A stretch of DNA of 64,000 nucleotides, from NCBI GenBank assembly GCA_035461765.1, contig DATHUY010000149.1, forward strand, positions 1-64,000. Direction: 5' to 3'. Source of the DNA: Longimicrobiales bacterium (lineage in GTDB: Bacteria; Gemmatimonadota; Gemmatimonadetes; Longimicrobiales; RSA9). Below, piece by piece: positions 1 through 64,000 of this stretch; within the stretch, counting starts at the first letter, position 1; the number at the start of each line of letters is the position of its first letter. The notes under the pieces are model-generated. The model worked only from the letters and a program-made list of their open reading frames with translations, did no database searches and was not told the origin of the DNA. The translations under genes and the position numbers were made by a program.

Positions 1-2
1 CA

Positions 3-1565
3 GCTGCAGCGATTCTGGCAATGCCCGCACGGGCGCAGGATCATCCGCATCCTGCGGGCGACGAGGCGAAGCTGGGCAAGGTGGAGTTCCCCGTGTCGTG
101 TTCGGATGCGGTGCGGCCGCAGTTCGAGAGAGCGGTCGCCATGCTGCACTCGTTCTGGTTCGAGTCAGCCAGGGCGGCGTTCACGTCGATCATCGATGCG
201 GAGCCCGCGTGCGCCATGGCCCACTGGGGTGTCGCAATGACGATGCTGGGCAATCCAATGACCCGTGCGACGCCGTCGGCCGCTGCACTGGAGGAAGGAG
301 CCGCGGCATCGGCACGCGCCCTCGAGCTGGGAAAGGCCGCCTCGCACCGTGAGCAGATGTACATCGACGCGGTCGCCGCCTACTACGCGGATTACCGGAC
401 GCGCGACCACATGGCGCGCATGGCATCGCTCGAGCAGGCATTCGCGGCGCTGCACGATGCGCATCCGGAAGACATGGAGGCGGCGATCTTTCACGCGCGG
501 ACCGTGGTGGCCAATGCATCGCCATCGGACAGCACGTTTGCTGCGCAGCTGCGCGGCGCCGCCATCATGCAGCCGCTGTTCGACGAGCATCCGGATCACC
601 CGGGTCTCGCGCATTACCTGATTCACGCCTACGACTCGCCGCGGCTGGCGGAGCGCGCCACGAAGGCGGCGTTCGCATACGCCGACATTGCACCGGCCGC
701 CCCGCACGCCCTGCACATGCCGTCGCACATATTCACGCGGCTGGGATACTGGGACGAATCGATCGAGACGAACATGCGATCCGCGCGCGCGGAGCCGGAC
801 TCCAATGCAGCCGTGCACCCGCTCGACTACATGGTGTACGCCTACCTCCAGCAGGGCCGTGACGGCGACGCCCGCCGCGTCGTCGAGCGCGTGGTGCGGA
901 TCGACGACAGCTATTACGGCGGCCTGCTCGGCTACAATTTCACGGCCATGCCCGCCCGCTTCGCGCTGGAGCGCGGCGCGTGGTCGGACGCAGCAGCGCT
1001 CCAGCTCCCCGTCGGTGCGATGCCGTTCGTCCAGGCCGTCACGCGCTTCGCGCGCGCCATTGGCGCGGCGCGCAGCGGAAACGCCGCAGCGGCCCGTGAC
1101 GAGGTCAATGAGCTCGCGCGTCTGAAGGCGCAGCTCGACACCGCCGGCGACGCATACTGGTCCACCGTCGTGGAAGCACAGCGGCTCGCGGGCGCCGCCT
1201 GGGTCGCACGCGCCTCCGGCGATGACGCGACGGCCGTGCGGCTCGCCCGCCAGGCCGCCGATCTCGAGGAAACCGTCGAGAAGCATCCGGTGACGCCCGG
1301 ACCGCTGCTGCCCGCGCGCGAGCTCGAGGGCGACCTGCTGCTGGAGCTGGGCCGGCCGGCCGATGCGCTCGCCGCCTACACGCGCACGCTCGAGCGCGAG
1401 CCGCGGCGCGCCCGGGCGCTCTTTGGCGCCGCCCGTGCGGCCGAGCAGGCTGGTGAGACAGCGACCGCCACGGCGCGCTACCGCGAGATCATGGAGCTGA
1501 TGAGCGCCGGTGAGGCGACACGCCCGGAGCTGGTCGCGGCGCGGCGCTACCTGGGAAACAGGTAG
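3..1565 (+). CDS. Secreted tetratricopeptide-repeat protein, 5' end missing
   Basis: The frame is open from the left edge, and the in-frame codons before the first ATG (position 21) read AAAILAMPARAQDH. This is the end of a signal peptide with an ARA-QD cleavage site, so the true start lies upstream of the window. The mature part is alanine-rich and helical, with TPR-like repeats throughout. Examples are the segment near residues 38-60 after ATG 21 (FERAVAMLHSFWFESA), the HALHMPSHIFTRLGYWDESI segment, and a C-terminal TPR with LGRPADALAAYTRTL. Conserved His clusters (LAHYLIHAYD, HMPSHIF) recall secreted TPR proteins of environmental bacteria, whose function I do not know. It is probably periplasmic and used for protein-protein contacts. 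The stop is followed after 89 bases by the M14 peptidase, so co-transcription is possible. Confidence 0.85.
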   Translation, partial: AAAILAMPARAQDHPHPAGDEAKLGKVEFPVSCSDAVRPQFERAVAMLHSFWFESARAAFTSIIDAEPACAMAHWGVAMTMLGNPMTRATPSAAALEEGAAASARALELGKAASHREQMYIDAVAAYYADYRTRDHMARMASLEQAFAALHDAHPEDMEAAIFHARTVVANASPSDSTFAAQLRGAAIMQPLFDEHPDHPGLAHYLIHAYDSPRLAERATKAAFAYADIAPAAPHALHMPSHIFTRLGYWDESIETNMRSARAEPDSNAAVHPLDYMVYAYLQQGRDGDARRVVERVVRIDDSYYGGLLGYNFTAMPARFALERGAWSDAAALQLPVGAMPFVQAVTRFARAIGAARSGNAAAARDEVNELARLKAQLDTAGDAYWSTVVEAQRLAGAAWVARASGDDATAVRLARQAADLEETVEKHPVTPGPLLPARELEGDLLLELGRPADALAAYTRTLEREPRRARALFGAARAAEQAGETATATARYREIMELMSAGEATRPELVAARRYLGNR

Positions 1566-1654
1566 ACGAAATCGGGAGCGGCCGCTTGCTCGCGCGCGCA
1601 CGGCGGCCGTATCCTACCCGCGCACCCCAAAGATCCGAAACCAAGGAGACATCC

Positions 1655-4588
1655 ATGCTGAACCGCCGCTTCGGCCGGTCGGCGCGTGCATTCGTTACAC
1701 TGTGCGCAGTGCTGTGCGCGAGTGCGGACGTTCTGTACGCGCAGCAGCAGGTGGACGAGGAGTACACGGCGCAGATCCGGCGCTTCACCACGGAGCCGTT
1801 CTTCCTCACGCCGCTGATCGACCACCTGCCTGCCTCGAGCACGGTGCCGACACCGCTCGATGCGAACGGCTACATCGCGGGCGCGGCGGAGCAGCTCACG
1901 TATCCGGAGGACATTGCCGAATACATGCGTGCGGTGGCCGCCGCGTCGCCGCGCGTTCGCGTGTTCAGCATGGGCCAGAGCGAAGAAGGTCGCGAGATGA
2001 TCCTCGTCGCGATCTCGGACGAGCAGACCATCGCGCAGCTCGACACCTACAAGGACATGCTCGCGCGGCTCGGCGATCCGCGGCGCACGTCCGAGGAGGA
2101 GGCCGCGCGCCTCATACCGCAGGCAAAGCCGATCTACTGGGCGACGGGCGCGATACACGCGCCGGAGACCGGCTCGCCCGAAATGCTGATGGAGCTGGTC
2201 TACCGGCTCGCGGTAGACGAGTCGGAGCACATCCGCGCGATCCGCGACAATGTGATCGTGCTCGTGACGCCGGTGATCGAGGTGGACGGCCGCGCCAAGG
2301 TAGTGGACATCCACATGGCGCCCCGCAAGGATCCGGACGGCACCTACCCCACGCGCCCGCTCTACTGGGGCAAGTATGTGGCGCACGACAACAACCGCGA
2401 CGGCATGTCTCTGTCGCTGAAGCTGTCGGAGCACGTCGTGCGGACGTTCCTCGAGTACAACCCGACGGTGTTCCACGACCTGCACGAGTCGGCGACGTAC
2501 CTCTACACGTCCACCGGTCGCGGACCCTACAACGCCTGGATCGACCCGATCCTCGTCAGCGAGTGGAACCGGCTGGCATTCAAGGAAGTCAAGGACCTGA
2601 CGGCGCACGGCGTGCCCGGCATCTACACGTTCGATTTCTATGACGGCTGGGCGCCGAACTACATGTTCTGGGTCGCGAACATGCGCAACTCCATCGGCCG
2701 GTTCTATGAGACGCAGGGCTCGCGCAACGCCTCCAACTACATCGTGAACGGCAACGTGGATCGGCAGTGGCACCGGCCGAGCACACCTCTGCCGCAGGCT
2801 GTATGGTCCATCCGCAACAACGTGAATCTGCAGCAGAGCGCGCTGCTGATCGCGCTCCGGGAGGTCGCGGACAACCGCGAGGAGTTCCTGAGCAACTACT
2901 ACCTGAAGGCGCAGCGCAGCGTCGCGAAGGCGCGCGCCGAGGGCCCGGCCGCATACGTGTTCCCTGCTGCCGATCCGCGACCCGGCCAGCAGGCGCAGCT
3001 GCTCGACCTGCTCCAGCGCCACGGCGCCGAGGTGCACCGCACGACCGCGCCGGCCACGATCGGCGAGCAGACGTTCGGCGCGGGCAGCTACGTGGTTCGC
3101 ATGGACCAGCCGTTCTCGCGCGCCGTGGACATGATGCTCGACAGGCAGTACTACAATCCCGACGACCCGCGGCCGTACGATGACACGGGCTGGACGTTCG
3201 GCCCGCTCTACAACGCCGAGACCGTACGCGTGGAGGATGTCGCGATCCTGGACGCACCCATGCAGGTCGTCACGGAAGGTGTCCGGCCGGCCGGTGCAGT
3301 CGAGAATGCGAGCGGCGCGCGCGCGTTCATCATCAATTACAACGCCGACAACAATCTTGCATCGTTCCGGTTCCGTCATCGCAACCTGCGCATGCAGGCG
3401 GCACAGACCTCGTTCGACGCGGCCGGCCGGACGTTCAACGCGGGAACGTTCATCATCCCGACGTCCGGCAATCCGGGCAATCTCGCGCAGCTGTTGAATG
3501 ATGCCGCGCAGGAGTTCGGGTTCACGGCAGTCGGCGTGAGCGCCGCTCCCTCCGTTGCGACGCACGCGGTCGCGGCGCCGCGCATCGCGGTCATGCACAC
3601 GTGGCAGACGACGCAGACGGAAGGCTGGATGCGGCTGGCACTGGATCAGTACGGCATCCCGTTCAACTACATCTCCGTGCACGAGGCCCGCGACAATCCG
3701 CGCCTGCGCGAGCGCTATGATGTGATCCTGTTCGGGCCCTCATCGAACGATCCGCTTCAGGTGGTGAGCGGCCTCTCGGGCGACAGCCCGATGCCGTGGA
3801 AGAAGACGGACGTCACACCGAACCTGGGCCGGCAGGACTCGACCGACGACATGCGCGGCGGGCTCGAGCTGCAGGGTGTGCTGAACCTGCAGCGCTTCGT
3901 GGAACAGGGCGGCACTCTGGTCACCATCACGAACAGCAGCATGCTCCCCATTCACTTCGGCATGGCAGGCGGCGTGCGCGTGGCGGACACGCCCAACCTG
4001 TGGGCGCCGGGCGGTGTGTTCCGCACGGCAACGGCCGATTCGGCCAGCCCGCTCCTGTACGGCTACGGCGAGACGCTCGGCGTCTATTTCAATCGCGGCC
4101 CGGTGTTCGCGGACGGACAGCGGAACCCGGCCATCGCCCGCGCGAACGATGAGCCCGATGGCAGCACGACGGACCGGCGCTCCGGTCGCGGCGGCATCGA
4201 TGAGGACGATATCGTACAGGGACGGCCGCGTGACATGGGGCGCCAGGCAGTAGATGAGTTCCGGCGCGCGCAGGGCGAGGAGGAGCAGCAGGGGTTCGGT
4301 GGCCGCGGCGGCAGTCAGGCCGCGTCACAGGCGCGCACAGTCCTGCGCTTCGCGAGCGATCCGAAGGAGCTTCTGATCAGCGGTGGCCTCACGAATGGCG
4401 CGGAGCTGGCTCATGCGCCTGCCCTCGTCGATGTTCCGCTCGGCAGCGGCCACATCGTCATGTTCAGCTTCAATCCGTTCTGGCGCAGCGAGACGCTGGG
4501 CTCCTATGCCCTGGTCTTCAACGCCCTGCTGCATCACGGCAACCTGAATGCGGGCACGCGGTCCGCGGCGACCGCCGACCAGAACTGA
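1655..4588 (+). CDS. Secreted M14-family zinc carboxypeptidase with C-terminal amidotransferase-like domain
   Basis: This 977-residue exported metallopeptidase is predicted to hydrolyse peptides in the periplasm or outside the cell. I chose ATG 1655 because AAGGAG lies 7 bases upstream and it starts a clear signal peptide (hydrophobic core at 12-24, cleavage near YAQ-QQ); a start at 1586 would bury this. The M14 zinc site is visible: H168-x-x-E171 in GAIHAPE, and a second His in FHDLHES (H274/H277). The NNRDG segment at 246-250 resembles the family's substrate-binding loop. Residues past about 580 form a second domain. From about 650 (IAVMHTWQTTQTEGWMRLAL) it resembles the class I glutamine-amidotransferase-like fold often attached to large M14 proteins in this kind of genome, without an obvious catalytic Cys. 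The metallopeptidase call is firm; the substrate is unknown. Confidence 0.88.
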   Translation: MLNRRFGRSARAFVTLCAVLCASADVLYAQQQVDEEYTAQIRRFTTEPFFLTPLIDHLPASSTVPTPLDANGYIAGAAEQLTYPEDIAEYMRAVAAASPRVRVFSMGQSEEGREMILVAISDEQTIAQLDTYKDMLARLGDPRRTSEEEAARLIPQAKPIYWATGAIHAPETGSPEMLMELVYRLAVDESEHIRAIRDNVIVLVTPVIEVDGRAKVVDIHMAPRKDPDGTYPTRPLYWGKYVAHDNNRDGMSLSLKLSEHVVRTFLEYNPTVFHDLHESATYLYTSTGRGPYNAWIDPILVSEWNRLAFKEVKDLTAHGVPGIYTFDFYDGWAPNYMFWVANMRNSIGRFYETQGSRNASNYIVNGNVDRQWHRPSTPLPQAVWSIRNNVNLQQSALLIALREVADNREEFLSNYYLKAQRSVAKARAEGPAAYVFPAADPRPGQQAQLLDLLQRHGAEVHRTTAPATIGEQTFGAGSYVVRMDQPFSRAVDMMLDRQYYNPDDPRPYDDTGWTFGPLYNAETVRVEDVAILDAPMQVVTEGVRPAGAVENASGARAFIINYNADNNLASFRFRHRNLRMQAAQTSFDAAGRTFNAGTFIIPTSGNPGNLAQLLNDAAQEFGFTAVGVSAAPSVATHAVAAPRIAVMHTWQTTQTEGWMRLALDQYGIPFNYISVHEARDNPRLRERYDVILFGPSSNDPLQVVSGLSGDSPMPWKKTDVTPNLGRQDSTDDMRGGLELQGVLNLQRFVEQGGTLVTITNSSMLPIHFGMAGGVRVADTPNLWAPGGVFRTATADSASPLLYGYGETLGVYFNRGPVFADGQRNPAIARANDEPDGSTTDRRSGRGGIDEDDIVQGRPRDMGRQAVDEFRRAQGEEEQQGFGGRGGSQAASQARTVLRFASDPKELLISGGLTNGAELAHAPALVDVPLGSGHIVMFSFNPFWRSETLGSYALVFNALLHHGNLNAGTRSAATADQN

Positions 4589-4609
4589 GCGGACTATCAC
4601 ACGACAATG

Positions 4610-4640
4610 AGGGGGAGAGCGCTCGGAGCGTTCTCCCCCT
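4610..4640. terminator. Bidirectional hairpin terminator
   Basis: The arms 4610-4622 and 4628-4640 form a 13-bp stem with one G-U pair and a 5-nt loop. It lies between the convergent M14 and Lrp genes. The stem starts with an A-G5 tract and ends with C5-T, so it can act in both directions, although neither side has a long U tract. Confidence 0.7.
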
Positions 4641-4691
4641 CTTCACATCTGCCACGCCATCCGCGTCACAGTGCTGTGACGCGCGCCGGAT

Positions 4692-5162
4692 TCAACCGCT
4701 GCCGTTCGCGCTCGCCATGGGGAGATCATCGCGGTCCTTCACGGTCTTCACGACGATGGTCGTGCGCGTGGATGCGATGGAGCGGATCGGCTGGAGGCGG
4801 TGCTCGAGCAGCTCGGCCAGGTGGTCCGTGTCACGCACCCGCGCCTTCACGATGAAGCAGTCCTCGCCGACGACGCGATGGACCTCCAGCACCTCGGGCA
4901 GCTCGGCGATCAGGCCGGCCGTATCGACCGAGGACGCGTTGTCCCGCGTCTGAACCATGATGAACGCGACCAGGCCGTAGCCGAGCGCCTTGGCGTTGAG
5001 GCGGGCGGTGTATCCCTGGATGAGACCGCTCTCCTCCAGTTTGCGGACGCGCTGGAAAATGGCGGACGGCGCCATGCCCACGCGCCGCGCAATCTCGGCG
5101 TTCGACGTGCGCGCGTTCTGCTGAAGCGCGTCGAGTATGGTACGATCGACTTCGTCGATCAT
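4692..5162 (-). CDS. Lrp/AsnC-family transcriptional regulator
   Basis: This 156-residue protein has the usual family length (about 150-160). The N-terminal winged HTH starts MIDEVDRTILDALQQNART, with the recognition helix around NAEIARRVGMAPSAIFQRVR (residues 21-40). From about residue 62 comes the RAM ligand-binding and oligomerisation domain (YGLVAFIMVQTRDN, then EVLEVHRVVGEDCFIVKARV). Such proteins bind DNA as dimers or octamers and often sense amino acids. The target cannot be read here. It lies downstream of recQ on the same strand but has its own probable promoter (5197-5226), so autoregulation is likely. The peptidase next door is convergent, so any link to peptide use is only suggestive. 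Confidence 0.93.
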   Translation of the reverse strand: MIDEVDRTILDALQQNARTSNAEIARRVGMAPSAIFQRVRKLEESGLIQGYTARLNAKALGYGLVAFIMVQTRDNASSVDTAGLIAELPEVLEVHRVVGEDCFIVKARVRDTDHLAELLEHRLQPIRSIASTRTTIVVKTVKDRDDLPMASANGSG

Positions 5163-5196
5163 GACACGGCCTCGTTTCTCATGTTGATCCTCGCGC

Positions 5197-5226
5197 AGAA
5201 TAGGCGCGATACCCTCCGTCTGGCAA
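5197..5226 (-). promoter_or_regulatory. Probable sigma70-type promoter of the Lrp gene
   Basis: On the minus strand, TTGCCA (5226-5221) is followed by an 18-bp spacer and TATTCT (5202-5197). It lies between the recQ stop and the Lrp start, predicting a leader of about 28 nt. Five of six bases match the -35 consensus and four of six the -10. Confidence 0.5.
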
Positions 5227-5234
5227 GCGTCGCA

Positions 5235-6731
5235 TCAGGGATTGGCGCCGCCGTGGATGTCGGTGTCGTTGTCGCAGTGGCCACAGCGGTATTCAGCGCC
5301 CGGGTCGTCGCCGAAGTAGGCCAGGATCTGGCGCGTTCGGCACTGCGCCGTACGGCAGTAGCGCACCATGGCCTCCAGCTTCGCCCGATCGGCCTGCCGG
5401 CGTGATTCGTAGTCCAGCAGCTGGTCGTGCAGCGGGACCGTGGTGACATCCGGAATGAGCCGTTCCCAGGCGCCGCCGCGATATTCGCGCACGGCCCCGA
5501 AGCGCTTCATGAGCGTGAGCACGATGCGCGCCTTGCGGCGCGCGACGTCCGCGCGCTTCGCAATGTCGTTCAGCGCCATCCGATCGCCGTCATCGATGCC
5601 ATTCACCACGCGCGCTACGTTCAGCGCTTCGCCATCATCCGGGTACTTGCCACCCAGGAAGTAGCCCTGAATCGCGCGATCCTCCTCGCGGTAGAGGATG
5701 GTGCAGCGGGCGTTGCCGCCATCGCGCCCCGCCCGACCCGCCTCCTGGTAGTATGCCTCCAGCGAGCCGGGCAGGTGATAATGGATGATGAATCGGATGT
5801 CCTGCTTGTCGATGCCGAGGCCGAACGCGTTCGTGGCAATCACCGCCTTCACGCCATCCGCCATGAACATCTCCTGCGCCTCGTGCCGCTCCTTCGAGTG
5901 CATCTTCCCGTGATACATCGCCACCGGCCACCGCTGCGACAGCTCGTCGTACAGCCGCTTCGCTTCCTTCACCGTGGCGACGTATATGATGCCCGTGCCA
6001 TCCGTCTCGCCGAGCAGCTTCTCCAGTGCCGCGTCCTTCAGCGCCTGGTTGACCGTGCGCTGCACTTCCAGCAGCAGGTTCGGGCGGATCAGCTCTCCGA
6101 TACGGCGGAACGGCTCCCGCATCCGCAGCTGACTGATGATGTCATCCTGCACATCCGGTCCGGCGGTCGCGGTGAGTGCCACGATCGGCGGCCGGTCCAG
6201 CCGGTCCGCGATCGCGCCCAGCATCATGTAGTCCGGACGGAAATCATGACCCCAGTGGCTGATGCAGTGCGCTTCATCAACCACGAACAGCGCCACGCGG
6301 CGCTCCAGCAGCGTCTCGAAGAACTCCCGGTCGCGGAACCGCTCCGGCGTCACATAGAGAATATCGCCCGCCCCCGCCGCAACCGCCTCCTCGGCCTCGC
6401 GCTGCTCGCGCGCCGTGAGCCCGGAGTTGATGGTCAGGGCGTCCACCCCCAGCTCCTCCAGCTTGTCCGTCTGGTCCTTCATCAGCGCGATCAGCGGCGA
6501 TACCACCACGGTCAGGCCGTCCAGCAGCAGCGCCGGGAGCTGGAAGATCAGGGATTTGCCGGCACCCGTAGGCATCACCGCCAGCGTATCCCGCCCGTCG
6601 AGGATCGCCCGGATGATGTCTTCCTGGCCCGGCCGGAATTCGTCGAAACCGAACCGCTCCCGCAGCGTGGCCAGGAGGGTATCCCGGCTGGCGCCGTGGG
6701 GGCGACGGCGCACGGTCGTCGCATCACTCAT
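5235..6731 (-). CDS. recQ: Short RecQ-type ATP-dependent DNA helicase
   Basis: The 498-residue superfamily 2 helicase is predicted to unwind DNA 3' to 5' in recombination and repair. The RecQ core is complete: motif 0 (FRPGQEDII, 32-40), Walker A (PTGAGKS, 54-60), DEAH box (152-155) and the following HCISHWGHDFRPDY signature. Motif IV-VI elements include the Arg finger in QEAGRAGRDG. A zinc-binding remnant is near the C-terminus, with Cys in RYCRTAQCRTRQ and YRCGHCDN. The protein ends there: there is no RQC winged helix of normal size and no HRDC domain, whereas E. coli RecQ is about 610 residues. This is the short bacterial RecQ-like type, not an obvious truncation, since the zinc cysteines are intact. 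It is transcribed towards the Lrp gene. Confidence 0.92.
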   Translation of the reverse strand: MSDATTVRRRPHGASRDTLLATLRERFGFDEFRPGQEDIIRAILDGRDTLAVMPTGAGKSLIFQLPALLLDGLTVVVSPLIALMKDQTDKLEELGVDALTINSGLTAREQREAEEAVAAGAGDILYVTPERFRDREFFETLLERRVALFVVDEAHCISHWGHDFRPDYMMLGAIADRLDRPPIVALTATAGPDVQDDIISQLRMREPFRRIGELIRPNLLLEVQRTVNQALKDAALEKLLGETDGTGIIYVATVKEAKRLYDELSQRWPVAMYHGKMHSKERHEAQEMFMADGVKAVIATNAFGLGIDKQDIRFIIHYHLPGSLEAYYQEAGRAGRDGGNARCTILYREEDRAIQGYFLGGKYPDDGEALNVARVVNGIDDGDRMALNDIAKRADVARRKARIVLTLMKRFGAVREYRGGAWERLIPDVTTVPLHDQLLDYESRRQADRAKLEAMVRYCRTAQCRTRQILAYFGDDPGAEYRCGHCDNDTDIHGGANP

Positions 6732-6836
6732 GAAGTCGGTGAGCGCAAGGCGCGGACCATACGTTTCCGGGCGCGGCTAAGCCCTGAGTGTGCCGCCTGT
6801 GCGCGCCGGAACGCGTGCGGGAAGCCAGTCCGCGGC

Positions 6837-8024
6837 TCAGCGGCAGCCGGTCAGCGCGAGGGCATTGCCGACGGCGCGTTCGCCCTCGCGGTCCGACGGC
6901 CGGTTCACGACCGTGCCGCCGACGGCCATCGCGGTCGAGCCGCCGCCATCGAGGTTCAGTGCGTCGGACGCGCCGATGCTGAGGAAGAGCCACGTCATCT
7001 CATCGAGCGACATGCCGGCACTCCATTCGGGCTGCCGGCCGTCCACGACCACGAGCAGCAGGCGGTCATCGGGCGTCCAGCCGATCGCGGTGCGCGGGTG
7101 CCGGGCACTCGAGAAGCTGGCATTGACGGTCTGTTCGCCCAGGACCGCCGCGCCGCCGCGCAGCAGCGTCGGGAAACCGCCTACCGCTTCCCGGACGGTG
7201 GAGCGGGCGTCCGGCGGGCCGATGGTGACCTGAAGCGACCAGTGGATCGTATCTCCCGGCACGCGTCGCCGAGCCCACTCACGAGTGTCCTCGCGGGCGT
7301 GGAGGACCACGGTGCCAGTACCGATGGCAGACGGGCCGGCGGCCGAATCCCCCGACACCACGACACCGCGGCCGCCCGACTCGTCGCCCGCGATGACGCG
7401 CAGCATGAGTCTGCGGGCGGCGCTGTCGGCGGGAACGGAGTCACCGATCCAGGTGGTGAAGAGCGTGAGTCCGTCGGTCGTTCCGCGGTTCGCGGACGTG
7501 GCACGCGCGCTCCTGTTCACCTGCGAGACGGCGGCGGTGTCCGACCGCACGCGCGCGTGTCCGCTGATCTGAGCGGTACCGATCCTCCACCCGGCCGGTG
7601 CCGGGGCCGAGCCGGTGATCGCGAATACGGGGCGGTCGCCCGGTCCGATGAGCGTGACCCCACCCGTCACGTGAGCGCCGACCGGCGTCCCGCCCGGCAG
7701 CATGAAGAAGTCGGCATTGACGCCGACGAGCGCGTCACCGGTGAGAGCGGACGTGGTTGCCCGTTCACTCAGGGCGCGGCCGGGCTTGCGCGCTTCCAGC
7801 AGCGGCTCACAGCGACGCGCATCGACCTCGATCACATGAATGGCCCAGGGCCCGCGCGTATCCCGCACGAACGTATGCGTCACGCCGGGCGCGAGCACGC
7901 TGCTCGCGACGCTGTCCGCATCGGCGAACGCCAGCGGCGCCATTGCCCGCGGCAGGGTTGTCGTCGCACATGCAGTGATGGAGAGCATCGCGATGATAGC
8001 CAGCACGCGTACATGGAACGTCAT
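6837..8024 (-). CDS. Phosphodiester glycosidase (NAGPA-domain) lipoprotein
   Basis: The 395-residue protein starts with a signal peptide ending in the lipobox ITAC (Cys about 19), so it is probably a lipid-anchored envelope protein. The C-terminal half carries the hallmarks of the NAGPA/DUF2233 family: RHPRTAIGWTPDDRLLLVVV, GRQPEWSAGMSLDEM, and the signature SDALNLDGGGSTAMAVGG. The N-terminal part supplies GVNADFFMLPGGTPVGAHV, another conserved element. The mammalian relative (uncovering enzyme) removes GlcNAc from phosphodiester-linked glycans; bacterial members act on envelope or exopolysaccharide phosphodiesters. A central stretch (about 130-260) is longer than the minimal domain. It is divergent from the QEGLA gene across a 68-base spacer. 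Family call firm, substrate unknown. Confidence 0.88.
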   Translation of the reverse strand: MTFHVRVLAIIAMLSITACATTTLPRAMAPLAFADADSVASSVLAPGVTHTFVRDTRGPWAIHVIEVDARRCEPLLEARKPGRALSERATTSALTGDALVGVNADFFMLPGGTPVGAHVTGGVTLIGPGDRPVFAITGSAPAPAGWRIGTAQISGHARVRSDTAAVSQVNRSARATSANRGTTDGLTLFTTWIGDSVPADSAARRLMLRVIAGDESGGRGVVVSGDSAAGPSAIGTGTVVLHAREDTREWARRRVPGDTIHWSLQVTIGPPDARSTVREAVGGFPTLLRGGAAVLGEQTVNASFSSARHPRTAIGWTPDDRLLLVVVDGRQPEWSAGMSLDEMTWLFLSIGASDALNLDGGGSTAMAVGGTVVNRPSDREGERAVGNALALTGCR

Positions 8025-8092
8025 GTATGACCTCCCTTCGGCCCCGACCTTGCTACATGGATTCGCACGACTACGACGTCACCAGGAACGAA

Positions 8093-9949
8093 ATGAGCTC
8101 TGCCATTATCGACAGCGCGCTGATCGAACGGACCCTGCGACGGTTCCGCATGGATGCGCACGTGCGCGAGCGGCTGCCGGACGGCGGAGTGCTGAACCTC
8201 GATCGCAAGCTGCCCTACCTGTTCGTCTATCGCCAGCCCCCGGATCGCGAGGACCCCGGCACGCACCGCCTGGTGCTGGGCGAGGCGTCGTATCTGGTCG
8301 CGCTGGGCGCAGCCGTGGACGAGACGCATGACGTCGTAGCCGCCCTGGCGACCGCCGCTACGCGCGAGCTCGATTCGTTCATGATCCTGGAGCTGTGGGC
8401 CGGTGCTGCGGACAGCACGGAGTTCGTCGTGCACGCCCCGACAGGCGCAGCAGCCGCGACCGTCGACGTTTTGTGTCGCGGCCTGCGCGAAATGACGGAT
8501 CCCGATGTCCGGACGACAGTACGCGTACGACAGACCGACGCACGACATCCGCCGGACCTCGACTCGCTACTCACCACGCAGGAGTGCTGGGACATCGGCT
8601 GTCTCCTCGTCGGCCTCGAGGTCCCTCCGATATTCCGCGACGCCGAGACGGGCACCGTGTATCCGGTGTTCCTGCGCCGGCTGCGTCAGCTGCTCTCGGG
8701 CGTGCTGCGCCAGGCCGCATTCGACTTTGCGCGCGTACAGACGAGCGCCGGCTTCGAGAGCTACCGCGCGGTCGGCCCGCGCCGGTTCGGCCGCGAGGTG
8801 GCCGACGCGGACCGGGCCCTCGCCGAGATCGAGTCCTCCTACCAGCTCCTGCTCCTCGTGTCGCCCGTCAACATCGGCGAAGCGTGGGCGGCATTCCGCG
8901 ACAGCCAGTTCAGCCGCGAGCCCCAGTTCCGCTACCGGCTTCTCCCGGTCGATCCCGACTCGCTCAAGCGGCAGCTGTTCAACGTCGACCTCGAGCCCGT
9001 TGCGGACCCGGCGATGGCTTTCCTGCTGCGTGACAAGCGCGACGAGCTCGACCGCCAGATCACGCTCATCGCCGAGCGCAACACGGAGGGCTTCCGGTTC
9101 GCGAGCATGCGCCTGTATGGCGCGGTCGATGACATGCTGCTGAATGTCGCGCGCGATGTGCTCGGAGACGTAGCGCCGCCGGTGCGCAGGGGCGCAAAGA
9201 CGTACGTATCGGCACAGGAATTCGCTGCGGCTGCGCGCACGGAGCTCGAGTACTACCGTGCGACGTATCCCGATCTGGCCGCCGAAGTACAGATCCGCCC
9301 CGACCTGGTCGGACTCATGGTCTCACGGGGTAACCTGCTGATTGGCGAAGCGCTTGCGCTGCGACCGGAGCGTGCGCTGCCGCTGCTGCACCACGAGGTC
9401 GGCACACACGTGCTCACGTATTACAACGGGCGGGCGCAGCCGCTGCGGCAGCTGTACAACGGCCTGGCGGGATACGACGAGCTGCAGGAGGGCCTCGCGG
9501 TGCTCGCCGAGTACCTCGCCAATGGCCTCGACGCGTCGCGCATGCGCGTGCTCGCGGCCCGCGTCGTGGCCGCCCATTCGGTGGAGCAGGGCGCCGGGTT
9601 CATCGATACGTTCCGCATCCTCACACAGGATCACGGTGTTCCTGCCGGCACTGCGTTCGACGTGACCGAGCGCGTTCATGCCAGCGGCGGCTTCACGCGC
9701 GATCTCATCTATCTGCGCGGGCTGCTCCGCCTCGTGGAGTACATCCGCGCCGGCGGCGCCATCGAGCCGCTGTATGTCGGCAAGATTGCAGCGAAGCACG
9801 TCCCGATCATCGAGGAGCTGCGCGCACGGGACTACCTCCAGGCGCCCGCACTGCTGCCGCGCCTGTTCGAGCAGCCGGACACGGCGCACCGTCTGGATGC
9901 GCTGCGTGATGGACTCACCCTGACACAGATGATCAGCGACAGCGAATGA
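8093..9949 (+). CDS. DUF1704/QEGLA-motif zincin-like carboxypeptidase homologue
   Basis: This protein has 618 residues from ATG 8093, chosen because AGGA stands 5 bases upstream; ATG 8057 is possible and would add 12 residues. It belongs to the family annotated as flavohemoglobin expression-modulating QEGLA motif protein (Pfam DUF1704). The metal site is visible: LLHHEVGTHVLTYYNG with HExxxH at 434-439, and YDELQEGLAVLAEY with QEGLA at 465-469, whose Glu466 is the likely third ligand. The eukaryotic MATCAP/TMCP enzymes, which trim the C-terminal tails of tubulin, share this fold and HExxxH arrangement. A carboxypeptidase acting on a C-terminal residue is therefore a reasonable prediction here. 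There is no signal peptide, so it is cytoplasmic. Its stop overlaps the start of the ATP-grasp gene (ATGA), which implies translational coupling. Its natural substrate in bacteria is not known to me. Confidence 0.88.
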   Translation: MSSAIIDSALIERTLRRFRMDAHVRERLPDGGVLNLDRKLPYLFVYRQPPDREDPGTHRLVLGEASYLVALGAAVDETHDVVAALATAATRELDSFMILELWAGAADSTEFVVHAPTGAAAATVDVLCRGLREMTDPDVRTTVRVRQTDARHPPDLDSLLTTQECWDIGCLLVGLEVPPIFRDAETGTVYPVFLRRLRQLLSGVLRQAAFDFARVQTSAGFESYRAVGPRRFGREVADADRALAEIESSYQLLLLVSPVNIGEAWAAFRDSQFSREPQFRYRLLPVDPDSLKRQLFNVDLEPVADPAMAFLLRDKRDELDRQITLIAERNTEGFRFASMRLYGAVDDMLLNVARDVLGDVAPPVRRGAKTYVSAQEFAAAARTELEYYRATYPDLAAEVQIRPDLVGLMVSRGNLLIGEALALRPERALPLLHHEVGTHVLTYYNGRAQPLRQLYNGLAGYDELQEGLAVLAEYLANGLDASRMRVLAARVVAAHSVEQGAGFIDTFRILTQDHGVPAGTAFDVTERVHASGGFTRDLIYLRGLLRLVEYIRAGGAIEPLYVGKIAAKHVPIIEELRARDYLQAPALLPRLFEQPDTAHRLDALRDGLTLTQMISDSE

Positions 9950-10989
9950 GAATAACCTTTCTGGTGAACGACGTGGCGACAGAGGTACCTCCCGCCACCA
10001 CGACCATTCTGTGTCATGCGGCGGCGAAGCTCGGCCACACCGTGCACGTGATCGGAATCGACCAGCTCACGTATCTCGAGGACGGCCGCGTCGGCGGGCT
10101 GGCGCACGTTGCTCCGGCGAACGCACGCACCAAGGAGAGCTTCCTCGCCGCGCTCCAGGCGAAGGACGCACCGCGCGAGCGGATCACGACCGATGACATG
10201 GACGTGTTCTGGCTGCGGTACAATCCGTCGGAGGAAGTGGAGAACGACCGCGCGTGGGCCCAGCAGGCGGGCGTGCTCTTCGGCCGCCTGGCCATGGCAC
10301 GCGGCGTCATCGTGCTCAACCATCCCGATACGCTCGCCTATGCCATCGACAAGCTGTACTTCCAGCATTTCCCGGAATCGGTCAGGCCCCGGACGATCGT
10401 CACGCGGGAGATTGAGGAGATCCGCCGGTTCCACGAGGACTGCGGGCGCAAAATCGTCATGAAACCGCTGAACGGATATGGCGGCGCCGATGTGTTCCTG
10501 GTCGAGAAGGACCTGACGAACCTGAAGCAGATGGTGGAGACGATCCAGCGAGGCGGCTACATCATGGCGCAGGAGTTCCTCCCTGGCGACCGTTCCGACA
10601 CGCGTTTCTTCCTGGTCAACGGCGAGCCGCTGATGGTCGACGGCAAGTATGCGGCCCTCAGGCGTGTGGCGCAGGGCGAGGACTTCCGATCGAACATGAC
10701 GGCGGGCGGCAAGGGCAGTCGCGGTCGCGTGACGGACCGGATGCTGGAGCTGGCAGCGATCGTGGGGCCGAAGCTGAAGCGCGACGGGATCTTCTTCGCC
10801 GGCCTGGACATCGTCGCAGACCGCATCGTGGAGATCAACTGCATCAGCACGGGCGGCCTGAACATCGCCGGGCGGCTGCACAAGGTGGACTTCGCGCCGC
10901 CTGTGATCGAGATGGTCGAGCGGAAGGTGCAGATCCATCGGGAGTACGGCGGCCATATCAGCAACATCGAGCTGGCGACCATGGGGTGA
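9946..10989 (+). CDS. ATP-grasp ligase, glutathione synthetase/RimK-like
   Basis: The 347-residue cytoplasmic protein has the GshB architecture: an N-terminal pre-ATP-grasp domain (MRITFLVNDVATE) and then the ATP-grasp fold. Visible elements are IVMKPLNGYGGADVFLVEKD (Lys and Gly-rich loop binding ATP phosphates, about 168-187), YIMAQEFLPGDRSDTRFFLV, LRRVAQGEDFRSNMTAGG, and the Mg-binding EINCISTGGLNIAG near 298-311. These match GshB closely in layout. No GshA gene is present, and the 4-nt overlap is with the QEGLA zincin. I therefore favour a dedicated amino-acid-to-peptide (or C-terminal) ligase rather than housekeeping glutathione synthesis, though true GshB activity cannot be excluded. A strong terminator follows, so the pair is a closed two-gene operon. 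Confidence 0.85.
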   Translation: MRITFLVNDVATEVPPATTTILCHAAAKLGHTVHVIGIDQLTYLEDGRVGGLAHVAPANARTKESFLAALQAKDAPRERITTDDMDVFWLRYNPSEEVENDRAWAQQAGVLFGRLAMARGVIVLNHPDTLAYAIDKLYFQHFPESVRPRTIVTREIEEIRRFHEDCGRKIVMKPLNGYGGADVFLVEKDLTNLKQMVETIQRGGYIMAQEFLPGDRSDTRFFLVNGEPLMVDGKYAALRRVAQGEDFRSNMTAGGKGSRGRVTDRMLELAAIVGPKLKRDGIFFAGLDIVADRIVEINCISTGGLNIAGRLHKVDFAPPVIEMVERKVQIHREYGGHISNIELATMG

Positions 10990-11014
10990 TCTGCGGCGCA
11001 CAGACGCCTGCGCC

Positions 11015-11040
11015 AGGGCGGGCGCTCCGGCCCGCCCTTT
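11015..11040 (+). terminator. Rho-independent terminator of the zincin/ATP-grasp operon
   Basis: A perfect 9-bp stem (11015-11023 with 11030-11038) and 6-nt loop are followed by TTTC. It separates the pair from speA. Confidence 0.8.
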
Positions 11041-11059
11041 CGCACACGTGCGGACCTGC

Positions 11060-11065
11060 TACAAT
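11060..11065 (+). promoter_or_regulatory. Possible -10 element for speA
   Basis: TACAAT (five of six matches to the -10 consensus) follows directly after the terminator and about 70 bases before the speA start. No convincing -35 box stands 16-18 bases upstream, so the call is weak. Confidence 0.35.
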
Positions 11066-11133
11066 TCGCTCGATGCCAGAGGGCCTGGACGCCCGCCGGC
11101 GAGTGCACTGACAGCCAACCTCAGCCGGACCGG

Positions 11134-13029
11134 ATGATGAGCTGGACCACCGACGACAGCCGCGACCTCTACAACATCGAGGGGTGGGGCATCGGCTATT
11201 TCGACATCAATGATCTCGGCCACGTCACCGTGCACCCGACGAAGGCGTCGGACCGCGGTCTCGACCTCTACGAAATCGCCATGGACCTGGAGGCGCAGGG
11301 CGTCGGCCTCCCGCTGCTGCTCCGCTTTTCCGACATCCTGCGCACGCGCATCGAGATGCTGACGGAGCGGTTCCGCACCGCGATCCGCGACTTCGACTAT
11401 ACGGGCGACTACACGACGGTATATCCGATCAAGGTGAACCAGCAGCGTCACGTCGTGGAAGAGATCGTGGCGTTCGGGCGCAAGTACAACGTGGGACTGG
11501 AAGTCGGCAGCAAGCCCGAGCTGCAGGCCGTGCTCGCGCTCACCGAGCGCGCCGATCACATGATCGTGTGCAACGGCTACAAGGACGAGGAATACATCCG
11601 GCTCGCGCTCATGGGCCAGAAGCTGGGCCACACCGTGCTCATCGTGCTGGAGAAGATCGGCGAGGTGGACACGCTGCTGAAGGTGGCGGACGAGATGGAC
11701 GTCGTGCCGACCGCGGGTGTGCGGATCAAGCTGTCGACGACGGGTGCGGGCCGCTGGTCAGAGACGGCGGGCGAGAAGAGCAAGTTCGGGCTGAACGCCG
11801 CGCAGCTCATGCGTGTGGTCGACAAGCTGCAATCGGTCGATCGCACGGACATCCTGAGGATGATCCATTTCCACATCGGCTCGCAGATCCCCGACATCCG
11901 GAACATCAAGGCGGCGATGACCGAGGTGTCACGGTACTACGTCGAGATGCTGCAGCTGGGCGTGCGGATCGAGTACGTGGATGTGGGCGGCGGCCTCGGC
12001 GTCGACTATGAAGGTACGCGCTCGACCGCGGCAGCGTCCGTCAACTACTCGGTGCAGGAGTATGCGAACGACATCGTGTACTCCCTTGCGGAGGCGTGCC
12101 GCGAGGCCGAGCTGCCCATGCCCCACATCATCTCGGAATCCGGACGCGCGCTTACTGCACACCACGCACTGCTGCTGCTCAACGTCATCGACATCGAGAC
12201 ACAGGTCGCGGATGCTCCCGCTGAGGTGCCGGACGACGCGCACCCGCTCGTCCATGACCTCTTCGCCGCGCTCAACGACATCGACGACCGGAGTCTGCGC
12301 GAGGTCTACCACGACACGTTGTTCGCAAAGGAGCAGGCACAGTCGCATTTCCACAGCGGCGTGCTCTCCCTGCGCGAGCGCGCCGTGGCGGAACGGCTTC
12401 AGGTTGCGCTCATGAACCGCATCGCTCAGCTGGCCGGCGACAACGAGGAGGAGTATGGCGACATCCTGCCCGACGTCAACGCGAACCTGACAGACCGCTA
12501 CTTCTGCAACTTCTCGCTGTTCCAGTCACTGCCGGATTCGTGGGCCATCGACCAGCTCTTTCCGATCATGCCGGTGCACCGTCTCAACGAGGAGCCGACC
12601 CGTCGCGGCACGCTCCAGGATGTGACGTGCGATTCCGATGGCAAGATCGACCGGTTCGTCGGCTGGCGTCGCCCGAAGCCGAACCTCGAGCTGCACCCGC
12701 TGCGCGGCGAGGAGCCGTACGTGCTGGGGATCTTCCTCACGGGTGCGTACCAGGAGATCCTCGGTGACCTGCACAACCTCTTCGGCGACACGAACGCCGT
12801 GCACATCAAGCTGACGGACTCGGGATACGAGATCGAAGACCTGGTCCACGGCGACACGATCACGGAAGTGCTCAACTACGTGCAGTTCAATGCGCAGGAT
12901 CTGATCACCACGTTCCGCCGCAAGGTCCAGAATGCCAGCGGTCTCGCACGCATCGAGGCCAATGCCTTCATTGCGGACTACATCGCCGGTCTGAACGGCT
13001 ATACGTACCTGGAGGGCGAGAGCTCATGA
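11134..13029 (+). CDS. speA: Biosynthetic arginine decarboxylase
   Basis: The 631-residue PLP enzyme converts arginine to agmatine, the entry to polyamine synthesis. The sequence follows E. coli SpeA (658 residues) over its whole length. It shows the PLP lysine in TVYPIKVNQQRHVVEEI (K100), VCNGYKDEEYIRLALMGQK, KSKFGLNAAQ, the His in IHFHIGSQIPDIRNIK, DVGGGLGVDYEGTRS, ESGRALTAHHALLL, and the C-terminal substrate-binding Cys in DVTCDSDGKIDRF. It ends with the family's GYTYLEGES. Domain order is alanine-racemase-like barrel, helical insertion, C-terminal beta domain. ATG 11134 is followed immediately by a second ATG and either may start; the upstream SD is weak. The stop overlaps the start of the phosphatase-like gene by 4 nt. 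No agmatinase or speB gene is visible nearby. Confidence 0.96.
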   Translation: MMSWTTDDSRDLYNIEGWGIGYFDINDLGHVTVHPTKASDRGLDLYEIAMDLEAQGVGLPLLLRFSDILRTRIEMLTERFRTAIRDFDYTGDYTTVYPIKVNQQRHVVEEIVAFGRKYNVGLEVGSKPELQAVLALTERADHMIVCNGYKDEEYIRLALMGQKLGHTVLIVLEKIGEVDTLLKVADEMDVVPTAGVRIKLSTTGAGRWSETAGEKSKFGLNAAQLMRVVDKLQSVDRTDILRMIHFHIGSQIPDIRNIKAAMTEVSRYYVEMLQLGVRIEYVDVGGGLGVDYEGTRSTAAASVNYSVQEYANDIVYSLAEACREAELPMPHIISESGRALTAHHALLLLNVIDIETQVADAPAEVPDDAHPLVHDLFAALNDIDDRSLREVYHDTLFAKEQAQSHFHSGVLSLRERAVAERLQVALMNRIAQLAGDNEEEYGDILPDVNANLTDRYFCNFSLFQSLPDSWAIDQLFPIMPVHRLNEEPTRRGTLQDVTCDSDGKIDRFVGWRRPKPNLELHPLRGEEPYVLGIFLTGAYQEILGDLHNLFGDTNAVHIKLTDSGYEIEDLVHGDTITEVLNYVQFNAQDLITTFRRKVQNASGLARIEANAFIADYIAGLNGYTYLEGESS

Positions 13030-13775
13030 TGCATGTCGCGGTGCCACGCAACGCCCGCCGCAGGGTTCTCGCGTGCGCCGCCGTACTACTGGCAGGCTGC
13101 GCCTCAGTCCCGGCAGCCACGGCTCCGGCGCCCGCGACCACGCGCGCGAACGACGTACACTGGGCCCGCACGGCGGCTGAGCACCGCGGCATCTTCGTGC
13201 AGACGTATCGCACGGCTACGGATCGCGTGCGCGACATCGCGGCCGATCGGACGCGCGGAAGCTGGGCGGTCATTCTCGATGCCGATGAGACTGTGCTCGA
13301 CAACTCCGAGTATCAGCGCCGGCTGGTCGAGCGCGGCGCCCGCTTCGATCCGGACACGTGGAACGACTGGGTCCGGGAGGGTGCCGCCGACTCGCTGCCG
13401 GGCGCCGCGGCTTTCATTCATACCGTGCGCGAGCTCGGCGGTCGCGTAGCCATTGTCACGAATCGGGACGACGTCGTGTGCAACGAGACGCGCAGCAATC
13501 TGCGGCGGCTCACCATAGTGGTCGATGTCGTTCTCTGTCAGGCGGCCGGCGAGAGTGGCAAGAACGGCCGCTTCCGCGCTGTGCGCGAAGGCACCACGGG
13601 CGCAGACCTGCCCCCGCTCGAGGTCGTCATGTACGTCGGCGACAACATCCAGGACTTCCCCGACCAGACGCAGCAGATCCGCGCCAATCCCCGCGCATAC
13701 GAGAACTTCGGTCGCACCTGGTTCCTGCTGCCGAATCCCATGTACGGTTCGTGGGAGCGTAACCCGCCGCGCTGA
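13026..13775 (+). CDS. HAD-superfamily acid phosphatase-like lipoprotein (class B/OmpP4 type)
   Basis: This 249-residue protein starts with a signal peptide ending in the lipobox LLAGC (Cys about 25), so it is a predicted lipoprotein. The HAD motif I is WAVILDADETVLDNSEYQRR (about 78-97), with the nucleophile Asp and the DxD of acid phosphatases of the HAD class B/e(P4) group. Motif II is RVAIVTNRDD and motif IV is MYVGDNIQDF. Relatives dephosphorylate nucleotides or NADP-type substrates in the outer membrane or periplasm. Start and speA stop overlap (ATGA), so translation is coupled, yet I know of no functional tie to arginine decarboxylase. A bulged hairpin follows the stop. Confidence 0.85.
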   Translation: MMHVAVPRNARRRVLACAAVLLAGCASVPAATAPAPATTRANDVHWARTAAEHRGIFVQTYRTATDRVRDIAADRTRGSWAVILDADETVLDNSEYQRRLVERGARFDPDTWNDWVREGAADSLPGAAAFIHTVRELGGRVAIVTNRDDVVCNETRSNLRRLTIVVDVVLCQAAGESGKNGRFRAVREGTTGADLPPLEVVMYVGDNIQDFPDQTQQIRANPRAYENFGRTWFLLPNPMYGSWERNPPR

Positions 13776-13779
13776 ACGC

Positions 13780-13801
13780 GCAGCCGGGGACACCCCGCTG
13801 C
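13780..13801 (+). terminator. Hairpin after the speA operon
   Basis: GCAG plus CGGGG pair with CCCCG plus CTGC around a 3-nt loop, with a single bulged C. No U tract follows, so it is a moderate terminator candidate. Confidence 0.45.
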
Positions 13802-13886
13802 CACCCTTCAGGCCTCCCGCCTGTGACAGGCTCCGGACGGGGCAAGGAACGTGCATCGCTCCGCGTATCAGGGAGGTAATGCGCGG

Positions 13887-15785
13887 ATGCAGAGACAGCT
13901 GGGGCGGCGCCTGCCGTTCGGTGCCGAGCCGTCGCACGACGGCGTTCATTTTCGGGTATGGGCACCAAGACACACACGTCTGCACGTGGTCCTCGAGGAC
14001 GAGCGCGGCGGCGGCAGTGAGCACGAGCTGACGCTGGACGAGGACGGGTGCTTCAGCGGCCGGGTGGACGGAGCGGGTGCGGGAACACGGTATCGCTACC
14101 GCCCCGCGGACGGCCGGCTGCTGCCGGACCCGGCATCCCGCAGTCAGCCCGACGGACCGCATGGCTCTTCCGAAATCGTTGACCCGGATGCGTTTGCGTG
14201 GACGGACACCGGCTGGCGCGGCCCGGCCGCGGAGCGGCACGTCGTCTACGAGATGCACATCGGCACATACACGCACGAGGGCACATGGGCGGCTGCGTCC
14301 AGGTACCTCGAGGAAATAGCGGCACTGGGCGTCACCATCGTCGAGCTCATGCCGGTCAACGAGTTCCCGGGGCGCTTCAACTGGGGATACGACGGTGTCG
14401 CACCGTTCGCACCCGCGCACGTCTACGGCACCCCCGATGACATGCGTCGCTTTGTGGATGAGGCCCACGCCAGAGGCCTGGCCGTGGTGCTCGACGTCGT
14501 CTACAACCACATGGGACCGGACGGCTGCTACTTCCAGGAGTTCGCAGAAGAATACTTCTCGACACGGCACACGACGGACTGGGGCGCGGCACTGAACTTC
14601 GACGGCCCCGGTTCCCATCACGTGCGGGAGTTCTTTCTTGCCAACGCCGAATACTGGATCCGCGAGTTCCACCTGGACGGCCTGCGCATCGATGCTACGC
14701 AGAACATCTACGACGACGGGCCTCACCACATCCTGACGGAAGTCGTCGCCCGTGCGCGGGCCGCCGCTCCGGACCGTCGCGTCTGGATCGTTGCGGAGAA
14801 CGAGCCTCAGGACGTGCGCACCGTGCTCCGTCCGGACGACGGGGGACACGGCATGGATGCGGTGTGGAACGATGATTTCCATCATACCGCCATGGTCGCG
14901 CTGACCGGCAGCACGGAAGCGTACTACACGGACTATCGCGGCTCGCCGCAGGAACTCATCTCGTGCGCGCGCCACGGATTCCTGTATCAGGGACAGTTCT
15001 ACTCGTGGCAGGGCAAGCGGCGCGGCACGCCGACGCGCAGGGTGGCGGCACGCTCGTTCGTGAACTTCATCCAGAACCACGATCAGATCGCGAACTCCGC
15101 TGACGGCAGGAGGCTGCACGAGGCCACAGGCGCGGCCGAGCTGCGCGCCATGACCGCTCTGCTGCTGCTCATGCCCGGCACGGCCATGCTGTTTCAGGGA
15201 CAGGAATTCGCGGCGACGGCCCGCTTCCTCTTCTTCGCGGACCACAGGCCCGATCTGGCGAACGTCGTGCACCGCGGCCGCCGCGAGTTCCTGCGCCAGT
15301 TCCCCAGCACGGCGCTCGCTTCGGTACAGCAGCGGATCGATGACCCGGCGGATCCGGAGACGTTCGCGATGTCACGCCTCGATCATGGTGAGCGTGTCGA
15401 GAACGCGCACGTGCTCCGGCTGCATCACGACCTGATCGCGCTCTCACGCAGCGACAGCGTATTCGCGTCGCAGGATGGTACGCGCGTGGATGGTGCCGTG
15501 CTCGGCGCCGAGGCATTCGTGCTGCGCTATGCCGGTGAGGCGGACGACGACCGGCTGCTCGTGGTCAACCTGGGCGCGGATCTGCACCTCGAGGTGGTGC
15601 CCGAACCGCTGCTCGCGCCCACGAACGGCAGACGCTGGCACATGCTGCTGTCGACGGAGGATATCGGATACGGCGGCCGTGGCGCCGTTCATCCCGAGCT
15701 CGATGATGGCTGGCTGATCCCCGCGCGATCCGCTGCCGTGCTGGCGCCCGGCCACAGCAACAGAGAGGACGACACGAATGACTGA
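13887..15785 (+). CDS. treZ: Malto-oligosyltrehalose trehalohydrolase
   Basis: This GH13 enzyme releases trehalose from maltooligosyl-trehalose in the cytoplasm. ATG 13887 is chosen (632 residues) because GGGAGG lies 10 bases upstream and the protein then starts with the typical RRLPFGAEP; a GTG at 13851 is less likely. An N-terminal CBM48-like domain precedes the barrel. Catalytic residues are visible: nucleophile D269 in LDGLRIDATQNI, acid E304 in WIVAENEPQD, and D399 in FIQNHDQIANS. ALNFDGPGSHHVREF, NDDFHHTAMVALTG, YYTDYRGSPQEL and YSWQGKRRG are TreZ signatures that separate it from GlgB. Its 3' end overlaps the debranching enzyme gene by 8 nt. The usual partner TreY is absent from the window. 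Confidence 0.93.
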   Translation: MQRQLGRRLPFGAEPSHDGVHFRVWAPRHTRLHVVLEDERGGGSEHELTLDEDGCFSGRVDGAGAGTRYRYRPADGRLLPDPASRSQPDGPHGSSEIVDPDAFAWTDTGWRGPAAERHVVYEMHIGTYTHEGTWAAASRYLEEIAALGVTIVELMPVNEFPGRFNWGYDGVAPFAPAHVYGTPDDMRRFVDEAHARGLAVVLDVVYNHMGPDGCYFQEFAEEYFSTRHTTDWGAALNFDGPGSHHVREFFLANAEYWIREFHLDGLRIDATQNIYDDGPHHILTEVVARARAAAPDRRVWIVAENEPQDVRTVLRPDDGGHGMDAVWNDDFHHTAMVALTGSTEAYYTDYRGSPQELISCARHGFLYQGQFYSWQGKRRGTPTRRVAARSFVNFIQNHDQIANSADGRRLHEATGAAELRAMTALLLLMPGTAMLFQGQEFAATARFLFFADHRPDLANVVHRGRREFLRQFPSTALASVQQRIDDPADPETFAMSRLDHGERVENAHVLRLHHDLIALSRSDSVFASQDGTRVDGAVLGAEAFVLRYAGEADDDRLLVVNLGADLHLEVVPEPLLAPTNGRRWHMLLSTEDIGYGGRGAVHPELDDGWLIPARSAAVLAPGHSNREDDTND

Positions 15786-17832
15786 GCCGCTGCTGCGCGC
15801 ACCGCAATGGGAACCCGCAACGCCGGAGCCACTGCTCACGCGCGAATGGCTCGTGACGAACGGCCTGGGCGGCTATGCGTCGGGCACCGTCGCGGGGGCG
15901 GTCACGCGGCGCTATCACGGCCTGCTCGTCGCCGCACTGCCCGCGCCGCTCGGCCGCACTGTCATGCTCAACCATCTGCTCGAGGAGCTGCGACTGCCCG
16001 GCGGACGCCGTGTCGCGCTCGGCGGTACCGAAAACGCCGAGGGCCGGGATGTGCCAGGGGCGTCGTTCTTCGCGGACTTTCACCTGGACACCGGCCTGCC
16101 CGTATGGCGCTACCAGGTGGACGGGTTCCTGGTCGAGAAGCGGATCCTGATGCCGCACTTCCAGAACACCGTAGTCGTGACATACCGCATGCTCGAGGGC
16201 GCCGCTCCCCTGCGCCTGCGCCTGCGGCCGTCCGTGCACTTTCGATCCTATGAGGCTGCGGTGGACTCACCGCTGCAGGAGCCCTATCGGTTGATCGCGT
16301 CGCGGGAGCAGTTCGAGCTTCATGCGTGCTCGGCCGATCTGCCGCCGCTTCGGATCATGCAGCACGGCGGGCAGAACCCTGCGCTCGTCGTGAAGTCGCA
16401 GCGTCATTCGAGTATCGCATATCGCATCGAGCGCGATCGCGGCTACACCGCGGTCGGCGACCTGTGGAGTCCCGGCTACCTGAAGGCGGAGCTGACGCGG
16501 GATGAACCCGTTGCGCTCATCGCCTCGACGGAGGACTGGAGCACGATCACCGGTGCAGGGCTCGAGGACCTGTACGAGATCGAGAAGCTGCGTCGCAGCC
16601 GGCTCATCTCGCTCGCTCCGCCAGCCGCGCGGACGGGAGTGGCAGGCGAGCTCGTCCTCGCGGCCGATCAGTTCATCACGCAGCCCGCCGGCCGCGTCGC
16701 CGAGCAGGCACGCGCGCAGGCGGCCGGTCGCGAGCTGCGCACCGTCATCGCGGGCTACCACTGGTTCACCGACTGGGGGCGCGACACCATGATCTCGCTG
16801 GAAGGCCTTACGCTCAGCACGGGCCGTTTCCGTGAAGCCAGCGACATCCTGCGCACGTTCGCCCGCTACGTGCGCGACGGCCTGATCCCGAACATGTTTC
16901 CCGATCAGTCGACCGAGGGGCTGTACCATACCGCCGACGCGACTCTGTGGTTCTTCCATGCCGTTGAGCGATACATGCACCACACCGGTGATGCGACACT
17001 CATCGCTGACCTCCTGCCGACGTTCACGGGCATTGCCGATCGACATCTCGCCGGCACGCATTTCGGTATTGGCGTCGATCCCGGCGACGGTCTGCTGCGA
17101 CAGGGTGAAGAGGGCTACCAGCTGACATGGATGGATGCCAAGGTCGGTGACTGGGTCGTGACGCCGCGACGCGGGAAGGCCGTCGAGCTGAACGCGCTCT
17201 GGTACAATGCGCTGCGTCTGCTCGAGGGATGGTGCCGCGAGGCCGGCGATGAGACGCAGGCTCAGTCGCTCGCGCACCACGCCGAACGCGTCCATGAGTC
17301 CTTCAACCGCCGCTTCTGGTACGAGGAAGGGCAGTACCTCTATGACGTCGTCGACGGCGAGCAGGGTGATGACACGGCGTGTCGACCCAACCAGATATTC
17401 TCTGTGTCGCTGGATCATCCGGTGCTCGACAGCGAGCGCTGGAAAGCCGTGGTGGACACGGTCGAGGCGCGGCTGCTCACGCCCGTGGGGCTCCGTTCAC
17501 TCGCGCCGGATCACCCCGATTATCAGCCACGCTACTGGGGTGACCTGCACGCCCGCGACGCCGCGTACCATCAGGGAACGGTCTGGGGCTGGCTCATCGG
17601 GCCGTTCATTGATGCATGGCTGCGCTGCTACCCCGCGGAGCGCGCACGCGCCCGCGCCATGCTGAGCGGCCTGATCGACCACCTCGACGAGTTCGGGGTC
17701 GGCACCATAGCCGAGATCTTCGATGCTGAGGAGCCGTACGCACCGCGCGGCTGCATCGCGCAGGCCTGGTCGGTCGCCGAGGTGCTGCGCTGCTGGGGGC
17801 GGACCGAGGATGGCGCGCCGCCGAACGTATAG
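15778..17832 (+). CDS. Glycogen debranching enzyme, amylo-alpha-1,6-glucosidase (GH133)
   Basis: The 684-residue cytoplasmic protein matches the archaeal/bacterial GDE type. The N-terminal domain starts EWLVTNGLGGYASGTVAGAV and runs on through RRYHGLLVAALP to about residue 250. The C-terminal (alpha/alpha)6 GH133 domain follows, with the signature HWFTDWGRDTMISLEGL (328-344, D336 conserved), NMFPDQSTEGLYHTADATLW, QLTWMDAKVGDWVVTPRRGK and a late YWGDLHARDAAYHQGTVWGW. It hydrolyses alpha-1,6 branch glucose of glycogen limit dextrins. The overlap with treZ means co-translation; together they would convert branched glucan to linear chains, and TreZ would release trehalose if TreY is supplied elsewhere. 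The stop faces the convergent M50-like gene only 29 bases away, with no clear hairpin. Confidence 0.92.
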   Translation: MTEPLLRAPQWEPATPEPLLTREWLVTNGLGGYASGTVAGAVTRRYHGLLVAALPAPLGRTVMLNHLLEELRLPGGRRVALGGTENAEGRDVPGASFFADFHLDTGLPVWRYQVDGFLVEKRILMPHFQNTVVVTYRMLEGAAPLRLRLRPSVHFRSYEAAVDSPLQEPYRLIASREQFELHACSADLPPLRIMQHGGQNPALVVKSQRHSSIAYRIERDRGYTAVGDLWSPGYLKAELTRDEPVALIASTEDWSTITGAGLEDLYEIEKLRRSRLISLAPPAARTGVAGELVLAADQFITQPAGRVAEQARAQAAGRELRTVIAGYHWFTDWGRDTMISLEGLTLSTGRFREASDILRTFARYVRDGLIPNMFPDQSTEGLYHTADATLWFFHAVERYMHHTGDATLIADLLPTFTGIADRHLAGTHFGIGVDPGDGLLRQGEEGYQLTWMDAKVGDWVVTPRRGKAVELNALWYNALRLLEGWCREAGDETQAQSLAHHAERVHESFNRRFWYEEGQYLYDVVDGEQGDDTACRPNQIFSVSLDHPVLDSERWKAVVDTVEARLLTPVGLRSLAPDHPDYQPRYWGDLHARDAAYHQGTVWGWLIGPFIDAWLRCYPAERARARAMLSGLIDHLDEFGVGTIAEIFDAEEPYAPRGCIAQAWSVAEVLRCWGRTEDGAPPNV

Positions 17833-17861
17833 GTGGAATCAGGTGGAGGACCGACTCGCGT

Positions 17862-18533
17862 TCACGCCCGCGCCAGCCATCTCCGCATACCGATCCAGCA
17901 TGCAGCGATCGCGAGGCCGATCCAGAGGAATCCCCAGAACACGGTGGGCACGCCGGTGAGATCGGCGAGCATGGCGGCATCGGACTGCACGTGCGGGCGG
18001 GCGAGGATGTCACTGCGGATATCGAGGAGCGCATAGAGTGCGCTGGTGAGGCCGAGCACGAGCAGCACGTTCGCGATACCCCGCGCGGGGAGCTTGCGCG
18101 CGGAAATGATCAGTGCGGCGCCGAAGAGAGCGGTGAAGATGAAGCCGAACAGGTTGCGGAGGTAGAGTGCGGCAATGAGCAGCACGAAAGCACCGAGCAC
18201 GCCGACGGCCCAGCGTGCGTAGCGCGTGCGGGCACCCGCGAGCTCGATGAGGAGGAGACCCCAGAGCAGGCTGCCCAGATAGCCGGCCGACAGGATCAGA
18301 AAGCTGTTCCCGCCAAGAACGTACGTGGCACCGCCCTGATTCATGTCGAGCAGGATGCGCTCGACCGCGCCGCCGCTCGCCAGTGCGGCCAGTGCATGGC
18401 TGATCTCGTGGAGCAGGACGACGAAGATCTTGAGCGGGAAGATGACGGGCGTCAGCCAGAGCAGCCACAGCGCAATGTAGAACACGGCGATGCCGAGCAG
18501 CAGGCGGGTCCGGCGTCGGGTGGCAGGTTTCAT
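17862..18533 (-). CDS. M50B-like membrane metallopeptidase family protein
   Basis: The 223-residue polytopic protein has about six hydrophobic segments. The zincin motif HEISH lies in the second one (FVVLLHEISHALAALASGG, about 38-56), and a downstream GYLGSLLWGLLL segment corresponds to the conserved glycine-rich helix of the M50B group. The third ligand Asp of intramembrane site-2 proteases (usually in an NxxPxxxxDG motif) is not obvious, so proteolysis is not certain. Its start lies 5 bases after the stop of the CDF exporter on the same strand, so the two form an operon. It could equally be a membrane-remodelling or chaperone-like relative. Confidence 0.78.
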   Translation of the reverse strand: MKPATRRRTRLLLGIAVFYIALWLLWLTPVIFPLKIFVVLLHEISHALAALASGGAVERILLDMNQGGATYVLGGNSFLILSAGYLGSLLWGLLLIELAGARTRYARWAVGVLGAFVLLIAALYLRNLFGFIFTALFGAALIISARKLPARGIANVLLVLGLTSALYALLDIRSDILARPHVQSDAAMLADLTGVPTVFWGFLWIGLAIAACWIGMRRWLARA

Positions 18534-18538
18534 GGCCT

Positions 18539-19558
18539 TCAGTACGCCGTTCGGTCGTTGCCTGTTTCGCGCGGGCGCGGCCGGTGTCCGCTCAGCCTGC
18601 CACGCGGCTCGCCGCGCTCGTCGAGTGCGCCCTCGTAGGGCTCCATGTGGATCGTCGCATCGATCACGAGCGGCAGGTTGGTGACGATGCGGCTGCGCAC
18701 GCGCCCGCCGAGCCCGTGCGCGTCCCTGAGGCTGAGAGCAGGATCCGCCTGCACGTGCACGGTCACGAAGTGACCGACACCTGCGCGGCGTGCGACGACC
18801 TTCTCGATACGCAGCACACCATCCTCGCGTGCGGCCTCCTCCGCGACGCTGTCGAGCAGCTCGGTCTCCGGTGCACGGTCCATGAGGTCGGCGAGTGCCG
18901 GGCGAAGCAGCCGGATACCGTTGAACGCGATGATCGTCGACGCGAGCAGCGCGGCCACATCATCGGCCGCCGCGTACTGCTGTCCGCCGATGAGCGCGAT
19001 GCTGATCCCGAGGAATGCGGCGCCGGACGTGATCGCGTCGGAGCGATGATGCCACGCGTCCGCCTGCACGATGCCACTCTCCAGCGCTTCACCCTCCCGC
19101 ATCACGAAGCGGAACAGGGCTTCCTTGATTGCGATCACCACGACGAGCACGATCAGCGTGAACGGCGCGGGCAGGTGGTGCGGAGTCAGGATCTCGCGTA
19201 CGGCCTCGATCGCGATTCCGACGGCAGCGCCCATCAGCATCAGCGAGACGGCGGCCGCAGCGACGGATTCCGCCTTGCCATATCCGAAGTGGTACGTCTC
19301 GTCGGCAGAGCGCGCGGCTACATGTATGCCGCGCCAGACGATCAGGCTGGAGAAGATGTCGAGCGATGACTCGACGCCATCGGCGATGAGTGCGTAGGAA
19401 TGGCCGACAATGCCGGTGCCGATCTTGATGACGACCAGCGCCGCGTTGATCAGCAGGCCCGCCTGTGCTACACGGATGCTGCGCTGTGCCCGCTCGCTGC
19501 TGCCCAATGCCCCCTCATCCTGACGTGGATCGCGCTGCGGACAAGGTACCGCATCCAC
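18539..19558 (-). CDS. Cation diffusion facilitator metal exporter
   Basis: The 339-residue inner-membrane protein has six helices and a cytoplasmic C-terminal domain. Metal-site motifs are present: DGVESSLDIFSSL in TM2 and HHRSDAITSGAAFLG in TM5 (the HxxxD pair), with the conserved YHFGYGKAESVAAA after TM2. The C-terminal domain (ARREDGVLRIEKV to VIDATIHMEPYE) is the usual CDF beta-alpha-beta fold. It should export Zn2+, Fe2+, Mn2+ or Co2+ against protons; metal choice cannot be read reliably. The first 25 residues are variable and there is no good SD at ATG 19558, so the true start may be somewhat downstream. It is followed closely by the M50-like gene. Confidence 0.9.
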   Translation of the reverse strand: MDAVPCPQRDPRQDEGALGSSERAQRSIRVAQAGLLINAALVVIKIGTGIVGHSYALIADGVESSLDIFSSLIVWRGIHVAARSADETYHFGYGKAESVAAAAVSLMLMGAAVGIAIEAVREILTPHHLPAPFTLIVLVVVIAIKEALFRFVMREGEALESGIVQADAWHHRSDAITSGAAFLGISIALIGGQQYAAADDVAALLASTIIAFNGIRLLRPALADLMDRAPETELLDSVAEEAAREDGVLRIEKVVARRAGVGHFVTVHVQADPALSLRDAHGLGGRVRSRIVTNLPLVIDATIHMEPYEGALDERGEPRGRLSGHRPRPRETGNDRTAY

Positions 19559-19583
19559 GACAGGAAATCAGCGGCGACGCGAA

Positions 19584-19613
19584 GGGGGCGCGACGAAGAT
19601 GCGTCGCGCCCCC
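19584..19613 (-). terminator. Strong hairpin terminator
   Basis: A perfect 12-bp stem (19584-19595 with 19602-19613) has a 6-nt loop. It lies just after the stop of the 19653-20144 gene on the minus strand and before the CDF start, and is followed on the minus strand by TTCG. Confidence 0.75.
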
Positions 19614-19652
19614 ACCGCCTGCCATCCGGTGCAGGCCGCACAGGTGATCCTG

Positions 19653-20144
19653 TCACACGGAGAGGCGCGCCATCAGCCTTGCACGCTGTTCCATGGAGAG
19701 CAGCGGTGACGCAGCCAGAAGTTCGGCCCGCTCCACCAGGTCGCGGGCTTTGCGCGCGTCCTTCAGCTCGACTGAAGCATGAGCCGCGTCAATGAGCGCG
19801 TTCGCCGCATCGATGACCGCACCGCGGGCCAGTGCGTGATCCGCGGCCTTGAGCATGTTGGAGCGTGCCGCACTGAAATCACCAATGGCCGCACGGATTC
19901 GGCCTGCGTACACCAGGCAGTCGTATGCCTCCGGGTCCTCGGCTCCGCGCAGCTCCGCCGACTGTTCGAGCAGCCGTACGGCCTTCTTCCACTGCTTCGG
20001 CTGCGAGAAGAGCGCTTCGGCCTGCGCGTGCAGCTCCGCCGCGCGTTCCGGGTCCGGCACCTCAGCCGGCTGATCGGCCAGAACCGGTGCGGCCGACAGG
20101 ATCGTCGCCAGGGCCACAGTCAGAGTGATTCGCTTCGCATTCAT
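19653..20144 (-). CDS. Small secreted TPR-like protein
   Basis: The ATG at 20144 (163 residues) is supported by a strong GAGGAGG ribosome site about 6 bases upstream and by a signal peptide (KRITLTVALATILSAAPVLA). A longer frame upstream lacks these. The mature protein is helical and Ala-rich, with two or three TPR-like pairs: ERAAELHAQAEALFSQPKQW, LVYAGRIRAAIGDFSAARSN, and NALIDAAHASVELKDARKA. It is probably a periplasmic scaffold; no enzyme motif is seen. It is divergent from the M48 gene across 257 bases and closed by a perfect hairpin. Confidence 0.75.
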   Translation of the reverse strand: MNAKRITLTVALATILSAAPVLADQPAEVPDPERAAELHAQAEALFSQPKQWKKAVRLLEQSAELRGAEDPEAYDCLVYAGRIRAAIGDFSAARSNMLKAADHALARGAVIDAANALIDAAHASVELKDARKARDLVERAELLAASPLLSMEQRARLMARLSV

Positions 20145-20211
20145 GAAAGACCTCCTCGGGTGTTGCCGCCGCTCCCCCACCTGCAGAGACGGCAGCGTGG
20201 TGCTCAGAGGA

Positions 20212-20239
20212 TTGGACGCGCGCGCACCCGGAATAGATT
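20212..20239 (+). promoter_or_regulatory. Possible promoter for the M48 gene
   Basis: TTGGAC, a 16-bp spacer and TAGATT lie in the divergent spacer, predicting a leader of about 155 nt. Each box matches consensus at four of six positions. Nothing else in this 257-base spacer stands out. Confidence 0.3.
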
Positions 20240-20401
20240 CGCCTGCGGGACAGGCGGCAGCCTGGGTGTGATGCACCCGGGTACATCCGGGGATGACCTC
20301 CGCCCACCGGCGTGGGGTCCGCATCTTGCCCACACACCACCCGGACCGGACACCACGACGCGCGCGTATCGCGCGCCTGACCGACACGACAGGAGCACCA
20401 C

Positions 20402-21844
20402 GTGCGACGCCTGACATTACTCGCCTCGATGCCGCTACTCGCCGTCCTCCCGCTCTCCAGCGGCTGTGCCACGAATCCCGTAACGGGCGAACGCCAGCTG
20501 GCCCTGATCTCCGAATCGCAGGAGATCCAGATGGGCCAGGAGGCCGCGGTGCAGGCCGCGCAATCGATCGGCCTCGTCGAGGACGCGGCGCTCCAGAGCT
20601 ACGTGGCACGCATCGGCAGCACGATGGCCGCACAGTCGGAGCGCCCCGATCTGCCGTGGAGCTTCCAGGTGGTGGATGACCCGACCCCGAACGCGTTCGC
20701 ACTGCCGGGCGGGCCAATCTTCGTCACACGCGGGATACTGGCGCTCATGGGCTCGGAGGCGGAGCTCGCCGGTGTGCTCGGACACGAGATCGGGCACATC
20801 ACAGCGCGCCATTCCGTGACACTGCTGAGCCGTGCACAGCTGGCGCAGCTCACTCTGGGCGTCGGATCCATTCTCGTCCCGGAGATCGCCCAGCTCGGGC
20901 AGCTGGCCGGCGCCGGGCTCCAGCTGCTGTTCCTCAGCTACGGCCGCGATGCCGAGCGGCAGGCCGACGACCTTGGATTCGGATACGCACTCCGGCAGAA
21001 CTACGACGTGCGCGAGATGGTGAACATGTTCGCGCAACTGCAGCGCGCGAGCCAGGCAGCCGGTCAGAGTCCGCTGCCGACGTGGCTCGCCAGCCATCCC
21101 TACCCGGAGGAGCGCATCGAGCGCATCCAGCAGGCTCTGGCGACGCTGAATCAGGACCTCAGCGGGACGAAGAAGAACGTCGACGTGTACATGAACCGCA
21201 TCGACAACCTGGTGTACGGCGACAACCCGCGTGCAGGGTTCTTCGAGGGCGGACTCTTCCTGCACCCTGACCTGCGCTTTCGAATGCAGTTCCCCCAGGG
21301 CTGGCAGACGCAGAACCTGGCGCAGTCCGTCTCCGCGCTCAGCCCGCAGAAGGATGCCGTCATCCAGCTGACGCTCGCGCAGGGCAGCGAGACACAGGCG
21401 GCCAACCAGTTCTTTGGACAACAGGGCATCGCTTCCAGCCAGGTCAGCCGTACGACCATCAATGGGTTCCCTGCGGTCACCGGCTACTTCCAGGGCCAGA
21501 CGCAGGACGGCGTCGTCGCCGGCGTGGCGGCGTTCATTTCCTTCGAGAACCGGACGTACCAGATCCTGTCGTTCACCCCGGCCCAGCAGCTCCAGCGCTA
21601 TGACCAGCTGTTCCGGAGTGTCGTCGGCTCGTTCGACCGGCTGACCGACTCACGTGCGCTGAATGTCCAGCCGAACCGCATCTCGATCGTGCGGCCGAGC
21701 CAGGCCATGACGCTCGAAGAGTTCAATCGCCGATATCCCTCGCGCATCGACATTGCCGAGCTTGCGCTGATCAACCAGCTCCAGGACGGCAACTCACGGA
21801 TCCCTGCGGGGACACCGGTGAAGCGGATCGTGACCGGGCAGTAG
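20402..21844 (+). CDS. M48-family metalloprotease lipoprotein (BepA/YfgC-like)
   Basis: The 480-residue envelope protease starts at GTG 20402, with AGGAG 7 bases before it. A signal peptide ends in the lipobox LSSGC (Cys22), and NPVTGERQLALISESQEI follows as in Ste24p-like lipoproteins. The zinc site is HEIGH (128-132) within GSEAELAGVLGHEIGHITAR. The third-ligand segment is GRDAERQADDLGFGYAL, and ASHPYPEERIERIQ closes the catalytic domain near residue 245. The C-terminal 220 residues contain a PDZ-like or substrate-binding region and a final segment (ALNVQPNRISIVR to GTPVKRI) seen in longer relatives. BepA-type proteins police outer-membrane assembly by degrading stalled barrels. It is convergent with the ABC operon, with a long inverted repeat between them. 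Confidence 0.92.
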   Translation: MRRLTLLASMPLLAVLPLSSGCATNPVTGERQLALISESQEIQMGQEAAVQAAQSIGLVEDAALQSYVARIGSTMAAQSERPDLPWSFQVVDDPTPNAFALPGGPIFVTRGILALMGSEAELAGVLGHEIGHITARHSVTLLSRAQLAQLTLGVGSILVPEIAQLGQLAGAGLQLLFLSYGRDAERQADDLGFGYALRQNYDVREMVNMFAQLQRASQAAGQSPLPTWLASHPYPEERIERIQQALATLNQDLSGTKKNVDVYMNRIDNLVYGDNPRAGFFEGGLFLHPDLRFRMQFPQGWQTQNLAQSVSALSPQKDAVIQLTLAQGSETQAANQFFGQQGIASSQVSRTTINGFPAVTGYFQGQTQDGVVAGVAAFISFENRTYQILSFTPAQQLQRYDQLFRSVVGSFDRLTDSRALNVQPNRISIVRPSQAMTLEEFNRRYPSRIDIAELALINQLQDGNSRIPAGTPVKRIVTGQ

Positions 21845-21852
21845 ACTCATAC

Positions 21853-21993
21853 GAGCGGGATCGTGTTCGTGTGCGGGATCGGGTTACCGACATCGGACGC
21901 GGGATCAGGCGCGGGCGACGGGGTCGAGCGGGAGCAGACGGTCAGGCGCCCGCCCGATCCCGCCCGATCCCCCACACGAACACGCTCCCGCTC
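21853..21993. repeat. Long imperfect inverted repeat between convergent genes
   Basis: The arms 21853-21883 and 21963-21993 are 31 nt each with two mismatches; the loop is 79 nt. CGGGATC or its reverse complement recurs inside the arms and loop. It begins 9 bases after the M48 stop and ends 20 bases before the end of the convergent permease gene. It may act as a bidirectional terminator, mRNA-end protector or REP-like element. Confidence 0.75.
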
Positions 21994-22012
21994 CCGATCC
22001 CGAATTCGTCGA

Positions 22013-23179
22013 TCACCTCACTGACTGTCCAAACCGCACGACAGCTCCGGCGAGTACCACCACTGCCATTCCGGTCACGATCGTGAGCGGCATCATGATG
22101 TCTGCGAGTCCGTGCCCCTTCAGGAAGATGCCGCGCACGATCACGAGAAAGTGGCGCAGCGGGTTCAGCAGCGTGAGTGTCTGGAAGAGCGGCGGCATCG
22201 TCTCGATCGGATACATGAATCCGGAGAGAATCACGACGGGGAGGAACAGCAGAAACATCCCCATGAAGGCCTCCTGCTGCGTCCTGGATATGGTGGAGAT
22301 GAAGAGGCCGAGGCCGAGGCTGGCGAGGATGTAGACGAACGATGCAATGAGCAGGGCGGCGACACTGCCCCGGAGCGGTATGTCGAACCAGAGAAGCGCC
22401 ACAGCGCAGATGAGGGCCAGGTCGACAAGTGCGATGATCGCGACGGGGATGGTCTTGCCGAGGATCAGCTCGCCGGCGGTGAGCGGGCTCACGAGCAGCT
22501 GCTCGAGCGTACCGAGCTCGCGCTCGCGCACCACACCGAGCGCGGTGAGCAGCAGTGCCATCATCATGAGCAGCACGCCGATGATGGCCGGGACGTTGTA
22601 GACGCGGCTCGTCAGCTCCTCATTGAACCACGCGCGCGCACGCAGGTCGACGCCGCCGTCGAGTTCAGTACTGCGACCCGCGGCCTGCCGGACACCGAAC
22701 TCCTGTACAATCCGACTGGCGTAGCCCTGCGCGACGGTCGCGGTGTTGGAGCTGGTCCCGTCCACGAGCACCTGCACGGTGGCGCCGCGACCGGCGGCGA
22801 GGTCACGGGCGAAGCCGCTGGGTATCTCGAGACCGACCACCGCACTGCCGTCGTCGAGCGCGGCCGCCATGTCAGCGGGCCGATCGGACTGGCCGACGAT
22901 GCGGAAATAGCCGCCCGCGGTGAATGCGTCCTGAAGGGCGCGCGACTGCGTCGTCCGGTCATGATCCACGACGAAAGTGCTCACGTCGTGGACGTCCGTG
23001 GTTACGGCATAGCCGAACAGCAGAAGCTGGATGATGGGGGCAGCGAATACGATCCGTTTCGTCTTCGGATCGCGCAGCAGCTGTCGCAGCTCCTTGCGCA
23101 CGAGAGCACGCACGCGGCGCAGTGACGCCGTGCGGGCGGAGCCCTGCCGTTCGGCACCGTCTGCCCGCCGCGTCGTCAT
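22013..23179 (-). CDS. ABC-2 type exporter permease (YbhR/YhhJ-like), second subunit
   Basis: This is a 388-residue inner-membrane permease. The start at ATG 23179 (MTTRRADG) overlaps the upstream permease stop by 4 nt. Layout: cytoplasmic N-terminus (RALVRKELRQLLRDPKTKR), TM1 (IVFAAPIIQLLLFGYAV), a periplasmic domain of about 150 residues (VVDHDRTTQSRALQDAF onward), then five TM segments including VYNVPAIIGVLLMMMALLLT and VVILSGFMYPIETMPP. It is similar in plan to its neighbour at 23176-24297, so the pair probably forms a heterodimeric channel driven by the two ATPases. Last gene of the six-gene operon. Confidence 0.9.
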   Translation of the reverse strand: MTTRRADGAERQGSARTASLRRVRALVRKELRQLLRDPKTKRIVFAAPIIQLLLFGYAVTTDVHDVSTFVVDHDRTTQSRALQDAFTAGGYFRIVGQSDRPADMAAALDDGSAVVGLEIPSGFARDLAAGRGATVQVLVDGTSSNTATVAQGYASRIVQEFGVRQAAGRSTELDGGVDLRARAWFNEELTSRVYNVPAIIGVLLMMMALLLTALGVVRERELGTLEQLLVSPLTAGELILGKTIPVAIIALVDLALICAVALLWFDIPLRGSVAALLIASFVYILASLGLGLFISTISRTQQEAFMGMFLLFLPVVILSGFMYPIETMPPLFQTLTLLNPLRHFLVIVRGIFLKGHGLADIMMPLTIVTGMAVVVLAGAVVRFGQSVR

Positions 23180-24297
23180 GCCGCGATCCTCTTGTCGAAC
23201 GCAGCGGTCGCGAGGCCGATTCCGATGGCCGCGAAAATCACCATCGATACGCCCTGTACCCACAGCACGTCGGGCCCGACGCCCTTCAGGAATACGCCGC
23301 GCGTCACGGCGATGTAATACTTCGCCGGCACGATGAAGCTGACCGCGCGGAGTGCCGCGGGCATGCTGGCGATGTCGAACAGGAAGCCGGAGAGCAGGAG
23401 AGCGGGCAGATATGTCACGACCATCGCCACCTGGGTGGCGAGCACCTGCGACTTGAGTACGGCGGACACGAACATGCCGAGGCCGAGCGCACCAAGCAGG
23501 AACAGGAGGGTCATCGTACCCAGCAGGAGAACGCTGCCGCGCAGCGGCACGTCGAAGATGATCACGCCGGCGGCGACGGTCGTCGCGACATCGAGCAGGC
23601 CGATACCGAGGTAAGGGAGCAGCTTGCCGAACACGACCTCCAGGCGGTGAACGGGCGTTGCCGCGAGCTGCTCCATCGTACCGCGCTCCCACTCGCGCGC
23701 AATCGTGAGCGCAGTCAGCATGGCAGCAATGATGGACATGATCACGGCGATCAGGCCCGGCACGATCATGTTGCTGCTTTCGAGCGTGGGGTTGTACCAG
23801 ATGCGCGTTTCCGCCGTCGCCGGCGCCTCGATGCGTCGCCCCTGCAGCAGCACGTCGCGCGAGAAGCCTGCCGCAATCGCGCTGCTGTAGTTCAGTGCCA
23901 CTGTGGCCGTATTCGCATCGCTGCCATCGAGCAGCAGCTGCACGGGCGCGGGGCGGCCGGCCGCGAGGTCGCGTGCAAAGCCCGGTGGTATGATCAGCCC
24001 GCCCATCACGCGGCCGTGCAGCAGATCCTCATCGATCCGGGCTGTCGTTTCGGGATGATCGACCACCGAAAAGTAGCCGCTCGCTTCGAACACCTCGACC
24101 AGGCGCCGGCTCGACGCCGTACGATCCTGGTCGATGACCGCAATGCGGATGTCGCTGATGTCCCAGCTGATGGCGTAGCCGAAGAAGAGCAGCATCAGCA
24201 GCGGCATGCCGAACGCGAGCACCATGCTGCGCGGGTCCCGACGCAGCTGCACCCACTCCTTGCGCGCCATGGCGCTGGTCCTGCGGAGCGACAACAT
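23176..24297 (-). CDS. ABC-2 type exporter permease (YbhS-like), first subunit
   Basis: The 373-residue permease has the same layout as the following one: N-terminal RRTSAMARKEWVQLRRDPRS, TM1 (MVLAFGMPLLMLLFFGYAI), a large periplasmic loop (IAVIDQDRTASSRRLVEVF to NPTLESSN), then a five-helix bundle with VTYLPALLLSGFLFDIAS. Paired permeases of this shape export drugs or lipophilic compounds. The start shares one base with the ATPase stop (TGATG) and the stop overlaps the next start by 4 nt, so translation is coupled on both sides. Confidence 0.9.
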   Translation of the reverse strand: MLSLRRTSAMARKEWVQLRRDPRSMVLAFGMPLLMLLFFGYAISWDISDIRIAVIDQDRTASSRRLVEVFEASGYFSVVDHPETTARIDEDLLHGRVMGGLIIPPGFARDLAAGRPAPVQLLLDGSDANTATVALNYSSAIAAGFSRDVLLQGRRIEAPATAETRIWYNPTLESSNMIVPGLIAVIMSIIAAMLTALTIAREWERGTMEQLAATPVHRLEVVFGKLLPYLGIGLLDVATTVAAGVIIFDVPLRGSVLLLGTMTLLFLLGALGLGMFVSAVLKSQVLATQVAMVVTYLPALLLSGFLFDIASMPAALRAVSFIVPAKYYIAVTRGVFLKGVGPDVLWVQGVSMVIFAAIGIGLATAAFDKRIAA

Positions 24298-25235
24298 CAG
24301 CCTGCCACCGCGCCGCCCTCGCGGCGCACCAGCGACACGAAGACGTCCTCGAGCGAAGGCGGCACGGTCTGCACGCCCTCCACCGTCCGGCCGGCATCGC
24401 GGAGCACACCGCTGATTGTGGTCCTTGCCCCAGCCTCTTCCTCGACCACTACGTGCACGAGTCGGCCGAACATGGCCGCATCGATCACGCCGGGTGCGTC
24501 GGTGAGCACCTCGACAGCGAGCGGCGCGTCATCCGTCGTGATCTCGAGTATGGGCTCGGCCATGGAAGCGCGGAGCGCGGACGGTGCGCCATCGGCAATG
24601 ACGCGTCCCCGGTTCATCAGAATCAGCCGGTTGCAGTATTCCGCCTCCTCCATGTAATGCGTGCTCACGAGAATCGTGGTTCCGCCCTGGGCGAGGCCGT
24701 GGATCAGGTCCCAGAACCTGCGCCGTGCGAGGGGGTCGACGCCGGACGTCGGCTCATCGAGAAACAGGATCGGCGGTTCATGCAGGACGGCGCAGCCGAG
24801 CGCGAGTCGCTGCTTGAATCCGAGCGGCAGATCACCCGTCACATGCCGCTCGCGGCCGCTCAGCTCCGCCATGTCGAGCAGCCAGGCGCGACGTTCGCTG
24901 AATCGCTCGGCCGTGACATCGTAGAGGCCGGCGAACAGCTCGATGTTCTCGCTGACGGTGAGATCGGGATAGAGCGAGAAGCTCTGGGACATGTAGCCGA
25001 TGCGGGCGCGCAGTGCCGCAGCGTCGCGGCTGACATCCAGCCCGGCAACGGTCGCATGTCCCGATGTCGGCGCGAGCAGGCCGGACAGCATGCGTATCGT
25101 GGTCGTCTTGCCGGCGCCGTTCGGTCCCAGGAAGCCGAAGATCTCTCCGCGCTGCACATCGAACGTCGCTTCGTGCACGGCGGTGAAGTCGCCGAAACGG
25201 CGCGTAAGGTTCTGCACCGAGATTGCCGCGCTCAC
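24297..25235 (-). CDS. ABC transporter ATP-binding protein (second half of a YbhF-like pair)
   Basis: The 312-residue nucleotide-binding protein shows Walker A GPNGAGKTTTIRML (near 38-51), Q-loop at YMSQSFSLYPDLTVSENIE, a divergent signature (LPLGFKQRLALGCAVLHEP instead of LSGGQ), Walker B ILFLDEPTSGVDP and the switch His in ILVSTHYMEEAEYC. A C-terminal regulatory tail (about 230-312) follows. E. coli YbhF joins two such domains in one chain; here they are two genes overlapping by 4 nt. The LGFKQR signature may make this the less active site of an asymmetric dimer. Confidence 0.92.
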   Translation of the reverse strand: MSAAISVQNLTRRFGDFTAVHEATFDVQRGEIFGFLGPNGAGKTTTIRMLSGLLAPTSGHATVAGLDVSRDAAALRARIGYMSQSFSLYPDLTVSENIELFAGLYDVTAERFSERRAWLLDMAELSGRERHVTGDLPLGFKQRLALGCAVLHEPPILFLDEPTSGVDPLARRRFWDLIHGLAQGGTTILVSTHYMEEAEYCNRLILMNRGRVIADGAPSALRASMAEPILEITTDDAPLAVEVLTDAPGVIDAAMFGRLVHVVVEEEAGARTTISGVLRDAGRTVEGVQTVPPSLEDVFVSLVRREGGAVAG

Positions 25236-26149
25236 GATGGCCGACCCACGAGCTCGATGAATGCGTCCTCCAGCGATGGACGCACGGCCTCGACACGCTC
25301 CACCGGCATCCCGCTGCGCAGCACGCTGTTGCGCAGCGTCGCGGCGGTAGCCCCGGCGTCCGTGACGGCGTGGACGACATCGCCGAAGAGCGTCGCCTGC
25401 CGTACATCCGGGATACCGCGCAGCACGTCACGCAGGGCGCGGGCATCCCTGCCGTGGACGCTGAAGAGGCGGCCATCGAGACGATGCTGGATGGCTGCGG
25501 GTGTATCGAGAGCGAGCAGCCCGCCCTCGTGGAGCAGCGCCACGCGATCGCACCGCTCCGCCTCGTCCATGTAGGACGTCGTGACGATGACGCTCATGCC
25601 GTCGGCCACCATCTGGTGCAGGATGAGCCAGAGGTCGCGGCGCGAGATCGGATCAACACCGAACGTCGGCTCATCGAGCAGCAGCACGGATGGATGGTGG
25701 ATGAGCGCGCAGGAAAGGGAGAGCTTCTGCTTCATGCCGCCGGACAGCTGGCCGGCCAGTCGGTGCTCGAAGTCGCCCAGGCGGGAGAAACGGTAGAGCC
25801 GCTCCATGCGTGCCGGCAGCTCGCGGCGCGGCACGCGGTACAGGTCAGCGTAGAACAGGATGTTCTCGCGCACCGTCAGGTCCTGGTACAGGCCGAAGCG
25901 CTGCGACATGTACGCGATATGCGGCTTCACACCTTCCGGATCGGCGGCTACGCTCACACCCATGATCACTGCGTCGCCCGCGGTAGGCGGCAGCACCCCG
26001 GCCAGCATCCGGAGGGTCGTTGTCTTGCCCGCACCGTCCGGCCCGACGATGCCGAACAGCTGGCCGGCCTCGACGTCGAACGTCAGCGAATCGACGGCCG
26101 TCGCAGCGCCGAAGCCGCGCGACAGTGCACGCACGGTGATGGCAGACAT
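25232..26149 (-). CDS. ABC transporter ATP-binding protein (first half of a YbhF-like pair)
   Basis: The 305-residue ATPase has Walker A GPDGAGKTTTLRMLAG, Q-loop YMSQRFGLYQDLTVRENIL, canonical signature LSGGMKQKLSLSCALIH, Walker B VLLLDEPTFGVDP, and a switch region IVTTSYMDEAERCDR in which the usual His is replaced (TSYMDEAE). The partner gene at 24297-25235 has the opposite pattern: divergent signature but His present. This complementary degeneration is what is expected of a heterodimer with one competent and one impaired ATP site. It follows the membrane fusion gene by one base. Confidence 0.92.
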   Translation of the reverse strand: MSAITVRALSRGFGAATAVDSLTFDVEAGQLFGIVGPDGAGKTTTLRMLAGVLPPTAGDAVIMGVSVAADPEGVKPHIAYMSQRFGLYQDLTVRENILFYADLYRVPRRELPARMERLYRFSRLGDFEHRLAGQLSGGMKQKLSLSCALIHHPSVLLLDEPTFGVDPISRRDLWLILHQMVADGMSVIVTTSYMDEAERCDRVALLHEGGLLALDTPAAIQHRLDGRLFSVHGRDARALRDVLRGIPDVRQATLFGDVVHAVTDAGATAATLRNSVLRSGMPVERVEAVRPSLEDAFIELVGRPS

Positions 26150-26150
26150 G

Positions 26151-27179
26151 TCACGTGCCCGTGACGAGCTGCACGTCGGCGGGGACGCCCGGCTTCAGCA
26201 TCATCTCCGGATCATCGGTGATCTGCACCTTCACTGCATACACGAGCTTCACGCGCTCCTCGGTCGTCTGCACGTTGCGCGGCGTGAACTCGGCGTTCGC
26301 TGCAATGTACGTCACCCTGCCGCCGAAGCTCCGTGAGGGGTCCGTGTCGCTGCGGATGGCCGCGCGCTGACCGATCACGACGCGTCCGATCTCGTCCTCA
26401 CGCACGTAGATCCTCACCCATCGGTCAGCCGGATTCAGCAGCGTCAGCACCGGCGCACCCGGACTCACAGCCTCGCCTTCCTCCCGGTGCCGTACCGACA
26501 CCACACCGCCGAACGGCGCGTGGATCACCGCGTGCTCCAGCGCCGCGTCCGCCTGCGCGACCAGAGCCTCCGCCTGCTCCACCGCCGCGCGCTGCGCCGC
26601 CTTCCGTTCGGCGCGCGGTCCGCTCTGTACCATGTCGGCCTGCTGGCGCGCCTGCGCGTGCCGCGACCGCGCCACCTCGTACGCCGTCTGCGCCTGGTCC
26701 AGCGCCTGCCGACTCACTGCGCCGCCCTCGTACAGCGGACGCATGCGCTCGAGCACGCGCCCCGCATCCTCCATCTGCTCCCGCGCCGCAGCCTCCGCCG
26801 AGCGCGCCTGCGCCAGCTCCTCCGGACGCGCGCCGCGCTCCAGCTCCGCGAGCTGCGCCCGCGCCACATCCACCTGCGCGGCCGCCGCTGCGCGCCTCGC
26901 ATTCAGATCCGACACCTCGAGCCGCGCCAGCTCTGCACCCGCGGTTACCCGGTCACCTTCCATCACCGCCACGCTCGCCAGCCGGCCGCCCACCTGGAAG
27001 CCGAGGTCCGCATCCGTCGCCTCGACCGTGCCTGACGCGCGCAGCACACCAGAGTCAGCCTCGCCCCGTCCGAAGACCCACCACCCCACCAGGCCGGCAG
27101 CCAGCAGCAACACGAGGACGGGAGCGATCCGCTTCGCCCGCGATTTCATTCGTCCCGTCGACTTCTCCGGCTGTGTCAT
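26151..27179 (-). CDS. HlyD-family membrane fusion protein (YbhG-like)
   Basis: The 342-residue periplasmic adaptor has a short cytoplasmic tail (MTQPEKSTGRMKSRAKR), one TM anchor (IAPVLVLLLAAGLVGWWVF, 18-36), a lipoyl half (LRASGTVEATDADLGFQVGG), and a long coiled-coil hairpin (about 85-215, rich in Ala/Glu/Arg). The second lipoyl half is VIHAPFGGVVSVRHREEGEAVSPGAPVL, and a beta-barrel domain ends LKPGVPADVQLVTG. It should link the ABC exporter to an outer-membrane channel of the TolC type; none is in this operon, though one is at 41.1 kb. Its start overlaps the TetR stop by 4 nt. Confidence 0.92.
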   Translation of the reverse strand: MTQPEKSTGRMKSRAKRIAPVLVLLLAAGLVGWWVFGRGEADSGVLRASGTVEATDADLGFQVGGRLASVAVMEGDRVTAGAELARLEVSDLNARRAAAAAQVDVARAQLAELERGARPEELAQARSAEAAAREQMEDAGRVLERMRPLYEGGAVSRQALDQAQTAYEVARSRHAQARQQADMVQSGPRAERKAAQRAAVEQAEALVAQADAALEHAVIHAPFGGVVSVRHREEGEAVSPGAPVLTLLNPADRWVRIYVREDEIGRVVIGQRAAIRSDTDPSRSFGGRVTYIAANAEFTPRNVQTTEERVKLVYAVKVQITDDPEMMLKPGVPADVQLVTGT

Positions 27180-27796
27180 GCGCCACCCTCCACGCCGAGC
27201 CCCGCCTGCACGAACTCCCGCGCGGATGCCACTACGCGCTCGAATGTCGCCGCATCTCCCAGTGCCACACCGCCCACCTTCTCCAGCGCCGGTCGCATCA
27301 TCGAGAGATGCACCGGCACGGACAGGATGAAGATGCTCATCACCGCCGCAGGTCCCGCCCTCACTACCCCGGACTCCTGGCCCTCCACGATCAGGCTCGA
27401 GAGCGCCCCGAGGACGCGACGCATCGGATCGGCAATCGCCGCCGGCGGCACACCACTCAGCACCAGCTCCTGCATCATCAGCTGCGGCAGATCACGGTTC
27501 GTCCGCAGATACTCGAAGTACGCCGTCACCACCTCCCCCGCCCGGTCGAGCACGGGTCCGTCCCCCGCAACGACGCGCTCCACCCGCTCCGCAAGCGGCG
27601 TCACAATGCTCGCGACCACCCGGTCGTACAGCTCTCGCTTCGAGCCGAAGTGGTACGTGATCGCGCCGAGATTCGCGCCCGCCGCGGCCGTGATGGCGCG
27701 TACGGACGCGCCATCGAAGCCCTGAGTGGCGAAGATGGGGCGGGCCGCATCGATGAGTGCGGCGGGCGTGTCAGGGAATTCCGCTGGCTCATTCAT
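27176..27796 (-). CDS. TetR/AcrR-family repressor (CecR/YbiH-like)
   Basis: The 206-residue repressor has an N-terminal HTH in ALIDAARPIFATQGFDGASV, with the recognition helix RAITAAAGANLGAITYHFGS (about 36-55). The C-terminal ligand domain is of the DUF1956 type (FEYLRTNRDLPQLMMQELVL, then SVPVHLSMMRPALEK), as in E. coli CecR, which controls the ybiH-ybhGFSR operon. Gene order here is the same, supporting control of its own exporter operon. The ATG sits within the palindrome 27794-27807 and about one base from the predicted transcription start, so there is no SD and the mRNA is probably leaderless. A ligand that relieves repression is expected but cannot be named. Confidence 0.93.
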   Translation of the reverse strand: MNEPAEFPDTPAALIDAARPIFATQGFDGASVRAITAAAGANLGAITYHFGSKRELYDRVVASIVTPLAERVERVVAGDGPVLDRAGEVVTAYFEYLRTNRDLPQLMMQELVLSGVPPAAIADPMRRVLGALSSLIVEGQESGVVRAGPAAVMSIFILSVPVHLSMMRPALEKVGGVALGDAATFERVVASAREFVQAGLGVEGGA

Positions 27797-27807
27797 ACGT
27801 TTGTATG
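27794..27807. promoter_or_regulatory. Operator palindrome of the TetR gene
   Basis: CATAC-GTTT-GTATG is a perfect 5-bp inverted repeat around four bases. It overlaps the start codon (27796-27794) and part of the -10 box, the expected place for an autorepressor site. Confidence 0.65.
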
Positions 27808-27833
27808 ATAACTGGGACCGGGCGCTGCGTCAA
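27805..27833 (-). promoter_or_regulatory. Sigma70-type promoter of the efflux operon, leaderless mRNA
   Basis: On the minus strand, TTGACG (27833-27828), an exact 17-bp spacer and TATCAT (27810-27805) each match consensus at five of six positions. The expected transcription start is about 27798-27796, that is, at the ATG. Confidence 0.8.
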
Positions 27834-27939
27834 CCTGAGCGACGTCGAGGGCGCCGCGGAGGGGCGTCAACCATGCTCCGGGAGGCTTCGCTTCAGGTCA
27901 TGGGGCAGCCTCGATGTCGCCCCGGAGCGTCAATCATGC
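27827..27939. repeat. Direct repeats with nested inverted repeat upstream of the efflux operon
   Basis: The 13-mers at 27864-27876 and 27927-27939 (GCGTCAAYCATGC) differ at one base, and their first nine bases recur at 27827-27835, overlapping the -35 box. An 8-bp inverted repeat (27875-27882 with 27921-27928) touches both 13-mers. They may bind a second regulator. Nothing else is seen in the 236-base spacer. Confidence 0.5.
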
Positions 27940-28032
27940 GCTCAGCGCGTTCGCTCCAGGACATCGAGGTTTCAGGGTTGAGTGGGGGCGCGCGGACAGG
28001 TTGCTCCGCCTGGACCCAATCACGGGGGAGGG

Positions 28033-28419
28033 TTACCCGCCGAGGCGGCCCCAGGCCTCTTCGTCGACCGCTCCCGGCAGCTTGCGTTCGCGGACTGCGG
28101 CCCAGAACGGGTCGCCCGGCTTTTCGACGGTGCGGGCGAACTGTCCGGCGTGGTATACGTAGGCGATCCCGAGGCGGCTGTCGATGACGACGTCCGTCTG
28201 CTCGCTCGCGTAGACGTCCTTGAGCGGCTTGTCGAAGCCGCAGCGGGCGTCCGGCCATGTCTGAGGCCAGGACAGGATATCGACGTCCTCGGGGGTCGGG
28301 TGGGGCATCTTGCGTGCGTCGCGCTCCTTGTCCATCCGGAGATAGGCGTCGTAGAGCACGTGGGCCATCTTGTCCGTGTAGCGTCGAACGCGTTCCCCGT
28401 AGAAGCGTTTTTCGAGCAT
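28033..28419 (-). CDS. Conserved-looking protein of unknown function
   Basis: I do not recognise this 128-residue protein. ATG 28419 is chosen because GGAGG lies 6 bases upstream; a longer frame to 28527 would collide with the divergent MutS-like gene. It is cytoplasmic (no signal or TM) and charged, beginning MLEKRFYGERVRRYTDKMAH. The second part is rich in aromatic residues (DILSWPQTWPDARCGFDK, RLGIAYVYHAGQFARTVE), suggesting a compact folded domain. A probable promoter stands at 28453-28481. It lies between two well-defined loci and shares no operon with either. Confidence 0.7.
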   Translation of the reverse strand: MLEKRFYGERVRRYTDKMAHVLYDAYLRMDKERDARKMPHPTPEDVDILSWPQTWPDARCGFDKPLKDVYASEQTDVVIDSRLGIAYVYHAGQFARTVEKPGDPFWAAVRERKLPGAVDEEAWGRLGG

Positions 28420-28452
28420 TCGTCCTCCGTGCAGTGAAACGCAGCGTGGAGC

Positions 28453-28481
28453 ATAGTACGGCGGGCCGGATCGCAGTGCAA
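28453..28481 (-). promoter_or_regulatory. Possible promoter for the 28033-28419 gene
   Basis: On the minus strand, TTGCAC (28481-28476), a 17-bp spacer and TACTAT (28458-28453) predict a leader of about 30 nt carrying the SD. Box matches are moderate (three and four of six). Confidence 0.4.
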
Positions 28482-28525
28482 AGTCGGAGTCGCGGCAGCG
28501 GGCTGGCGACCCTACCTTGCGGCCC

Positions 28526-30388
28526 ATGTCTGAACGTATTGCTGCGCCCGCCGAGATCTATCGCGACCGGGCGGATCGATTCACACGACAGCGCGATGCT
28601 CTGGCGCGCCGTTCGCGGCAGCTGTCGCATGCCCGCATCGCGACGTTCATCGTCCTTGTCCTGCTGGGTCTGCTGATCGAGCGTTCACCCTCCATGCCGC
28701 TGATCATTGCGACGGTGGTGTCGGCCGCCACGTTCATCGCGTTGATCGCGGCGCACCGGCGGACGCGGCGACGAGAGCGGTGGTATGCGGACCTGGCGGC
28801 GCTGAACGAGGAGGGGCTCGATCGTCTCGCCCGGCGCTGGGAGCGGCTGCCGGTGAGGGTGCCGTCGCGATCGATCGAGGGGCACGACTACGCGGGAGAC
28901 CTCGACCTTTATGGCCGCGCCTCGATGTCGCAGATCCTAGGGCCCGTGGCTACGCCGTTCGGCAGCGCCATTCTCGATGACTGGCTGCTGTCCGCAACGG
29001 CCGCCCCTAGCATGATCGTCGAGCGCAACATTGCCGTACGCGAGCTCGCGCCCATGCACGACCTGCGTGATACGCTGGCGCTGCATGGCCGCGCGGCGCG
29101 GACGATCCGCCTTCGGGACATCGAGAGATTCCTCACCTGGGCGGAATCGCCGGCGCGCCTGTCCGGGCGACTGTGGGTGCGCGCGGCCGCATGGCTGCTG
29201 CCGGTTGCCACGTGGCTGCTCGGACTCGCACACCTGCTCGGCAGCATCGACCGTGCGCTGTGGTTGATACCGCTGCTGGCGTCGCTGGTCGCGTACGGGA
29301 CCATCGGCGCGCGCGCGCGGCGGACATTCGATGAAGCGTTCGGTCGCGAGCCGCTCTTCACCTACTATCCGGACATGCTTCGTGCGGTGGCGGCCGCATC
29401 CTTCTCGAGTCCGCTGCTTCAGGCGACCGCGTCGCGACTGGTTCAGCATGACGAGCCCGCCGACCGCCAGCTGAAGCGGCTCCAGCGACTGATGCATCGC
29501 GCGGACCTGCGCATGTCGAGCATGCACCTGCCGGTGTTCCTGCTGACGCTATGGGATGTGCACGTGCTGATGTCGCTCGAGCGCTGGCAGCGCGAGGCCG
29601 GCGCCGCGGTACGCGACTGGTTGTCGGCACTGGGCGAGGTGGAGGCACTGGGTGCGCTGGCGACGCTGGCCCACGACCAGCCGGACTGGGTGTTCGCGGA
29701 GGTAGTGGCGCCGGATGCAGTCGCTGGCAGCGCGGATGACACGGTACTCGACGCGACTGCGCTCGGCCATCCGCTCATCCCGGACGGGAAGCGCGTCGCC
29801 AACGATGTGCGTGTGGGACCGCCCGGTACGTTCCTGCTCGTCACGGGCTCCAACATGTCGGGGAAGAGCACGTTGCTGCGCGCGCTGGGTCTGAACGCAG
29901 TGCTTGCTCAGGCGGGGGCGCCGGTGTGCGCAGCGCGGCTCCGCATGCCGCGTCTCGACGTGCACACGAGTATCCGTGTGCAGGATTCGCTCGCTCGCGG
30001 CGTGTCGTATTTCATGGCGGAGCTGGAGCGACTCAAGCAGATCGTGGACGCGGCACATCGTGTTCGTGATGAGGGCTCGGCGACGCTTCTGTTCCTGCTC
30101 GACGAGATTCTGCACGGCACGAACACGGCCGAGCGACGGATTGCGGCCACGCGCGTCATACGGCATCTGGTAAATACGGGGGCCATTGGTGCCGCGACGA
30201 CACACGACCTCGAGCTCGCCGAGGAACCCGCGCTCGTCCGCGCTGCCCGTCTCGTGCATTTCAGTGAGACGTTCACCGACGTCGACGGCGCATCGACCCT
30301 GCACTTCGACTATCGCCTGCGCGACGGCCTCGCAACATCGACGAACGCGCTGGCTCTGATGAAGATGGTGGGACTGCCCGACGCCTGA
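28526..30388 (+). CDS. Membrane-anchored MutS-family ATPase
   Basis: The 620-residue protein starts at ATG 28526; a TTG 9 bases upstream is less likely. Two N-terminal TM segments (about 38-52 and 58-76) and further hydrophobic stretches near 217-260 precede a MutS core with lever/clamp-like helices. The ATPase domain has Walker A GSNMSGKSTLLRALGL (441-456), a VQDSLARGVSYFMAELERL signature, Walker B FLLDEILHGTNTAERR (about 523-538), and the His of ATTHDLELAE. It lacks the N-terminal mismatch-recognition domain, so it is not canonical MutS. Known MutS-related proteins with TM helices exist, but their function is not clear. Roles at membrane-associated DNA or in a non-repair process are possible. 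Confidence 0.9.
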   Translation: MSERIAAPAEIYRDRADRFTRQRDALARRSRQLSHARIATFIVLVLLGLLIERSPSMPLIIATVVSAATFIALIAAHRRTRRRERWYADLAALNEEGLDRLARRWERLPVRVPSRSIEGHDYAGDLDLYGRASMSQILGPVATPFGSAILDDWLLSATAAPSMIVERNIAVRELAPMHDLRDTLALHGRAARTIRLRDIERFLTWAESPARLSGRLWVRAAAWLLPVATWLLGLAHLLGSIDRALWLIPLLASLVAYGTIGARARRTFDEAFGREPLFTYYPDMLRAVAAASFSSPLLQATASRLVQHDEPADRQLKRLQRLMHRADLRMSSMHLPVFLLTLWDVHVLMSLERWQREAGAAVRDWLSALGEVEALGALATLAHDQPDWVFAEVVAPDAVAGSADDTVLDATALGHPLIPDGKRVANDVRVGPPGTFLLVTGSNMSGKSTLLRALGLNAVLAQAGAPVCAARLRMPRLDVHTSIRVQDSLARGVSYFMAELERLKQIVDAAHRVRDEGSATLLFLLDEILHGTNTAERRIAATRVIRHLVNTGAIGAATTHDLELAEEPALVRAARLVHFSETFTDVDGASTLHFDYRLRDGLATSTNALALMKMVGLPDA

Positions 30389-30394
30389 TGCGGA

Positions 30395-30422
30395 ACGGCC
30401 GCCGCGTGAACGCGACGGCCGT
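30395..30422 (+). terminator. Hairpin after the MutS-like gene
   Basis: The 13-nt arms (30395-30407 with 30410-30422) have one mismatch and a 2-nt nominal loop. No U tract follows. It also faces the 3' end of the convergent helicase gene. Confidence 0.5.
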
Positions 30423-30485
30423 CTGCTGATTCTGCACCGTGAAGCGCGCGCGTTCGGTTTCAGATCACGCGCCGTGTGTCGCTGA

Positions 30486-31928
30486 TCAGGCTGCGGACGA
30501 CTGCGATCCCGATCCGCCCTGTCGCCCGCTGCCGCCGCGGCGACGACGACGGCGCGGCGCTGTCCGCTCGCTGCTGCCGGAGCCCTGGCCGCTGCCGGCC
30601 TGACGGCCGGCCTTCTTCTCCGCATTCGCGCGTGCACGCGCCCGCTCATCCGCCTTGCGTGCGCGGATCTGCGCGATGCGCTCGCCGATCGGAACCTCGA
30701 GCTTCTCGGTCGGCTTTGCACTGTAATCGAAACCGGCGACGGTGCGCCGCTCGATACGGCGGCCGACAGCGCGCTCGATCGCCCGCATGTCGGTCTCCTC
30801 TTCCGGCGACACGAACGTGAAGGCATCGCCGGTCGCTTCCGCGCGCGCGGTCCGGCCGACGCGGTGGATATAATCCTCGGGCACGTTCGGCACATCGAAG
30901 TTCACGACGTGTTCGAGCGCCTCGACGTCGATGCCGCGTGCGACAATGTCCGTCGCCACCAGCAGCCGGTACTGGCCGCTCTTGAAACCGGCGAGCGCTT
31001 CCGTACGCTGGTTCTGGCTGCGGTTCCCGTGGATCCGCGCAGTCTCGAAACCGGCGCGCTCGAGCTTCTCCGCGAGCCGGTTCGAGCGATGCTTCGTGCG
31101 GCAGAACACGATTGCGTTGCCGATCTCATCACGCTGCAGCAGCTCGATGAGGAGGCCCACCTTGAGATGCGACGGCACCGGATAGAGCGCCTGTGCGACG
31201 CCCGTCGCCGGGGCCTGCTTCCGCTCGACCGCGATGCGCTCCGGATTGTCCAGCAGCGACCGTGACAGCTCCAGGATCGGAGCGGGCATGGTGGCGGAGA
31301 ACATCATCGTCTGGCGTGCTTTCGCCGGCAGCTGCCGCAGCACGCGCCTGATGTCGGGCAGGAAGCCCATGTCCAGCATGCGGTCGGCCTCATCCAGGAC
31401 GAGGATCTCGATATCCGCGAGCTTCGCATAGTCATACTGCATGTGGTCGAGGAGACGGCCCGGTGTAGCGGCGATGATCTCGACACCGCGCCGGAACGCG
31501 TCCTCCTGCGGCTTCATGCCGACACCGCCGAAGATGGCGGCACCGCGGATGCGCGTGTGCTTCGCCAGATCCTCGAGTGCCTGATGCGTCTGTGCGGCCA
31601 GCTCGCGCGTCGGGCTCAGAATGAGCGCGCGCGTGCGGCCAGCCGGCCGATCCTTCAGGCGCTGCAGGATCGGCAGCAGGAACGCCGCCGTCTTGCCGCT
31701 GCCCGTCATCGCGCACGCCAGCACATCGCGCCCGGCGAGGCCGGGCGGAATGGCGTCGGCTTGAACCGGCGTCGGCCGGGTGAAACCCAGCTCGTCGATC
31801 GCCCTGACCAGCTCGGCGTTCAGACCCAGCTCATGAAAAGTGCCGGCGCGCACCGCGTCGCCGGCGTTCGTATTCCCTGCACCCGCCGGCCTTCCAGCGC
31901 GTGCCGTATGTCCCTGACTTGAACTCAC
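30486..31928 (-). CDS. DEAD-box RNA helicase, RhlE type
   Basis: The 480-residue RNA helicase starts at GTG 31928 with GGGAAAG upstream. All SF2 motifs are visible: Q motif (FHELGLNAELVRAIDELGFT with PTPVQ), Walker A AMTGSGKT, PTRELAAQ, TPGRLLDH, DEAD in VLDEADRMLDMGF, SAT, ARGIDVE and HRVGRTARAE. The C-terminal tail from about residue 400 is basic and Gly/Ser/Arg-rich (RRRRRRGGSGRQ), typical of RNA-binding extensions. Roles in ribosome assembly or mRNA decay are the usual ones. It follows infA by 20 bases on the same strand, so the two are probably co-transcribed, a sensible translation-related pair. Confidence 0.95.
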   Translation of the reverse strand: MSSSQGHTARAGRPAGAGNTNAGDAVRAGTFHELGLNAELVRAIDELGFTRPTPVQADAIPPGLAGRDVLACAMTGSGKTAAFLLPILQRLKDRPAGRTRALILSPTRELAAQTHQALEDLAKHTRIRGAAIFGGVGMKPQEDAFRRGVEIIAATPGRLLDHMQYDYAKLADIEILVLDEADRMLDMGFLPDIRRVLRQLPAKARQTMMFSATMPAPILELSRSLLDNPERIAVERKQAPATGVAQALYPVPSHLKVGLLIELLQRDEIGNAIVFCRTKHRSNRLAEKLERAGFETARIHGNRSQNQRTEALAGFKSGQYRLLVATDIVARGIDVEALEHVVNFDVPNVPEDYIHRVGRTARAEATGDAFTFVSPEEETDMRAIERAVGRRIERRTVAGFDYSAKPTEKLEVPIGERIAQIRARKADERARARANAEKKAGRQAGSGQGSGSSERTAPRRRRRRGGSGRQGGSGSQSSAA

Positions 31929-31948
31929 TATATTCTTTCCCTGGTACC

Positions 31949-32191
31949 TTATGCGCCCGGTCGCGGCGCGTCGCCCTTGTGGCGGTATGTGATGCGGCCC
32001 CGTGACAGATCGTACGGCGACAGCTCGACCGTGACCCGGTCTCCTGCGAGGACGCGGATCTTGAACTTCGACATCTTGCCCTTCGCATAGCAGAGCACAA
32101 CGTGCCCGTTCTCCAGCTTGACACGGAAGTTCTGGTCCGGCAGCACCTCCGTTACGACACCCTCTACCTCAATGGATTCCTGTTTCGCCAT
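31949..32191 (-). CDS. infA: Translation initiation factor IF-1
   Basis: This 80-residue single S1/OB-fold protein binds the ribosomal A site during initiation. It begins [20 protein letters not shown] and contains [19 protein letters not shown] and [20 protein letters not shown], ending with the family's RITYRHK. The extra tail (GDAPRPGA) makes it eight residues longer than the usual 72. The ATG is supported by GAGAGG close upstream. The 164-base 5' region contains an AT-rich stretch (about 32300-32312) and nested complementary arms (CCGCCC with GGGCGG around GTGCG/CGCAC, about 32235-32270), a possible structured leader. Confidence 0.97.
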
Positions 32192-32316
32192 TCATCCTCT
32201 CCAGTGAGGGCTTCCCCCCGTTAATAGAAACCGCCCAGACGTGCGCTTGCGATTCGCACACCGCGGGCGGCAGCGGCCTGATTCGGCCCCTAACCTGTTC
32301 AATTTAACGGAAATGC

Positions 32317-32348
32317 GCCCGGCACGCCACTCTGGGGACGCGCCGGGC
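32317..32348 (-). terminator. Hairpin downstream of the choice-of-anchor protein gene
   Basis: GCCCGGC (32317-32323) pairs perfectly with GCCGGGC (32342-32348), with some extra inner pairs. Read on the minus strand it comes just after the stop at 32356 and is followed by ATTTCCG. Confidence 0.45.
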
Positions 32349-32355
32349 CACCGGA

Positions 32356-34695
32356 CTAAGAGATGGGGCGGCCCATCCGCACGATGAACAACCCCTCCCG
32401 GATGCTCGTGAAGATGATGGTGCCGCTGCGGAAATACGGGTAATTGCTCCACGAGCCGTTGAAGCCCGGGATATTCTCGCTGTTGGGGACGGAGTCGAAG
32501 TACCCGATCTCCCGGGGATTGGCGCGGTCGCTGATGTCGATGATGCGCAGTCCGCTGGCGTAGTTGGACTGGTACATGGTGTCGCCGCGCACGTACAGGT
32601 TGTGATCGGATGCGGCGCTCGTGCCGAGGAATTCGCCGGCCAGCACGGGGTCGTCGAGGTCTGCGACGTCCCAGATGATGGTGCGGGTGCGCGGCACGAC
32701 GCCGGCCACCTCATCGCCCTCATCGTTCATGTAGAAGAAGCGGTGGTCGTCAGTGAGCCAGCCCTGGTGCGCGTACTGTACGTTCGGGTAGGCGGCGCGT
32801 GCGACGGCGATGGGATTCTCCCGGTCCGTGACGTCGGCAATGCTGAGGGCTGTCTCATTGGAGCCGAAGCAGATCTCGCGGCCGACGTACTTCTCGTCGG
32901 GGCCGTCATAGGTGACGCACTGGGCGTCATGCGACGTACCCGTACCCGACATCCCGGTGCGTGCGTCGGCGAAGCAGCCGGCGAACACGGGGGCCTTCGG
33001 GTCGCGCACATTGATCATGTGCAGGCCGCCCCCGCACGTGTTCCCGCCGCCATTGCTGCCGACCGCCACGGCGAGGCCGGTCTCCTCATTGATGACGATG
33101 TTGTGTGCGCTGTGGATCCCGTCGTAATGGGCCGTCTCGACGAACGTGACGGGTGCACCCTGCACGTCGCGCAGCTGCGTGAGATCGAAGACCTGAACGC
33201 CGTGCTCGCCAGCGCCATCGGCTACGATGAACGCGTGATCGCGATAGACCTTGATGTCGCGCCACAGGTTCGGTCTGGCGCCTTCGGTCAGAGGCAGGTC
33301 GCCGAGATAGCGGGGATTGGAAGGATCGGTCACGTCGACGAACGACGTGCCGTTCGAGCGACCGACGAGCGCGTATTCCCGGTCCGTCAGCGGGTCGGTC
33401 CAGCCCCAGATGTCGTTCAGGTGGACGCCGGGCCCTGCGCCCACGGCCGACGGCGGCAGATACCCGAGCAGCTCCACATTGCTGCAGCTGAATGATGCGG
33501 CGCGTCCGTTCGCACAGGTCTGTACGCTGCCGGTGACTGTTGGGAACTCCTCGGGCGGGCTGCGCAGCTCGGTAGCCACGGCCCAGTTCCCGTCGGGCCG
33601 GCGCTCCGCGGCGAGGGCGGTTCCCGTCCCCAGGATATCGGGGATGCCGACCACGAGCGCCCCCGCAGTCGCTGCCATGGAGGCGGCAAACTGTGTGTGC
33701 GCCTGATTCGACGGGTTCACGAGCGGCCCGGCATCCGTCCAGGCGCCTGTCGTGCTGTCGCGCGTAAAACGATACGCGGCACGCGTGCCGGGTGCGCCCG
33801 CCCACAGATCACGTCCCGACACGGCGACAGAGGAGCCGAAGAGCGTGCCCGGGCGCCCGTCGAATGCCTGGAGCCGGTCGGCGGCGTTCCAGCTGTTCGT
33901 CGCGGCGTCGTACCGGAACACGAATACGCCACCGCTCTGCTGGTCCCGGAGCGGCGCGCCGGCGATGATGAGGCCGTCCATGATGGCGAGGCTGCTGCCG
34001 ACGGCATCCCCGGCGCCTGCGCTCCGCGCGACGAGATGTGCGTGCTCCGCCCAGGCGTCGCCATCGCGCTGGAACAGCCAGGCTCCGCCGCGACCCTCCG
34101 CCTCGCCTGGTGCGCCCACGACGATCCAGTCGGGACCGGCTGCGAGCGCAGCGCCGAAGCGGTCGGCCGCGGACATGCCATCCACGGTCAGCTCCGCCTC
34201 CTGGCGCCAGACGTTGCCATCCCTGCGATAGACATGGACGGCGTTCGATCCGGGCACCGCTACGGCTGCGACGTCATTGTGGACCGCGACTGCCGCACCG
34301 GCGCTGTCGCCTGCCTCCGCGCGCGCGCCGGCCAGCCGCCCGGTATGGAGCCAACGGCCATTGCTGCGGGTGAACGCATGGGCGGCCCCGGCGCCATTGG
34401 CTTCGGCCGGATAGCCGACGATCACGACGTCACCGGAGGCCGCCACCGACCGTGCGAAGAGATCGCCGGGTCGACTGGCGGGAGCCGTGAGGCGACCCGC
34501 CTCGACCCACTGCCCGCTCTCGCCACGGATGTATGCGTAGACCATTCCGGGCCGGGCGATGTTCAGCGGTTCAGCGACGTAGAGGACGTCGCCCGCCGCG
34601 GCCACCGACGTGCCGTAACCGCCCTGGGCAGCCAGCGGCGCGGCCGCCGCGGCAGACACGGCCGCCATGATTGCTGCTGTCGGGATCGTCCTCAT
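32356..34695 (-). CDS. Secreted choice-of-anchor B protein with FG-GAP-like and LVIVD-like repeats
   Basis: The 779-residue exported protein has a signal peptide (IPTAAIMAAVSAAAAAPLAAQ). The first half (about 25-385) is a propeller of FG-GAP-like repeats: GDLFARSVAASGDVVIVGYP, DRFGAALAAGPDWIVVGAPG and TLFGSSVAVSGRDLWAGAPG recur with a spacing near 50 residues. The second half is the choice-of-anchor B domain with LVIVD-type repeats (YALVGRSNGTSFVDVTDPSN, GLRIIDISDRANPREIGYF). It contains four or more Cys (GSVQTCANG, FSCSNVELL, NTCGGGLHMI, AGCFADA) and conserved His in GIHSAHNIVINEETG. Its role is unknown; surface or matrix adhesion is the usual guess. Divergent from pgm across 198 bases in which I see no clear promoter. 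Confidence 0.85.
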   Translation of the reverse strand: MRTIPTAAIMAAVSAAAAAPLAAQGGYGTSVAAAGDVLYVAEPLNIARPGMVYAYIRGESGQWVEAGRLTAPASRPGDLFARSVAASGDVVIVGYPAEANGAGAAHAFTRSNGRWLHTGRLAGARAEAGDSAGAAVAVHNDVAAVAVPGSNAVHVYRRDGNVWRQEAELTVDGMSAADRFGAALAAGPDWIVVGAPGEAEGRGGAWLFQRDGDAWAEHAHLVARSAGAGDAVGSSLAIMDGLIIAGAPLRDQQSGGVFVFRYDAATNSWNAADRLQAFDGRPGTLFGSSVAVSGRDLWAGAPGTRAAYRFTRDSTTGAWTDAGPLVNPSNQAHTQFAASMAATAGALVVGIPDILGTGTALAAERRPDGNWAVATELRSPPEEFPTVTGSVQTCANGRAASFSCSNVELLGYLPPSAVGAGPGVHLNDIWGWTDPLTDREYALVGRSNGTSFVDVTDPSNPRYLGDLPLTEGARPNLWRDIKVYRDHAFIVADGAGEHGVQVFDLTQLRDVQGAPVTFVETAHYDGIHSAHNIVINEETGLAVAVGSNGGGNTCGGGLHMINVRDPKAPVFAGCFADARTGMSGTGTSHDAQCVTYDGPDEKYVGREICFGSNETALSIADVTDRENPIAVARAAYPNVQYAHQGWLTDDHRFFYMNDEGDEVAGVVPRTRTIIWDVADLDDPVLAGEFLGTSAASDHNLYVRGDTMYQSNYASGLRIIDISDRANPREIGYFDSVPNSENIPGFNGSWSNYPYFRSGTIIFTSIREGLFIVRMGRPIS

Positions 34696-34893
34696 AACCG
34701 CCTCTGGCTGATGTCGAAGGCTGACGCCCGAGGGCGCGGAGTTGCTTTGTGGGATGTCCGCCGGGGCGGCGGTTCCGCATCATAGGGGCGGAACCCCGCA
34801 GCGTCCAGTGGCGCGTGCCTGTCCGGGCGGCCAGGTGGTCGCTGGCCGGCGTGCAACCTGCATGGGCAGCGCGCAACCAGGAGACGCCACGAA

Positions 34894-36525
<1,632 letters not shown>

Positions 36526-36529
36526 ACGG

Positions 36530-36658
36530 CGGGACCTGGTCCCGATCTGCACTTGCGGCCCAGCCGCATATGCGGCTGCCCCGTGTCGCGGAATGTGGTA
36601 TAGTGCGGGCATGTCCATGGCCGGATCGGCCGTAACTGCAAACCGAAACCAGGTCCCG
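36530..36658. repeat. Structured spacer with long-range inverted repeat
   Basis: The 11-nt arms 36530-36540 and 36648-36658 (CGGGACCTGGT and its perfect complement) enclose the promoter region of the amidohydrolase. The left arm also starts a short perfect hairpin (CGGGAC, loop CTG, GTCCCG; 36530-36544), a weak terminator candidate for pgm. Confidence 0.5.
36561..36604 (+). promoter_or_regulatory. 18-bp palindrome and -10 element upstream of the amidohydrolase
   Basis: CAGCCGCATATGCGGCTG (36561-36578) is a perfect palindrome. TATAGT at 36599-36604 is a good -10 box, and the end of the palindrome falls at the expected -35 position, as for a regulator site. The predicted start is about 36610-36612. 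Confidence 0.45.
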
Positions 36659-36666
36659 GGGCCGTT

Positions 36667-38358
36667 ATGCAGCGACGCACGTTCATCAGGCGCGCCGCCA
36701 CGCTCGGCGGCGCCGCGCTAGCCGGCATCAGCGTCACCGATGCCGCCCATGCCGCCGCGCCTGCGACACACGCCGGCAATGCGGGCGCGCGCGCCGACCT
36801 GGTGCTGCGCCGGGCGCTGATCTACGACGGCTCGGGTGGCGCGCCGGTCCGCGGGGACGTGGCGGTGAGCGGCGGTCGCATCGTGGAGATCTCGGCGCAG
36901 CTCGCCACGCGTGGCGACCGTGAGGTGGACCTGGCCGGGCTCGCACTCGCGCCCGGATTTATCGACATCCATTCGCACACGGATCTGAGCCTGCTGCGCG
37001 ACCCTCGCGCTGACAGCAAGGTGCGGCAGGGTGTGACGACCGAGGTCACCGGTCAGGACGGCGGGTCCGTCGGCTGGAGCGAAGCCGACTTCGCGGCGGC
37101 GCGCGAGCGTTATGCGCAGCAGGGGATCGACCTGGATTTCCGGGACGTCCCGGGATTCCTCCGCTACATCGATGCGCACGGTGCGGCCGTCAATGTCGCG
37201 AGCATGATCGGCGCGGGTCACGTCCGCGGCCTGGTGATCGGCAACACGGACCGGCCGGCGACGGACGGCGACATCGAACGCATGGTCGCCCTCGTACGCG
37301 CGGCGCTGAACGGAGGCGCGTGCGGCATGTCGACCGGGCTGGAGTATACGCCCGGTGCATTCGCCGATGCCGCGGAGCTCCAGACGCTCGCCGCTCCGCT
37401 GCGCGGTACCGGGCTGCCGTTCGCGAGTCACATGCGCAACGAGGATGACCGCCTCATCGCCGCACTGGAGGAAGTGATCGGCATCGGCCAGCGCGCCGGC
37501 GTAGCCGTCCATGTGTCGCATCTGAAGGCGCAGGGCGAACGCAACTGGTGGAAGACGGATGCAGCGCTGCGGCTGCTCGAGGATGCGCGTGCGGCAGGGA
37601 TCGACGCGAGCTTCGATGTCTATCCCTACGAGGCTTACGCGACGGGCCTGTCGAACCTGTTCCCGGTGTGGGCGCGCGAGGGAGGGACCGACGCGTTTCT
37701 CTCACGACTGCGCGACGATGCGACTGCGTCACGAATCGAGCGCGCGGTCCGCGACAAGATCGCGATGCTGGGATCATGGGACTCCGTGCAGATGTCGTCC
37801 GCATCATCGGCGGACTATGCATGGGTGGCCGGTGGCAGGCTCGGCACGCTCGCGCAGCAACGCGGTGTCGAGCCGTATGCGCTTCTGCTCGACATCATCG
37901 TCGGCGACCGTGCGAGCACGCGCATGGTGGGCTTCGGCATGAGCGAGGAGAACATCGCGCGCAAGCTCGCGCACCCGCTGTCCATGGTATGTTCCGATGG
38001 CGGCGCCGTCGCCATGGGCGATGGCGTGCCGCACCCGCGCAACTATGGCACGTTTCCGCGCGTGCTCGGGCGGTACGTGCGCGAGCTGAACGCTCTGCCG
38101 CTCGAACAGGCCATTCACAAGATGACGCGCAAGCCGGCAGACCGGCTGCTGTTTACGGATCGCGGGCGCATTGAGGTCGGCGCTGCGGCGGATCTGGTGG
38201 CGTTCGATCCGGCCACGGTTGCAGACCGCGCAACGTTCGCGGAACCGCACCAATACCCGGTCGGCGTTCCGCACGTCATCGTCGGGGGCACGTTCGTGAT
38301 CGAGAATGGCGAGCATACGGAGGCGCGGCCCGGCAAGGCGGTGCGGCCATCCAGGTGA
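36667..38358 (+). CDS. Tat-exported D-aminoacylase-like amidohydrolase
   Basis: The 563-residue amidohydrolase begins QRRTFIRRAATLGGAALAG, a twin-arginine-type signal. The mature enzyme has the small beta domain (ADLVLRRALIYDGSGGAPVR), the metal motif FIDIHSHTDLSLL, a VRQGVTTEVTGQDGGSVGW segment, STGLEYTPGAFA, SHMRNEDDRLIAALEE, VHVSHLKAQGERNWWK (metal His) and VCSDGGAVAMGDGVPHPRNY (catalytic Asp), then RKPADRLLFTDRGRIEVGA. This follows the N-acyl-D-amino-acid deacylase family, which frees D-amino acids from N-acyl forms, although dihydroorotase-like relatives act on other amides. Export by Tat means it folds with metal before export. No good SD precedes ATG 36667. Confidence 0.88.
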   Translation: MQRRTFIRRAATLGGAALAGISVTDAAHAAAPATHAGNAGARADLVLRRALIYDGSGGAPVRGDVAVSGGRIVEISAQLATRGDREVDLAGLALAPGFIDIHSHTDLSLLRDPRADSKVRQGVTTEVTGQDGGSVGWSEADFAAARERYAQQGIDLDFRDVPGFLRYIDAHGAAVNVASMIGAGHVRGLVIGNTDRPATDGDIERMVALVRAALNGGACGMSTGLEYTPGAFADAAELQTLAAPLRGTGLPFASHMRNEDDRLIAALEEVIGIGQRAGVAVHVSHLKAQGERNWWKTDAALRLLEDARAAGIDASFDVYPYEAYATGLSNLFPVWAREGGTDAFLSRLRDDATASRIERAVRDKIAMLGSWDSVQMSSASSADYAWVAGGRLGTLAQQRGVEPYALLLDIIVGDRASTRMVGFGMSEENIARKLAHPLSMVCSDGGAVAMGDGVPHPRNYGTFPRVLGRYVRELNALPLEQAIHKMTRKPADRLLFTDRGRIEVGAAADLVAFDPATVADRATFAEPHQYPVGVPHVIVGGTFVIENGEHTEARPGKAVRPSR

Positions 38359-38359
38359 C

Positions 38360-39682
38360 TCAGTCGATCTCGTAGCGCTTCAGCTTCTCGTACAGCGTTC
38401 GAACGCCGATGCCGAGTCGTTCCGCGGCGAGGCGGCGGTTGCCGCCGACCTCGTCGAGCGCGGTCCGTATCGCGTCGCGCTCGATGTCGTTCATCGTGCG
38501 CGCGTCATCGGTGCGCGCGGGCGGTCCTGCCTGCACGGTGATATCGGCACCGCGGATGACATCGCCCTCCGCCATGATCGCCGCGCGCTCCAGAGTATTC
38601 CGCAGCTCGCGCACGTTACCCGGCCACGCACCTGACCGGATCCGGTGTGCCGCTTCCTCGTCGAGGCGGAGCGGCGGGCGTCCCAGGTCTGCGCTGATCT
38701 GTGCCAGCAGCGTTTCGGCCAGCGGCGCGATATCGCTCGTGCGCTCGCGCAGCGGCGGCAGCTCGATGGGGAACACGGCCAGCCGGTGGTAGAGGTCCTC
38801 GCGGAACTCGCCGGTGTGCAGCATGTCCGCGATGTCGCGGTTCGTGGCGGCGATCCATCGTACATCGGTGTCGATCGTACGGGTACCGCCCACGCGTTCG
38901 AAGTGACGTTCCTGAAGCACGCGCAGCAGCTTCGCCTGCATTTCCTGTTTCAGCTCGCCGATCTCATCGAGGAACATCGTGCCGCCGTGAGCGAGCTCGA
39001 GGCGCCCGCGGCGCGCGGCGGTCGCGCCCGTGAACGCACCCTTCTCGTGGCCGAATATCTCACTCTCCATCAGGTTCTCGGAGATCGCGGCACAGTTGAC
39101 GGCAATGAACGGCCCGTCGGCGCGGCGGCTGTTCCGGTGTATGGTGCGGGCGGCCACCTCCTTGCCCGTGCCGCTCTCGCCGAGCAGCAGCACGGTCGCG
39201 TTCGTCGGGGCGACCTTTTCTATGCCGCGGAGCACGGGAGCCATGGCCGGGTCACCGTAGGAGAGCGGCGGCAGCGCATCGACGCGTTCGGCGGCATCTC
39301 TCATTGACAGCAGCCGTCGCCGCTCCAGGGCGCGAGCGACAATCAGCCGCAGCTCGGCGGGGCTGCCGAGCGGCTTCTGGAGATAGTCGAACGCGCCGAG
39401 CTTCATCGCTTCGACCGCGCTGTCGACGGTGCCGTGGGCGGTGAGGACGACGACCTCGATCTCGGGCTGATCCGCTTTCGCCTTGCGCAGGATGTCGACG
39501 CCGTCCAGGGCGCCCGGCATGCGCAGGTCGGTGATCACCAGGTCGAACGCGCGCTCGTGCAGCCGCTGCAGTGCGGCAAGACCGTCGGCAGCCTGCGTGA
39601 CATCATGGCCATCGTCACCGAGCGCATCCGCGAGGAACTCGCGAATGCCTTCTTCGTCATCGACGACGAGGATGCGCGCCAT
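38360..39682 (-). CDS. Sigma54-dependent response regulator (NtrC/AtoC type)
   Basis: The 440-residue protein has three domains. The receiver (1-120) has the acidic pair at DDE (8-10), phosphorylation site D52 in VITDLRMPG and K103 in YLQKP. The AAA+ domain has Walker A GESGTGKE (168-175), the sigma54-contacting GAFTGA loop (215-220), Walker [13 protein letters not shown] and an Arg finger in [10 protein letters not shown] Fis-type HTH ends the chain ([20 protein letters not shown]). All residues required for sigma54 activation are present. It is the partner of the kinase at 39683-40984, whose stop comes immediately before its start. I found no clear -24/-12 promoter in the neighbouring spacers, so its targets may lie elsewhere. 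Confidence 0.95.
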
Positions 39683-40984
39683 TCAGCCTCCGGCCGGAAT
39701 CTCGATGCGGAACACGGCACCACCCTCTTCATGGTTGCGTGCGCTGACCAGGCCGCCGTGCATCTCGGCGGCGCGGCGCGCCACGGCCAGGCCGAGCCCG
39801 GTGCCACTCGTGCGCGTCGTGAAGAACGGATCGAAGATACGTGTCGCGGTGCCTGGCGCGAGCCCATCGCCGAAGTCGCGGACCTCGTAAACCAGGCGAT
39901 CGTCCTCCTGCGCCACATGCACGCGCGGCCGTGAACCCTCCGGCGAGGCCTGCCGCGCGTTCTGCAGCACATTCACGAGGATCTGGCGGATGCGCGCGGG
40001 ATCCATCGGCCATCTCGCTGGCACACCGGCGCTCTGGACATCGAAGCCATCGGCGCTCACGTCGCCGATCGATGCCTGCAATACCTCCATGGGGTCGATG
40101 GACTGTCGCTCGACTGTGGTGCTGCGCGCGAAATCGAGCAGGTCGGACGTCAGCGCTTCGAGCCGCGTCGCCTCGCCGACGACACGCTCGGCGCGCGCGT
40201 GCTCCCGTGAGTCGGTCGGCAGCCGCTCGGCGAGCAGCTGCGCGTTTCCCTTTAGCGATGCCAGCGGATTCCGGATCTCGTGCGCGAGGACGGCCGACAT
40301 CTCACCCAGCAGTGTCAGCCGCCTCTGTTCCTCGAGTCGCAGCAGTGCACTCTGGTACTTGCCCGATGTGCGCCAGAACAGAATTGCGGCGAGCGTCAGA
40401 ATGACCGCGGCGGCGATCGACAGCGCGAGCGAACGGGCGGCGCGGCTCTCGAGCGTGCTGGCGAGGACAGGCTCCATCTCGATCAGGATCCAGCGGCGCT
40501 GCGGCGGTCCGCGTCGGCCCTGATCGCCGCTCGCCCGCGCCGCCCGCCGCGCGGAGTCCTGTGCGGCCATCTCGGTGAACGTCGGCGGGCGCGGCATGAA
40601 GAGCCGGATCCGGTCGCCGGTCTGCTCGAGCGGCCCGGGGCTGAACGAGGGCTCGGCGCCCGGCTCCAGTGGAAGCAGCGCCTCGCCGGCGCTCATCGTG
40701 ACATCGCCGAGCGAGTCGAGCAGCGCGACGTAGCGCAGCCCCGCATCACCGTGTTCCTCGAGGAGGCCCGCCAGCATGGTATCGGCGATCGCGCCGGTGT
40801 GCTGGAGGAAGTTGTCGCGCACGGCGGCCTGCAGGAAGTCCGCCTGTCCACGGTTCAGCGCGGACACGGCCGACTGCGCACCGTTGTAGCTGGCGAACGC
40901 ACCGGCCACGAGCGCTACCGCCAGGGCGAGCGTCGTCGCGAGCCATCCGGTGCGCGCCAGTCCGGCCGGCCGTGTGTTGTTCAC
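39683..40984 (-). CDS. Membrane sensor histidine kinase
   Basis: The 433-residue kinase has TM1 at about 13-32, a periplasmic sensor of about 150 residues (QSAVSALNRGQADFLQAAVR through RRWILIEMEPVLAS), and TM2 at about 184-204. The dimerisation helix carries the phosphorylated His in MSAVLAHEIRNPLASLKGN (H235), then comes the ATPase with N box RQILVNVLQNARQAS, G1 VRDFGDGL, F box FDPFFTTRT and G2 GTGLGLAV. It has no HAMP or PAS domain of normal size. The sequence resembles kinases paired with NtrC-type regulators such as ZraS/AtoS. The gene overlaps neither neighbour but abuts its regulator, forming a two-gene unit. The TolC gene ends 104 bases upstream on the same strand. Confidence 0.94.
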   Translation of the reverse strand: MNNTRPAGLARTGWLATTLALAVALVAGAFASYNGAQSAVSALNRGQADFLQAAVRDNFLQHTGAIADTMLAGLLEEHGDAGLRYVALLDSLGDVTMSAGEALLPLEPGAEPSFSPGPLEQTGDRIRLFMPRPPTFTEMAAQDSARRAARASGDQGRRGPPQRRWILIEMEPVLASTLESRAARSLALSIAAAVILTLAAILFWRTSGKYQSALLRLEEQRRLTLLGEMSAVLAHEIRNPLASLKGNAQLLAERLPTDSREHARAERVVGEATRLEALTSDLLDFARSTTVERQSIDPMEVLQASIGDVSADGFDVQSAGVPARWPMDPARIRQILVNVLQNARQASPEGSRPRVHVAQEDDRLVYEVRDFGDGLAPGTATRIFDPFFTTRTSGTGLGLAVARRAAEMHGGLVSARNHEEGGAVFRIEIPAGG

Positions 40985-41088
40985 TGGCCTTCCCGCCTGA
41001 TCATGGGCCGGTTCATATCATATACGCGTGTGTCCATAATGGTGTCCGATCAGTTCCTGTGACCCGCGCGGGCGTGATTCACGGCCCG

Positions 41089-42447
41089 TCAGTTCGTGAG
41101 CCGGGCGCCCGCATCCATGCCGCCTGTGTAATAATCCAGCACCTGGTCCTGGTACACCAGCGTGTAGCGTGCGCGGACCTGCGCGCTCATGGCATCGACA
41201 TACGCCGTGCGGGACTGGGTGAGCTCGAACAGGGTCGCAACGCCGGCATCATAGCGTGCTTCCGTCGAGGTGAGGGCCTGCTGCGCCGCGGCGACGCGCG
41301 CGTCCGCCGCATCCAGTCGCGCGACGGCCGCCTCGCGATCAAGCACGGCACGCTTCACCTCCAGCGCGACCTGCTGACGCTGGTCTTCCAGGCTGAGCCG
41401 GGCATTGTCCACCTGCACGTTCGCGCGCTCGATCGCGCGTCCGCTCGTGAGTCGGTCGAACAACGGGAGCGACACCGACAGGCTCACGGAGCCGCCGCGT
41501 GACTGGTCGAGCTGATCGGTCAGGCCGAGCTCGGCAGCGCTCGAGTAGTTCGCGCCGTAGCCGGCGGACAGTGACACGGTCGGCATTCGCGATGCTGCCG
41601 CGGCGCGCACGCCCTGCTCTGCCGCGTCGGTGCGCGCGGCAAGCGCCGCGATGTCCGCACGTCGCTGCAAAGCCTGGTCGACGAGCGTGGGCACATCGAG
41701 CAGGATGTCGCGCGCCGCATCAGCGATCGCCGGCGCCTCGAACTCGTACTCGGCTGCCGCGTCCAGCCGCAGCGCCTGCACCAGCGCCACTTCCGCCAGC
41801 TCACGGGAGCGCTCCGCCTCCACGAGCGTCGAGCGTGCGGCCGCAGCCGTCGCCCGCTGCTGATACAGGTCGGCGATCGGACGGGCGCCGCGGTCCACGA
41901 GGATCACCAGCTCCGCTTCGCGATCCCTCTGTGCGGACAGATTGTCCTCCGCCACGCGCACCTGCTCGCGCGCCTCGATCAGCGTCAGGTATCCGGAGAT
42001 CACGGAGAATACCACATCCTGGCGCGTCCGCGCCGCATCCATGGAGCCGGCCGTCTCCTGGAGCTCGGCGCTGCGCAGGTTGGCCATGTTCGCGAACCCG
42101 TCGAACAGCGTCACACTCGACGACAGCCGCGCATTCACCGACTGCGAGGCGCCGCCGATACCGCTCGACTGGAGATCCTGTGACCCGGACGTGCTGAGGC
42201 GCAGGTCGGGCAGGAAGCTCATCCTCGCATCCGACACGGCCAGCGCGTTCAACGTCTGCGTATTCTCCGACCGCGCAATCGCACTGCTCTGGCGAAGTGC
42301 GATTCCGATCGCCTCGTCGAACGTGACTATCGTGGGAGCCTGGGCAGATGCCCCGCTGCCAATCCCGAGCGCGATCGCCACGATCGCACCCATCCACCGC
42401 CATCCATGTATGTCAGCCATGATCAGTTGTCCCTGTCCAATGTTCAT
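41089..42447 (-). CDS. TolC-family outer-membrane efflux channel
   Basis: This is a 452-residue protein from ATG 42447; a start at 42420 (MADIHGW) is equally possible and gives a cleaner signal peptide ending GASAQA. Two internally homologous halves are visible, as in all TolC proteins. Each has a long helix pair (TFDEAIGIALRQSSAIARSE in the first, LLDVPTLVDQALQRRADIAA in the second) and beta-strand segments (SFLPDLRLSTSGSQDL and SRMPTVSLSAGYGANYSS). It should form a trimer spanning the outer membrane and periplasm. It is the last gene of the MacA-MacB-TolC cluster, about 50 bases after the permease. Confidence 0.93.
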   Translation of the reverse strand: MNIGQGQLIMADIHGWRWMGAIVAIALGIGSGASAQAPTIVTFDEAIGIALRQSSAIARSENTQTLNALAVSDARMSFLPDLRLSTSGSQDLQSSGIGGASQSVNARLSSSVTLFDGFANMANLRSAELQETAGSMDAARTRQDVVFSVISGYLTLIEAREQVRVAEDNLSAQRDREAELVILVDRGARPIADLYQQRATAAAARSTLVEAERSRELAEVALVQALRLDAAAEYEFEAPAIADAARDILLDVPTLVDQALQRRADIAALAARTDAAEQGVRAAAASRMPTVSLSAGYGANYSSAAELGLTDQLDQSRGGSVSLSVSLPLFDRLTSGRAIERANVQVDNARLSLEDQRQQVALEVKRAVLDREAAVARLDAADARVAAAQQALTSTEARYDAGVATLFELTQSRTAYVDAMSAQVRARYTLVYQDQVLDYYTGGMDAGARLTN

Positions 42448-42498
42448 CCGTTGATGTGACTGCCCTGCCCCTGCGTGTCGCGCTTCTGGATCTCAAGC

Positions 42499-43716
42499 TC
42501 ACTCGTACCGCAGCGCCTCGATCGGATCCAGGCCCGCCGCACGCCGCGCCGGATAGAAGCCGAAGAACACGCCCACTGCGCCGGCGAACCCGAGCGCCAT
42601 CATTACTGTTGGCGCCGAGATCAGCGTGCTCCAGCCCGTGATCCCGGCGACGACAGCACTGCCCGTGTAACCGAGCGCGACGCCGAGCAGTCCTCCCGCA
42701 ACCGACATGACAACGCTCTCGATCAGGAACTGGGTCTGCACGTCGCTGCCGCGTGCGCCGAGCGCGAGGCGCAAGCCGATCTCGCGGGTGCGCTCGGTCA
42801 CGGACACCAGCATGATGTTCATGATGCCGATCCCGCCGACCAGGAGAGAGATGCTCGCGATGGCCGCCAGCAGGAGCGTCATGACCTGAGTCGTCCCCTG
42901 TGCCGCGTCGGCGAGCTCGGCCTGGTTGCGAACCTGGAAGTCATCCGGCTCGTTCGGCGCGAGACCATGGCTGTCGCGCATGATTGCAGCGATCTCCGCC
43001 TGTGCGGCCGTCACGTCCTGAGGGTTGAACGTACTGGCCAGGATCTGCGCGATGAACGTGCGGCCGCTGAGTCGCGTCTGCACGGTCGAATACGGCGCCA
43101 GCACCACGTCATCCTGGTCACTGCCCTCCGCCGTCTGCCCCTTGGATGCGAGCACGCCGACGATCGTGAACGGCACGTCGCGCACGCGCAGCTGCTGTCC
43201 GACCGCATCACCGTGCGGGAACAGGTTGGCCGCGACCGTCGCGCCCAGTACGGCCACCTTGCGCATGGCCTTCACGTCCGACTCGTCGAAGAACACGCCC
43301 GACTCCATGCCCCAGTCGCGGATCTGCGTGTAGTCGGTGTCGACGCCGTTGATCATCGTGCGCCAGTTGCCCTCACCGCCGACCACCTGCAGTCGCGTGA
43401 CGATCACCGGTGACACCGCGGCGAGCAGTGTGTTCTGCGAATCGATCGCGTCCACGTCCTCGACGGTCAGCCGGTTGAACGTCTGCGCACCCTGACTGAC
43501 ACCGCCCGTCTGCGCGGCACCGGCCGTGATCACAAGCATGTTCGTTCCGAGCCCCTGCACCTGGCGCTCGATCTGCGCCTGTGCTCCCGCGCCGACCGCC
43601 ACCATGATGATGACGGCGCCGACGCCGATGATGATGCCGAGCATCGTAAGCAGCGTGCGCATTGCGTTCTTGACGATGCTCTGCACTGCCACGCGGACCA
43701 TCACGACTGCCTTCAT
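42499..43716 (-). CDS. MacB-like ABC transporter permease
   Basis: The 405-residue permease starts with a TM segment (MRTLLTMLGIIIGVGAVIIM, 19-38), followed by a periplasmic MacB-PCD domain of about 220 residues (QIERQVQGLGTNMLVITAGA to VRNQAELADAAQGT). Three TM helices follow: VMTLLLAAIASISLLVGGIG with IMNIMLVSVTERTREIGLRL, then SVVMSVAGGLLGVALGYTGS, then VMMALGFAGAVGVFFGFYPA. It ends ARRAAGLDPIEALRYE, the hallmark of the family. Unlike E. coli MacB the ATPase is a separate gene, whose stop overlaps this start by 4 nt. The complex is a mechanotransmission exporter for macrolides, peptides or lipoprotein-like cargo. Confidence 0.95.
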   Translation of the reverse strand: MKAVVMVRVAVQSIVKNAMRTLLTMLGIIIGVGAVIIMVAVGAGAQAQIERQVQGLGTNMLVITAGAAQTGGVSQGAQTFNRLTVEDVDAIDSQNTLLAAVSPVIVTRLQVVGGEGNWRTMINGVDTDYTQIRDWGMESGVFFDESDVKAMRKVAVLGATVAANLFPHGDAVGQQLRVRDVPFTIVGVLASKGQTAEGSDQDDVVLAPYSTVQTRLSGRTFIAQILASTFNPQDVTAAQAEIAAIMRDSHGLAPNEPDDFQVRNQAELADAAQGTTQVMTLLLAAIASISLLVGGIGIMNIMLVSVTERTREIGLRLALGARGSDVQTQFLIESVVMSVAGGLLGVALGYTGSAVVAGITGWSTLISAPTVMMALGFAGAVGVFFGFYPARRAAGLDPIEALRYE

Positions 43717-44465
43717 GCGGCACCTGCCATCTCGTATGTGACTGCGCCTGCCGCATCGAGTGCGGCAATGCGCCGGTTCAGTACTGCCTCGTCCCGGATG
43801 ATTCTGCCGTCGCGCAGCTCGATCACACGCTTCGCGTACTCCGCGATGTCGTGCTCGTGCGTAACCAGCATTACCGTGACGCCTTCGTCGTTCAGCTCCT
43901 GGAACAGCGCCATCACTTCCATGGAGGTGCGGGAGTCCAGGTTGCCGGTGGGCTCGTCGGCAAGCAGCAGTGCCGGCTGCGTCACGAGCGCGCGTGCAAT
44001 CGCCACGCGCTGTTGCTGGCCGCCCGACAGCTCGCCCGGATCGTGGCCGAGCCGGTCGCCGAGCCCGACACGCTCGAGGGCCGTCGTAGCCAGCGCCCGC
44101 GTGTCCAGCTTCCGTCCCGAACGGTCGTAGAGCAGCGGCAGCTCGACGTTCTCCAGCGCGCTCGTCCTCGGCAGGAGATTGAAGCCCTGGAACACGAAGC
44201 CGAGCTTGCGATTCCTGATGTCGGCCAGCCGGTCCTTCGTGAGCTCATCCACGCGCACATCATCCAGCGTGTAGCTGCCGCTCGTCGGCCGGTCCAGGCA
44301 ACCCAGAATGTTCATCAGCGTCGACTTGCCCGAGCCCGATGCGCCCATGATGGCCACCATCTCACCCGCGCCAATCGTCACGTCCACCCCGCGCAGCGCA
44401 CGCACTTCCGTGCTGCCCATGCGGTATACCCTCTCCAGCCCGCGCGCCTCGATCACGTTCGCCAT
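43713..44465 (-). CDS. MacB-like ABC transporter ATPase
   Basis: The 250-residue ATPase starts at ATG 44465, preceded by AGGAGAC; the frame is open further upstream but runs into the membrane fusion gene. Motifs: GASGSGKSTLMNILGCLDRP (Walker A), FVFQGFNLLPRTSALENVEL (Q-loop), LSGGQQQRVAIARALV, LLADEPTGNLDSRT and VTHEHDIAEYAKRVI. These are typical LolD/MacB features. The last about 25 residues extend past the usual domain. It lies 8 bases downstream of the membrane fusion gene and overlaps the permease, so the three are co-translated. Confidence 0.95.
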   Translation of the reverse strand: MANVIEARGLERVYRMGSTEVRALRGVDVTIGAGEMVAIMGASGSGKSTLMNILGCLDRPTSGSYTLDDVRVDELTKDRLADIRNRKLGFVFQGFNLLPRTSALENVELPLLYDRSGRKLDTRALATTALERVGLGDRLGHDPGELSGGQQQRVAIARALVTQPALLLADEPTGNLDSRTSMEVMALFQELNDEGVTVMLVTHEHDIAEYAKRVIELRDGRIIRDEAVLNRRIAALDAAGAVTYEMAGAA

Positions 44466-44473
44466 GATGTCTC

Positions 44474-45787
44474 CTAGAAACGGCCGGGGCCGCCCGGCGC
44501 ACGCTGCGTGCTCTGGAACGGGTTCGGTGCCGCCTGTGCGCCGGCGCCGCCCGTCGTACCGGCGATCACTTCCATCCCCTCGCTCACGCCCGGGCCGCGT
44601 ACCTCGGTGTTCTGCCCATCGGTCATGCCGGTCTGCACCGGCACCATCTTCGGGGCACCGCTGTCGTCGATCAGCCACAGCACGCTGCGGTTCGTCGAAC
44701 CCGTTCCGCGCGCCGCCCCACCCGTTCCGCGCGCCGCCGTCCCGGTTCCACGCGCCGCCGTCTGCGCGCCGGCCGGACGTGCCGTACCGCTCCGCGCTGT
44801 CCGCTCGCCTTCCGACGCCGCAGCATCGCCCGACCCGTTCGCGGCCTGCCGGTTCGCCATCGCCGTCGCGCGCATCTCTTCCGTCGGCTGGAACCGCAGC
44901 GCGGCATTCGGCACCTTGAGCACGTCATCGGCTCGTGCCACGATGAATTCGACGGTCGCGGTCATGGCCGGCAGGAGCCGCAGCTCGGGGTTCGCCACAG
45001 CGATCACGACGCTGTAGCTGACCACGTTGTCCTGCCTGACCGACTGCAGGCGCACCTGCTTGACGACGCCCGTGAACTCCTGGTCGCCGTATGCCTGCAC
45101 CGTGAACCGAACGTCCTGGCCGCTCGAGATCCGGCCGATGTCGTTCTCATCGACGGATGCCAGGATCTCCATCTGCGACAGGTCCTGCGCCAGCAGGAAC
45201 AGCGTGGGTGCAGATGTGCTCGCCGACACCGTCTGCCCGAGATCGGCCGCACGCTCGACGATGATGCCGTCGATCGGCGCGCGGATCTCCGTGTATGCCA
45301 GGTTGCGCCGCGCACGCTCCAGCCCGACCTGCGCGGACGTGAATGCCGCCTTCGCCACCGTGTAGCTGTACTGCGCCTGCTCCAGCTCCGTTTCCGTGAT
45401 CACCTTCTCGGCGAACAGATCCTTCGCTCGCGCCAGCGCACGCTCTGCCTGGTCGACTTCCGCCTGATTGCGCATCACCGTCGCCTGCGACGACTGTACT
45501 TCCTGCTGCAGGATCACGGGATCGATCCGCGCCAGCAGCTGACCCCTCGTCACGCGGTCATTGAAGTCGGCAAACAGCTCCGCGACCTGACCTGACACCT
45601 GCGTGCCGACCTCCACGGTCTCGGTCGGCTGCAGCACCCCCGTGCTCGTCACCACCGTCTCGATCGTGCCCTGCTCCACTGCCACGAACCGGTACGATTC
45701 CGCATCCGCGGCATCGCGTCCGACGAACGCCCACACCACCAGGGCCAGGGCGACCATTGCCGCGGGAATCCAGATCTTCCTCTTCAT
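44474..45787 (-). CDS. MacA-like periplasmic membrane fusion protein
   Basis: The 437-residue adaptor starts at ATG 45787 (MKRKIWIP), with AGGA about 8 bases upstream. An N-terminal TM anchor (WIPAAMVALALVVWAFVG) is followed by lipoyl (VVTSTGVLQPTETVEVGTQV), coiled-coil hairpin (about 95-160), second lipoyl (YTEIRAPIDGIIVERAADLG), beta-barrel and membrane-proximal domains. After VLKVPNAALRFQP comes an unusual low-complexity insert of about 55 residues containing three AARGTG repeats, then the chain returns to the conserved LIDDSGAPKMVPVQTGMTDG. The insert disrupts the membrane-proximal domain near where MacA meets MacB. It is the first gene of the macA-macB-tolC-like set. Confidence 0.92.
   Translation of the reverse strand: MKRKIWIPAAMVALALVVWAFVGRDAADAESYRFVAVEQGTIETVVTSTGVLQPTETVEVGTQVSGQVAELFADFNDRVTRGQLLARIDPVILQQEVQSSQATVMRNQAEVDQAERALARAKDLFAEKVITETELEQAQYSYTVAKAAFTSAQVGLERARRNLAYTEIRAPIDGIIVERAADLGQTVSASTSAPTLFLLAQDLSQMEILASVDENDIGRISSGQDVRFTVQAYGDQEFTGVVKQVRLQSVRQDNVVSYSVVIAVANPELRLLPAMTATVEFIVARADDVLKVPNAALRFQPTEEMRATAMANRQAANGSGDAAASEGERTARSGTARPAGAQTAARGTGTAARGTGGAARGTGSTNRSVLWLIDDSGAPKMVPVQTGMTDGQNTEVRGPGVSEGMEVIAGTTGGAGAQAAPNPFQSTQRAPGGPGRF
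44701..44763 (-). repeat. Three in-frame 21-bp tandem repeats inside the macA-like gene
   Basis: The units 44701-44721, 44722-44742 and 44743-44763 encode AARGTG plus one variable residue. The first two differ at three bases near the end and the third has more changes. The unit length is a multiple of three, so copy-number change keeps the frame. Confidence 0.75.
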
Positions 45788-45897
45788 GACATGTCCTGTT
45801 GTTCCGGTTGTCGTCTCCACGGGGCCCTATCAAGCACCGCCTATGCCGATCACAATGCGTTGGGAGAGAACGACTTTGGCGAGGAACTGCGGGAATG

Positions 45898-45938
45898 GAC
45901 TGCGGATTCCGCACTTCCGCCGTGCGGATTCCGCAGTC
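45898..45938. promoter_or_regulatory. Inverted repeat in the macA/cysK divergent spacer
   Basis: The 17-nt arms 45898-45914 and 45922-45938 have one mismatch and a 7-nt loop. Each arm also contains the near-palindrome GCGGATTCCGC. It is symmetric between the two genes and may be an operator, or a transcriptional barrier. The rest of the 224-base spacer shows only the cysK SD. Confidence 0.55.
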
Positions 45939-46011
45939 TCGCCCGTGCTCGCGGCTGATCATCGGCCGCTGTACGATCACGGATCGGAACGCGACTACCC
46001 CGGGAGACGAT

Positions 46012-46980
46012 ATGGGACAGCAAGAGCGGATCTACGACGACATCACGAAGACGGTGGGCGGCACGCCGCTGATCTACCTGAACCGGCTCGCGGCGGGACT
46101 GCCCGCGCGCATCGCGGTGAAGCACGAGGGATTCAATCCGTTCAACTCGGTCAAGGACCGGATCGGCGTGGCGATGGTGGAGGACGCGATAGCGCGGGGC
46201 GCTCTCAAACCGGGCATGACGATCGTGGAGCCGACGAGCGGCAACACGGGGATCGGCATCGCGTACGCGGCGGCGGTGCTCGGGTATCGCTGCATCTTCA
46301 CGATGCCGGACACGATGACGGTGGAGCGGCGCAACATGCTGCGGGCGCTCGGCGCGCGTGTGGAGCTGACGGAGGGGGCGAAGGGGATGAAGGCGGCGAT
46401 GGCGCGGGCGGAGGAGATCGCGTCCGAGCTCGGCGATCGTGCGTGGATCCCGCAGCAGTTTGCGAATCCGGCCAACCCGGCCATCCACTATCGGACGACG
46501 GGCCCGGAGATCTGGTCGGACACCGCGGGGCGGGTGGACATCTTCGTGTCGGGGGTCGGCACGGGCGGCACGATCACGGGCGCCGGCCGTTACCTGCGCG
46601 AACAGAAACGGGACATCCGGATCGTGGCGGTGGAGCCTGCGGAGAGTGCGATCCTGTCGGGCGGGCAGCCGTCACCGCACAAGCAGCAGGGCATCGGCGC
46701 GGGCTTCGTACCCGAGGTGCTCGACACGGACGTATTCGATGAGGTAGTGCGCGTCACGAACGAGGATGCGATCGAGACGACGCGCCGGCTCGCACGCGAG
46801 GAAGCGATCTTCGCGGGGATCTCATCCGGCTCGATCACGTGGGCGGCACTGCAGATCGCGGCACGTCCGGAGAACGCCGGGAAGCTCATCGTGTCGATCA
46901 TCTGCGATTTCGGCGAGCGCTACCTGTCGAATCCCGTATACACCGAGATGCCGGACGCGGACGCGCTCGCTATTCCGTGA
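46012..46980 (+). CDS. cysK: Cysteine synthase A (O-acetylserine sulfhydrylase)
   Basis: The 322-residue PLP enzyme makes cysteine from O-acetylserine and sulfide. The start at ATG 46012 is preceded by GGGAGAC; longer upstream frames lack support. It shows the PLP lysine in [20 protein letters not shown] (K48), the substrate loop [16 protein letters not shown], the phosphate-binding [18 protein letters not shown], and [20 protein letters not shown] with the C-terminal [15 protein letters not shown]. Length agrees with CysK (about 320). The 3' end overlaps the convergent VOC gene by 11 nt. No cysE is present nearby. Confidence 0.95.
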
Positions 46981-47860
46981 CGGCGGTCAGCCGCAGCGGC
47001 GTCTGCCACGGATCGAGGGCGATGCTCCCGCCGATTTCTTCCGGTGATACGACGCAGCCGTTGCGCGCCAGGCTGTCGGCCGCGGCGGCGACATCGGCCG
47101 TGGTCGGCAGTACGAGGTCCCAGCTCAGGAGCTGCGGCTCGTGCTCGGCCGGCGGCACGGCGTGCGCGCCGGCCCAGGTGTTGACGCCGAGGTGGTGATG
47201 ATAGCCGCCGGCTGCCATGAACAGTGCGCCGGGATAGCCGGAGACCATGACATCGAAGCCGAGTGCGTCATGGTAGAACGACCGCGCGGCGGCGATGTCG
47301 CCGACGTGCAGATGCACGTGTCCGATGCTGGTGCCGGCGGGCATGCCATCCCAGGACTCGCCGCCGGCTGACTCGATGATGGCGGCTCCGTCGAGCGGGT
47401 CGGTGGACATCGCCAGCTCGCCGCCGCGGGTCGTCCATTCGGAGCGCGGCCGGTCACGGTACAGCTCGATGCCCAGGTCGTCGGGATCCTGGAGATACAG
47501 CGCCTCGCTCACGAGGTGATCCGCCGCGCCCGGGTGCACGCCATGGCTCATGAGGTGTGACAGGAGCCGCCCCAGTGCCGGGCGGTCGGGCAGCAGGACC
47601 GCAAAGTGATAGAGTCCGAGCCGGCCGCCTCGGGAAGTGCGGGGCTGGGCACCCGCGCGCAGCTCGAGCAGAGCCCGCTCGCTGCCGGCGGCGGCGAGGC
47701 GTGCCCGCTCGCCGTCGCGCGCGATGACGTTCATCCCCAGCAGGCCCTCGTAGAAGGCGAGGGACCGGGAGAGGTCACTGACCTGGAGGCGCACTGCGCC
47801 CGGATGCGACTCCGCAGGCAGCCGGTACCCTGGCGGCGCCATGCCGTAACCGTTCTCCAT
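46970..47860 (-). CDS. Double-VOC-domain protein, CatE-like (catechol-2,3-dioxygenase/glyoxalase fold)
   Basis: The 296-residue protein starts at ATG 47860, with AAAGGGAGG immediately upstream, which decides against the much longer open frame to 48040. There are two vicinal-oxygen-chelate modules: residues about 15-130 ([60 protein letters not shown]) and about 170-290 ([37 protein letters not shown]). Metal-ligand His/Glu positions ([29 protein letters not shown]) are retained. The layout matches B. subtilis CatE, but the true substrate is unknown. It is divergent from the AbgT gene across 134 bases, with no clear promoter seen. Confidence 0.87.
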
Positions 47861-47994
47861 CGTTACCTCCCTTTGCGGGTCACCGCCGGCGCAGTACTGG
47901 CCGCGCCATCCTCGACGATGCAATATGTGGGTCCCCGCGCCGGTGTGCCGACCAGGCACGCCCCGCACGCGTTGAACTGAAACGTGCAGACCCC

Positions 47995-49554
47995 ATGAAC
48001 AGAGTCGATCCGCCGACGGAGGCCGGTACCGCACCGCCACGATTCATCGATCGTGCGCTGAACTGGATCGAGCGCGCCGGCAACACACTGCCGGATCCGG
48101 CCGCGCTGTTCCTCATCCTGCTGTTTGTGGTGTGGGGGCTGTCCGCGCTCCTCGCGCCGATGTCGTTCTCCGAGATCGATCCACGCACGGACGCGCCGAT
48201 CCAGATCGTGAACCTGCTGACGGGCAGTGCGATTGCCGAGTTCCTGTCGACGATGGTCACGACGTTCACCAGCTTTCATCCGCTGGGCGTGGTACTCGTC
48301 GCGCTGCTCGGGGTCGGCGTCGCGGAGCATACGGGCTTCATCAACGCCGGTCTGAAGGGAATGCTCAGCTTCACATCGCCGAAGCTGCTCACGCCGATGC
48401 TGATCCTCGTCGCCATCGTCAGTCACACGGCGGCCGATGCGGGCTATGTGCTCGTCATCCCGCTCGGCGGTGTCATCTTCTATGCCGCCGGCCGCCATCC
48501 GCTCGCCGGTATTGCGGCCGCGTTCGCCGGCGTGTCCGGCGGATTCAGCGCGAACTTCATCCCGTCCAGCCTGGACCCGCTGCTGTCCGGGCTGACGCAG
48601 GAAGCCGCACAGATCATCTCACCGGAGCGGCTCGTCAATCCGTTGTCCAACTGGTTCTTCACCGGCGTATCCAGCATCCTCATCGTGCTGGTTGGCTGGT
48701 ACCTGACGGACCGCGTGGTCGAGCCGCGTCTGCGCCATGTCGCCATCGACGGTGATCCCGACGAGATCCCGCGGATGGAGGAGCTGGGGCCGCGCGAGCG
48801 CCGCGGCCTTGTCTGGGGCGGCATCGCGTTCGCGCTTGGCCTGGTCGTGCTGGTTCTCGGCTCAGCTCCCGCCGGCGCGCCCATGCGTTCGCCCGACGGC
48901 GAGCTGACCGCGTCGACCGCACCGCTGATGCAGGCGATCGTGCCGCTCATCTTCCTGCTCTTCCTGCTCCCGGGCATTGCCTACGGTTACGGCGCGAAGA
49001 CGGTGGAGAGCCACCGCGACATCATCAAGGGGATGAGCAAGGCCATGAGCACGATGGGCTATTACATCGTGCTCGCCTTCTTCGCCGCTCTCTTCATTGC
49101 CGCGTTCGGCCGATCGAACATCGGGGCCCTGCTCGCACTCAAGGGAGCCGGTGTGCTGAAGGCGCTCGCGTTGCCCGGTCAGCTTACGATCATCGGGATC
49201 ATTCTGCTCACGGGCATGGTCAACCTGCTGATCGGTTCGGCATCGGCGAAGTGGGCGCTGCTGGCCCCCATCTTCGTACCCATGCTGATGGAGCTCGGGC
49301 TCTCGCCCGAGCTGACGCAGGCGGCCTATCGTGTAGGTGACTCCACGACCAACATCATCACACCGCTCATGCCGTACTTCCCGCTGGTCGTCGTGTTCAG
49401 TCAGCGTTACGTGAAGAATACGGGGATCGGCACGCTCGTCTCGATGATGCTGCCCTACTCCGTCGTGTTCCTGATCACCTGGACGATCTTCCTGATCAGC
49501 TACTGGCTGATCGGCATTCCGCTCGGTCTCCAGGCGCCCTACATCTATCCGTGA
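47995..49554 (+). CDS. AbgT-family transporter
   Basis: The 519-residue inner-membrane transporter has about 11-13 TM segments and two re-entrant hairpins. Family features: LNWIERAGNTLPDPAALFLI at the N-terminus, TSFHPLGVVLVALLGVGVAE, VSHTAADAGYVLVIPLGGVI, an FIPSSLDPLL segment, IKGMSKAMSTMGYYIVLAFF, NIGALLALKGAGVLKALALP, LIGSASAKWALLAPIFVPML and RVGDSTTNIITPLMPYFPLV. Members take up p-aminobenzoyl-glutamate or export p-aminobenzoate-type antimetabolites using the proton or sodium gradient. Direction cannot be read. There is no abgA/B hydrolase nearby. Confidence 0.95.
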   Translation: MNRVDPPTEAGTAPPRFIDRALNWIERAGNTLPDPAALFLILLFVVWGLSALLAPMSFSEIDPRTDAPIQIVNLLTGSAIAEFLSTMVTTFTSFHPLGVVLVALLGVGVAEHTGFINAGLKGMLSFTSPKLLTPMLILVAIVSHTAADAGYVLVIPLGGVIFYAAGRHPLAGIAAAFAGVSGGFSANFIPSSLDPLLSGLTQEAAQIISPERLVNPLSNWFFTGVSSILIVLVGWYLTDRVVEPRLRHVAIDGDPDEIPRMEELGPRERRGLVWGGIAFALGLVVLVLGSAPAGAPMRSPDGELTASTAPLMQAIVPLIFLLFLLPGIAYGYGAKTVESHRDIIKGMSKAMSTMGYYIVLAFFAALFIAAFGRSNIGALLALKGAGVLKALALPGQLTIIGIILLTGMVNLLIGSASAKWALLAPIFVPMLMELGLSPELTQAAYRVGDSTTNIITPLMPYFPLVVVFSQRYVKNTGIGTLVSMMLPYSVVFLITWTIFLISYWLIGIPLGLQAPYIYP

Positions 49555-49561
49555 GTGCGCG

Positions 49562-49591
49562 CCGGCCGGATGCTGTCAGGCATCCGGCCGG
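49562..49591. terminator. Bidirectional terminator overlapping a stop codon
   Basis: A perfect 12-bp stem (49562-49573 with 49580-49591) and 6-nt loop lie between the convergent AbgT and reductase genes. One arm encodes the last codons of the reductase, and the reductase stop is in the loop. Confidence 0.7.
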
Positions 49592-50154
49592 TCTCGCGCC
49601 TGCGACGGCGCTCCCATCCGCTCCATCCACGCCGCGAAGTCCCGCAGGAACGCCGCGAGGAACTCACGCGTTGGGTCGTGTACGAGCTGCCCGTCCGCGA
49701 ACTTGTCTTTCATGTGCCCGACTACCACGCCGGGATGCGGCATGATGAGCGCGAGCGTGGACATCAGCGTGAGCTTCAGCACCTGCTGCCCGCGGGCGGT
49801 TCCGACGGCACCGCCCGATGCACCCATGAGCGCCACCGGCCTGCCTTTGAGCGGGGACTTCATTCCGGGCCGTGATACCCAGTCGATCGCATTCTGCAGC
49901 ACGCCGGGAACGGAGTGGTTGTACTCCGGCGATGCGATGACGATACCGTCTGCTTCCGCGACCGCGCTCTTCAGGGCGCGTACCTCCGCCGGCCGGTCAT
50001 CGTCCGTGTCGAGATCGCCGTTGTAGAGCGGTACGTTCGCGAGATCGAACGGCTCGATGTGCATGCCTGCGGGCGCGAGGTCGACTGCCGCGCGGAGCAG
50101 CATCCGATTATAAGAGCCGTGTCGCAGGCTGCCCGCTATTCCCACCACTCTCAT
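49576..50154 (-). CDS. NADPH-dependent FMN reductase
   Basis: The 192-residue flavodoxin-fold protein starts at ATG 50154 (MRVVGIAGSLRHGSYNRMLL), the usual family start; a GTG 30 bases upstream is possible. The FMN phosphate loop is GSLRHGSYN (8-16), followed by IVIASPEYNHSVPGVLQNAI and DWVSRPGMKSPLKGRPVAL, the classic SsuE/ChrR/azoreductase signature. It reduces FMN, quinones, chromate or azo dyes with NADPH. The C-terminus (HDPTREFLAAFLRDFAAWME) is a typical dimer helix. Its last codons form one arm of the terminator shared with the AbgT gene. Confidence 0.93.
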   Translation of the reverse strand: MRVVGIAGSLRHGSYNRMLLRAAVDLAPAGMHIEPFDLANVPLYNGDLDTDDDRPAEVRALKSAVAEADGIVIASPEYNHSVPGVLQNAIDWVSRPGMKSPLKGRPVALMGASGGAVGTARGQQVLKLTLMSTLALIMPHPGVVVGHMKDKFADGQLVHDPTREFLAAFLRDFAAWMERMGAPSQARDRPDA

Positions 50155-50267
50155 TGTGCCGTCCTGTGTCGCATGAATCTCCACCCGCAGACGTCAGACG
50201 CAATGCGGGTTCCAGCCGCTGTGGTATCGAAGATGCCTGTATCACCGGTACCCAGAGGAGGTGGACG

Positions 50268-50441
50268 ATGGACGGAGAACGGAAGGACCGGGACGAGGCA
50301 CGCCGCGAGGATGCGCGGCGAAGGGTGAAGGAGGACCAGGATCCCGAAACCGCCCGGCGGCCGGTGCCGGGCGTAAAGCACGAGCCGGAGCCGGACGCCG
50401 GCAACATCATGCCCGCGGAGAACGAGCCGGGCACGCTGTAG
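50268..50441 (+). CDS. Small highly charged protein, 57 residues, function unknown
   Basis: ATG 50268 follows a near-ideal GAGGAGGTG ribosome site with 4-6-base spacing, which is the main support for this small gene. The product (MDGERKDRDEARREDARRR, then KEDQDPETARRP and HEPEPDAGNIMPAENEPGTL) has almost no hydrophobic residues. It is probably intrinsically disordered and cytoplasmic, as are many small stress- or hydration-type proteins. I do not recognise a family. It sits alone between two minus-strand genes. Confidence 0.65.
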   Translation: MDGERKDRDEARREDARRRVKEDQDPETARRPVPGVKHEPEPDAGNIMPAENEPGTL

Positions 50442-50480
50442 CGCGCCGCGACAGTGGCCGGCGTCGGTCGGCGTTGACCG

Positions 50481-52682
50481 TCAGCCGCGCCGGCGTGCCC
50501 GGCGCGGCCGCTCCGCCTGCCGGCGCAAACGGCGTGCAGCGAGACTTCGTTCGATGAAGGCGTCGAGAGAACGACGCTGTGCAGAGCAGTGCGCCAGATC
50601 CGGGAACGTCTGCGGGAAGCGGTAGGCCAGCCACGCGTACAGCGTGAGCCGCTTCGCCTCCATCTCCGCGCCGCGCAGCTCATCGTCACTGAATGCGCGC
50701 TCCTTCTGGAACACCGGCGCGAGCGGAGCAAGATGAACCTCGCCGGCTGCAGCTCGCACACCCATCCAGGTGCCGTACTCCTCGATCAGCCACTCGATGC
50801 GCATGTCCACCGGTGCAGATGCGAGCGTCAACCGCTCCGCGAGCGGGATCTTCGGGTGCCGGTCGGCCAGGTCCGCAAGCACGATCATGTCATCCTGCAC
50901 ACCGGGCGAGAGCAGCTCCGAGTCGAACGTCATTCCTCGCTGGAAGGCGGACAACGCGCGCCCGAGGCGCCGCGTGTGCAGGCCTTCCGCGATGACCGCA
51001 ATGTGATCGGCGCCGGGTCGCACCTTCGTCGCGATCTCGCGATGCGGCGGCTCGTAGTCCGACGAGAACACCTGTGCCACGCGGCGCGCATCCCGGCGGT
51101 CGAACGCACCGACATGACCGCGCTCGTAGTGACCGAACCGACCGGCACGTCCGCCGATCTGGAGGATCTCCCACGGCTCGAGCTGAACGTCGTCCTCGCC
51201 ATTCCACTTCTGGAGAGTCGAGAAGCAGACGGTCCGTATCGGCAGGTTGAGTCCCATGGCGATCGCATCCGTGCTCACGAGCACCTGCGCCTCACCGGAG
51301 CGGAAGCGTCGCGCCTCTTCGCGGCGCACCTCCGGCGTCAGGTTGCCGTAGATCACCGCAACGCGATGTTCTCCTTCCAGTTCCGCTTTCAGAGCGAGCA
51401 CGTCGCGGCGCGTGAATGCGATGATGGCGGTGCCAGGCTCGACGTCCGTGAGCGACATCGGCTGGGCAGCGGCCTCGATCGGCACGTAGCGCTCGAGCAT
51501 GTGCACCGTGAGCGGTTCGCCCAGATACTCGGCCATCGCCTTCATCAGCGGGATCGCATCGGGTGAGCCTGTCATGATGACGCGGCGCGCGGGTGCACCA
51601 ACCAGCGCCTGGCACCACGCCCAGCCGCGATCACGATCGGTCAGCAGCTGGACCTCATCGATCACTACAGTGTCGACGACGCGCCGCGGATCCATCATCT
51701 CGATCGTGCTCGCGATGAACTGCGCGTCCTCCCGGATGTCACGCTCCTCCCCCGTGAGGAAGCTCGAGACGCGGCCCCGTTTCTCGATCTCCTCCTGCCC
51801 TTCCAATGCGAGCAGACGCAGCGGTGCCAGGTACGCGCCGGACTCCCCGGCCACCAGGTCGTTCAGCGCCCGCCACGTCTTGCCGCTGTTCGTGGGGCCG
51901 GCGTACATGATGAGCTGCCGCTCGAGAGAACGTGCGGTCGGGAAGTACTCACGGTACGCGATGAGGCCGTGCTCCTCGACCAGCGTGCGCACGCGCTCAC
52001 GCTCGCCCGCTTCCCTGTCGAACGATCCGATGCGGTACTGGATCTCCTCGAGTGCGGCCGGAATGTCATCCGCGTCACGGATCGCACGCAGCACCATGCG
52101 ACGGAGGCCGCGTGCGTCGTAGAGCGGGCGCGATACGCGCTCGGCCAGGATGCGATCGATCTGCGCGGCTGCGCCCCGCGTCTCATCGCGCGCCAGCTGC
52201 AGCTGGGCGTGCAGTGCAGGGCGTGCTTCCGCGATGAACTCGTCAGCGCTTCGGGTAAGGAGTGCCCGCTCGAGCACGCCGCCGACCAGGCGCCCGGCGA
52301 TCGGCACGGTATACTCCGATCCGTCGATGACGACCTTCTCCTCGCCCGCGATGCCGAAGCGGACGGTGCCGCGCAGGTCGTCGATCTGGATTTCCGGTGC
52401 AACCGCGACCACCGCACGAGCGCGCTCGGATCCGGCCGCACCGATCGCGGCCTGGCGGATCCGCTTCTCCAGCTTGCGCAGCGATGCGCCCGGCGCAGCC
52501 ATGCGCGCCAGCGCCTCGTCGAACAACGCCCAGCGCTCCGGCCCGTCAATGGACCAGAGCAGGTCGGCGATGCGCGTCGCGGCATCCTCGATCTGGTCAT
52601 CCGTCTCCCCGCCGACCAGCGGGCGCGTCGCCGCCGCGTCCAGCAGAGCCTGCCTGAAATCCTGACCGCCCTCAGCACTCAC
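50481..52682 (-). CDS. SUV3-like superfamily 2 helicase with a distinct N-terminal region
   Basis: I chose GTG 52682 (733 residues) because AGGGAGGTG precedes it; an open frame extends to 52766. The helicase core resembles mitochondrial/alphaproteobacterial SUV3: MYAGPTNSGKTWRALNDLVA (GPTNSGKT at 262-269), SGAYLAPLRLLALEGQEEIE, DEVQ box in VVIDEVQLLTDRDRGWAW, VIYGNLTPEVRREEARRFRS, STDAIAMGLNLPIRTVCFST and QIGGRAGRFG. A C-terminal region like SUV3-C follows (PLAERLTLASAPVDM). The first about 240 residues are unlike the core and I cannot assign them; there are no Zn or nucleic-acid motifs visible. SUV3 unwinds RNA with PNPase in mitochondria. A role in RNA decay is the natural guess here, but no nuclease neighbours it. 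Confidence 0.85.
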   Translation of the reverse strand: MSAEGGQDFRQALLDAAATRPLVGGETDDQIEDAATRIADLLWSIDGPERWALFDEALARMAAPGASLRKLEKRIRQAAIGAAGSERARAVVAVAPEIQIDDLRGTVRFGIAGEEKVVIDGSEYTVPIAGRLVGGVLERALLTRSADEFIAEARPALHAQLQLARDETRGAAAQIDRILAERVSRPLYDARGLRRMVLRAIRDADDIPAALEEIQYRIGSFDREAGERERVRTLVEEHGLIAYREYFPTARSLERQLIMYAGPTNSGKTWRALNDLVAGESGAYLAPLRLLALEGQEEIEKRGRVSSFLTGEERDIREDAQFIASTIEMMDPRRVVDTVVIDEVQLLTDRDRGWAWCQALVGAPARRVIMTGSPDAIPLMKAMAEYLGEPLTVHMLERYVPIEAAAQPMSLTDVEPGTAIIAFTRRDVLALKAELEGEHRVAVIYGNLTPEVRREEARRFRSGEAQVLVSTDAIAMGLNLPIRTVCFSTLQKWNGEDDVQLEPWEILQIGGRAGRFGHYERGHVGAFDRRDARRVAQVFSSDYEPPHREIATKVRPGADHIAVIAEGLHTRRLGRALSAFQRGMTFDSELLSPGVQDDMIVLADLADRHPKIPLAERLTLASAPVDMRIEWLIEEYGTWMGVRAAAGEVHLAPLAPVFQKERAFSDDELRGAEMEAKRLTLYAWLAYRFPQTFPDLAHCSAQRRSLDAFIERSLAARRLRRQAERPRRARRRG

Positions 52683-52813
52683 CCGATGCACCTCCCTCTG
52701 GCGCCGCCACGTGCAAGAAGCCTGCACAACCCGCGGCCCCGGTCGCAAGCGCGGGCGACCAGGCAAATGCGCGCAGTGATCGCAGAGGTGATCGTCGAGC
52801 GGCCGACGACGCG

Positions 52814-53479
52814 TCAGCGCCGCGCCGTTCGGGCGGGTGATGCGCGGGGCGATACCTGAAGACCAACGGCCAGCGCCCGCCGGTCGCCGAATGACATGGC
52901 GGCACGCAGGATCAGGACGCGACTGCGGTGCAGGGATATATCGAGTCCAGCGTCAGCCGCAAGCGCGAGACCGAAGGATTCATCGGGATGGCCCGGGCCG
53001 AAGTACCCCTCCAGAACGACGCGCGCCGATGTATATGGATGAACCCATACGTTATCGCCCGGGAACGTGCGGCTCGCAGCGACGCCTACGGGCAGACCCA
53101 CCGAGTAGTAGTCGCCGACAGCGCCACCGAATCCCGCCGTCCACGCGACATCGAGCGGGAACGTGGCGGATGGTTCGAACATCGGGAGCGCGAGGTCGAC
53201 GCCGCCGGACAGTCTGAGGTCGGATTGCTGCGGCAGCGTACCCGCGATGCGGAATCCGGGACCGCGCAGCGCAGCGGCGGGCCGGTAGGTGATGAGCAGG
53301 CCCGTGCCGTCATCCGGTCGAAGGCCATAGTCCACGTACATGAGTGTGATGCCCGCCTGCGTGGAGGATGCCAGCAGCTGCGGACTCTCCCACGGGACCT
53401 GCGCGTGAACCGGACTCGCACCGACCCCGGCAACCACGCATGCGGCCGCCATCATACGAGTCATTCTGCTGGGCTTCAT
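52814..53479 (-). CDS. Exported outer-membrane beta-barrel-like protein, unknown function
   Basis: The 221-residue protein starts with a signal peptide (MKPSRMTRMMAAACVVAGVG to PVHAQ). The mature part alternates polar and hydrophobic residues with many Gly/Tyr/Asp turns (GITLMYVDYGLRPDDG, LLITYRPAAALRGPGFRIAG, SGGVDLALPMF), as in small barrels of eight to ten strands. It is the first of three adjacent exported proteins. It and the lipoprotein are separated by 11 bases on the same strand, so it is probably in that operon. I do not recognise a family. Confidence 0.75.
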   Translation of the reverse strand: MKPSRMTRMMAAACVVAGVGASPVHAQVPWESPQLLASSTQAGITLMYVDYGLRPDDGTGLLITYRPAAALRGPGFRIAGTLPQQSDLRLSGGVDLALPMFEPSATFPLDVAWTAGFGGAVGDYYSVGLPVGVAASRTFPGDNVWVHPYTSARVVLEGYFGPGHPDESFGLALAADAGLDISLHRSRVLILRAAMSFGDRRALAVGLQVSPRASPARTARR

Positions 53480-53490
53480 GTGCGTTCTCC

Positions 53491-54732
53491 TCAGTTCGGC
53501 GCGCGCACGCCGGGCGCGCCGTAGTCGCGGTCACGGCCGATCACCGGCCCGTGGCTGACACGTGCGGAGTTGTCGGTTCGGGCGATGAACTGCCGGATAG
53601 ATCCCGGGAACGGCTCCGTGCGACCATTCCGGCCGAACGGATCGGTATACCAGACCTCGGGACCATCGGCGTTCGAGACGCGGTTGCCGTTGATGTCGAC
53701 GAACCGGCGCACACCGTTGAAGAGCGATCGGGGATCGTCATGCGGCAGGTCGGTGATCACACCGCCAGCCGTGCTGCTCTCGCACAGCCCGCCACGCGCA
53801 CGACGGCCGTCCGCCGTCACTTCGTAGCACACCGCGATCGGACGCGCGACACCGTCGCTCATGGCAGGGTCGTAGAAGCGGCTCGGGTACATCACCTGGA
53901 AATACGGATTCGCGCTCGCGATGCTACGGTTGTCCGCACGCCGGATGCTCATGCTGACCTCCCAGCTCTCGCGGAGAGCAGCGTCGTAGCGGGAGCGTTC
54001 ACCCTCGGGCACGAGCATGTGCTGCTCGATGCACTCACGGTCCGGGATAGCGCGTTTGCCGCCGCCATCCGGTGAGTTGGGTGGCGTCGCCGTGCCGACC
54101 ACGATGACACGGTCACGATCGCATGATGCCACCATTTCGCCCGCACGCCCGATTGCCGTCAGCAGCGTCACGTGCATTTCCGTCCGGTCGGAGCAACGGA
54201 TCGCATAGATCAGCTCGTGCAGATTGTTCGTGAACGCATCCTTCGAGTGCGATCCCTGGTGCAGCTTCGTAAGCACGTCACACCTGACATCGAGGATCTG
54301 GCCGGCGCCGCCCTCGAAGCTCATGCGCATGCCGTTCTCCCACTCGATCTTGTGACCAACGTGGTCCTCGTGCCGCATCGTGTGCGGGTCGTGCAGGTCC
54401 TGCTGTTCGTTCGCGTAGCCGAACGCGATCGGGCCGATGTCATCGAACAGGGCCGAGCCGCGTGGATCGCGACCGTGCTCGTGGCCGAATGAACAACCCG
54501 TCGCCTCATCGATGGGCGGATGCCATGTCGGGTAGACCTTACCGTCCGGACCTGTGACCGAGTACGCATTGTGGATCTCCGCAGCGCACTCGCCCTCGGC
54601 CGGGCGCCAGTTGTCATACGCGCGACTGTTCCCCACGACCTCGATGGGCGTGTCCGTCGGACTGCTCTCACACGAGAGCAGGAGCAGCGTGGCGACAGAG
54701 GTCGTCACCAGCCAGCCAGACATTCTGCGCAT
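53491..54732 (-). CDS. Histidine-rich exported lipoprotein of unknown function
   Basis: The 413-residue protein starts at ATG 54732 (AGGAG about 8 bases upstream), giving a signal peptide that ends with the lipobox LLLSC. The mature chain begins ESSPTDTPIEVVGNSRAYDN. A striking His/Asp cluster (GHEHGRDP, then LHDPHTMRHEDHVGHKIEW, about 92-140) looks metal-binding. Paired Cys positions (GECAAEIH, DVRCDV, IRCSDR, SCDRDR, VCYEV, LCESS) suggest disulfides. The C-terminal part (DINGNRVSNADGPEVWYTDP) resembles a calcium- or sugar-binding beta domain. I cannot place it in a named family. It lies between two small barrel-like exported proteins. Confidence 0.8.
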   Translation of the reverse strand: MRRMSGWLVTTSVATLLLLSCESSPTDTPIEVVGNSRAYDNWRPAEGECAAEIHNAYSVTGPDGKVYPTWHPPIDEATGCSFGHEHGRDPRGSALFDDIGPIAFGYANEQQDLHDPHTMRHEDHVGHKIEWENGMRMSFEGGAGQILDVRCDVLTKLHQGSHSKDAFTNNLHELIYAIRCSDRTEMHVTLLTAIGRAGEMVASCDRDRVIVVGTATPPNSPDGGGKRAIPDRECIEQHMLVPEGERSRYDAALRESWEVSMSIRRADNRSIASANPYFQVMYPSRFYDPAMSDGVARPIAVCYEVTADGRRARGGLCESSTAGGVITDLPHDDPRSLFNGVRRFVDINGNRVSNADGPEVWYTDPFGRNGRTEPFPGSIRQFIARTDNSARVSHGPVIGRDRDYGAPGVRAPN

Positions 54733-54785
54733 ATGGATCACTCCTGTCGGTTCATCCGGGATCGCCGCAAAGCCAACGGGTGTGT

Positions 54786-55418
54786 TCAACGATGCTTCAG
54801 CGCGAAACCGACCTGGAACAGCGACAGGCTCACGTCTTCCGCGACCGTACCATCGCCGGAATGGAGTGAGCCGAACGACGACGCGATCAGGCCGATCGAA
54901 TTCGTGATGCTCAGGCGGTTAGTTACCGGAAACTCATAGCCGGCACCGAGCACGAGACCGAACAGGTTTGTCCCGGACTCCGCGTCCAGGCTGTAATGGA
55001 CGAGGCCCGCGCCAGCCTTCAGGAACAGGCCGCGGCCGGGATCGGGATAGATGTAGGTGGTCGCACTGCCTGCCAGGATCATCGACCGCACGTCATCGTT
55101 CGAACGCGTCCACCCGTCCAGTTCTGCACCGACGAGGAGGCCGGGCCGGAGCGTGACGCCGATGCGGAGCGCGGCCGACGGTCCCGCGTACCGGTCCGCG
55201 CGACAGATCGTGCAGTTCACCCGCGTCCACCCGCCGCCAACACCTGCTGACAGCCACGAGCCTCCGCCCGCTGTGCCTGATGGCACAGCGTTGGGCCCCG
55301 CATTCTCCGTCCGGGCGGTTCCGGCCGGGCCCTGCGCGTGCAGCTGCACGGGAGCACCCGCGGCACACAGACCGGTGCCGGCAAGCAGCACGGTCAGCAC
55401 TACCTTCTGCAGCGACAT
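54786..55418 (-). CDS. Exported outer-membrane beta-barrel-like protein with CxxC loop
   Basis: The 210-residue protein starts at ATG 55418, preceded by GGGGAG. The signal peptide is KVVLTVLLAGTGLCAAGAPV to HAQ. The mature chain has the repeating Gly-rich strand pattern of small OmpA/OmpX-like barrels (WLSAGVGGGWTRV, LRIGVTLRPGLLVGAELDGW, KAGAGLVHYSLDAESG, GLVLGAGYEFPVTNRLSI) and ends FQVGFALKHR with a near-terminal aromatic residue as expected for BAM recognition. A CTIC motif (VNCTICRADRY) follows the first strand. It is the first gene of the three-gene exported set. Confidence 0.78.
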   Translation of the reverse strand: MSLQKVVLTVLLAGTGLCAAGAPVQLHAQGPAGTARTENAGPNAVPSGTAGGGSWLSAGVGGGWTRVNCTICRADRYAGPSAALRIGVTLRPGLLVGAELDGWTRSNDDVRSMILAGSATTYIYPDPGRGLFLKAGAGLVHYSLDAESGTNLFGLVLGAGYEFPVTNRLSITNSIGLIASSFGSLHSGDGTVAEDVSLSLFQVGFALKHR

Positions 55419-55588
55419 CGCTACTCCCCTTCTTGCGTGGAAGGCCCGTCGGTCCGCCCGCGGGCAATGGCGGCATCGGGCAAGAAGCGTTCGCGGGGCC
55501 ACGACGCGCCGTGGGCAGTGGCAATACGACAGTTACGCCGCTACAGTGGTACGGCTGTTTACGCGGGGGGAAATGCAATTTGAAAGAA

Positions 55589-55846
55589 ATGATCGATTCT
55601 GCACGGGCCGAAGCCCGTCGTGCGGCTGCCATGCTGCGCCGCTATCAGCGCTACGAAGCGCTACGGCCGTTCACGTGTCCGGAAGGTGCCGATCATTACC
55701 TGCTGGAGCCGTTCGCTGTTGCCGGCGATGTGCTGCTCGTGTGTCCCACGTGCGGATTCGCCGACCTGGTCGGACCCGACGAGCTGCCGGAGCTGTCGGC
55801 CCGCCTCGCGCGGGCGGCTGCGTTCTGGCGCGGTATACCTGCCTGA
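55589..55846 (+). CDS. Small CxxC (zinc-ribbon-like) protein
   Basis: The 85-residue protein starts at ATG 55589; a TTG at 55580, which has GGGGGG about 9 bases before it, is an alternative. An N-terminal helix (RAEARRAAAMLRRYQRYEAL) leads to FTCPEGADHYLLEP and LLVCPTCGFADLVGPDELPE, which could place three Cys and one His around a zinc ion. The chain ends in a helical segment (LSARLARAAAFWRG). No family recognised. The short AT-rich stretch at 55571-55590 just before the start is unlike the surrounding GC-rich DNA and fits a translated gene's initiation region. Confidence 0.6.
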   Translation: MIDSARAEARRAAAMLRRYQRYEALRPFTCPEGADHYLLEPFAVAGDVLLVCPTCGFADLVGPDELPELSARLARAAAFWRGIPA

Positions 55847-55933
55847 GCGCGAGCCGGCGTTCCGGTACGCCACCCTGCCCTGCGCGCGGCCGTCCGGCGC
55901 GGAGTCTCCGCTCAGCGCCGGTCGTCGCAGCCG

Positions 55934-56218
55934 TCAACGCAGGAAGCGTTTCGCAACGGTGATCAGACGACGATCCTGCTCCATTTCCGGCCGGGCTTCC
56001 TCCTGCTCGAGCAGACTCCGCACGTACCTGTGCAGCTGCGGCTCTCCAAAGCGGTAGCCCGTCGCCTCCTCTGCTTCCGTCGTGTGGCCGTCACACGCAG
56101 CCTCGATCAGTGCGAGCGCCGCGGCGCGCGGGTAGGATGGATCGTTGAATGGCGGCAGCGTGAAGTGCACGCGCGGCACGTCATCGTCACGATCCTCGTT
56201 CACGAATGCCCTGGACAT
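55934..56218 (-). CDS. Small acidic protein of unknown function
   Basis: ATG 56218 (94 residues) is preceded by GGAGGCGGGA. The chain is MSRAFVNEDRDDDVPRVHFT, then a PPFNDPSYPRAAALALIEAA helix, DGHTTEAEEATGYRFGEPQL, HRYVRSLLEQEEARPEMEQD, and a basic end (KRFLR). It looks like a soluble helical protein. It begins 19 bases after the recX stop and is probably the last gene of a thioesterase-recX operon. I do not recognise it. Confidence 0.7.
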   Translation of the reverse strand: MSRAFVNEDRDDDVPRVHFTLPPFNDPSYPRAAALALIEAACDGHTTEAEEATGYRFGEPQLHRYVRSLLEQEEARPEMEQDRRLITVAKRFLR

Positions 56219-56237
56219 TCCCGCCTCCATTCGAGAT

Positions 56238-56888
56238 TCACAGACCACTGCGCAGTGCATCGACGGCGGCCCGAATGGCGCCGGGGCGATAACCGCGCCG
56301 CGCGAGGAAGCCGGCTAGCCGGCGCTCCCGGCGCGCATCATCCTCGCCTGCACGCACTGGATGCATCTGCACCCAGCGTCTCGCTGCCGCGCTGCACAGC
56401 TCGTCATCAGTGACGTTCTCCGCCTCCATGACGCGGGCTACCGCCGCCCGCGCCACGTCTGTCGGCACATGCTTGCGACCCAGCTCGTGCACCAGCGCCG
56501 TTGCGCCGCGCGGCCGCAGTGTCAGCCTGTCACGCACCCACGACTCAGCGAACGCAGCATCATCCACGAAGCCAAGCCGGTCGACCTCCGCGAGTGCGTG
56601 CTCGACCGCTGCATCGCCGAATCCCTTCCTGCGCAGGCGGTCACGCAGCTCCCCTCGCGCACGCGCGCGCACCGACAGCAGCGACAGTGCTGCGTGTCGT
56701 GCCTTCCAGCGCTCATCCGCCGCCAGCAGACGCTCGAGCTGCTCCTGCGTGATGGTGTCGCCGGAGTGCAGGCGGGCGGCGTCCACAGCGGTCAATGCCA
56801 CCGCACTGTGGAACTCGCCGTCGAGATACAGATTGACGAGCTCCGGATTGCGCCGCTGCGGCTCGAGCTTCGTGATGATGCGTGACAT
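56238..56888 (-). CDS. recX: Regulatory protein RecX
   Basis: The 216-residue protein starts at ATG 56888. It is made of three-helix RecX repeats: HAALSLLSVRARARGELRDR, KGFGDAAVEHALAEVDRLGF with VDDAAFAESWVRDR, then RGATALVHELGRKHVPTDVA and the C-terminal RRLAGFLARRGYRPGAIRAA. RecX binds and caps RecA filaments, moderating recombination and the SOS response. An N-terminal segment of about 65 residues (IITKLEPQRRNPELVNLYLD) is typical of longer RecX proteins. recA itself is not in the window. The start shares one base with the stop of the thioesterase gene (TGATG). Confidence 0.88.
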   Translation of the reverse strand: MSRIITKLEPQRRNPELVNLYLDGEFHSAVALTAVDAARLHSGDTITQEQLERLLAADERWKARHAALSLLSVRARARGELRDRLRRKGFGDAAVEHALAEVDRLGFVDDAAFAESWVRDRLTLRPRGATALVHELGRKHVPTDVARAAVARVMEAENVTDDELCSAAARRWVQMHPVRAGEDDARRERRLAGFLARRGYRPGAIRAAVDALRSGL

Positions 56889-57346
56889 CACGCACCCATC
56901 ATGGCGACGAACTCGCCCGTCAGGTGGCCCACCGGCTCGCCGACGCACCGTATATCTACCGCGAGCCGCAACCGGCCCCGGCCGCGACGCGTGAACGCCT
57001 GCATGAATCGCTGCCACGCCTCCTCCGGCGGGCGGCGGCACACCGCGTCGAAATCCGACCGGACCGGAGCCGCGTACTCGACCGATGTCCGCTGCACCAC
57101 GATCTGCGGCACGGGCGTGATCCCGTCCAGCCCCACCCGGAGCACGCTCCACGCGGCGAGCACTGCCAGGGACGCGACGCTGCCGCCGAACGCAGTGCTG
57201 CGATGATTCAGGTTCGGCGCGAGCGCTGCACGCAGCTCGACGGCCGCCGCAGATGCTGTCGTAACCGTGATGCCCATCGCGCCCGAGATCGGGATGTGAC
57301 GGTGAAGATACCGCTCGAGCTCCGCTGCATTCATCATCCGGCGCAA
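56888..57346 (-). CDS. YiiD C-terminal-type thioesterase-fold protein
   Basis: The 152-residue protein starts at 57346 (MRRMMNAAELERYLHRHI), with a second possible start at 57334. It resembles the putative thioesterase domain (hotdog fold) seen at the C-terminus of YiiD. The conserved elements are MGITVTTASAAAVELRAALA, LNHRSTAFGGSVASLAVLAA (central helix) and VVQRTSVEYAAPVRSDFDAV. Acyl-CoA or acyl-ACP hydrolysis is the family guess. Coupling to recX by a 1-nt overlap is likely a transcriptional convenience. No promoter is clear upstream. Confidence 0.8.
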   Translation of the reverse strand: MRRMMNAAELERYLHRHIPISGAMGITVTTASAAAVELRAALAPNLNHRSTAFGGSVASLAVLAAWSVLRVGLDGITPVPQIVVQRTSVEYAAPVRSDFDAVCRRPPEEAWQRFMQAFTRRGRGRLRLAVDIRCVGEPVGHLTGEFVAMMGA

Positions 57347-57395
57347 TCAAGGCACACATTGACGACCACGCAAGGCCGGACGTCGCAGCAACGAA

Positions 57396-57425
57396 AGGGG
57401 CCGCGAGCTTTCACTCGCGACCCCT
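57396..57425 (-). terminator. Rho-independent terminator of the lytic transglycosylase gene
   Basis: A 12-bp stem with one G-U pair on the minus strand (arms 57396-57407 and 57414-57425) and 6-nt loop is followed on the minus strand by TTTCGTT. It lies 63 bases after the gene's stop. Confidence 0.75.
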
Positions 57426-57487
57426 CGTGTCGTTCGCCTACCGGCGTGTCGGTCGGTCTCCCGACCGGGCCGCGATACGACCCGCCG

Positions 57488-58495
57488 TCAGTCGGCTACG
57501 TTGACCTGGCTCCCCTGCGCCTGCGCGTACTGCACCGCCCCAACGGGCACCCGCACAGGGTAGCTGCGGTTGTTCGGCGTGCGACTCAGCAGGAAGTGAG
57601 GGTTCAGCGCCTTCAGCTCCGCGACCGTCGTGCCATACGTCGCCGCGATGTCATCCAGCTGCGTCGCAGGTGCCGCCGTGATCTCTTCCCACACGCTCGG
57701 CGAAGGCGTCAGCGGACGGAAACCGTACGCCTCAGGATCCTTCGTGATCCGTGCGGCAGCGATCATGAGCGGCACGTAGTCGCGCGTCTCCTTCGGCAGC
57801 CTGTCCCAGATCTGGTAATACTCCGACTCGCTGCGCGCACGCTCACGCCCGAACTCTGCACGCATCGAACGACCCACCCGGCCCTCACCGGAGTTGTACG
57901 CCGCCGCGGCCAGATACCAGGAGCCGAATCGACCGTGCAGATCCTCCAGGTAGTCCAGTGCCGCTTCGGTCGCCCGCACCGGGTCACGCCGCTCGTCCAC
58001 CGCACGATCGATGTCCAGACCGTAACGCTGACCCGTCTCACTGATGAACTGCCACACACCGACCGCAGCCGCGTGTGATGTCGCGTTCGGCTGGAATCCC
58101 GACTCGATCATCGCAAGATACAGCAGGTCCTGTGGCATGCCGCGCGCTTCCAGGCGATCCAGGATCATCGGTGCGAGCTCCGCTCCACGGTCCAGGAAGC
58201 CCTGGAACTTCTTGCGCATCTCCGGCACCGTGTCGAACCGCGAAACCCAGTAGTCGATGCGCGGATGGTCCAGGTTCGGCAGATCCCACTCCTGTCCCAG
58301 ACCCGCACGCTTCGACGATCCGGCCATGACCGTCGCCGCCGCGTCGCTCACGACGCTCGCGCCCGCCGCAGCATCGGCAACCAGCGTATCGACGCTGCGC
58401 CGGCTCGACGCGGAGACACTGAAGCCCACCGTAATCAGCGCGGCTCCTGTCGCCATCATGATTGCGTTTCGAGTCGTCATCTTCGATCGCGCCAT
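57488..58495 (-). CDS. MltD-like membrane-associated lytic transglycosylase
   Basis: The 335-residue protein starts at ATG 58495, with a perfect AAGGAG 5 bases upstream. The N-terminus carries an export signal (NAIMMATGAALITVGFSVSA). The SLT domain (about 75-230) shows PQDLLYLAMIESGFQPNATS (catalytic Glu), AAAVGVWQFISETGQRYGL and YLAAAAYNSGEGRVGRSMR. A C-terminal LysM-like segment (ATQLDDIAATYGTTVAELKA, LNPHFLLSRTPNNRSYPVRV) binds glycan. It cuts the murein glycan strand with 1,6-anhydro product. An own terminator follows, so it is monocistronic or co-transcribed with upstream uup at most. Confidence 0.92.
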   Translation of the reverse strand: MARSKMTTRNAIMMATGAALITVGFSVSASSRRSVDTLVADAAAGASVVSDAAATVMAGSSKRAGLGQEWDLPNLDHPRIDYWVSRFDTVPEMRKKFQGFLDRGAELAPMILDRLEARGMPQDLLYLAMIESGFQPNATSHAAAVGVWQFISETGQRYGLDIDRAVDERRDPVRATEAALDYLEDLHGRFGSWYLAAAAYNSGEGRVGRSMRAEFGRERARSESEYYQIWDRLPKETRDYVPLMIAAARITKDPEAYGFRPLTPSPSVWEEITAAPATQLDDIAATYGTTVAELKALNPHFLLSRTPNNRSYPVRVPVGAVQYAQAQGSQVNVAD

Positions 58496-58581
58496 CGCGT
58501 CTCCTTATACTGCGGGGAATGTCCTGGGGCGAATGCGGCTCTTCCGGCACTACACTTGAAACCCCACAAGCCGCGGGAAGT

Positions 58582-58612
58582 TTCGTGTAAGTACTACTAA
58601 TATAACACTTTA
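58582..58612. other. AT-rich island at the uup 3' end
   Basis: The stretch from 58582 to 58612 is mostly A/T, contrasting sharply with the surroundings, and contains TAATATAA and its overlapping complement. It coincides with the uup stop and lies about 90 bases before the transglycosylase start, so it may hold a promoter, but no consensus pair could be fitted. Confidence 0.35.
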
Positions 58613-60544
58613 GCCGTTTCTGCGCTCTTCAAGCTCCGCCCAGCGCTCATAGAGCGCCTCCACGGCCGCTTTCGCGCCTGCAAACGCCGCCGTTACGTCC
58701 GCTGCGGCCCCCGGATCGCGGTACAGCGCCGGATCGGCAAGCCGCGCCTCCAGGTCGTCCCTGGCCTTCTCCGCCTCAATTATGCGTACTTCGAGCCCCT
58801 CCAGTTCCCGCTGCTCATTCCAGTTCAGCCGTTTTGCGGGACGCGCGGCCCCGGCGCGCGGCTTGTCCGATGGCGCCCGCTGGTCGCGCCCTGCGTTACG
58901 CGTCGCGTCGCGGGCGGTCTCCGCTGCGGCCGCCTCACGCTGTTCGCGCAGTCTGCGATACAGCTCGAAGCCGCCCTCGTGGCGGTGCACGATGCCGTTG
59001 CCCTCGAAGACGAACAGTGCGGTCGCGATCTTGTCGAGGAAGAAGCGATCGTGCGTGACCATCAGGACGCAGCCGGGATAGTCCATGAGCGCGGCCTCGA
59101 GGACCTGGAGGGTGACGAGGTCGAGGTCGTTGGTCGGCTCGTCCAGGATGAGCAGGTTGGAAGGCTGCATGAACAGCTTTGCCAGCATCAGGCGATTGCG
59201 CTCGCCACCGGACAGGCTGGACACCTTCTGCTGCTGTCGCTCGGTCGGGAACAGGAAGTCTTCCAGCCAGCTTCGCAGGTGGACACGGCGGCCGCCGATC
59301 TCAACCCAGTCCGTGCCGCCCGCAGCTTCATAGACGGAAACGCTGTCGTCGAGCTGGGTGCGCAGCTGATCGAAGTAAGCGATCCGTGTGTTGACGCCGA
59401 TCTCCACCTCCCCGCTGTCGGGCGGCTCCTCGCCGAGGATGATGCGCACGAGTGTGGTCTTGCCGGCACCGTTCGGCCCGATGATGCCCACGCGCTCGCC
59501 CGCGCGGAGGATCGTGTCGAAGCCATCGATCAGCACGCGATCGTCATACGCCTTCCGGATGCCGTGCAGGTTGAGCACGGTGCGACCGAGACGTGCGGTG
59601 TCGGGCGCGTGCAGCGTCAGATCGGCCGTCTGCCTCGACGCGTACGCGCGACTCTCCTTCTCGAGCGACCGCGCGCGATCGATGCGAGCGCGTGACTTGC
59701 CCGTGCGGGCGGGCGGGGAGCGGCGCGCCCATTCGAGCTCCTGCTCGACGAGTTTCCTGCGTTTCGCGTCTACCGTCGCCTGCCACTCCGCTCGCGCAGC
59801 CTGCGCCTCGAGGTATTCCGTATAGCCGCCGGTGTACGTCGTCAGCTCTCCCGCCGACACCTCGATCATCCGGTCGACCACACGATCGAGGAAGTATCGA
59901 TCGTGCGTGATGAGCATCACCGCGCCGGCATACTCGATCAGATATTCCTCGAGAAACAGGACGGTATCCGCGTCGAGATGGTTGGTCGGCTCATCGAGCA
60001 GCAGCAGGTCGGGCTGCGCCAGCAGCGCGCGCGCAATCGCTACGCGTTTCGACTCGCCGCCGCTGAGACCATCGATGCCGCGTTCCCAGTCCTGTACTCC
60101 GAGGCGCGTGAGCATGGCCTCCGCACGATGCGTCCAGTCCCATCCGTTGAGCCGGTCGATCGTCGCCGTCAGCTCCGCCTGCCGCTGTACGAGGCGGTCG
60201 TGATCGGCGTCGGGCGCTGTGAGCGCATGAGTGACCGTCTCGTACTCGGCAAACGCCGCCCCGAGCTCCGGTCGTCCTTCTCCGACGGCATCGAGGATCG
60301 TCTGGCCCTCCTCGAATTCCGGCTCCTGCGACAGGTAGCGAACGGTGGTGTTGCGACGGCGTGCAATGTCACCGGAGTCCGCGCCTTCGATGCCCGCGAC
60401 AATGCGGAACAGAGTGGACTTGCCCGAGCCGTTCACGCCGATGAAGCCCACCTTCTCCGCGTCGTCGATCGCGAACGACACGCCATCGAAGATGATGCGA
60501 CTGCCGTAGCTCTTATGGAGGTTGCTGACGTTCAGGATGTTCAC
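58610..60544 (-). CDS. ABC-F family ATPase, Uup type
   Basis: The 644-residue soluble protein has two complete ABC domains and no membrane segments. Domain 1: Walker A GVNGSGKSTLFRIV, LSGGESKRVAIARALL, LLLDEPTNHLDADT. Domain 2: GPNGAGKTTLVRII, LSGGERNRLMLAKLF, LILDEPTNDLDLVT. The interdomain linker contains the RSPPARTGKSRARIDRAR segment, and the C-terminal about 110 residues are a coiled-coil extension (LNWNEQRELEGLEVRIIEAE), which marks the Uup subgroup over EttA. Such proteins act on the ribosome E site or on branched DNA structures. A hairpin stands in the predicted leader. Confidence 0.94.
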   Translation of the reverse strand: MNILNVSNLHKSYGSRIIFDGVSFAIDDAEKVGFIGVNGSGKSTLFRIVAGIEGADSGDIARRRNTTVRYLSQEPEFEEGQTILDAVGEGRPELGAAFAEYETVTHALTAPDADHDRLVQRQAELTATIDRLNGWDWTHRAEAMLTRLGVQDWERGIDGLSGGESKRVAIARALLAQPDLLLLDEPTNHLDADTVLFLEEYLIEYAGAVMLITHDRYFLDRVVDRMIEVSAGELTTYTGGYTEYLEAQAARAEWQATVDAKRRKLVEQELEWARRSPPARTGKSRARIDRARSLEKESRAYASRQTADLTLHAPDTARLGRTVLNLHGIRKAYDDRVLIDGFDTILRAGERVGIIGPNGAGKTTLVRIILGEEPPDSGEVEIGVNTRIAYFDQLRTQLDDSVSVYEAAGGTDWVEIGGRRVHLRSWLEDFLFPTERQQQKVSSLSGGERNRLMLAKLFMQPSNLLILDEPTNDLDLVTLQVLEAALMDYPGCVLMVTHDRFFLDKIATALFVFEGNGIVHRHEGGFELYRRLREQREAAAAETARDATRNAGRDQRAPSDKPRAGAARPAKRLNWNEQRELEGLEVRIIEAEKARDDLEARLADPALYRDPGAAADVTAAFAGAKAAVEALYERWAELEERRNG

Positions 60545-60566
60545 GCTGCTGCTGCTGCCTCATGCG

Positions 60567-60598
60567 GCGGTGCGACGCGGTACACGTCGCAACCGCCT
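60567..60598 (-). promoter_or_regulatory. Hairpin in the predicted uup leader
   Basis: GGCGGTGCGACG (60567-60578) pairs with CGTCGCAACCGCC (60586-60598), with one bulged base. It ends 22 bases before the uup start. ABC-F genes are often controlled by leader attenuation, but no leader peptide can be confirmed here. Confidence 0.4.
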
Positions 60599-60664
60599 TG
60601 CTGGATGCCGACCTGTGTGCAGGGAGGAGTGAACCTGGGGGATGCAGCCGTCATCGTCCAGCAC

Positions 60665-60803
60665 TCGTCGGACGCGGAACCCACTCTGCAGAACGGCTCA
60701 GACCCGCATGGCCGGGACGCGCGAAGACATATGGGCCCGCGGTCCCGGGGACATTCGCATGCCTCACCGAGCCGTTCTGCAGAGCGGGTTCCGCGTCCGA
60801 CGA
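60665..60803. repeat. 35-nt inverted repeat upstream of osmC
   Basis: The arms 60665-60699 and 60769-60803 differ at one of 35 positions and enclose 69 bases. The 451-base gap between uup and osmC otherwise shows only the uup leader hairpin. The arm motif, CTGCAGARYGGGTTCCGC in the plus-reading copy, recurs after osmC. Confidence 0.85.
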
Positions 60804-60995
60804 CCGGGCCGCCCGACAAAAGCGCGCCGCCCCACTGATTTCCGCGCCACGAAACAGTTCCCGCCAGCCAGCGTCGTCCCAGGCTGTAGGGCAAACTCCT
60901 CATCGCGCAACTCGACCTGCCCCACAGACATTTCGACGCAGGCTCCTACCTTCATCTCAGACAATCAGCACAATCCTCATTTTCGCGGGGCTGAC

Positions 60996-61502
60996 ATGCA
61001 GGAGGAATTCTCGATCACACTGGACCTGCAGCGGGACTATCAGTTCGCTGTCGACTTCGGGCTGGAAGGCGTACCGCCTCTGGTTACGGATGAGCCTCCG
61101 CCGCTCGGCGAGGCGGCGGGCCCGAACCCTGTGCGCGTGCTCGCGGCGGCCGTCGGCAACTGCATGAGCGCCAGTCTGAAATTCTGTCTCAGCCGATCCC
61201 GCATCGAGGTCCTCGATATCAAGACGGTCGTCGAGGGCACGATGGTCCGCAACGAGCGCGGCCGGTTCCGCGTCGGCTCCATGCGCGTCCGCATCGAGCC
61301 CGTGGTGGGCCCGGATGACGTGGAGCGAATGGCACGCTGCCTCGAGATGTTCGAGGACTTCTGTATCGTCGGGCAGAGCGTGCGTGACGGAATCGATATC
61401 GCCGTCGAGGTCGCGCCGAATTCTGCGGCCGTTGCAGGCGGCACCGGGGGCGCCACACCCGGCGTCGACGCCGTCGACGCCGTCGGACGCGGCACCCCTT
61501 AA
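60996..61502 (+). CDS. OsmC-family protein
   Basis: The 168-residue protein starts at ATG 60996 (MQEEFSITLDLQRDYQFAVD); longer frames upstream run through repeats. The OsmC/Ohr fold is marked by PNPVRVLAAAVGNCMSASLK (Cys56) and CLEMFEDFCIVGQSVRDGID (Cys115, Cys123), the places of the peroxidatic and resolving cysteines of organic hydroperoxide reductases. A third Cys64 is unusual. The tail of about 28 residues after VEVAPNSAAV is Gly/Asp/Val low complexity ending VGRGTP, and its DNA matches the flanking repeat, so the original stop may have been lost to a repeat insertion. The promoter is not clear. Confidence 0.82.
   Translation: MQEEFSITLDLQRDYQFAVDFGLEGVPPLVTDEPPPLGEAAGPNPVRVLAAAVGNCMSASLKFCLSRSRIEVLDIKTVVEGTMVRNERGRFRVGSMRVRIEPVVGPDDVERMARCLEMFEDFCIVGQSVRDGIDIAVEVAPNSAAVAGGTGGATPGVDAVDAVGRGTP
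61481..61498 (-). repeat. Repeat copy inside the 3' end of osmC
   Basis: CGTCGGACGCGGCACCC at 61481-61497 matches 16 of 17 bases of the left arm at 60666-60682. It encodes the last residues of the OsmC tail and is in the same orientation as that left arm. Confidence 0.6.
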
Positions 61503-61601
61503 CCGCATTGGCTCTGCCGCGTATGAAGTCGCCCATTGGGGCGCCGCGGCGCGCCCGCGCCGAACCGCCGGAATGCCGTCTCCGGGCGGTTCCTGGAAGC
61601 A

Positions 61602-61632
61602 GCCCATCCGGTCGCACCTGCGCCGGATGGGC
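61602..61632 (+). terminator. Hairpin downstream of osmC
   Basis: A perfect 10-bp stem (61602-61611 with 61623-61632) and 11-nt loop lie 100 bases after the stop. The U-poor tail is weak, so termination is only possible. Confidence 0.4.
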
Positions 61633-61656
61633 GCTGCCATTTCCCCATGCGCCAAT

Positions 61657-61680
61657 CTGCAGAATGGGTTCCGCGTCCGG
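61657..61680 (+). repeat. Repeat copy after osmC
   Basis: TCTGCAGAATGGGTTCCGCG followed by TCCG matches the right arm at 60777-60800 with two differences in 24 bases, and has the same orientation. The 456-base gap 61503-61958 otherwise holds the hairpin at 61602, the minisatellite and no gene I can support. Confidence 0.7.
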
Positions 61681-61746
61681 CGGGGCGTCCGGCGGGGCGT
61701 CCGACTGGGCTTCCGGTTCCGCGTCCGCCTGCGCCTCCGACGGTTC
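61675..61746 (+). repeat. Degenerate 12-bp minisatellite, six units
   Basis: The units 61675-61686, 61687-61698 (both GTCCGGCGGGGC), then GTCCGACTGGGC, TTCCGGTTCCGC, GTCCGCCTGCGC and CTCCGACGGTTC run without gaps. The first unit starts inside the osmC-flanking repeat copy. Confidence 0.8.
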
Positions 61747-61958
61747 CTGCCAGGCGCGCGAAATCGCTCACCAAGGTGCGCAAAATCGCGCGCTTTCCGC
61801 TCCGCGCGGCGTCCCCGACGCGACCACGGACAGCCCTCAACTCATTGTCACACAATCATTTGGACTGATCTGCACGAATGCGGTCCCGCTCTTGACCTAT
61901 CAGGGTGCGAACGGAGACACCGTTCCTGGTGGATGGGCCCCTGAAAGGGCAGGACCAA

Positions 61959-63134
61959 ATGAGCGCGACAATGATGATGGCCGAGCAGCGGACAGAAGCG
62001 GAACCGCGGGAAATCGGCCTGCATGGGTGGGGCACGATCGCATGGTCAGCGGCGGGCGGAATCGCCCTCGGCGGCCTTCTCGTCGCCCTGATGACGTTGA
62101 GCGGCCGCCTGAGCGGCTTTGGACTCTTCATGACGGCGTCCGGCCTGTTCGTGGTCGGCGCAATGATCGGGATGGTGCATGCGCTGGTGCTCGGATTCTT
62201 CGGGCGGCCGGCGGAGATGGCTGCACGGGACGCGGTACGCGACCTCGGCCGTGGAGCGGTATACGCGCTGATCGCGCTGCCGTTCGCGTGGATCGTGACG
62301 ATGTGGATCGCGCTCAGCATGCCCGCGATCTACATGGGTCGACTGCCGGCAATGGTGGGCGTGGGCATTGGCTGGCTGGCGGGTACCGCGGTGGTGGCCG
62401 CAGCGGCCGTGGCGGGCTGGCGCATGCTGCAGAACGCGTATGCGCGCTGGCCGGAGCGCCAGATCGGAACGGTGCTGGTGGGCGCGACGTTCACGTCCCT
62501 GCTCGTGCTGTTCCTGATGGATCGGCCGGAGATCTGGGGTCTGCAGCTGCGCGTGACGGAGACGGGTGCAGTCCTCATGGCGGCATTCGCTACACTGTGG
62601 ATCGGCGGGCCCGTGATCACGCTGGCGCTGCGTCTGATTCAGCGGCTTCCGGGCCGGCACCCGGTACCGGCGTTCGCACCGAGCTGGCGCACGGTTGGCG
62701 ACCTGGCGCTGGGAGGGCTGGCGGGCGTCGCGCTGGGACTGATCGCGCTGCCGTTCGTGATCCCGGCCGCACTGCCGGGTGGCGCGGGCGGGATGGTGGT
62801 CGCCTCTCTCGGCCAGGCGCTGGTGGACGAGGTTCTCCTGCGGCTGTTCCTGGTGACGGGCGTTGCGTGGCTGCTCCTGCGGTGGGGTCGGGTGAATGCA
62901 GGCGAGGCGGCGGTGATCAGCATCGCGGCAGCCGCACTGGTTCAGGTGCTGCTCTACGCGCCGGGCGTGGCCGGACTGGGATTCACGACTCCGCTCGCGG
63001 CCGTTGCCTTCACAGCGGTGACAGTACTGGTGCCGGGACTGGTGTTCGGCTTCCTCTTCTGGACACGCGGACTGGGAACTGCGGTCATGGCGAACGCGAC
63101 CGCGCTGGCGGTTCTCGCCCTGCTCGCGCTGTAA
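61959..63134 (+). CDS. Polytopic membrane protein with a degenerate CPBP-like segment
   Basis: The 391-residue protein starts at ATG 61959, preceded by AGGACCAA; the frame opens at 61905. It has about ten hydrophobic helices. A late segment (GQALVDEVLLRLFLVTGVAW, about 288-307) recalls the EExxxR motif of CPBP/Rce1-type membrane proteases, but has DE in place of EE, and the expected downstream His motifs are absent. Proteolysis is therefore doubtful. Earlier helices (GLFVVGAMIGMVHALVLGFF) show no family. Probably a structural or transport-like membrane protein. A hairpin follows the stop. Confidence 0.75.
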   Translation: MSATMMMAEQRTEAEPREIGLHGWGTIAWSAAGGIALGGLLVALMTLSGRLSGFGLFMTASGLFVVGAMIGMVHALVLGFFGRPAEMAARDAVRDLGRGAVYALIALPFAWIVTMWIALSMPAIYMGRLPAMVGVGIGWLAGTAVVAAAAVAGWRMLQNAYARWPERQIGTVLVGATFTSLLVLFLMDRPEIWGLQLRVTETGAVLMAAFATLWIGGPVITLALRLIQRLPGRHPVPAFAPSWRTVGDLALGGLAGVALGLIALPFVIPAALPGGAGGMVVASLGQALVDEVLLRLFLVTGVAWLLLRWGRVNAGEAAVISIAAAALVQVLLYAPGVAGLGFTTPLAAVAFTAVTVLVPGLVFGFLFWTRGLGTAVMANATALAVLALLAL

Positions 63135-63161
63135 TCGCAAGCGTGCGGGACGCATCCACCG

Positions 63162-63191
63162 GGCGGGTTCCGGCCAGAGCCGGAGCCCGCC
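63162..63191 (+). terminator. Hairpin after the membrane-protein gene
   Basis: The 13-nt arms (63162-63174 with 63179-63191) have one G-U pair and a 4-nt loop, 27 bases past the stop. Only TT follows. It separates the gene from the sensor. Confidence 0.6.
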
Positions 63192-63210
63192 TTCCGCGCG
63201 CGCAATCCTC

Positions 63211-64000
63211 ATGAAACGCTCCATGCTGAACCGGCTCCGGGACCTGCCGCTGCGCAGCAAGGTCGGCCTCACCATGGTCGCCGGCGGCTTCGCCGTTCTC
63301 GCGCTCGTCGCATTTCTCTCTTTCGGCTACTGGCACGATCAGCTCGTTTCGACCGCACGCGAGCAGGCACTCGTATCCGCGACCACGGCCCAGGCCACCA
63401 TCCAGTCGGCTCTTTCGCGCGGCGACGAGGCCGCGGCCCGTCAGACGCTCCAGCAGCTCGCCGCCACACAGACCGTGGAGTTCGCCCGCGTCCACAGCAG
63501 CGACGGGCTGGTCCTGCTGTCATCGGATGAATCCGAAGAAGGCGTCCGGGCGGAGCGCGGCGCGTGGCTGCCGGCTGCCGGGGAGCTCCCGGCGATGGGC
63601 GTCGCGCGCACGACGGGCCGCGGCGATGTCGTCGATGTCTTCATGCCGATCCGGGTCGCACAGCCGGCCGTGATGGAGCTGCGCTACTCCATGGCTCCCC
63701 TGCGTGCGGCCGTGCGACGCGGCATGTGGATGGGTGTCGGCCTCGTTCTGCTCGGTCTGCTCGCCCTCGGCTTCGTACTCGTCACCATGCTCGAGCGCGA
63801 GGTCGTCGGTCCGCTACAGCGCATGGGACACCTGCTCTCCGACGATAGCGCGAGCGGCAATCACAGGCGGCCCGGGCGCGACGAGCTCAAGGAGATCGAA
63901 GCCTCCATGGTCCGCCTGATCAGCCATCGTCGCGAGGTCGAAGCACGGGCCGCCGAACGCGACCTCGCAGCGGATCAGCGCGAAGGCTTTGCCCAGGTCG
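63211..64000 (+). CDS. HAMP-type membrane sensor (kinase or chemoreceptor-like), 3' end missing
   Basis: An uninterrupted frame from ATG 63211 runs off the right edge (263 codons seen). It has TM1 (VGLTMVAGGFAVLALVAFLS, about 18-37), a periplasmic domain of about 125 residues (STAREQALVSATTAQATIQS, then TVEFARVHSSDGLVLLSSDE, VVDVFMPIRVAQPA), TM2 (MWMGVGLVLLGLLALGFVLV, about 170-189) and a HAMP-like linker (EVVGPLQRMGHLLSD), then a helical stretch heading into a signalling domain (KEIEASMVRLISHRREVEAR). A histidine kinase is the most likely completion. An alternative start is ATG 63223. No SD is obvious. Confidence 0.85.
   Translation, partial: MKRSMLNRLRDLPLRSKVGLTMVAGGFAVLALVAFLSFGYWHDQLVSTAREQALVSATTAQATIQSALSRGDEAAARQTLQQLAATQTVEFARVHSSDGLVLLSSDESEEGVRAERGAWLPAAGELPAMGVARTTGRGDVVDVFMPIRVAQPAVMELRYSMAPLRAAVRRGMWMGVGLVLLGLLALGFVLVTMLEREVVGPLQRMGHLLSDDSASGNHRRPGRDELKEIEASMVRLISHRREVEARAAERDLAADQREGFAQV

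Follow-up and report, generated by a model that had tools for sequence, protein, structure and literature searches.

A conserved bacterial operon of a MATCAP-like zincin and a GshB-like ATP-grasp ligase: a possible amide-bond cycle with a suggested link to salinity

The operon and its products

What might a bacterium do with an operon that joins a relative of the eukaryotic tubulin-trimming enzymes to an ATP-grasp ligase? The question is raised by two genes in the window, i.e. the whole 64,000-nucleotide stretch of DNA analysed here. An earlier reading made from the sequence alone (hereafter the sequence-only reading) had described two genes overlapping by 4 nt, and the two open reading frames indeed share the ATGA at 9946-9949. 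The features relevant to the argument are the following.

8093-9949, + strand: long-type DUF1704/QEGLA protein (618 aa), a degenerate N-formylglutamate amidohydrolase (FGase)-like N-terminal domain followed by a MATCAP-type gluzincin
8150-8812, + strand: the degenerate FGase-like domain, about residues 20-240
8891-9886, + strand: MATCAP (PF08014) zincin domain, residues 267-598, from Pfam and fold matches
9392-9409, + strand: HExxxH motif (HEVGTH, residues 434-439) with metal ligands and the catalytic Glu435, equivalent to E281 of MATCAP1
9485-9499, + strand: QEGLA motif, residues 465-469, with E466 as the predicted third metal ligand (EEG in KIAA0895L)
9946-10989, + strand: GshB-like ATP-grasp ligase of the PRK12458 subfamily (347 aa), its start overlapping the zincin stop by 4 nt
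10348-10863, + strand: GSH-S_ATP (PF02955) ATP-grasp domain, residues 135-306, with every ATP/Mg residue of Escherichia coli GshB present
11015-11038, + strand: stable GC-rich 9-bp hairpin 3' of the operon, a possible terminator without a U-run

The zincin starts at the ATG at 8093, with AGGA 5 nt upstream; this start agrees with that of the homologous protein of the closest relative (the sister genome). Its PF08014 score is 281.8 bits against a gathering cut-off of 27, and it falls just below the cut-off of the NCBIfam QEGLA equivalog TIGR02421 (307.9 vs 338.65), a model that gives 445 bits for a short-type DUF1704 protein and 342 for a long-type protein from Calditrichota. The HExxxH and QEGLA motifs occur at the residues named in the sequence-only reading, and the zinc-binding and catalytic residues H434, E435, H439 and E466 are invariant in all 72 long-type proteins compared, matching E281 and the EEG ligand of MATCAP1 (PMC10499314). 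The proposed fold shared with MATCAP/TMCP is borne out by the AlphaFold2 model (pLDDT 94), for which human MATCAP (7z5g) is the top PDB match (Foldseek E 3e-9, TMt 0.67), followed by DUF885-type proteins and then M32 carboxypeptidases. By family and modelled fold, the zincin is thus a predicted metallocarboxypeptidase.

The identification of the second gene as a GshB-like ATP-grasp ligase likewise stands, with PF02955 and PRK12458 matches and a GshB fold in the model (pLDDT 94); the nearest structure is GshB itself (1gsa, TM 0.80), followed by ArgX/LysX and RimK. The best model is PRK12458, whose curated cut-off of 408 bits the window ligase misses (379 bits) and relatives in other phyla exceed. 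The two GshB equivalog models score far below their cut-offs (189.7 vs 272 and 176.8 vs 299), and the RimK-family model TIGR00768 also stays below (67.8 vs 143.4). All the E. coli GshB residues K125, K160, D208, R210, R225, R233, N235, D273, E281 and N283 are retained, the ATP and metal residues being invariant across 74 ligases. The acceptor loop of these ligases reads SPGG (S-T-G-G in the window) where GshB has SPTC, and RSN where GshB has RGN.

The nearest relatives of the window are from Gemmatimonadota. Compared with the sister genome, the zincin shows 83% identity at a dN/dS of about 0.12 and the ligase 87% at about 0.08 (dS near 0.95); both are under purifying selection. A phage origin was considered and rejected, as no match was found in phages. 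The gene upstream of the operon is divergent, and no sigma-70 promoter for the operon was found in a promoter scan. As to the "strong terminator" of the sequence-only reading, a stable hairpin of nine GC-rich base pairs is present, but it lacks a U-run and was for that reason not called by the terminator scan; downstream of it lies speA, encoding arginine decarboxylase. Just downstream in the window (13851-17832), a TreZ-like trehalohydrolase and an archaeal-type glycogen debranching enzyme are encoded by an overlapping two-gene operon.

The ligase accompanies long-type DUF1704 proteins

To see how firm the pairing is, we surveyed 84,980 species and retained the best 80 loci by similarity to the window zincin. 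These come from about ten phyla, including Bacteroidota, Planctomycetota, Verrucomicrobiota, Acidobacteriota and Calditrichota, with further representatives from Poribacteria, Campylobacterota, Pseudomonadota, Desulfobacterota, Gemmatimonadota and metagenome-assembled genomes (MAGs) labelled actinobacterial. A ligase gene adjoins the zincin gene in all of the best 80 loci, on the same strand in 78, downstream in 76 and with a gap of at most 60 nt in 73. The sequence-only reading had likewise taken QEGLA and RimK-related genes to be neighbours in other bacteria.

Since these loci were selected by their likeness to the window protein, two phylum samples provide a less biased test. Among 150 genomes of Gemmatimonadota, PF08014 occurs in six, each with a strong PRK12458 gene immediately adjacent, and no ligase score exceeds 193 bits in the genomes of this sample that lack PF08014. 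In 299 genomes of Pseudomonadota, PF08014 occurs in 29, falling into two types. About 20 loci (L109-L127 and L138) encode short DUF1704 proteins of approximately 430-470 aa and lack a ligase gene within 1.5 kb, so the notion of a ligase partner for every DUF1704 protein was rejected, whereas long or fused proteins nearly always have one. Viewed from the other side, nine of the ten PRK12458 genes in the sample adjoin PF08014, and the tenth begins 48 bases from a contig end. The association is thus a property of the long DUF1704 subfamily. The neighbourhood survey proposed in the sequence-only reading supports its pairing for the long type but not for the short one, and the adjacency is so nearly obligatory that the lack of genomic association under which that reading was to be given up is not what we find for long-type proteins. 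Such adjacency across many phyla is strong support for a functional link of the two enzymes. Another short, divergent QEGLA protein, also without a ligase, is encoded on a plasmid of Legionella adelaidensis (L020, 7725-9014) beside murI and downstream of dapA.

A third enzyme and a degenerate copy of it

Exactly one amidohydrolase gene is present in 71 of the best 80 loci, and the two kinds never occur together: 40 loci have FGase (PF05013), usually upstream, and 31, all from Bacteroidota, have an AspA/AstE-like deacylase (PF24827). Neither was found in the remaining nine, some of which are cut by contig ends. Both assignments are to the family only, the proteins scoring below NCBIfam equivalog cut-offs or having no NCBIfam match. 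The trio of FGase, QEGLA protein and "glutathione synthetase" is annotated on rhizobial and related plasmids. The two-enzyme model of the sequence-only reading, though right about the pairing, is thus incomplete, as most operons include a third enzyme.

The window is one of the exceptions. A profile search found no FGase gene anywhere in the window genome or in a second genome that appears to be identical to the sister genome, and a search of the window found no AspA gene. Since the other four of the six Gemmatimonadota operons have FGase, the lineage of the window, i.e. its genus, has probably lost this gene while keeping the ligase and the trimming enzyme, judging from gene content.

A trace of the same family resides in the zincin itself. 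The N-terminal region of about 230 residues matches FGase in hhalign (96.5%, E 9e-10; 0.3% for the C-terminal part as a control), and weak PDB matches of the zincin model include FGase and aspartoacylase structures. The domain is degenerate: the stretch with the first FGase motifs is missing or unaligned, and the histidine of the DxHS motif is Trp in the window protein and W, Y or F in 67 of 72 relatives, with His never among the listed residues. In Photobacterium, by comparison, an FGase domain with intact FGase residues is fused to MATCAP in a single protein, with the ligase gene upstream, and this fusion aligns to two tandem genes in rhizobia.

Response to salinity and ion-transport neighbours

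Published RNA-seq data from Photobacterium damselae offer a glimpse of the physiology. At 1% compared to 3% NaCl, the QEGLA gene A0J47_RS17025 is up 27.5-fold and the "GshB" gene A0J47_RS17020 up 38.4-fold, with RimK strongly induced together with the pair (PMC10308900). The two locus tags are neighbouring, and this arrangement, as annotated, fits that of two other Photobacterium strains. The low-salinity "GshB" is thus probably the partner ligase of the QEGLA protein rather than the canonical GshB as which it was discussed (cf. L021, 6314-9305, in Photobacterium sp. DA100).

A gene for CorA lies within about 6 kb of five of 30 operons (two of the five from related Poribacteria), compared to about 0.14 expected by our own estimate assuming 1.5 copies per genome, and genes for SLC12 cotransporters, MscS channels and a K+ channel are present at these loci as well. 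Together with the induction at low salinity, these neighbours suggest that the operon serves osmotic or ionic adaptation, a physiology we infer. Clusters with CorA, SLC12, MscS and K+ channel genes were seen in Poribacteria, Planctomycetota and Calditrichota (L083, L095, L035, L064, L039 and L058), and close to the operon of another locus, one with K+ transport genes, a tandem pair of D-Ala-D-Ala-ligase-like ATP-grasp genes was noticed by eye (L042, 17264-19305).

Comparison with known systems

The eukaryotic tubulin carboxypeptidases MATCAP1/TMCP1 (KIAA0895L) and TMCP2 share with the bacterial zincin the family (PF08014), the fold, the HExxxH motif and the Glu in (E/Q)EG. Sequence identity is only about 18%, however, and the bacterial side has no tubulin and adds the degenerate FGase domain and the operon ligase. 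The ligase resembles GshB in fold, ATP/Mg residues and closest structure, but it belongs to the distinct PRK12458 subfamily, has a different acceptor loop and occurs in genomes without a recognised GshA. RimK/RimB is a bacterial operon of similar logic, with an ATP-grasp glutamate ligase and a protease removing what the ligase adds, yet RimB is of an unrelated, retropepsin-like aspartic fold, the window ligase is nearer to GshB, and no FGase or AspA third member is described for RimK/RimB in the literature compared. Another operon-borne peptidase is found in the asnO-ngg-peptidase operon for the osmolyte NAGGN, a non-ribosomal N-acyl dipeptide under osmotic control (PMC8070244); it relies on other enzyme families and is induced by high, not low, osmolarity.

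A further parallel is the vertebrate NAAG cycle, consisting of the ligases RIMKLA/B, glutamate carboxypeptidase II and aspartoacylase (PMC3872778). As in the bacterial set, an ATP-grasp ligase, a metallocarboxypeptidase and an aspartoacylase-type deacylase would act on one acidic acyl-peptide, although the carboxypeptidase of the NAAG cycle has another fold and the cycle has no operon.

Possible role of the operon

The enzyme set of the operon matches the NAAG cycle one for one, which favours a substrate that is small, acidic and N-acylated, either an amino acid or a peptide. Known relatives of the ligase, the carboxypeptidase and the amidohydrolase favour acidic substrates, which points the same way, with modest confidence. 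Quite possibly, then, and this is the reading we tentatively prefer, the operon is a system for making and unmaking an amide bond on such a compound for osmotic or ionic purposes. The ATP-grasp ligase would activate a carboxylate as an acyl phosphate and join it to an amino acid, the zincin would remove a C-terminal residue from the ligase product or from a precursor, and in most carriers the third enzyme (FGase or AspA/AstE) would hydrolyse an amide of the N-acyl-Glu/Asp type. In the genus of the window, which would retain just the ligase and the trimming enzyme after losing FGase, the complete cycle may be dispensable. We infer the substrate, direction and physiology of this cycle; that the ligase and the hydrolase are induced together at low salt does not imply that they oppose each other. 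The fuller version, a phylum-spanning cycle in which ligase, MATCAP-type carboxypeptidase and deacylase make and remove an acidic acyl-peptide as salinity falls, with FGase and AspA interchangeable and a dead FGase domain inside the carboxypeptidase, is doubtful in its entirety.

Several other roles have to be weighed. The two to three tandem ligases at nine of the best 80 loci fit a longer peptide better than a single dipeptide and leave room for a biosynthetic cassette, in which ligases build a peptide metabolite that would then be matured, through trimming or removal of protecting groups, by the zincin and FGase/AspA instead of being undone by them. A Verrucomicrobia locus inspected by eye (L028, 3385-20415), with three zincin-ligase pairs, FGase, ATP-grasp-like genes and a PLP decarboxylase, is possibly a peptide biosynthesis cluster of this kind. 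Most loci have a single ligase, however, and no transporter or tailoring genes are common to them, making a cassette somewhat unlikely as the general role. The sequence-only reading had proposed a writer/eraser pair, and the functional pairing holds, but the protein tail is just one of the possible targets and the third enzyme had been missed. Addition of C-terminal residues by the ligase and their removal by the zincin would parallel TTL and MATCAP on tubulin or RimK/RimB on S6: RpsF of Pseudomonas gains Glu through RimK and loses it through RimB (PMC11957791; PMC12239564), the closest solved relative of the zincin trims tubulin tails (PMC10499314), and RimK is co-induced with the pair in P. 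damselae. We nevertheless consider a protein target unlikely, because the closest match of the ligase is GshB, which acts on small molecules, the substrates of FGase and AspA are N-acyl amino acids and not protein tails, and no gene for a target protein is consistently nearby at the surveyed loci.

Two further explanations fare worse. The database name "flavohemoglobin expression-modulating" would make the zincin mainly regulatory, which is very improbable: the NCBI QEGLA model behind the name fits the short type well, which lacks the ligase partner, and the metal and catalytic residues are all invariant in the long type. Ordinary glutathione synthesis by the ligase, with a functionally unrelated zincin, could be read from the annotation "glutathione synthetase" and the conserved GshB ATP and metal residues. 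However, none of the 17 carriers tested has E. coli-type GshA (PF04262), and eight of 30 are without GCS2 as well. MAGs account for some of these carriers, yet there are named strains among them, too, at least Salegentibacter echinorum and Zobellia amurskyensis, both of which were covered by the PF04262 and the GCS2 test. The window genome itself lacks PF04262 and has three GCS2-family genes. With so many carriers devoid of a recognised GshA, glutathione synthesis is unlikely as the common role, and given also the weak equivalog scores, the different acceptor loop and the near-obligatory zincin neighbour, we reject it as scarcely tenable.

Novelty and implications

Each of the gene families is already known, and the operon belongs to a known kind, that of ATP-grasp amidoligases with peptidases. 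The open literature searched holds almost nothing on QEGLA/DUF1704 beyond incidental mention, although an earlier mention of the operon may exist; no earlier work seems to combine the FGase/AspA alternation with the degenerate domain in the zincin, the split into long and short types and the link to low salinity. A practical consequence concerns annotation, as PRK12458-type ligases are routinely labelled glutathione synthetase. Identification of the substrate would add a metabolite or a protein modification to those known from bacteria, provide a function for bacterial DUF1704 proteins and bear on a possible origin of the tubulin-tail carboxypeptidases; should the amide-cycle reading be true, an enzyme that trims a metabolite in bacteria would count the tubulin detyrosinases of eukaryotes among its relatives. 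Cultured hosts that carry the operon and are easy to handle in the laboratory include Sinorhizobium meliloti (on pSymB), Pontibacter and Zobellia.

Follow-up and report, generated by a model that had tools for sequence, protein, structure and literature searches.

A predicted SUV3-family helicase in a Longimicrobiales bacterium, its bacterial relatives and its N-terminal region

Does a bacterium of the Gemmatimonadota carry a SUV3 helicase, and if so, what does it tell us about the mitochondrial enzyme? The gene considered here lies in the window, a 64,000-nucleotide stretch of a Longimicrobiales contig. An earlier note, made from the sequence alone, described its product as a SUV3-like RNA helicase with about 240 unassigned residues before the core, and saw in such a gene outside the alphaproteobacteria a bearing on the origin of mitochondrial RNA decay. 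In passages of two papers (PMC4551930, PMC5818665), the SUV3 relatives named are those of eukaryotes and of Rhodobacter or purple bacteria.

The gene and its family

The helicase gene is a single frame of 733 codons on the minus strand, with a GTG start at 52682. A longer alternative frame begins with TTG at 52766; the GTG was chosen because GGGAGG lies 8 bases upstream of it and because the copy of a congener (L046) is collinear with the window gene from the same start, with 78% identity over query residues 1-296. The features of the gene are as follows.

50481..52682, minus strand: SUV3-family helicase gene, 733 aa, GTG start (Pfam, PDB sequence search, fold)
52691..52696, minus strand: likely ribosome-binding site, GGGAGG, 8 bases upstream of the start codon (read in the sequence; function presumed)
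52173..52682, minus strand: extra N-terminal domain, residues 1-170, helices and then three strands (predicted structure)
52455..52484, minus strand: S-L-R-K-x-E-K-x-x-R, residues 67-76 (alignment of 6 Gemmatimonadota rows)
51954..52172, minus strand: pre-core helices, residues 171-243 (predicted structure; the human SUV3 alignment starts here, at human residue 102)
51501..51950, minus strand: RecA1, DEXQc_Suv3, residues 245-394, holding GPTNSGKT and DEVQ
51132..51440, minus strand: RecA2, Helicase_C, residues 415-517, with QIGGRAGRFG at its end
50538..50666, minus strand: SUV3_C domain, residues 673-715 (Pfam 40.3 bits, cut-off 27)

The earlier note had the coordinates and motifs right: GPTNSGKT, DEVQ and IGGRAGRFG all occur in the translation (the last within QIGGRAGRFG), so that the protein contains all the SUV3 family motifs (GPTNSGKT, DExQ, QIxGRAGR), and the motif-bearing stretches invariant over 37 aligned relatives are all kept. 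In a profile search against Pfam, DEXQc_Suv3 (E 8.9e-47, 158.9 bits, cut-off 27), Helicase_C (E 5.5e-14, 52.8 bits, cut-off 23.5) and SUV3_C (E 2.9e-10, 40.3 bits) were all above cut-off. Suv3_C_1 (E 0.043, 14.2 bits) fell below its cut-off of 22.5, and its match lies in the expected place (residues 603-630).

A phmmer search of the PDB gave SUV3 chains at 2.8e-64 to 3.1e-58 (yeast Suv3 2.8e-64, human SUPV3L1 2.1e-58), with Ski2 as the next family at 3.2e-14; matches of this strength do not arise by chance. The PDB profile search with alignment A1 was not used for yeast Suv3, since A1 contained a yeast Suv3 piece and would match it by construction. The protein was modelled with AlphaFold2 from an alignment of 37 sequences (mean pLDDT 90.4). 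The top four structural matches of the predicted fold were SUV3 chains (Z 42.3, 41.1, 39.2 and 36.9), and the first non-SUV3 match was Hel308 (Z 18.7).

A Ski2/Hel308-type helicase with look-alike motifs would account for part of these results, since Ski2, Mtr4 and Hel308 match RecA2 by sequence (best 3.2e-14) and resemble the core structurally (Z at most 18.7). SUV3 is, however, far ahead throughout (2.8e-64; Z 36.9-42.3), and SUV3_C is above cut-off; we rejected this identity, to which we give a negligible probability, because SUV3 leads all sequence and fold comparisons. HamB, the Hachiman defence helicase, was also rejected, as the PADLOC HamB models match only part of the helicase core (best 6.3e-13, over residues 438-618). 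The core did not fall in another SF2 family; by motifs, RecA domains, SUV3_C and overall predicted fold, the window protein is a SUV3-family member. The earlier identification is borne out by Pfam, the PDB sequence search and the predicted fold, which all place the core with SUV3.

Bacterial relatives and the mitochondrial question

The SUV3 gene was found in 6 of 41 related genomes, all within the window's own family (6/12, against 0/29 for the others). Two of these copies are incomplete as read: that of genome G006 (L006 / L024) is split over two frames, by a sequencing error or as a broken gene, and that of G001 is cut by contig ends. The DEXQc_Suv3 model matched 7 of 298 sampled genomes of the phylum, namely five SUV3 genomes of the window's family and two others whose translations look like other helicases; no other family of this Gemmatimonadota sample yielded a SUV3.

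Outside the phylum, relatives were found in Campylobacterota, Blastocatellia, Bacillota and alpha-, beta- and gammaproteobacteria. A scan of the genome collection returned at least 551 confirmed stretches; the best 80 loci, which were kept, comprise 71 that are Campylobacterota by title, 6 from Gemmatimonadota (five isolates), and one each from Blastocatellia, an uncultured proteobacterium and Desulfosporosinus. In the trees, the SUV3 genes on the contigs titled Desulfosporosinus and Helicobacter pylori PMSS1 (L053, L057) fall well inside the Arcobacteraceae copies (100/96-97), a position that points to bins wrongly labelled or mixed. Plasmid matches (52 records) include Azospirillum, Rhizobium, Methylobacterium, Niveispirillum, Vitreoscilla, Ideonella, Pseudomonas and several Bacillota. 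Matches from phages and archaeal viruses (16 records) were weak apart from that of Salicola phage SCTP-2, which is 34% identical to the window protein across about 450 residues; in this 440-kb phage, gene 83 (L136:2605-4425) encodes a SUV3-like helicase annotated as hypothetical. With relatives across several phyla, the view that a gene outside the alphaproteobacteria would be exceptional is not supported. The best explanation is that the window gene belongs to a bacterial family of scattered distribution, which either entered a single Gemmatimonadota family or persisted there.

The bacterial relatives are of two types. Type I proteins (Azospirillum, Vitreoscilla, Methylobacterium and others; annotated 'helicase-related protein') have, like the window protein, DEXQc_Suv3 and Helicase_C, and mostly SUV3_C. 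Type II is alphaproteobacterial, was sampled solely from plasmids, at four loci (Sinorhizobium, Paracoccus, Sphingomonas, Indioceanicola), and presumably corresponds to the mgpS gene of Rhodobacter. Membership of the window protein in type II was rejected, as type II forms a separate branch (100/100) and the window protein has SUV3_C.

Among ten relatives scanned with Pfam, SUV3_C was above cut-off in eight (Blastocatellia, a proteobacterial MAG, Sulfurovaceae, Azospirillum, Vitreoscilla, Rhizobium, Methylobacterium and a Gemmatimonadota relative) and was not reported in those from Butyrivibrio and Sinorhizobium. For the sequence that follows the helicase core, a profile made from bacterial type I rows only, with no eukaryote included, gave human SUV3 64.1 bits and yeast SUV3 57.4 bits. 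The four plasmid-borne type II helicases reached at most 3.4 bits (0/4 recognised), and 120 shuffled sequences at most 0.7 bits. Since this profile recognises human and yeast SUV3, mitochondrial SUV3 shares the architecture of the scattered family. Among the matches listed (30 of 38 records), a yeast Suv3 core piece scored 191-249 bits against plasmid type I and 140-150 bits against type II.

Of the 72 loci L047-L118, 12 were used in the trees. All trees omit L043, which is frameshifted, and L046, which is partial; the phage copy was used only in the tree with a Ski2-like outgroup, which was unusable (branch 8.5). In the core plus C-terminus tree, four Gemmatimonadota copies are nearest to the window copy (99/98); Blastocatellia and the proteobacterial MAG join next (100/98), with Campylobacterota rows next outward (87/92; 97/90 in the core tree). 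In this tree, from which type II was left out, human and yeast SUV3 have long branches and stand next to plasmid copies of Bacillota (95/90). AU tests, on groups named after the trees were seen, rejected a clade of the window's group with mitochondrial (human, yeast) SUV3 (p-AU 0.0061) and one of mitochondrial SUV3 with five alphaproteobacterial copies (p 0.0159), kept mitochondrial SUV3 with Niveispirillum alone (p 0.216) and, for the core alone, kept a clade of mitochondrial SUV3 and type II (p-AU 0.526). Because the Niveispirillum clade was kept, mitochondrial SUV3 may still have an alphaproteobacterial source.

In line with the earlier note, the window protein could be read as a close relict of the stock from which mitochondrial SUV3 came, and the domain architecture, C-terminal domain included, is indeed that of mitochondrial SUV3. 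Against this, the joint clade is rejected at the p-AU of 0.0061, the nearest kin are Blastocatellia, the proteobacterial MAG and Campylobacterota, and a single family of the phylum sample has the gene. Such a relict, illuminating the origin of mitochondrial RNA decay, is therefore very improbable: close kinship of the two lineages is not supported by these trees, nor, given also the patchy presence in 6/12 genomes, is a direct bearing of the window gene on that origin.

The N-terminal region

The description of some 240 N-terminal residues as lacking a recognisable domain held up: residues 1-240 matched no Pfam family at its cut-off, and their predicted fold had no clear match in the PDB. For the N-terminal 277-residue piece, the sole match beside the start of the helicase domain was Phage-MuB_C (E 0.032, below cut-off). 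Modelled alone (251 residues, alignment of 25 sequences), the region is predicted with pLDDT 93.1 as four helices, three strands and then helices; in the whole-protein model the order is helix 68-94, strands 98-102, 107-119 and 122-133, and helix 146-183. Foldseek with the N-terminal domain alone gave a best E of 0.13, and a second structural comparison (VIA) found none of 969 chains at Z >= 8, its best match being a designed protein (Z 7.8), with TFIIS domain II at Z 6.3. This does not show that the fold is new. The order of elements is one we take to resemble that of double-stranded-RNA-binding domains; matches to such domains reached only Z 3.5-3.7, the noise level.

Whether this is simply the N-domain of SUV3 has a two-part answer. 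No search showed it to be so, and the last ~70 residues do align with human SUV3: the whole-protein superposition on human SUV3 starts at residue 171 (human 102; only the range ends are reported), and that on yeast Suv3 at residue 240 of the window protein.

Within Gemmatimonadota the region is conserved, and S-L-R-K-x-E-K-x-x-R (residues 67-76) is invariant in 6/6 rows, of which the window and L046 rows are congeners. Elsewhere the sequence ahead of motif I, measured from the earliest start codon that could serve, varies widely: seven Arcobacter-type copies have 35-94 residues there, most Campylobacterota copies with uncut starts (the Sulfurimonas and Sulfurovum sort) about 435-464, and the Azospirillum copy 218. 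On Rhizobium leguminosarum plasmid pRlX5 (L123:2740-4617), an HTH_17/MerR-like stretch, below the Pfam cut-off, replaces the long N-terminal region. Given these differences between lineages in length and in the HTH_17/MerR-like stretch, N-terminal variability is a habit of the bacterial SUV3 family. A figure legend in PMC10253155 calls the N-domain the most diverse part of mitochondrial SUV3.

A search for repeated or shared units among the N-terminal regions comprised 13 profile comparisons, several with weak signal. In Campylobacterota, the best signals came from the first half of the N-terminus compared with the second (p 0.008), from the second half compared with the Gemmatimonadota domain (p 0.0013) and from the complete N-termini of the two groups (p 0.0078); Blastocatellia gave p 1.2e-4 with the Gemmatimonadota domain, over the last 69 residues. 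These values are suggestive of a shared or repeated unit within bacterial SUV3 N-termini.

Proposed function and comparison with known SUV3 proteins

The literature describes mitochondrial SUV3 as a 3'-5' helicase that needs a 3' tail and works with PNPase or Dss1 (PMC5818665, PMC4551930). In the window helicase, sequence and predicted fold support the view that the RecA pair and SUV3 C-terminal domain most likely form an RNA-threading core as in human and yeast SUV3. By analogy, it would most likely move 3' to 5' on structured RNA and strip its structure. The unwound RNA would then be handed to the cell's 3' exonuclease, PNPase or RNase R. The N-terminal domain is probably a lineage-variable accessory that docks RNA or a partner; we guess this from how well the domain is conserved and from the basic character of its conserved stretch. 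We consider it probable, from sequence, model and analogy together, that the gene encodes a genuine bacterial SUV3-type ATP-dependent RNA helicase working in this way. No experiment on a bacterial SUV3 was reported in the literature listings covered or in passages of PMC10253155, PMC4551930, PMC5758563 and PMC5818665.

Candidate nucleases are at hand. PNPase is present in 12/12 genomes of the window's family. RNase R and RNase Y are both encoded in the window's genome, which gave no match for RNase E/G, so that a degradosome, if any, would be of the RNase Y sort. Because the 6/12 family genomes without the SUV3 gene all have PNPase, a SUV3-PNPase partnership would not be obligatory. No neighbour gene or co-occurrence ties the window helicase to PNPase, RNase R or RNase Y. 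Its neighbours encode an AbgT transporter and an FMN reductase, and three further ORFs match no Pfam family. This order is conserved in the congener only; the three unmatched ORFs are consecutive (52814-55502, minus strand), and their order is kept there. In other genomes, five of nine flanking ORFs had Pfam matches (HD-domain protein, DUF6079 ATPase, Fic protein, M23 peptidase, citrate synthase). No RNA-decay gene or operon lies beside SUV3 in the window, in the congener or among these nine ORFs.

A second RNB exonuclease with S1-like C-terminal domains accompanies RNase R in the window's genome (G000, contig C133; L141:3885-5942); G004 has a similar one, and G003 one that is broken into pieces; the remaining family genomes show only RNase R or nothing at the cut-off used (E 1e-20). 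It is thus present in 3/6 SUV3-bearing and 0/6 SUV3-lacking family genomes. For a Dss1-like partner it is no more than a lead: Dss1 is not among its PDB matches, and weaker relatives occur in another family without SUV3.

The same core could serve another use, such as the unwinding of DNA or of R-loops, a task at the ribosome or under stress, or defence; RNA decay would then not be its main role. The patchy distribution and dispensability (6/12 family genomes), the large differences among N-termini and the PADLOC HamB matches to part of RecA2 (best 6.3e-13) point this way, as does the statement, in PMC4551930, that mitochondrial SUV3 also unwinds DNA and RNA-DNA duplexes. Nothing specific, however, favours any such role: neighbour genes are unrelated, and the PADLOC matches are to part of the helicase core and far weaker than those to SUV3. 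We regard another main use as less likely, though by no means far-fetched, and prefer the RNA-decay role. A bolder, compound proposal is that mitochondrial SUV3 stems, by transfer perhaps, from the scattered bacterial family with the C-terminal domain rather than from type II, and that the Gemmatimonadota N-terminus is a new RNA- or nuclease-docking domain; taken whole, we hold this only tentatively and doubt that both halves are true.

The SUV3 core plus C-terminal domain in several bacterial phyla goes beyond the earlier descriptions; together with the lack of that domain in the four plasmid-borne type II helicases, it changes the choice of bacterial proteins for rooting mitochondrial SUV3 and points to cultivable bacteria for the study of free-living SUV3. 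What stays of interest is this predicted architecture across bacteria, and a confidently modelled N-terminal domain without a clear PDB match.

Among the bacterial proteins, type I members (Azospirillum, Methylobacterium and Vitreoscilla among others) share 40-51% core identity with the window protein, whereas their N-termini are unlike its own. Type II has DEXQc_Suv3 like the window protein (one member scanned) but 33-37% core identity, lacks the SUV3 C-terminal domain by profile (4/4) and forms a long separate branch. Many bacterial relatives have a C-terminal CxxC-CxxC pattern that the window's genus lacks; this zinc-ribbon-like element occurs in L040, L041, L044, most of L047-L118, L119, L120, L127-L129 and L135 and is absent from the window protein and congener L039.

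Human SUPV3L1/SUV3, which acts in mitochondria, has the motifs, both RecA domains and the SUV3 C-terminal domain in common with the window protein (PDB 3RC3, 3RC8, 7W1R; Z 36.9-42.3; sequence E 2.1e-58), while residues 1-170 of the window protein fall outside the alignment. Yeast (Candida glabrata) Suv3 of mtEXO (PDB 6F4A) superposes over 423 residues of core and C-terminus (Z 39.2, rmsd 2.1), with 44% core identity and alignment only from residue 240 of the window protein; its mtEXO partner Dss1 is not among the PDB matches of the genome's second RNB protein.
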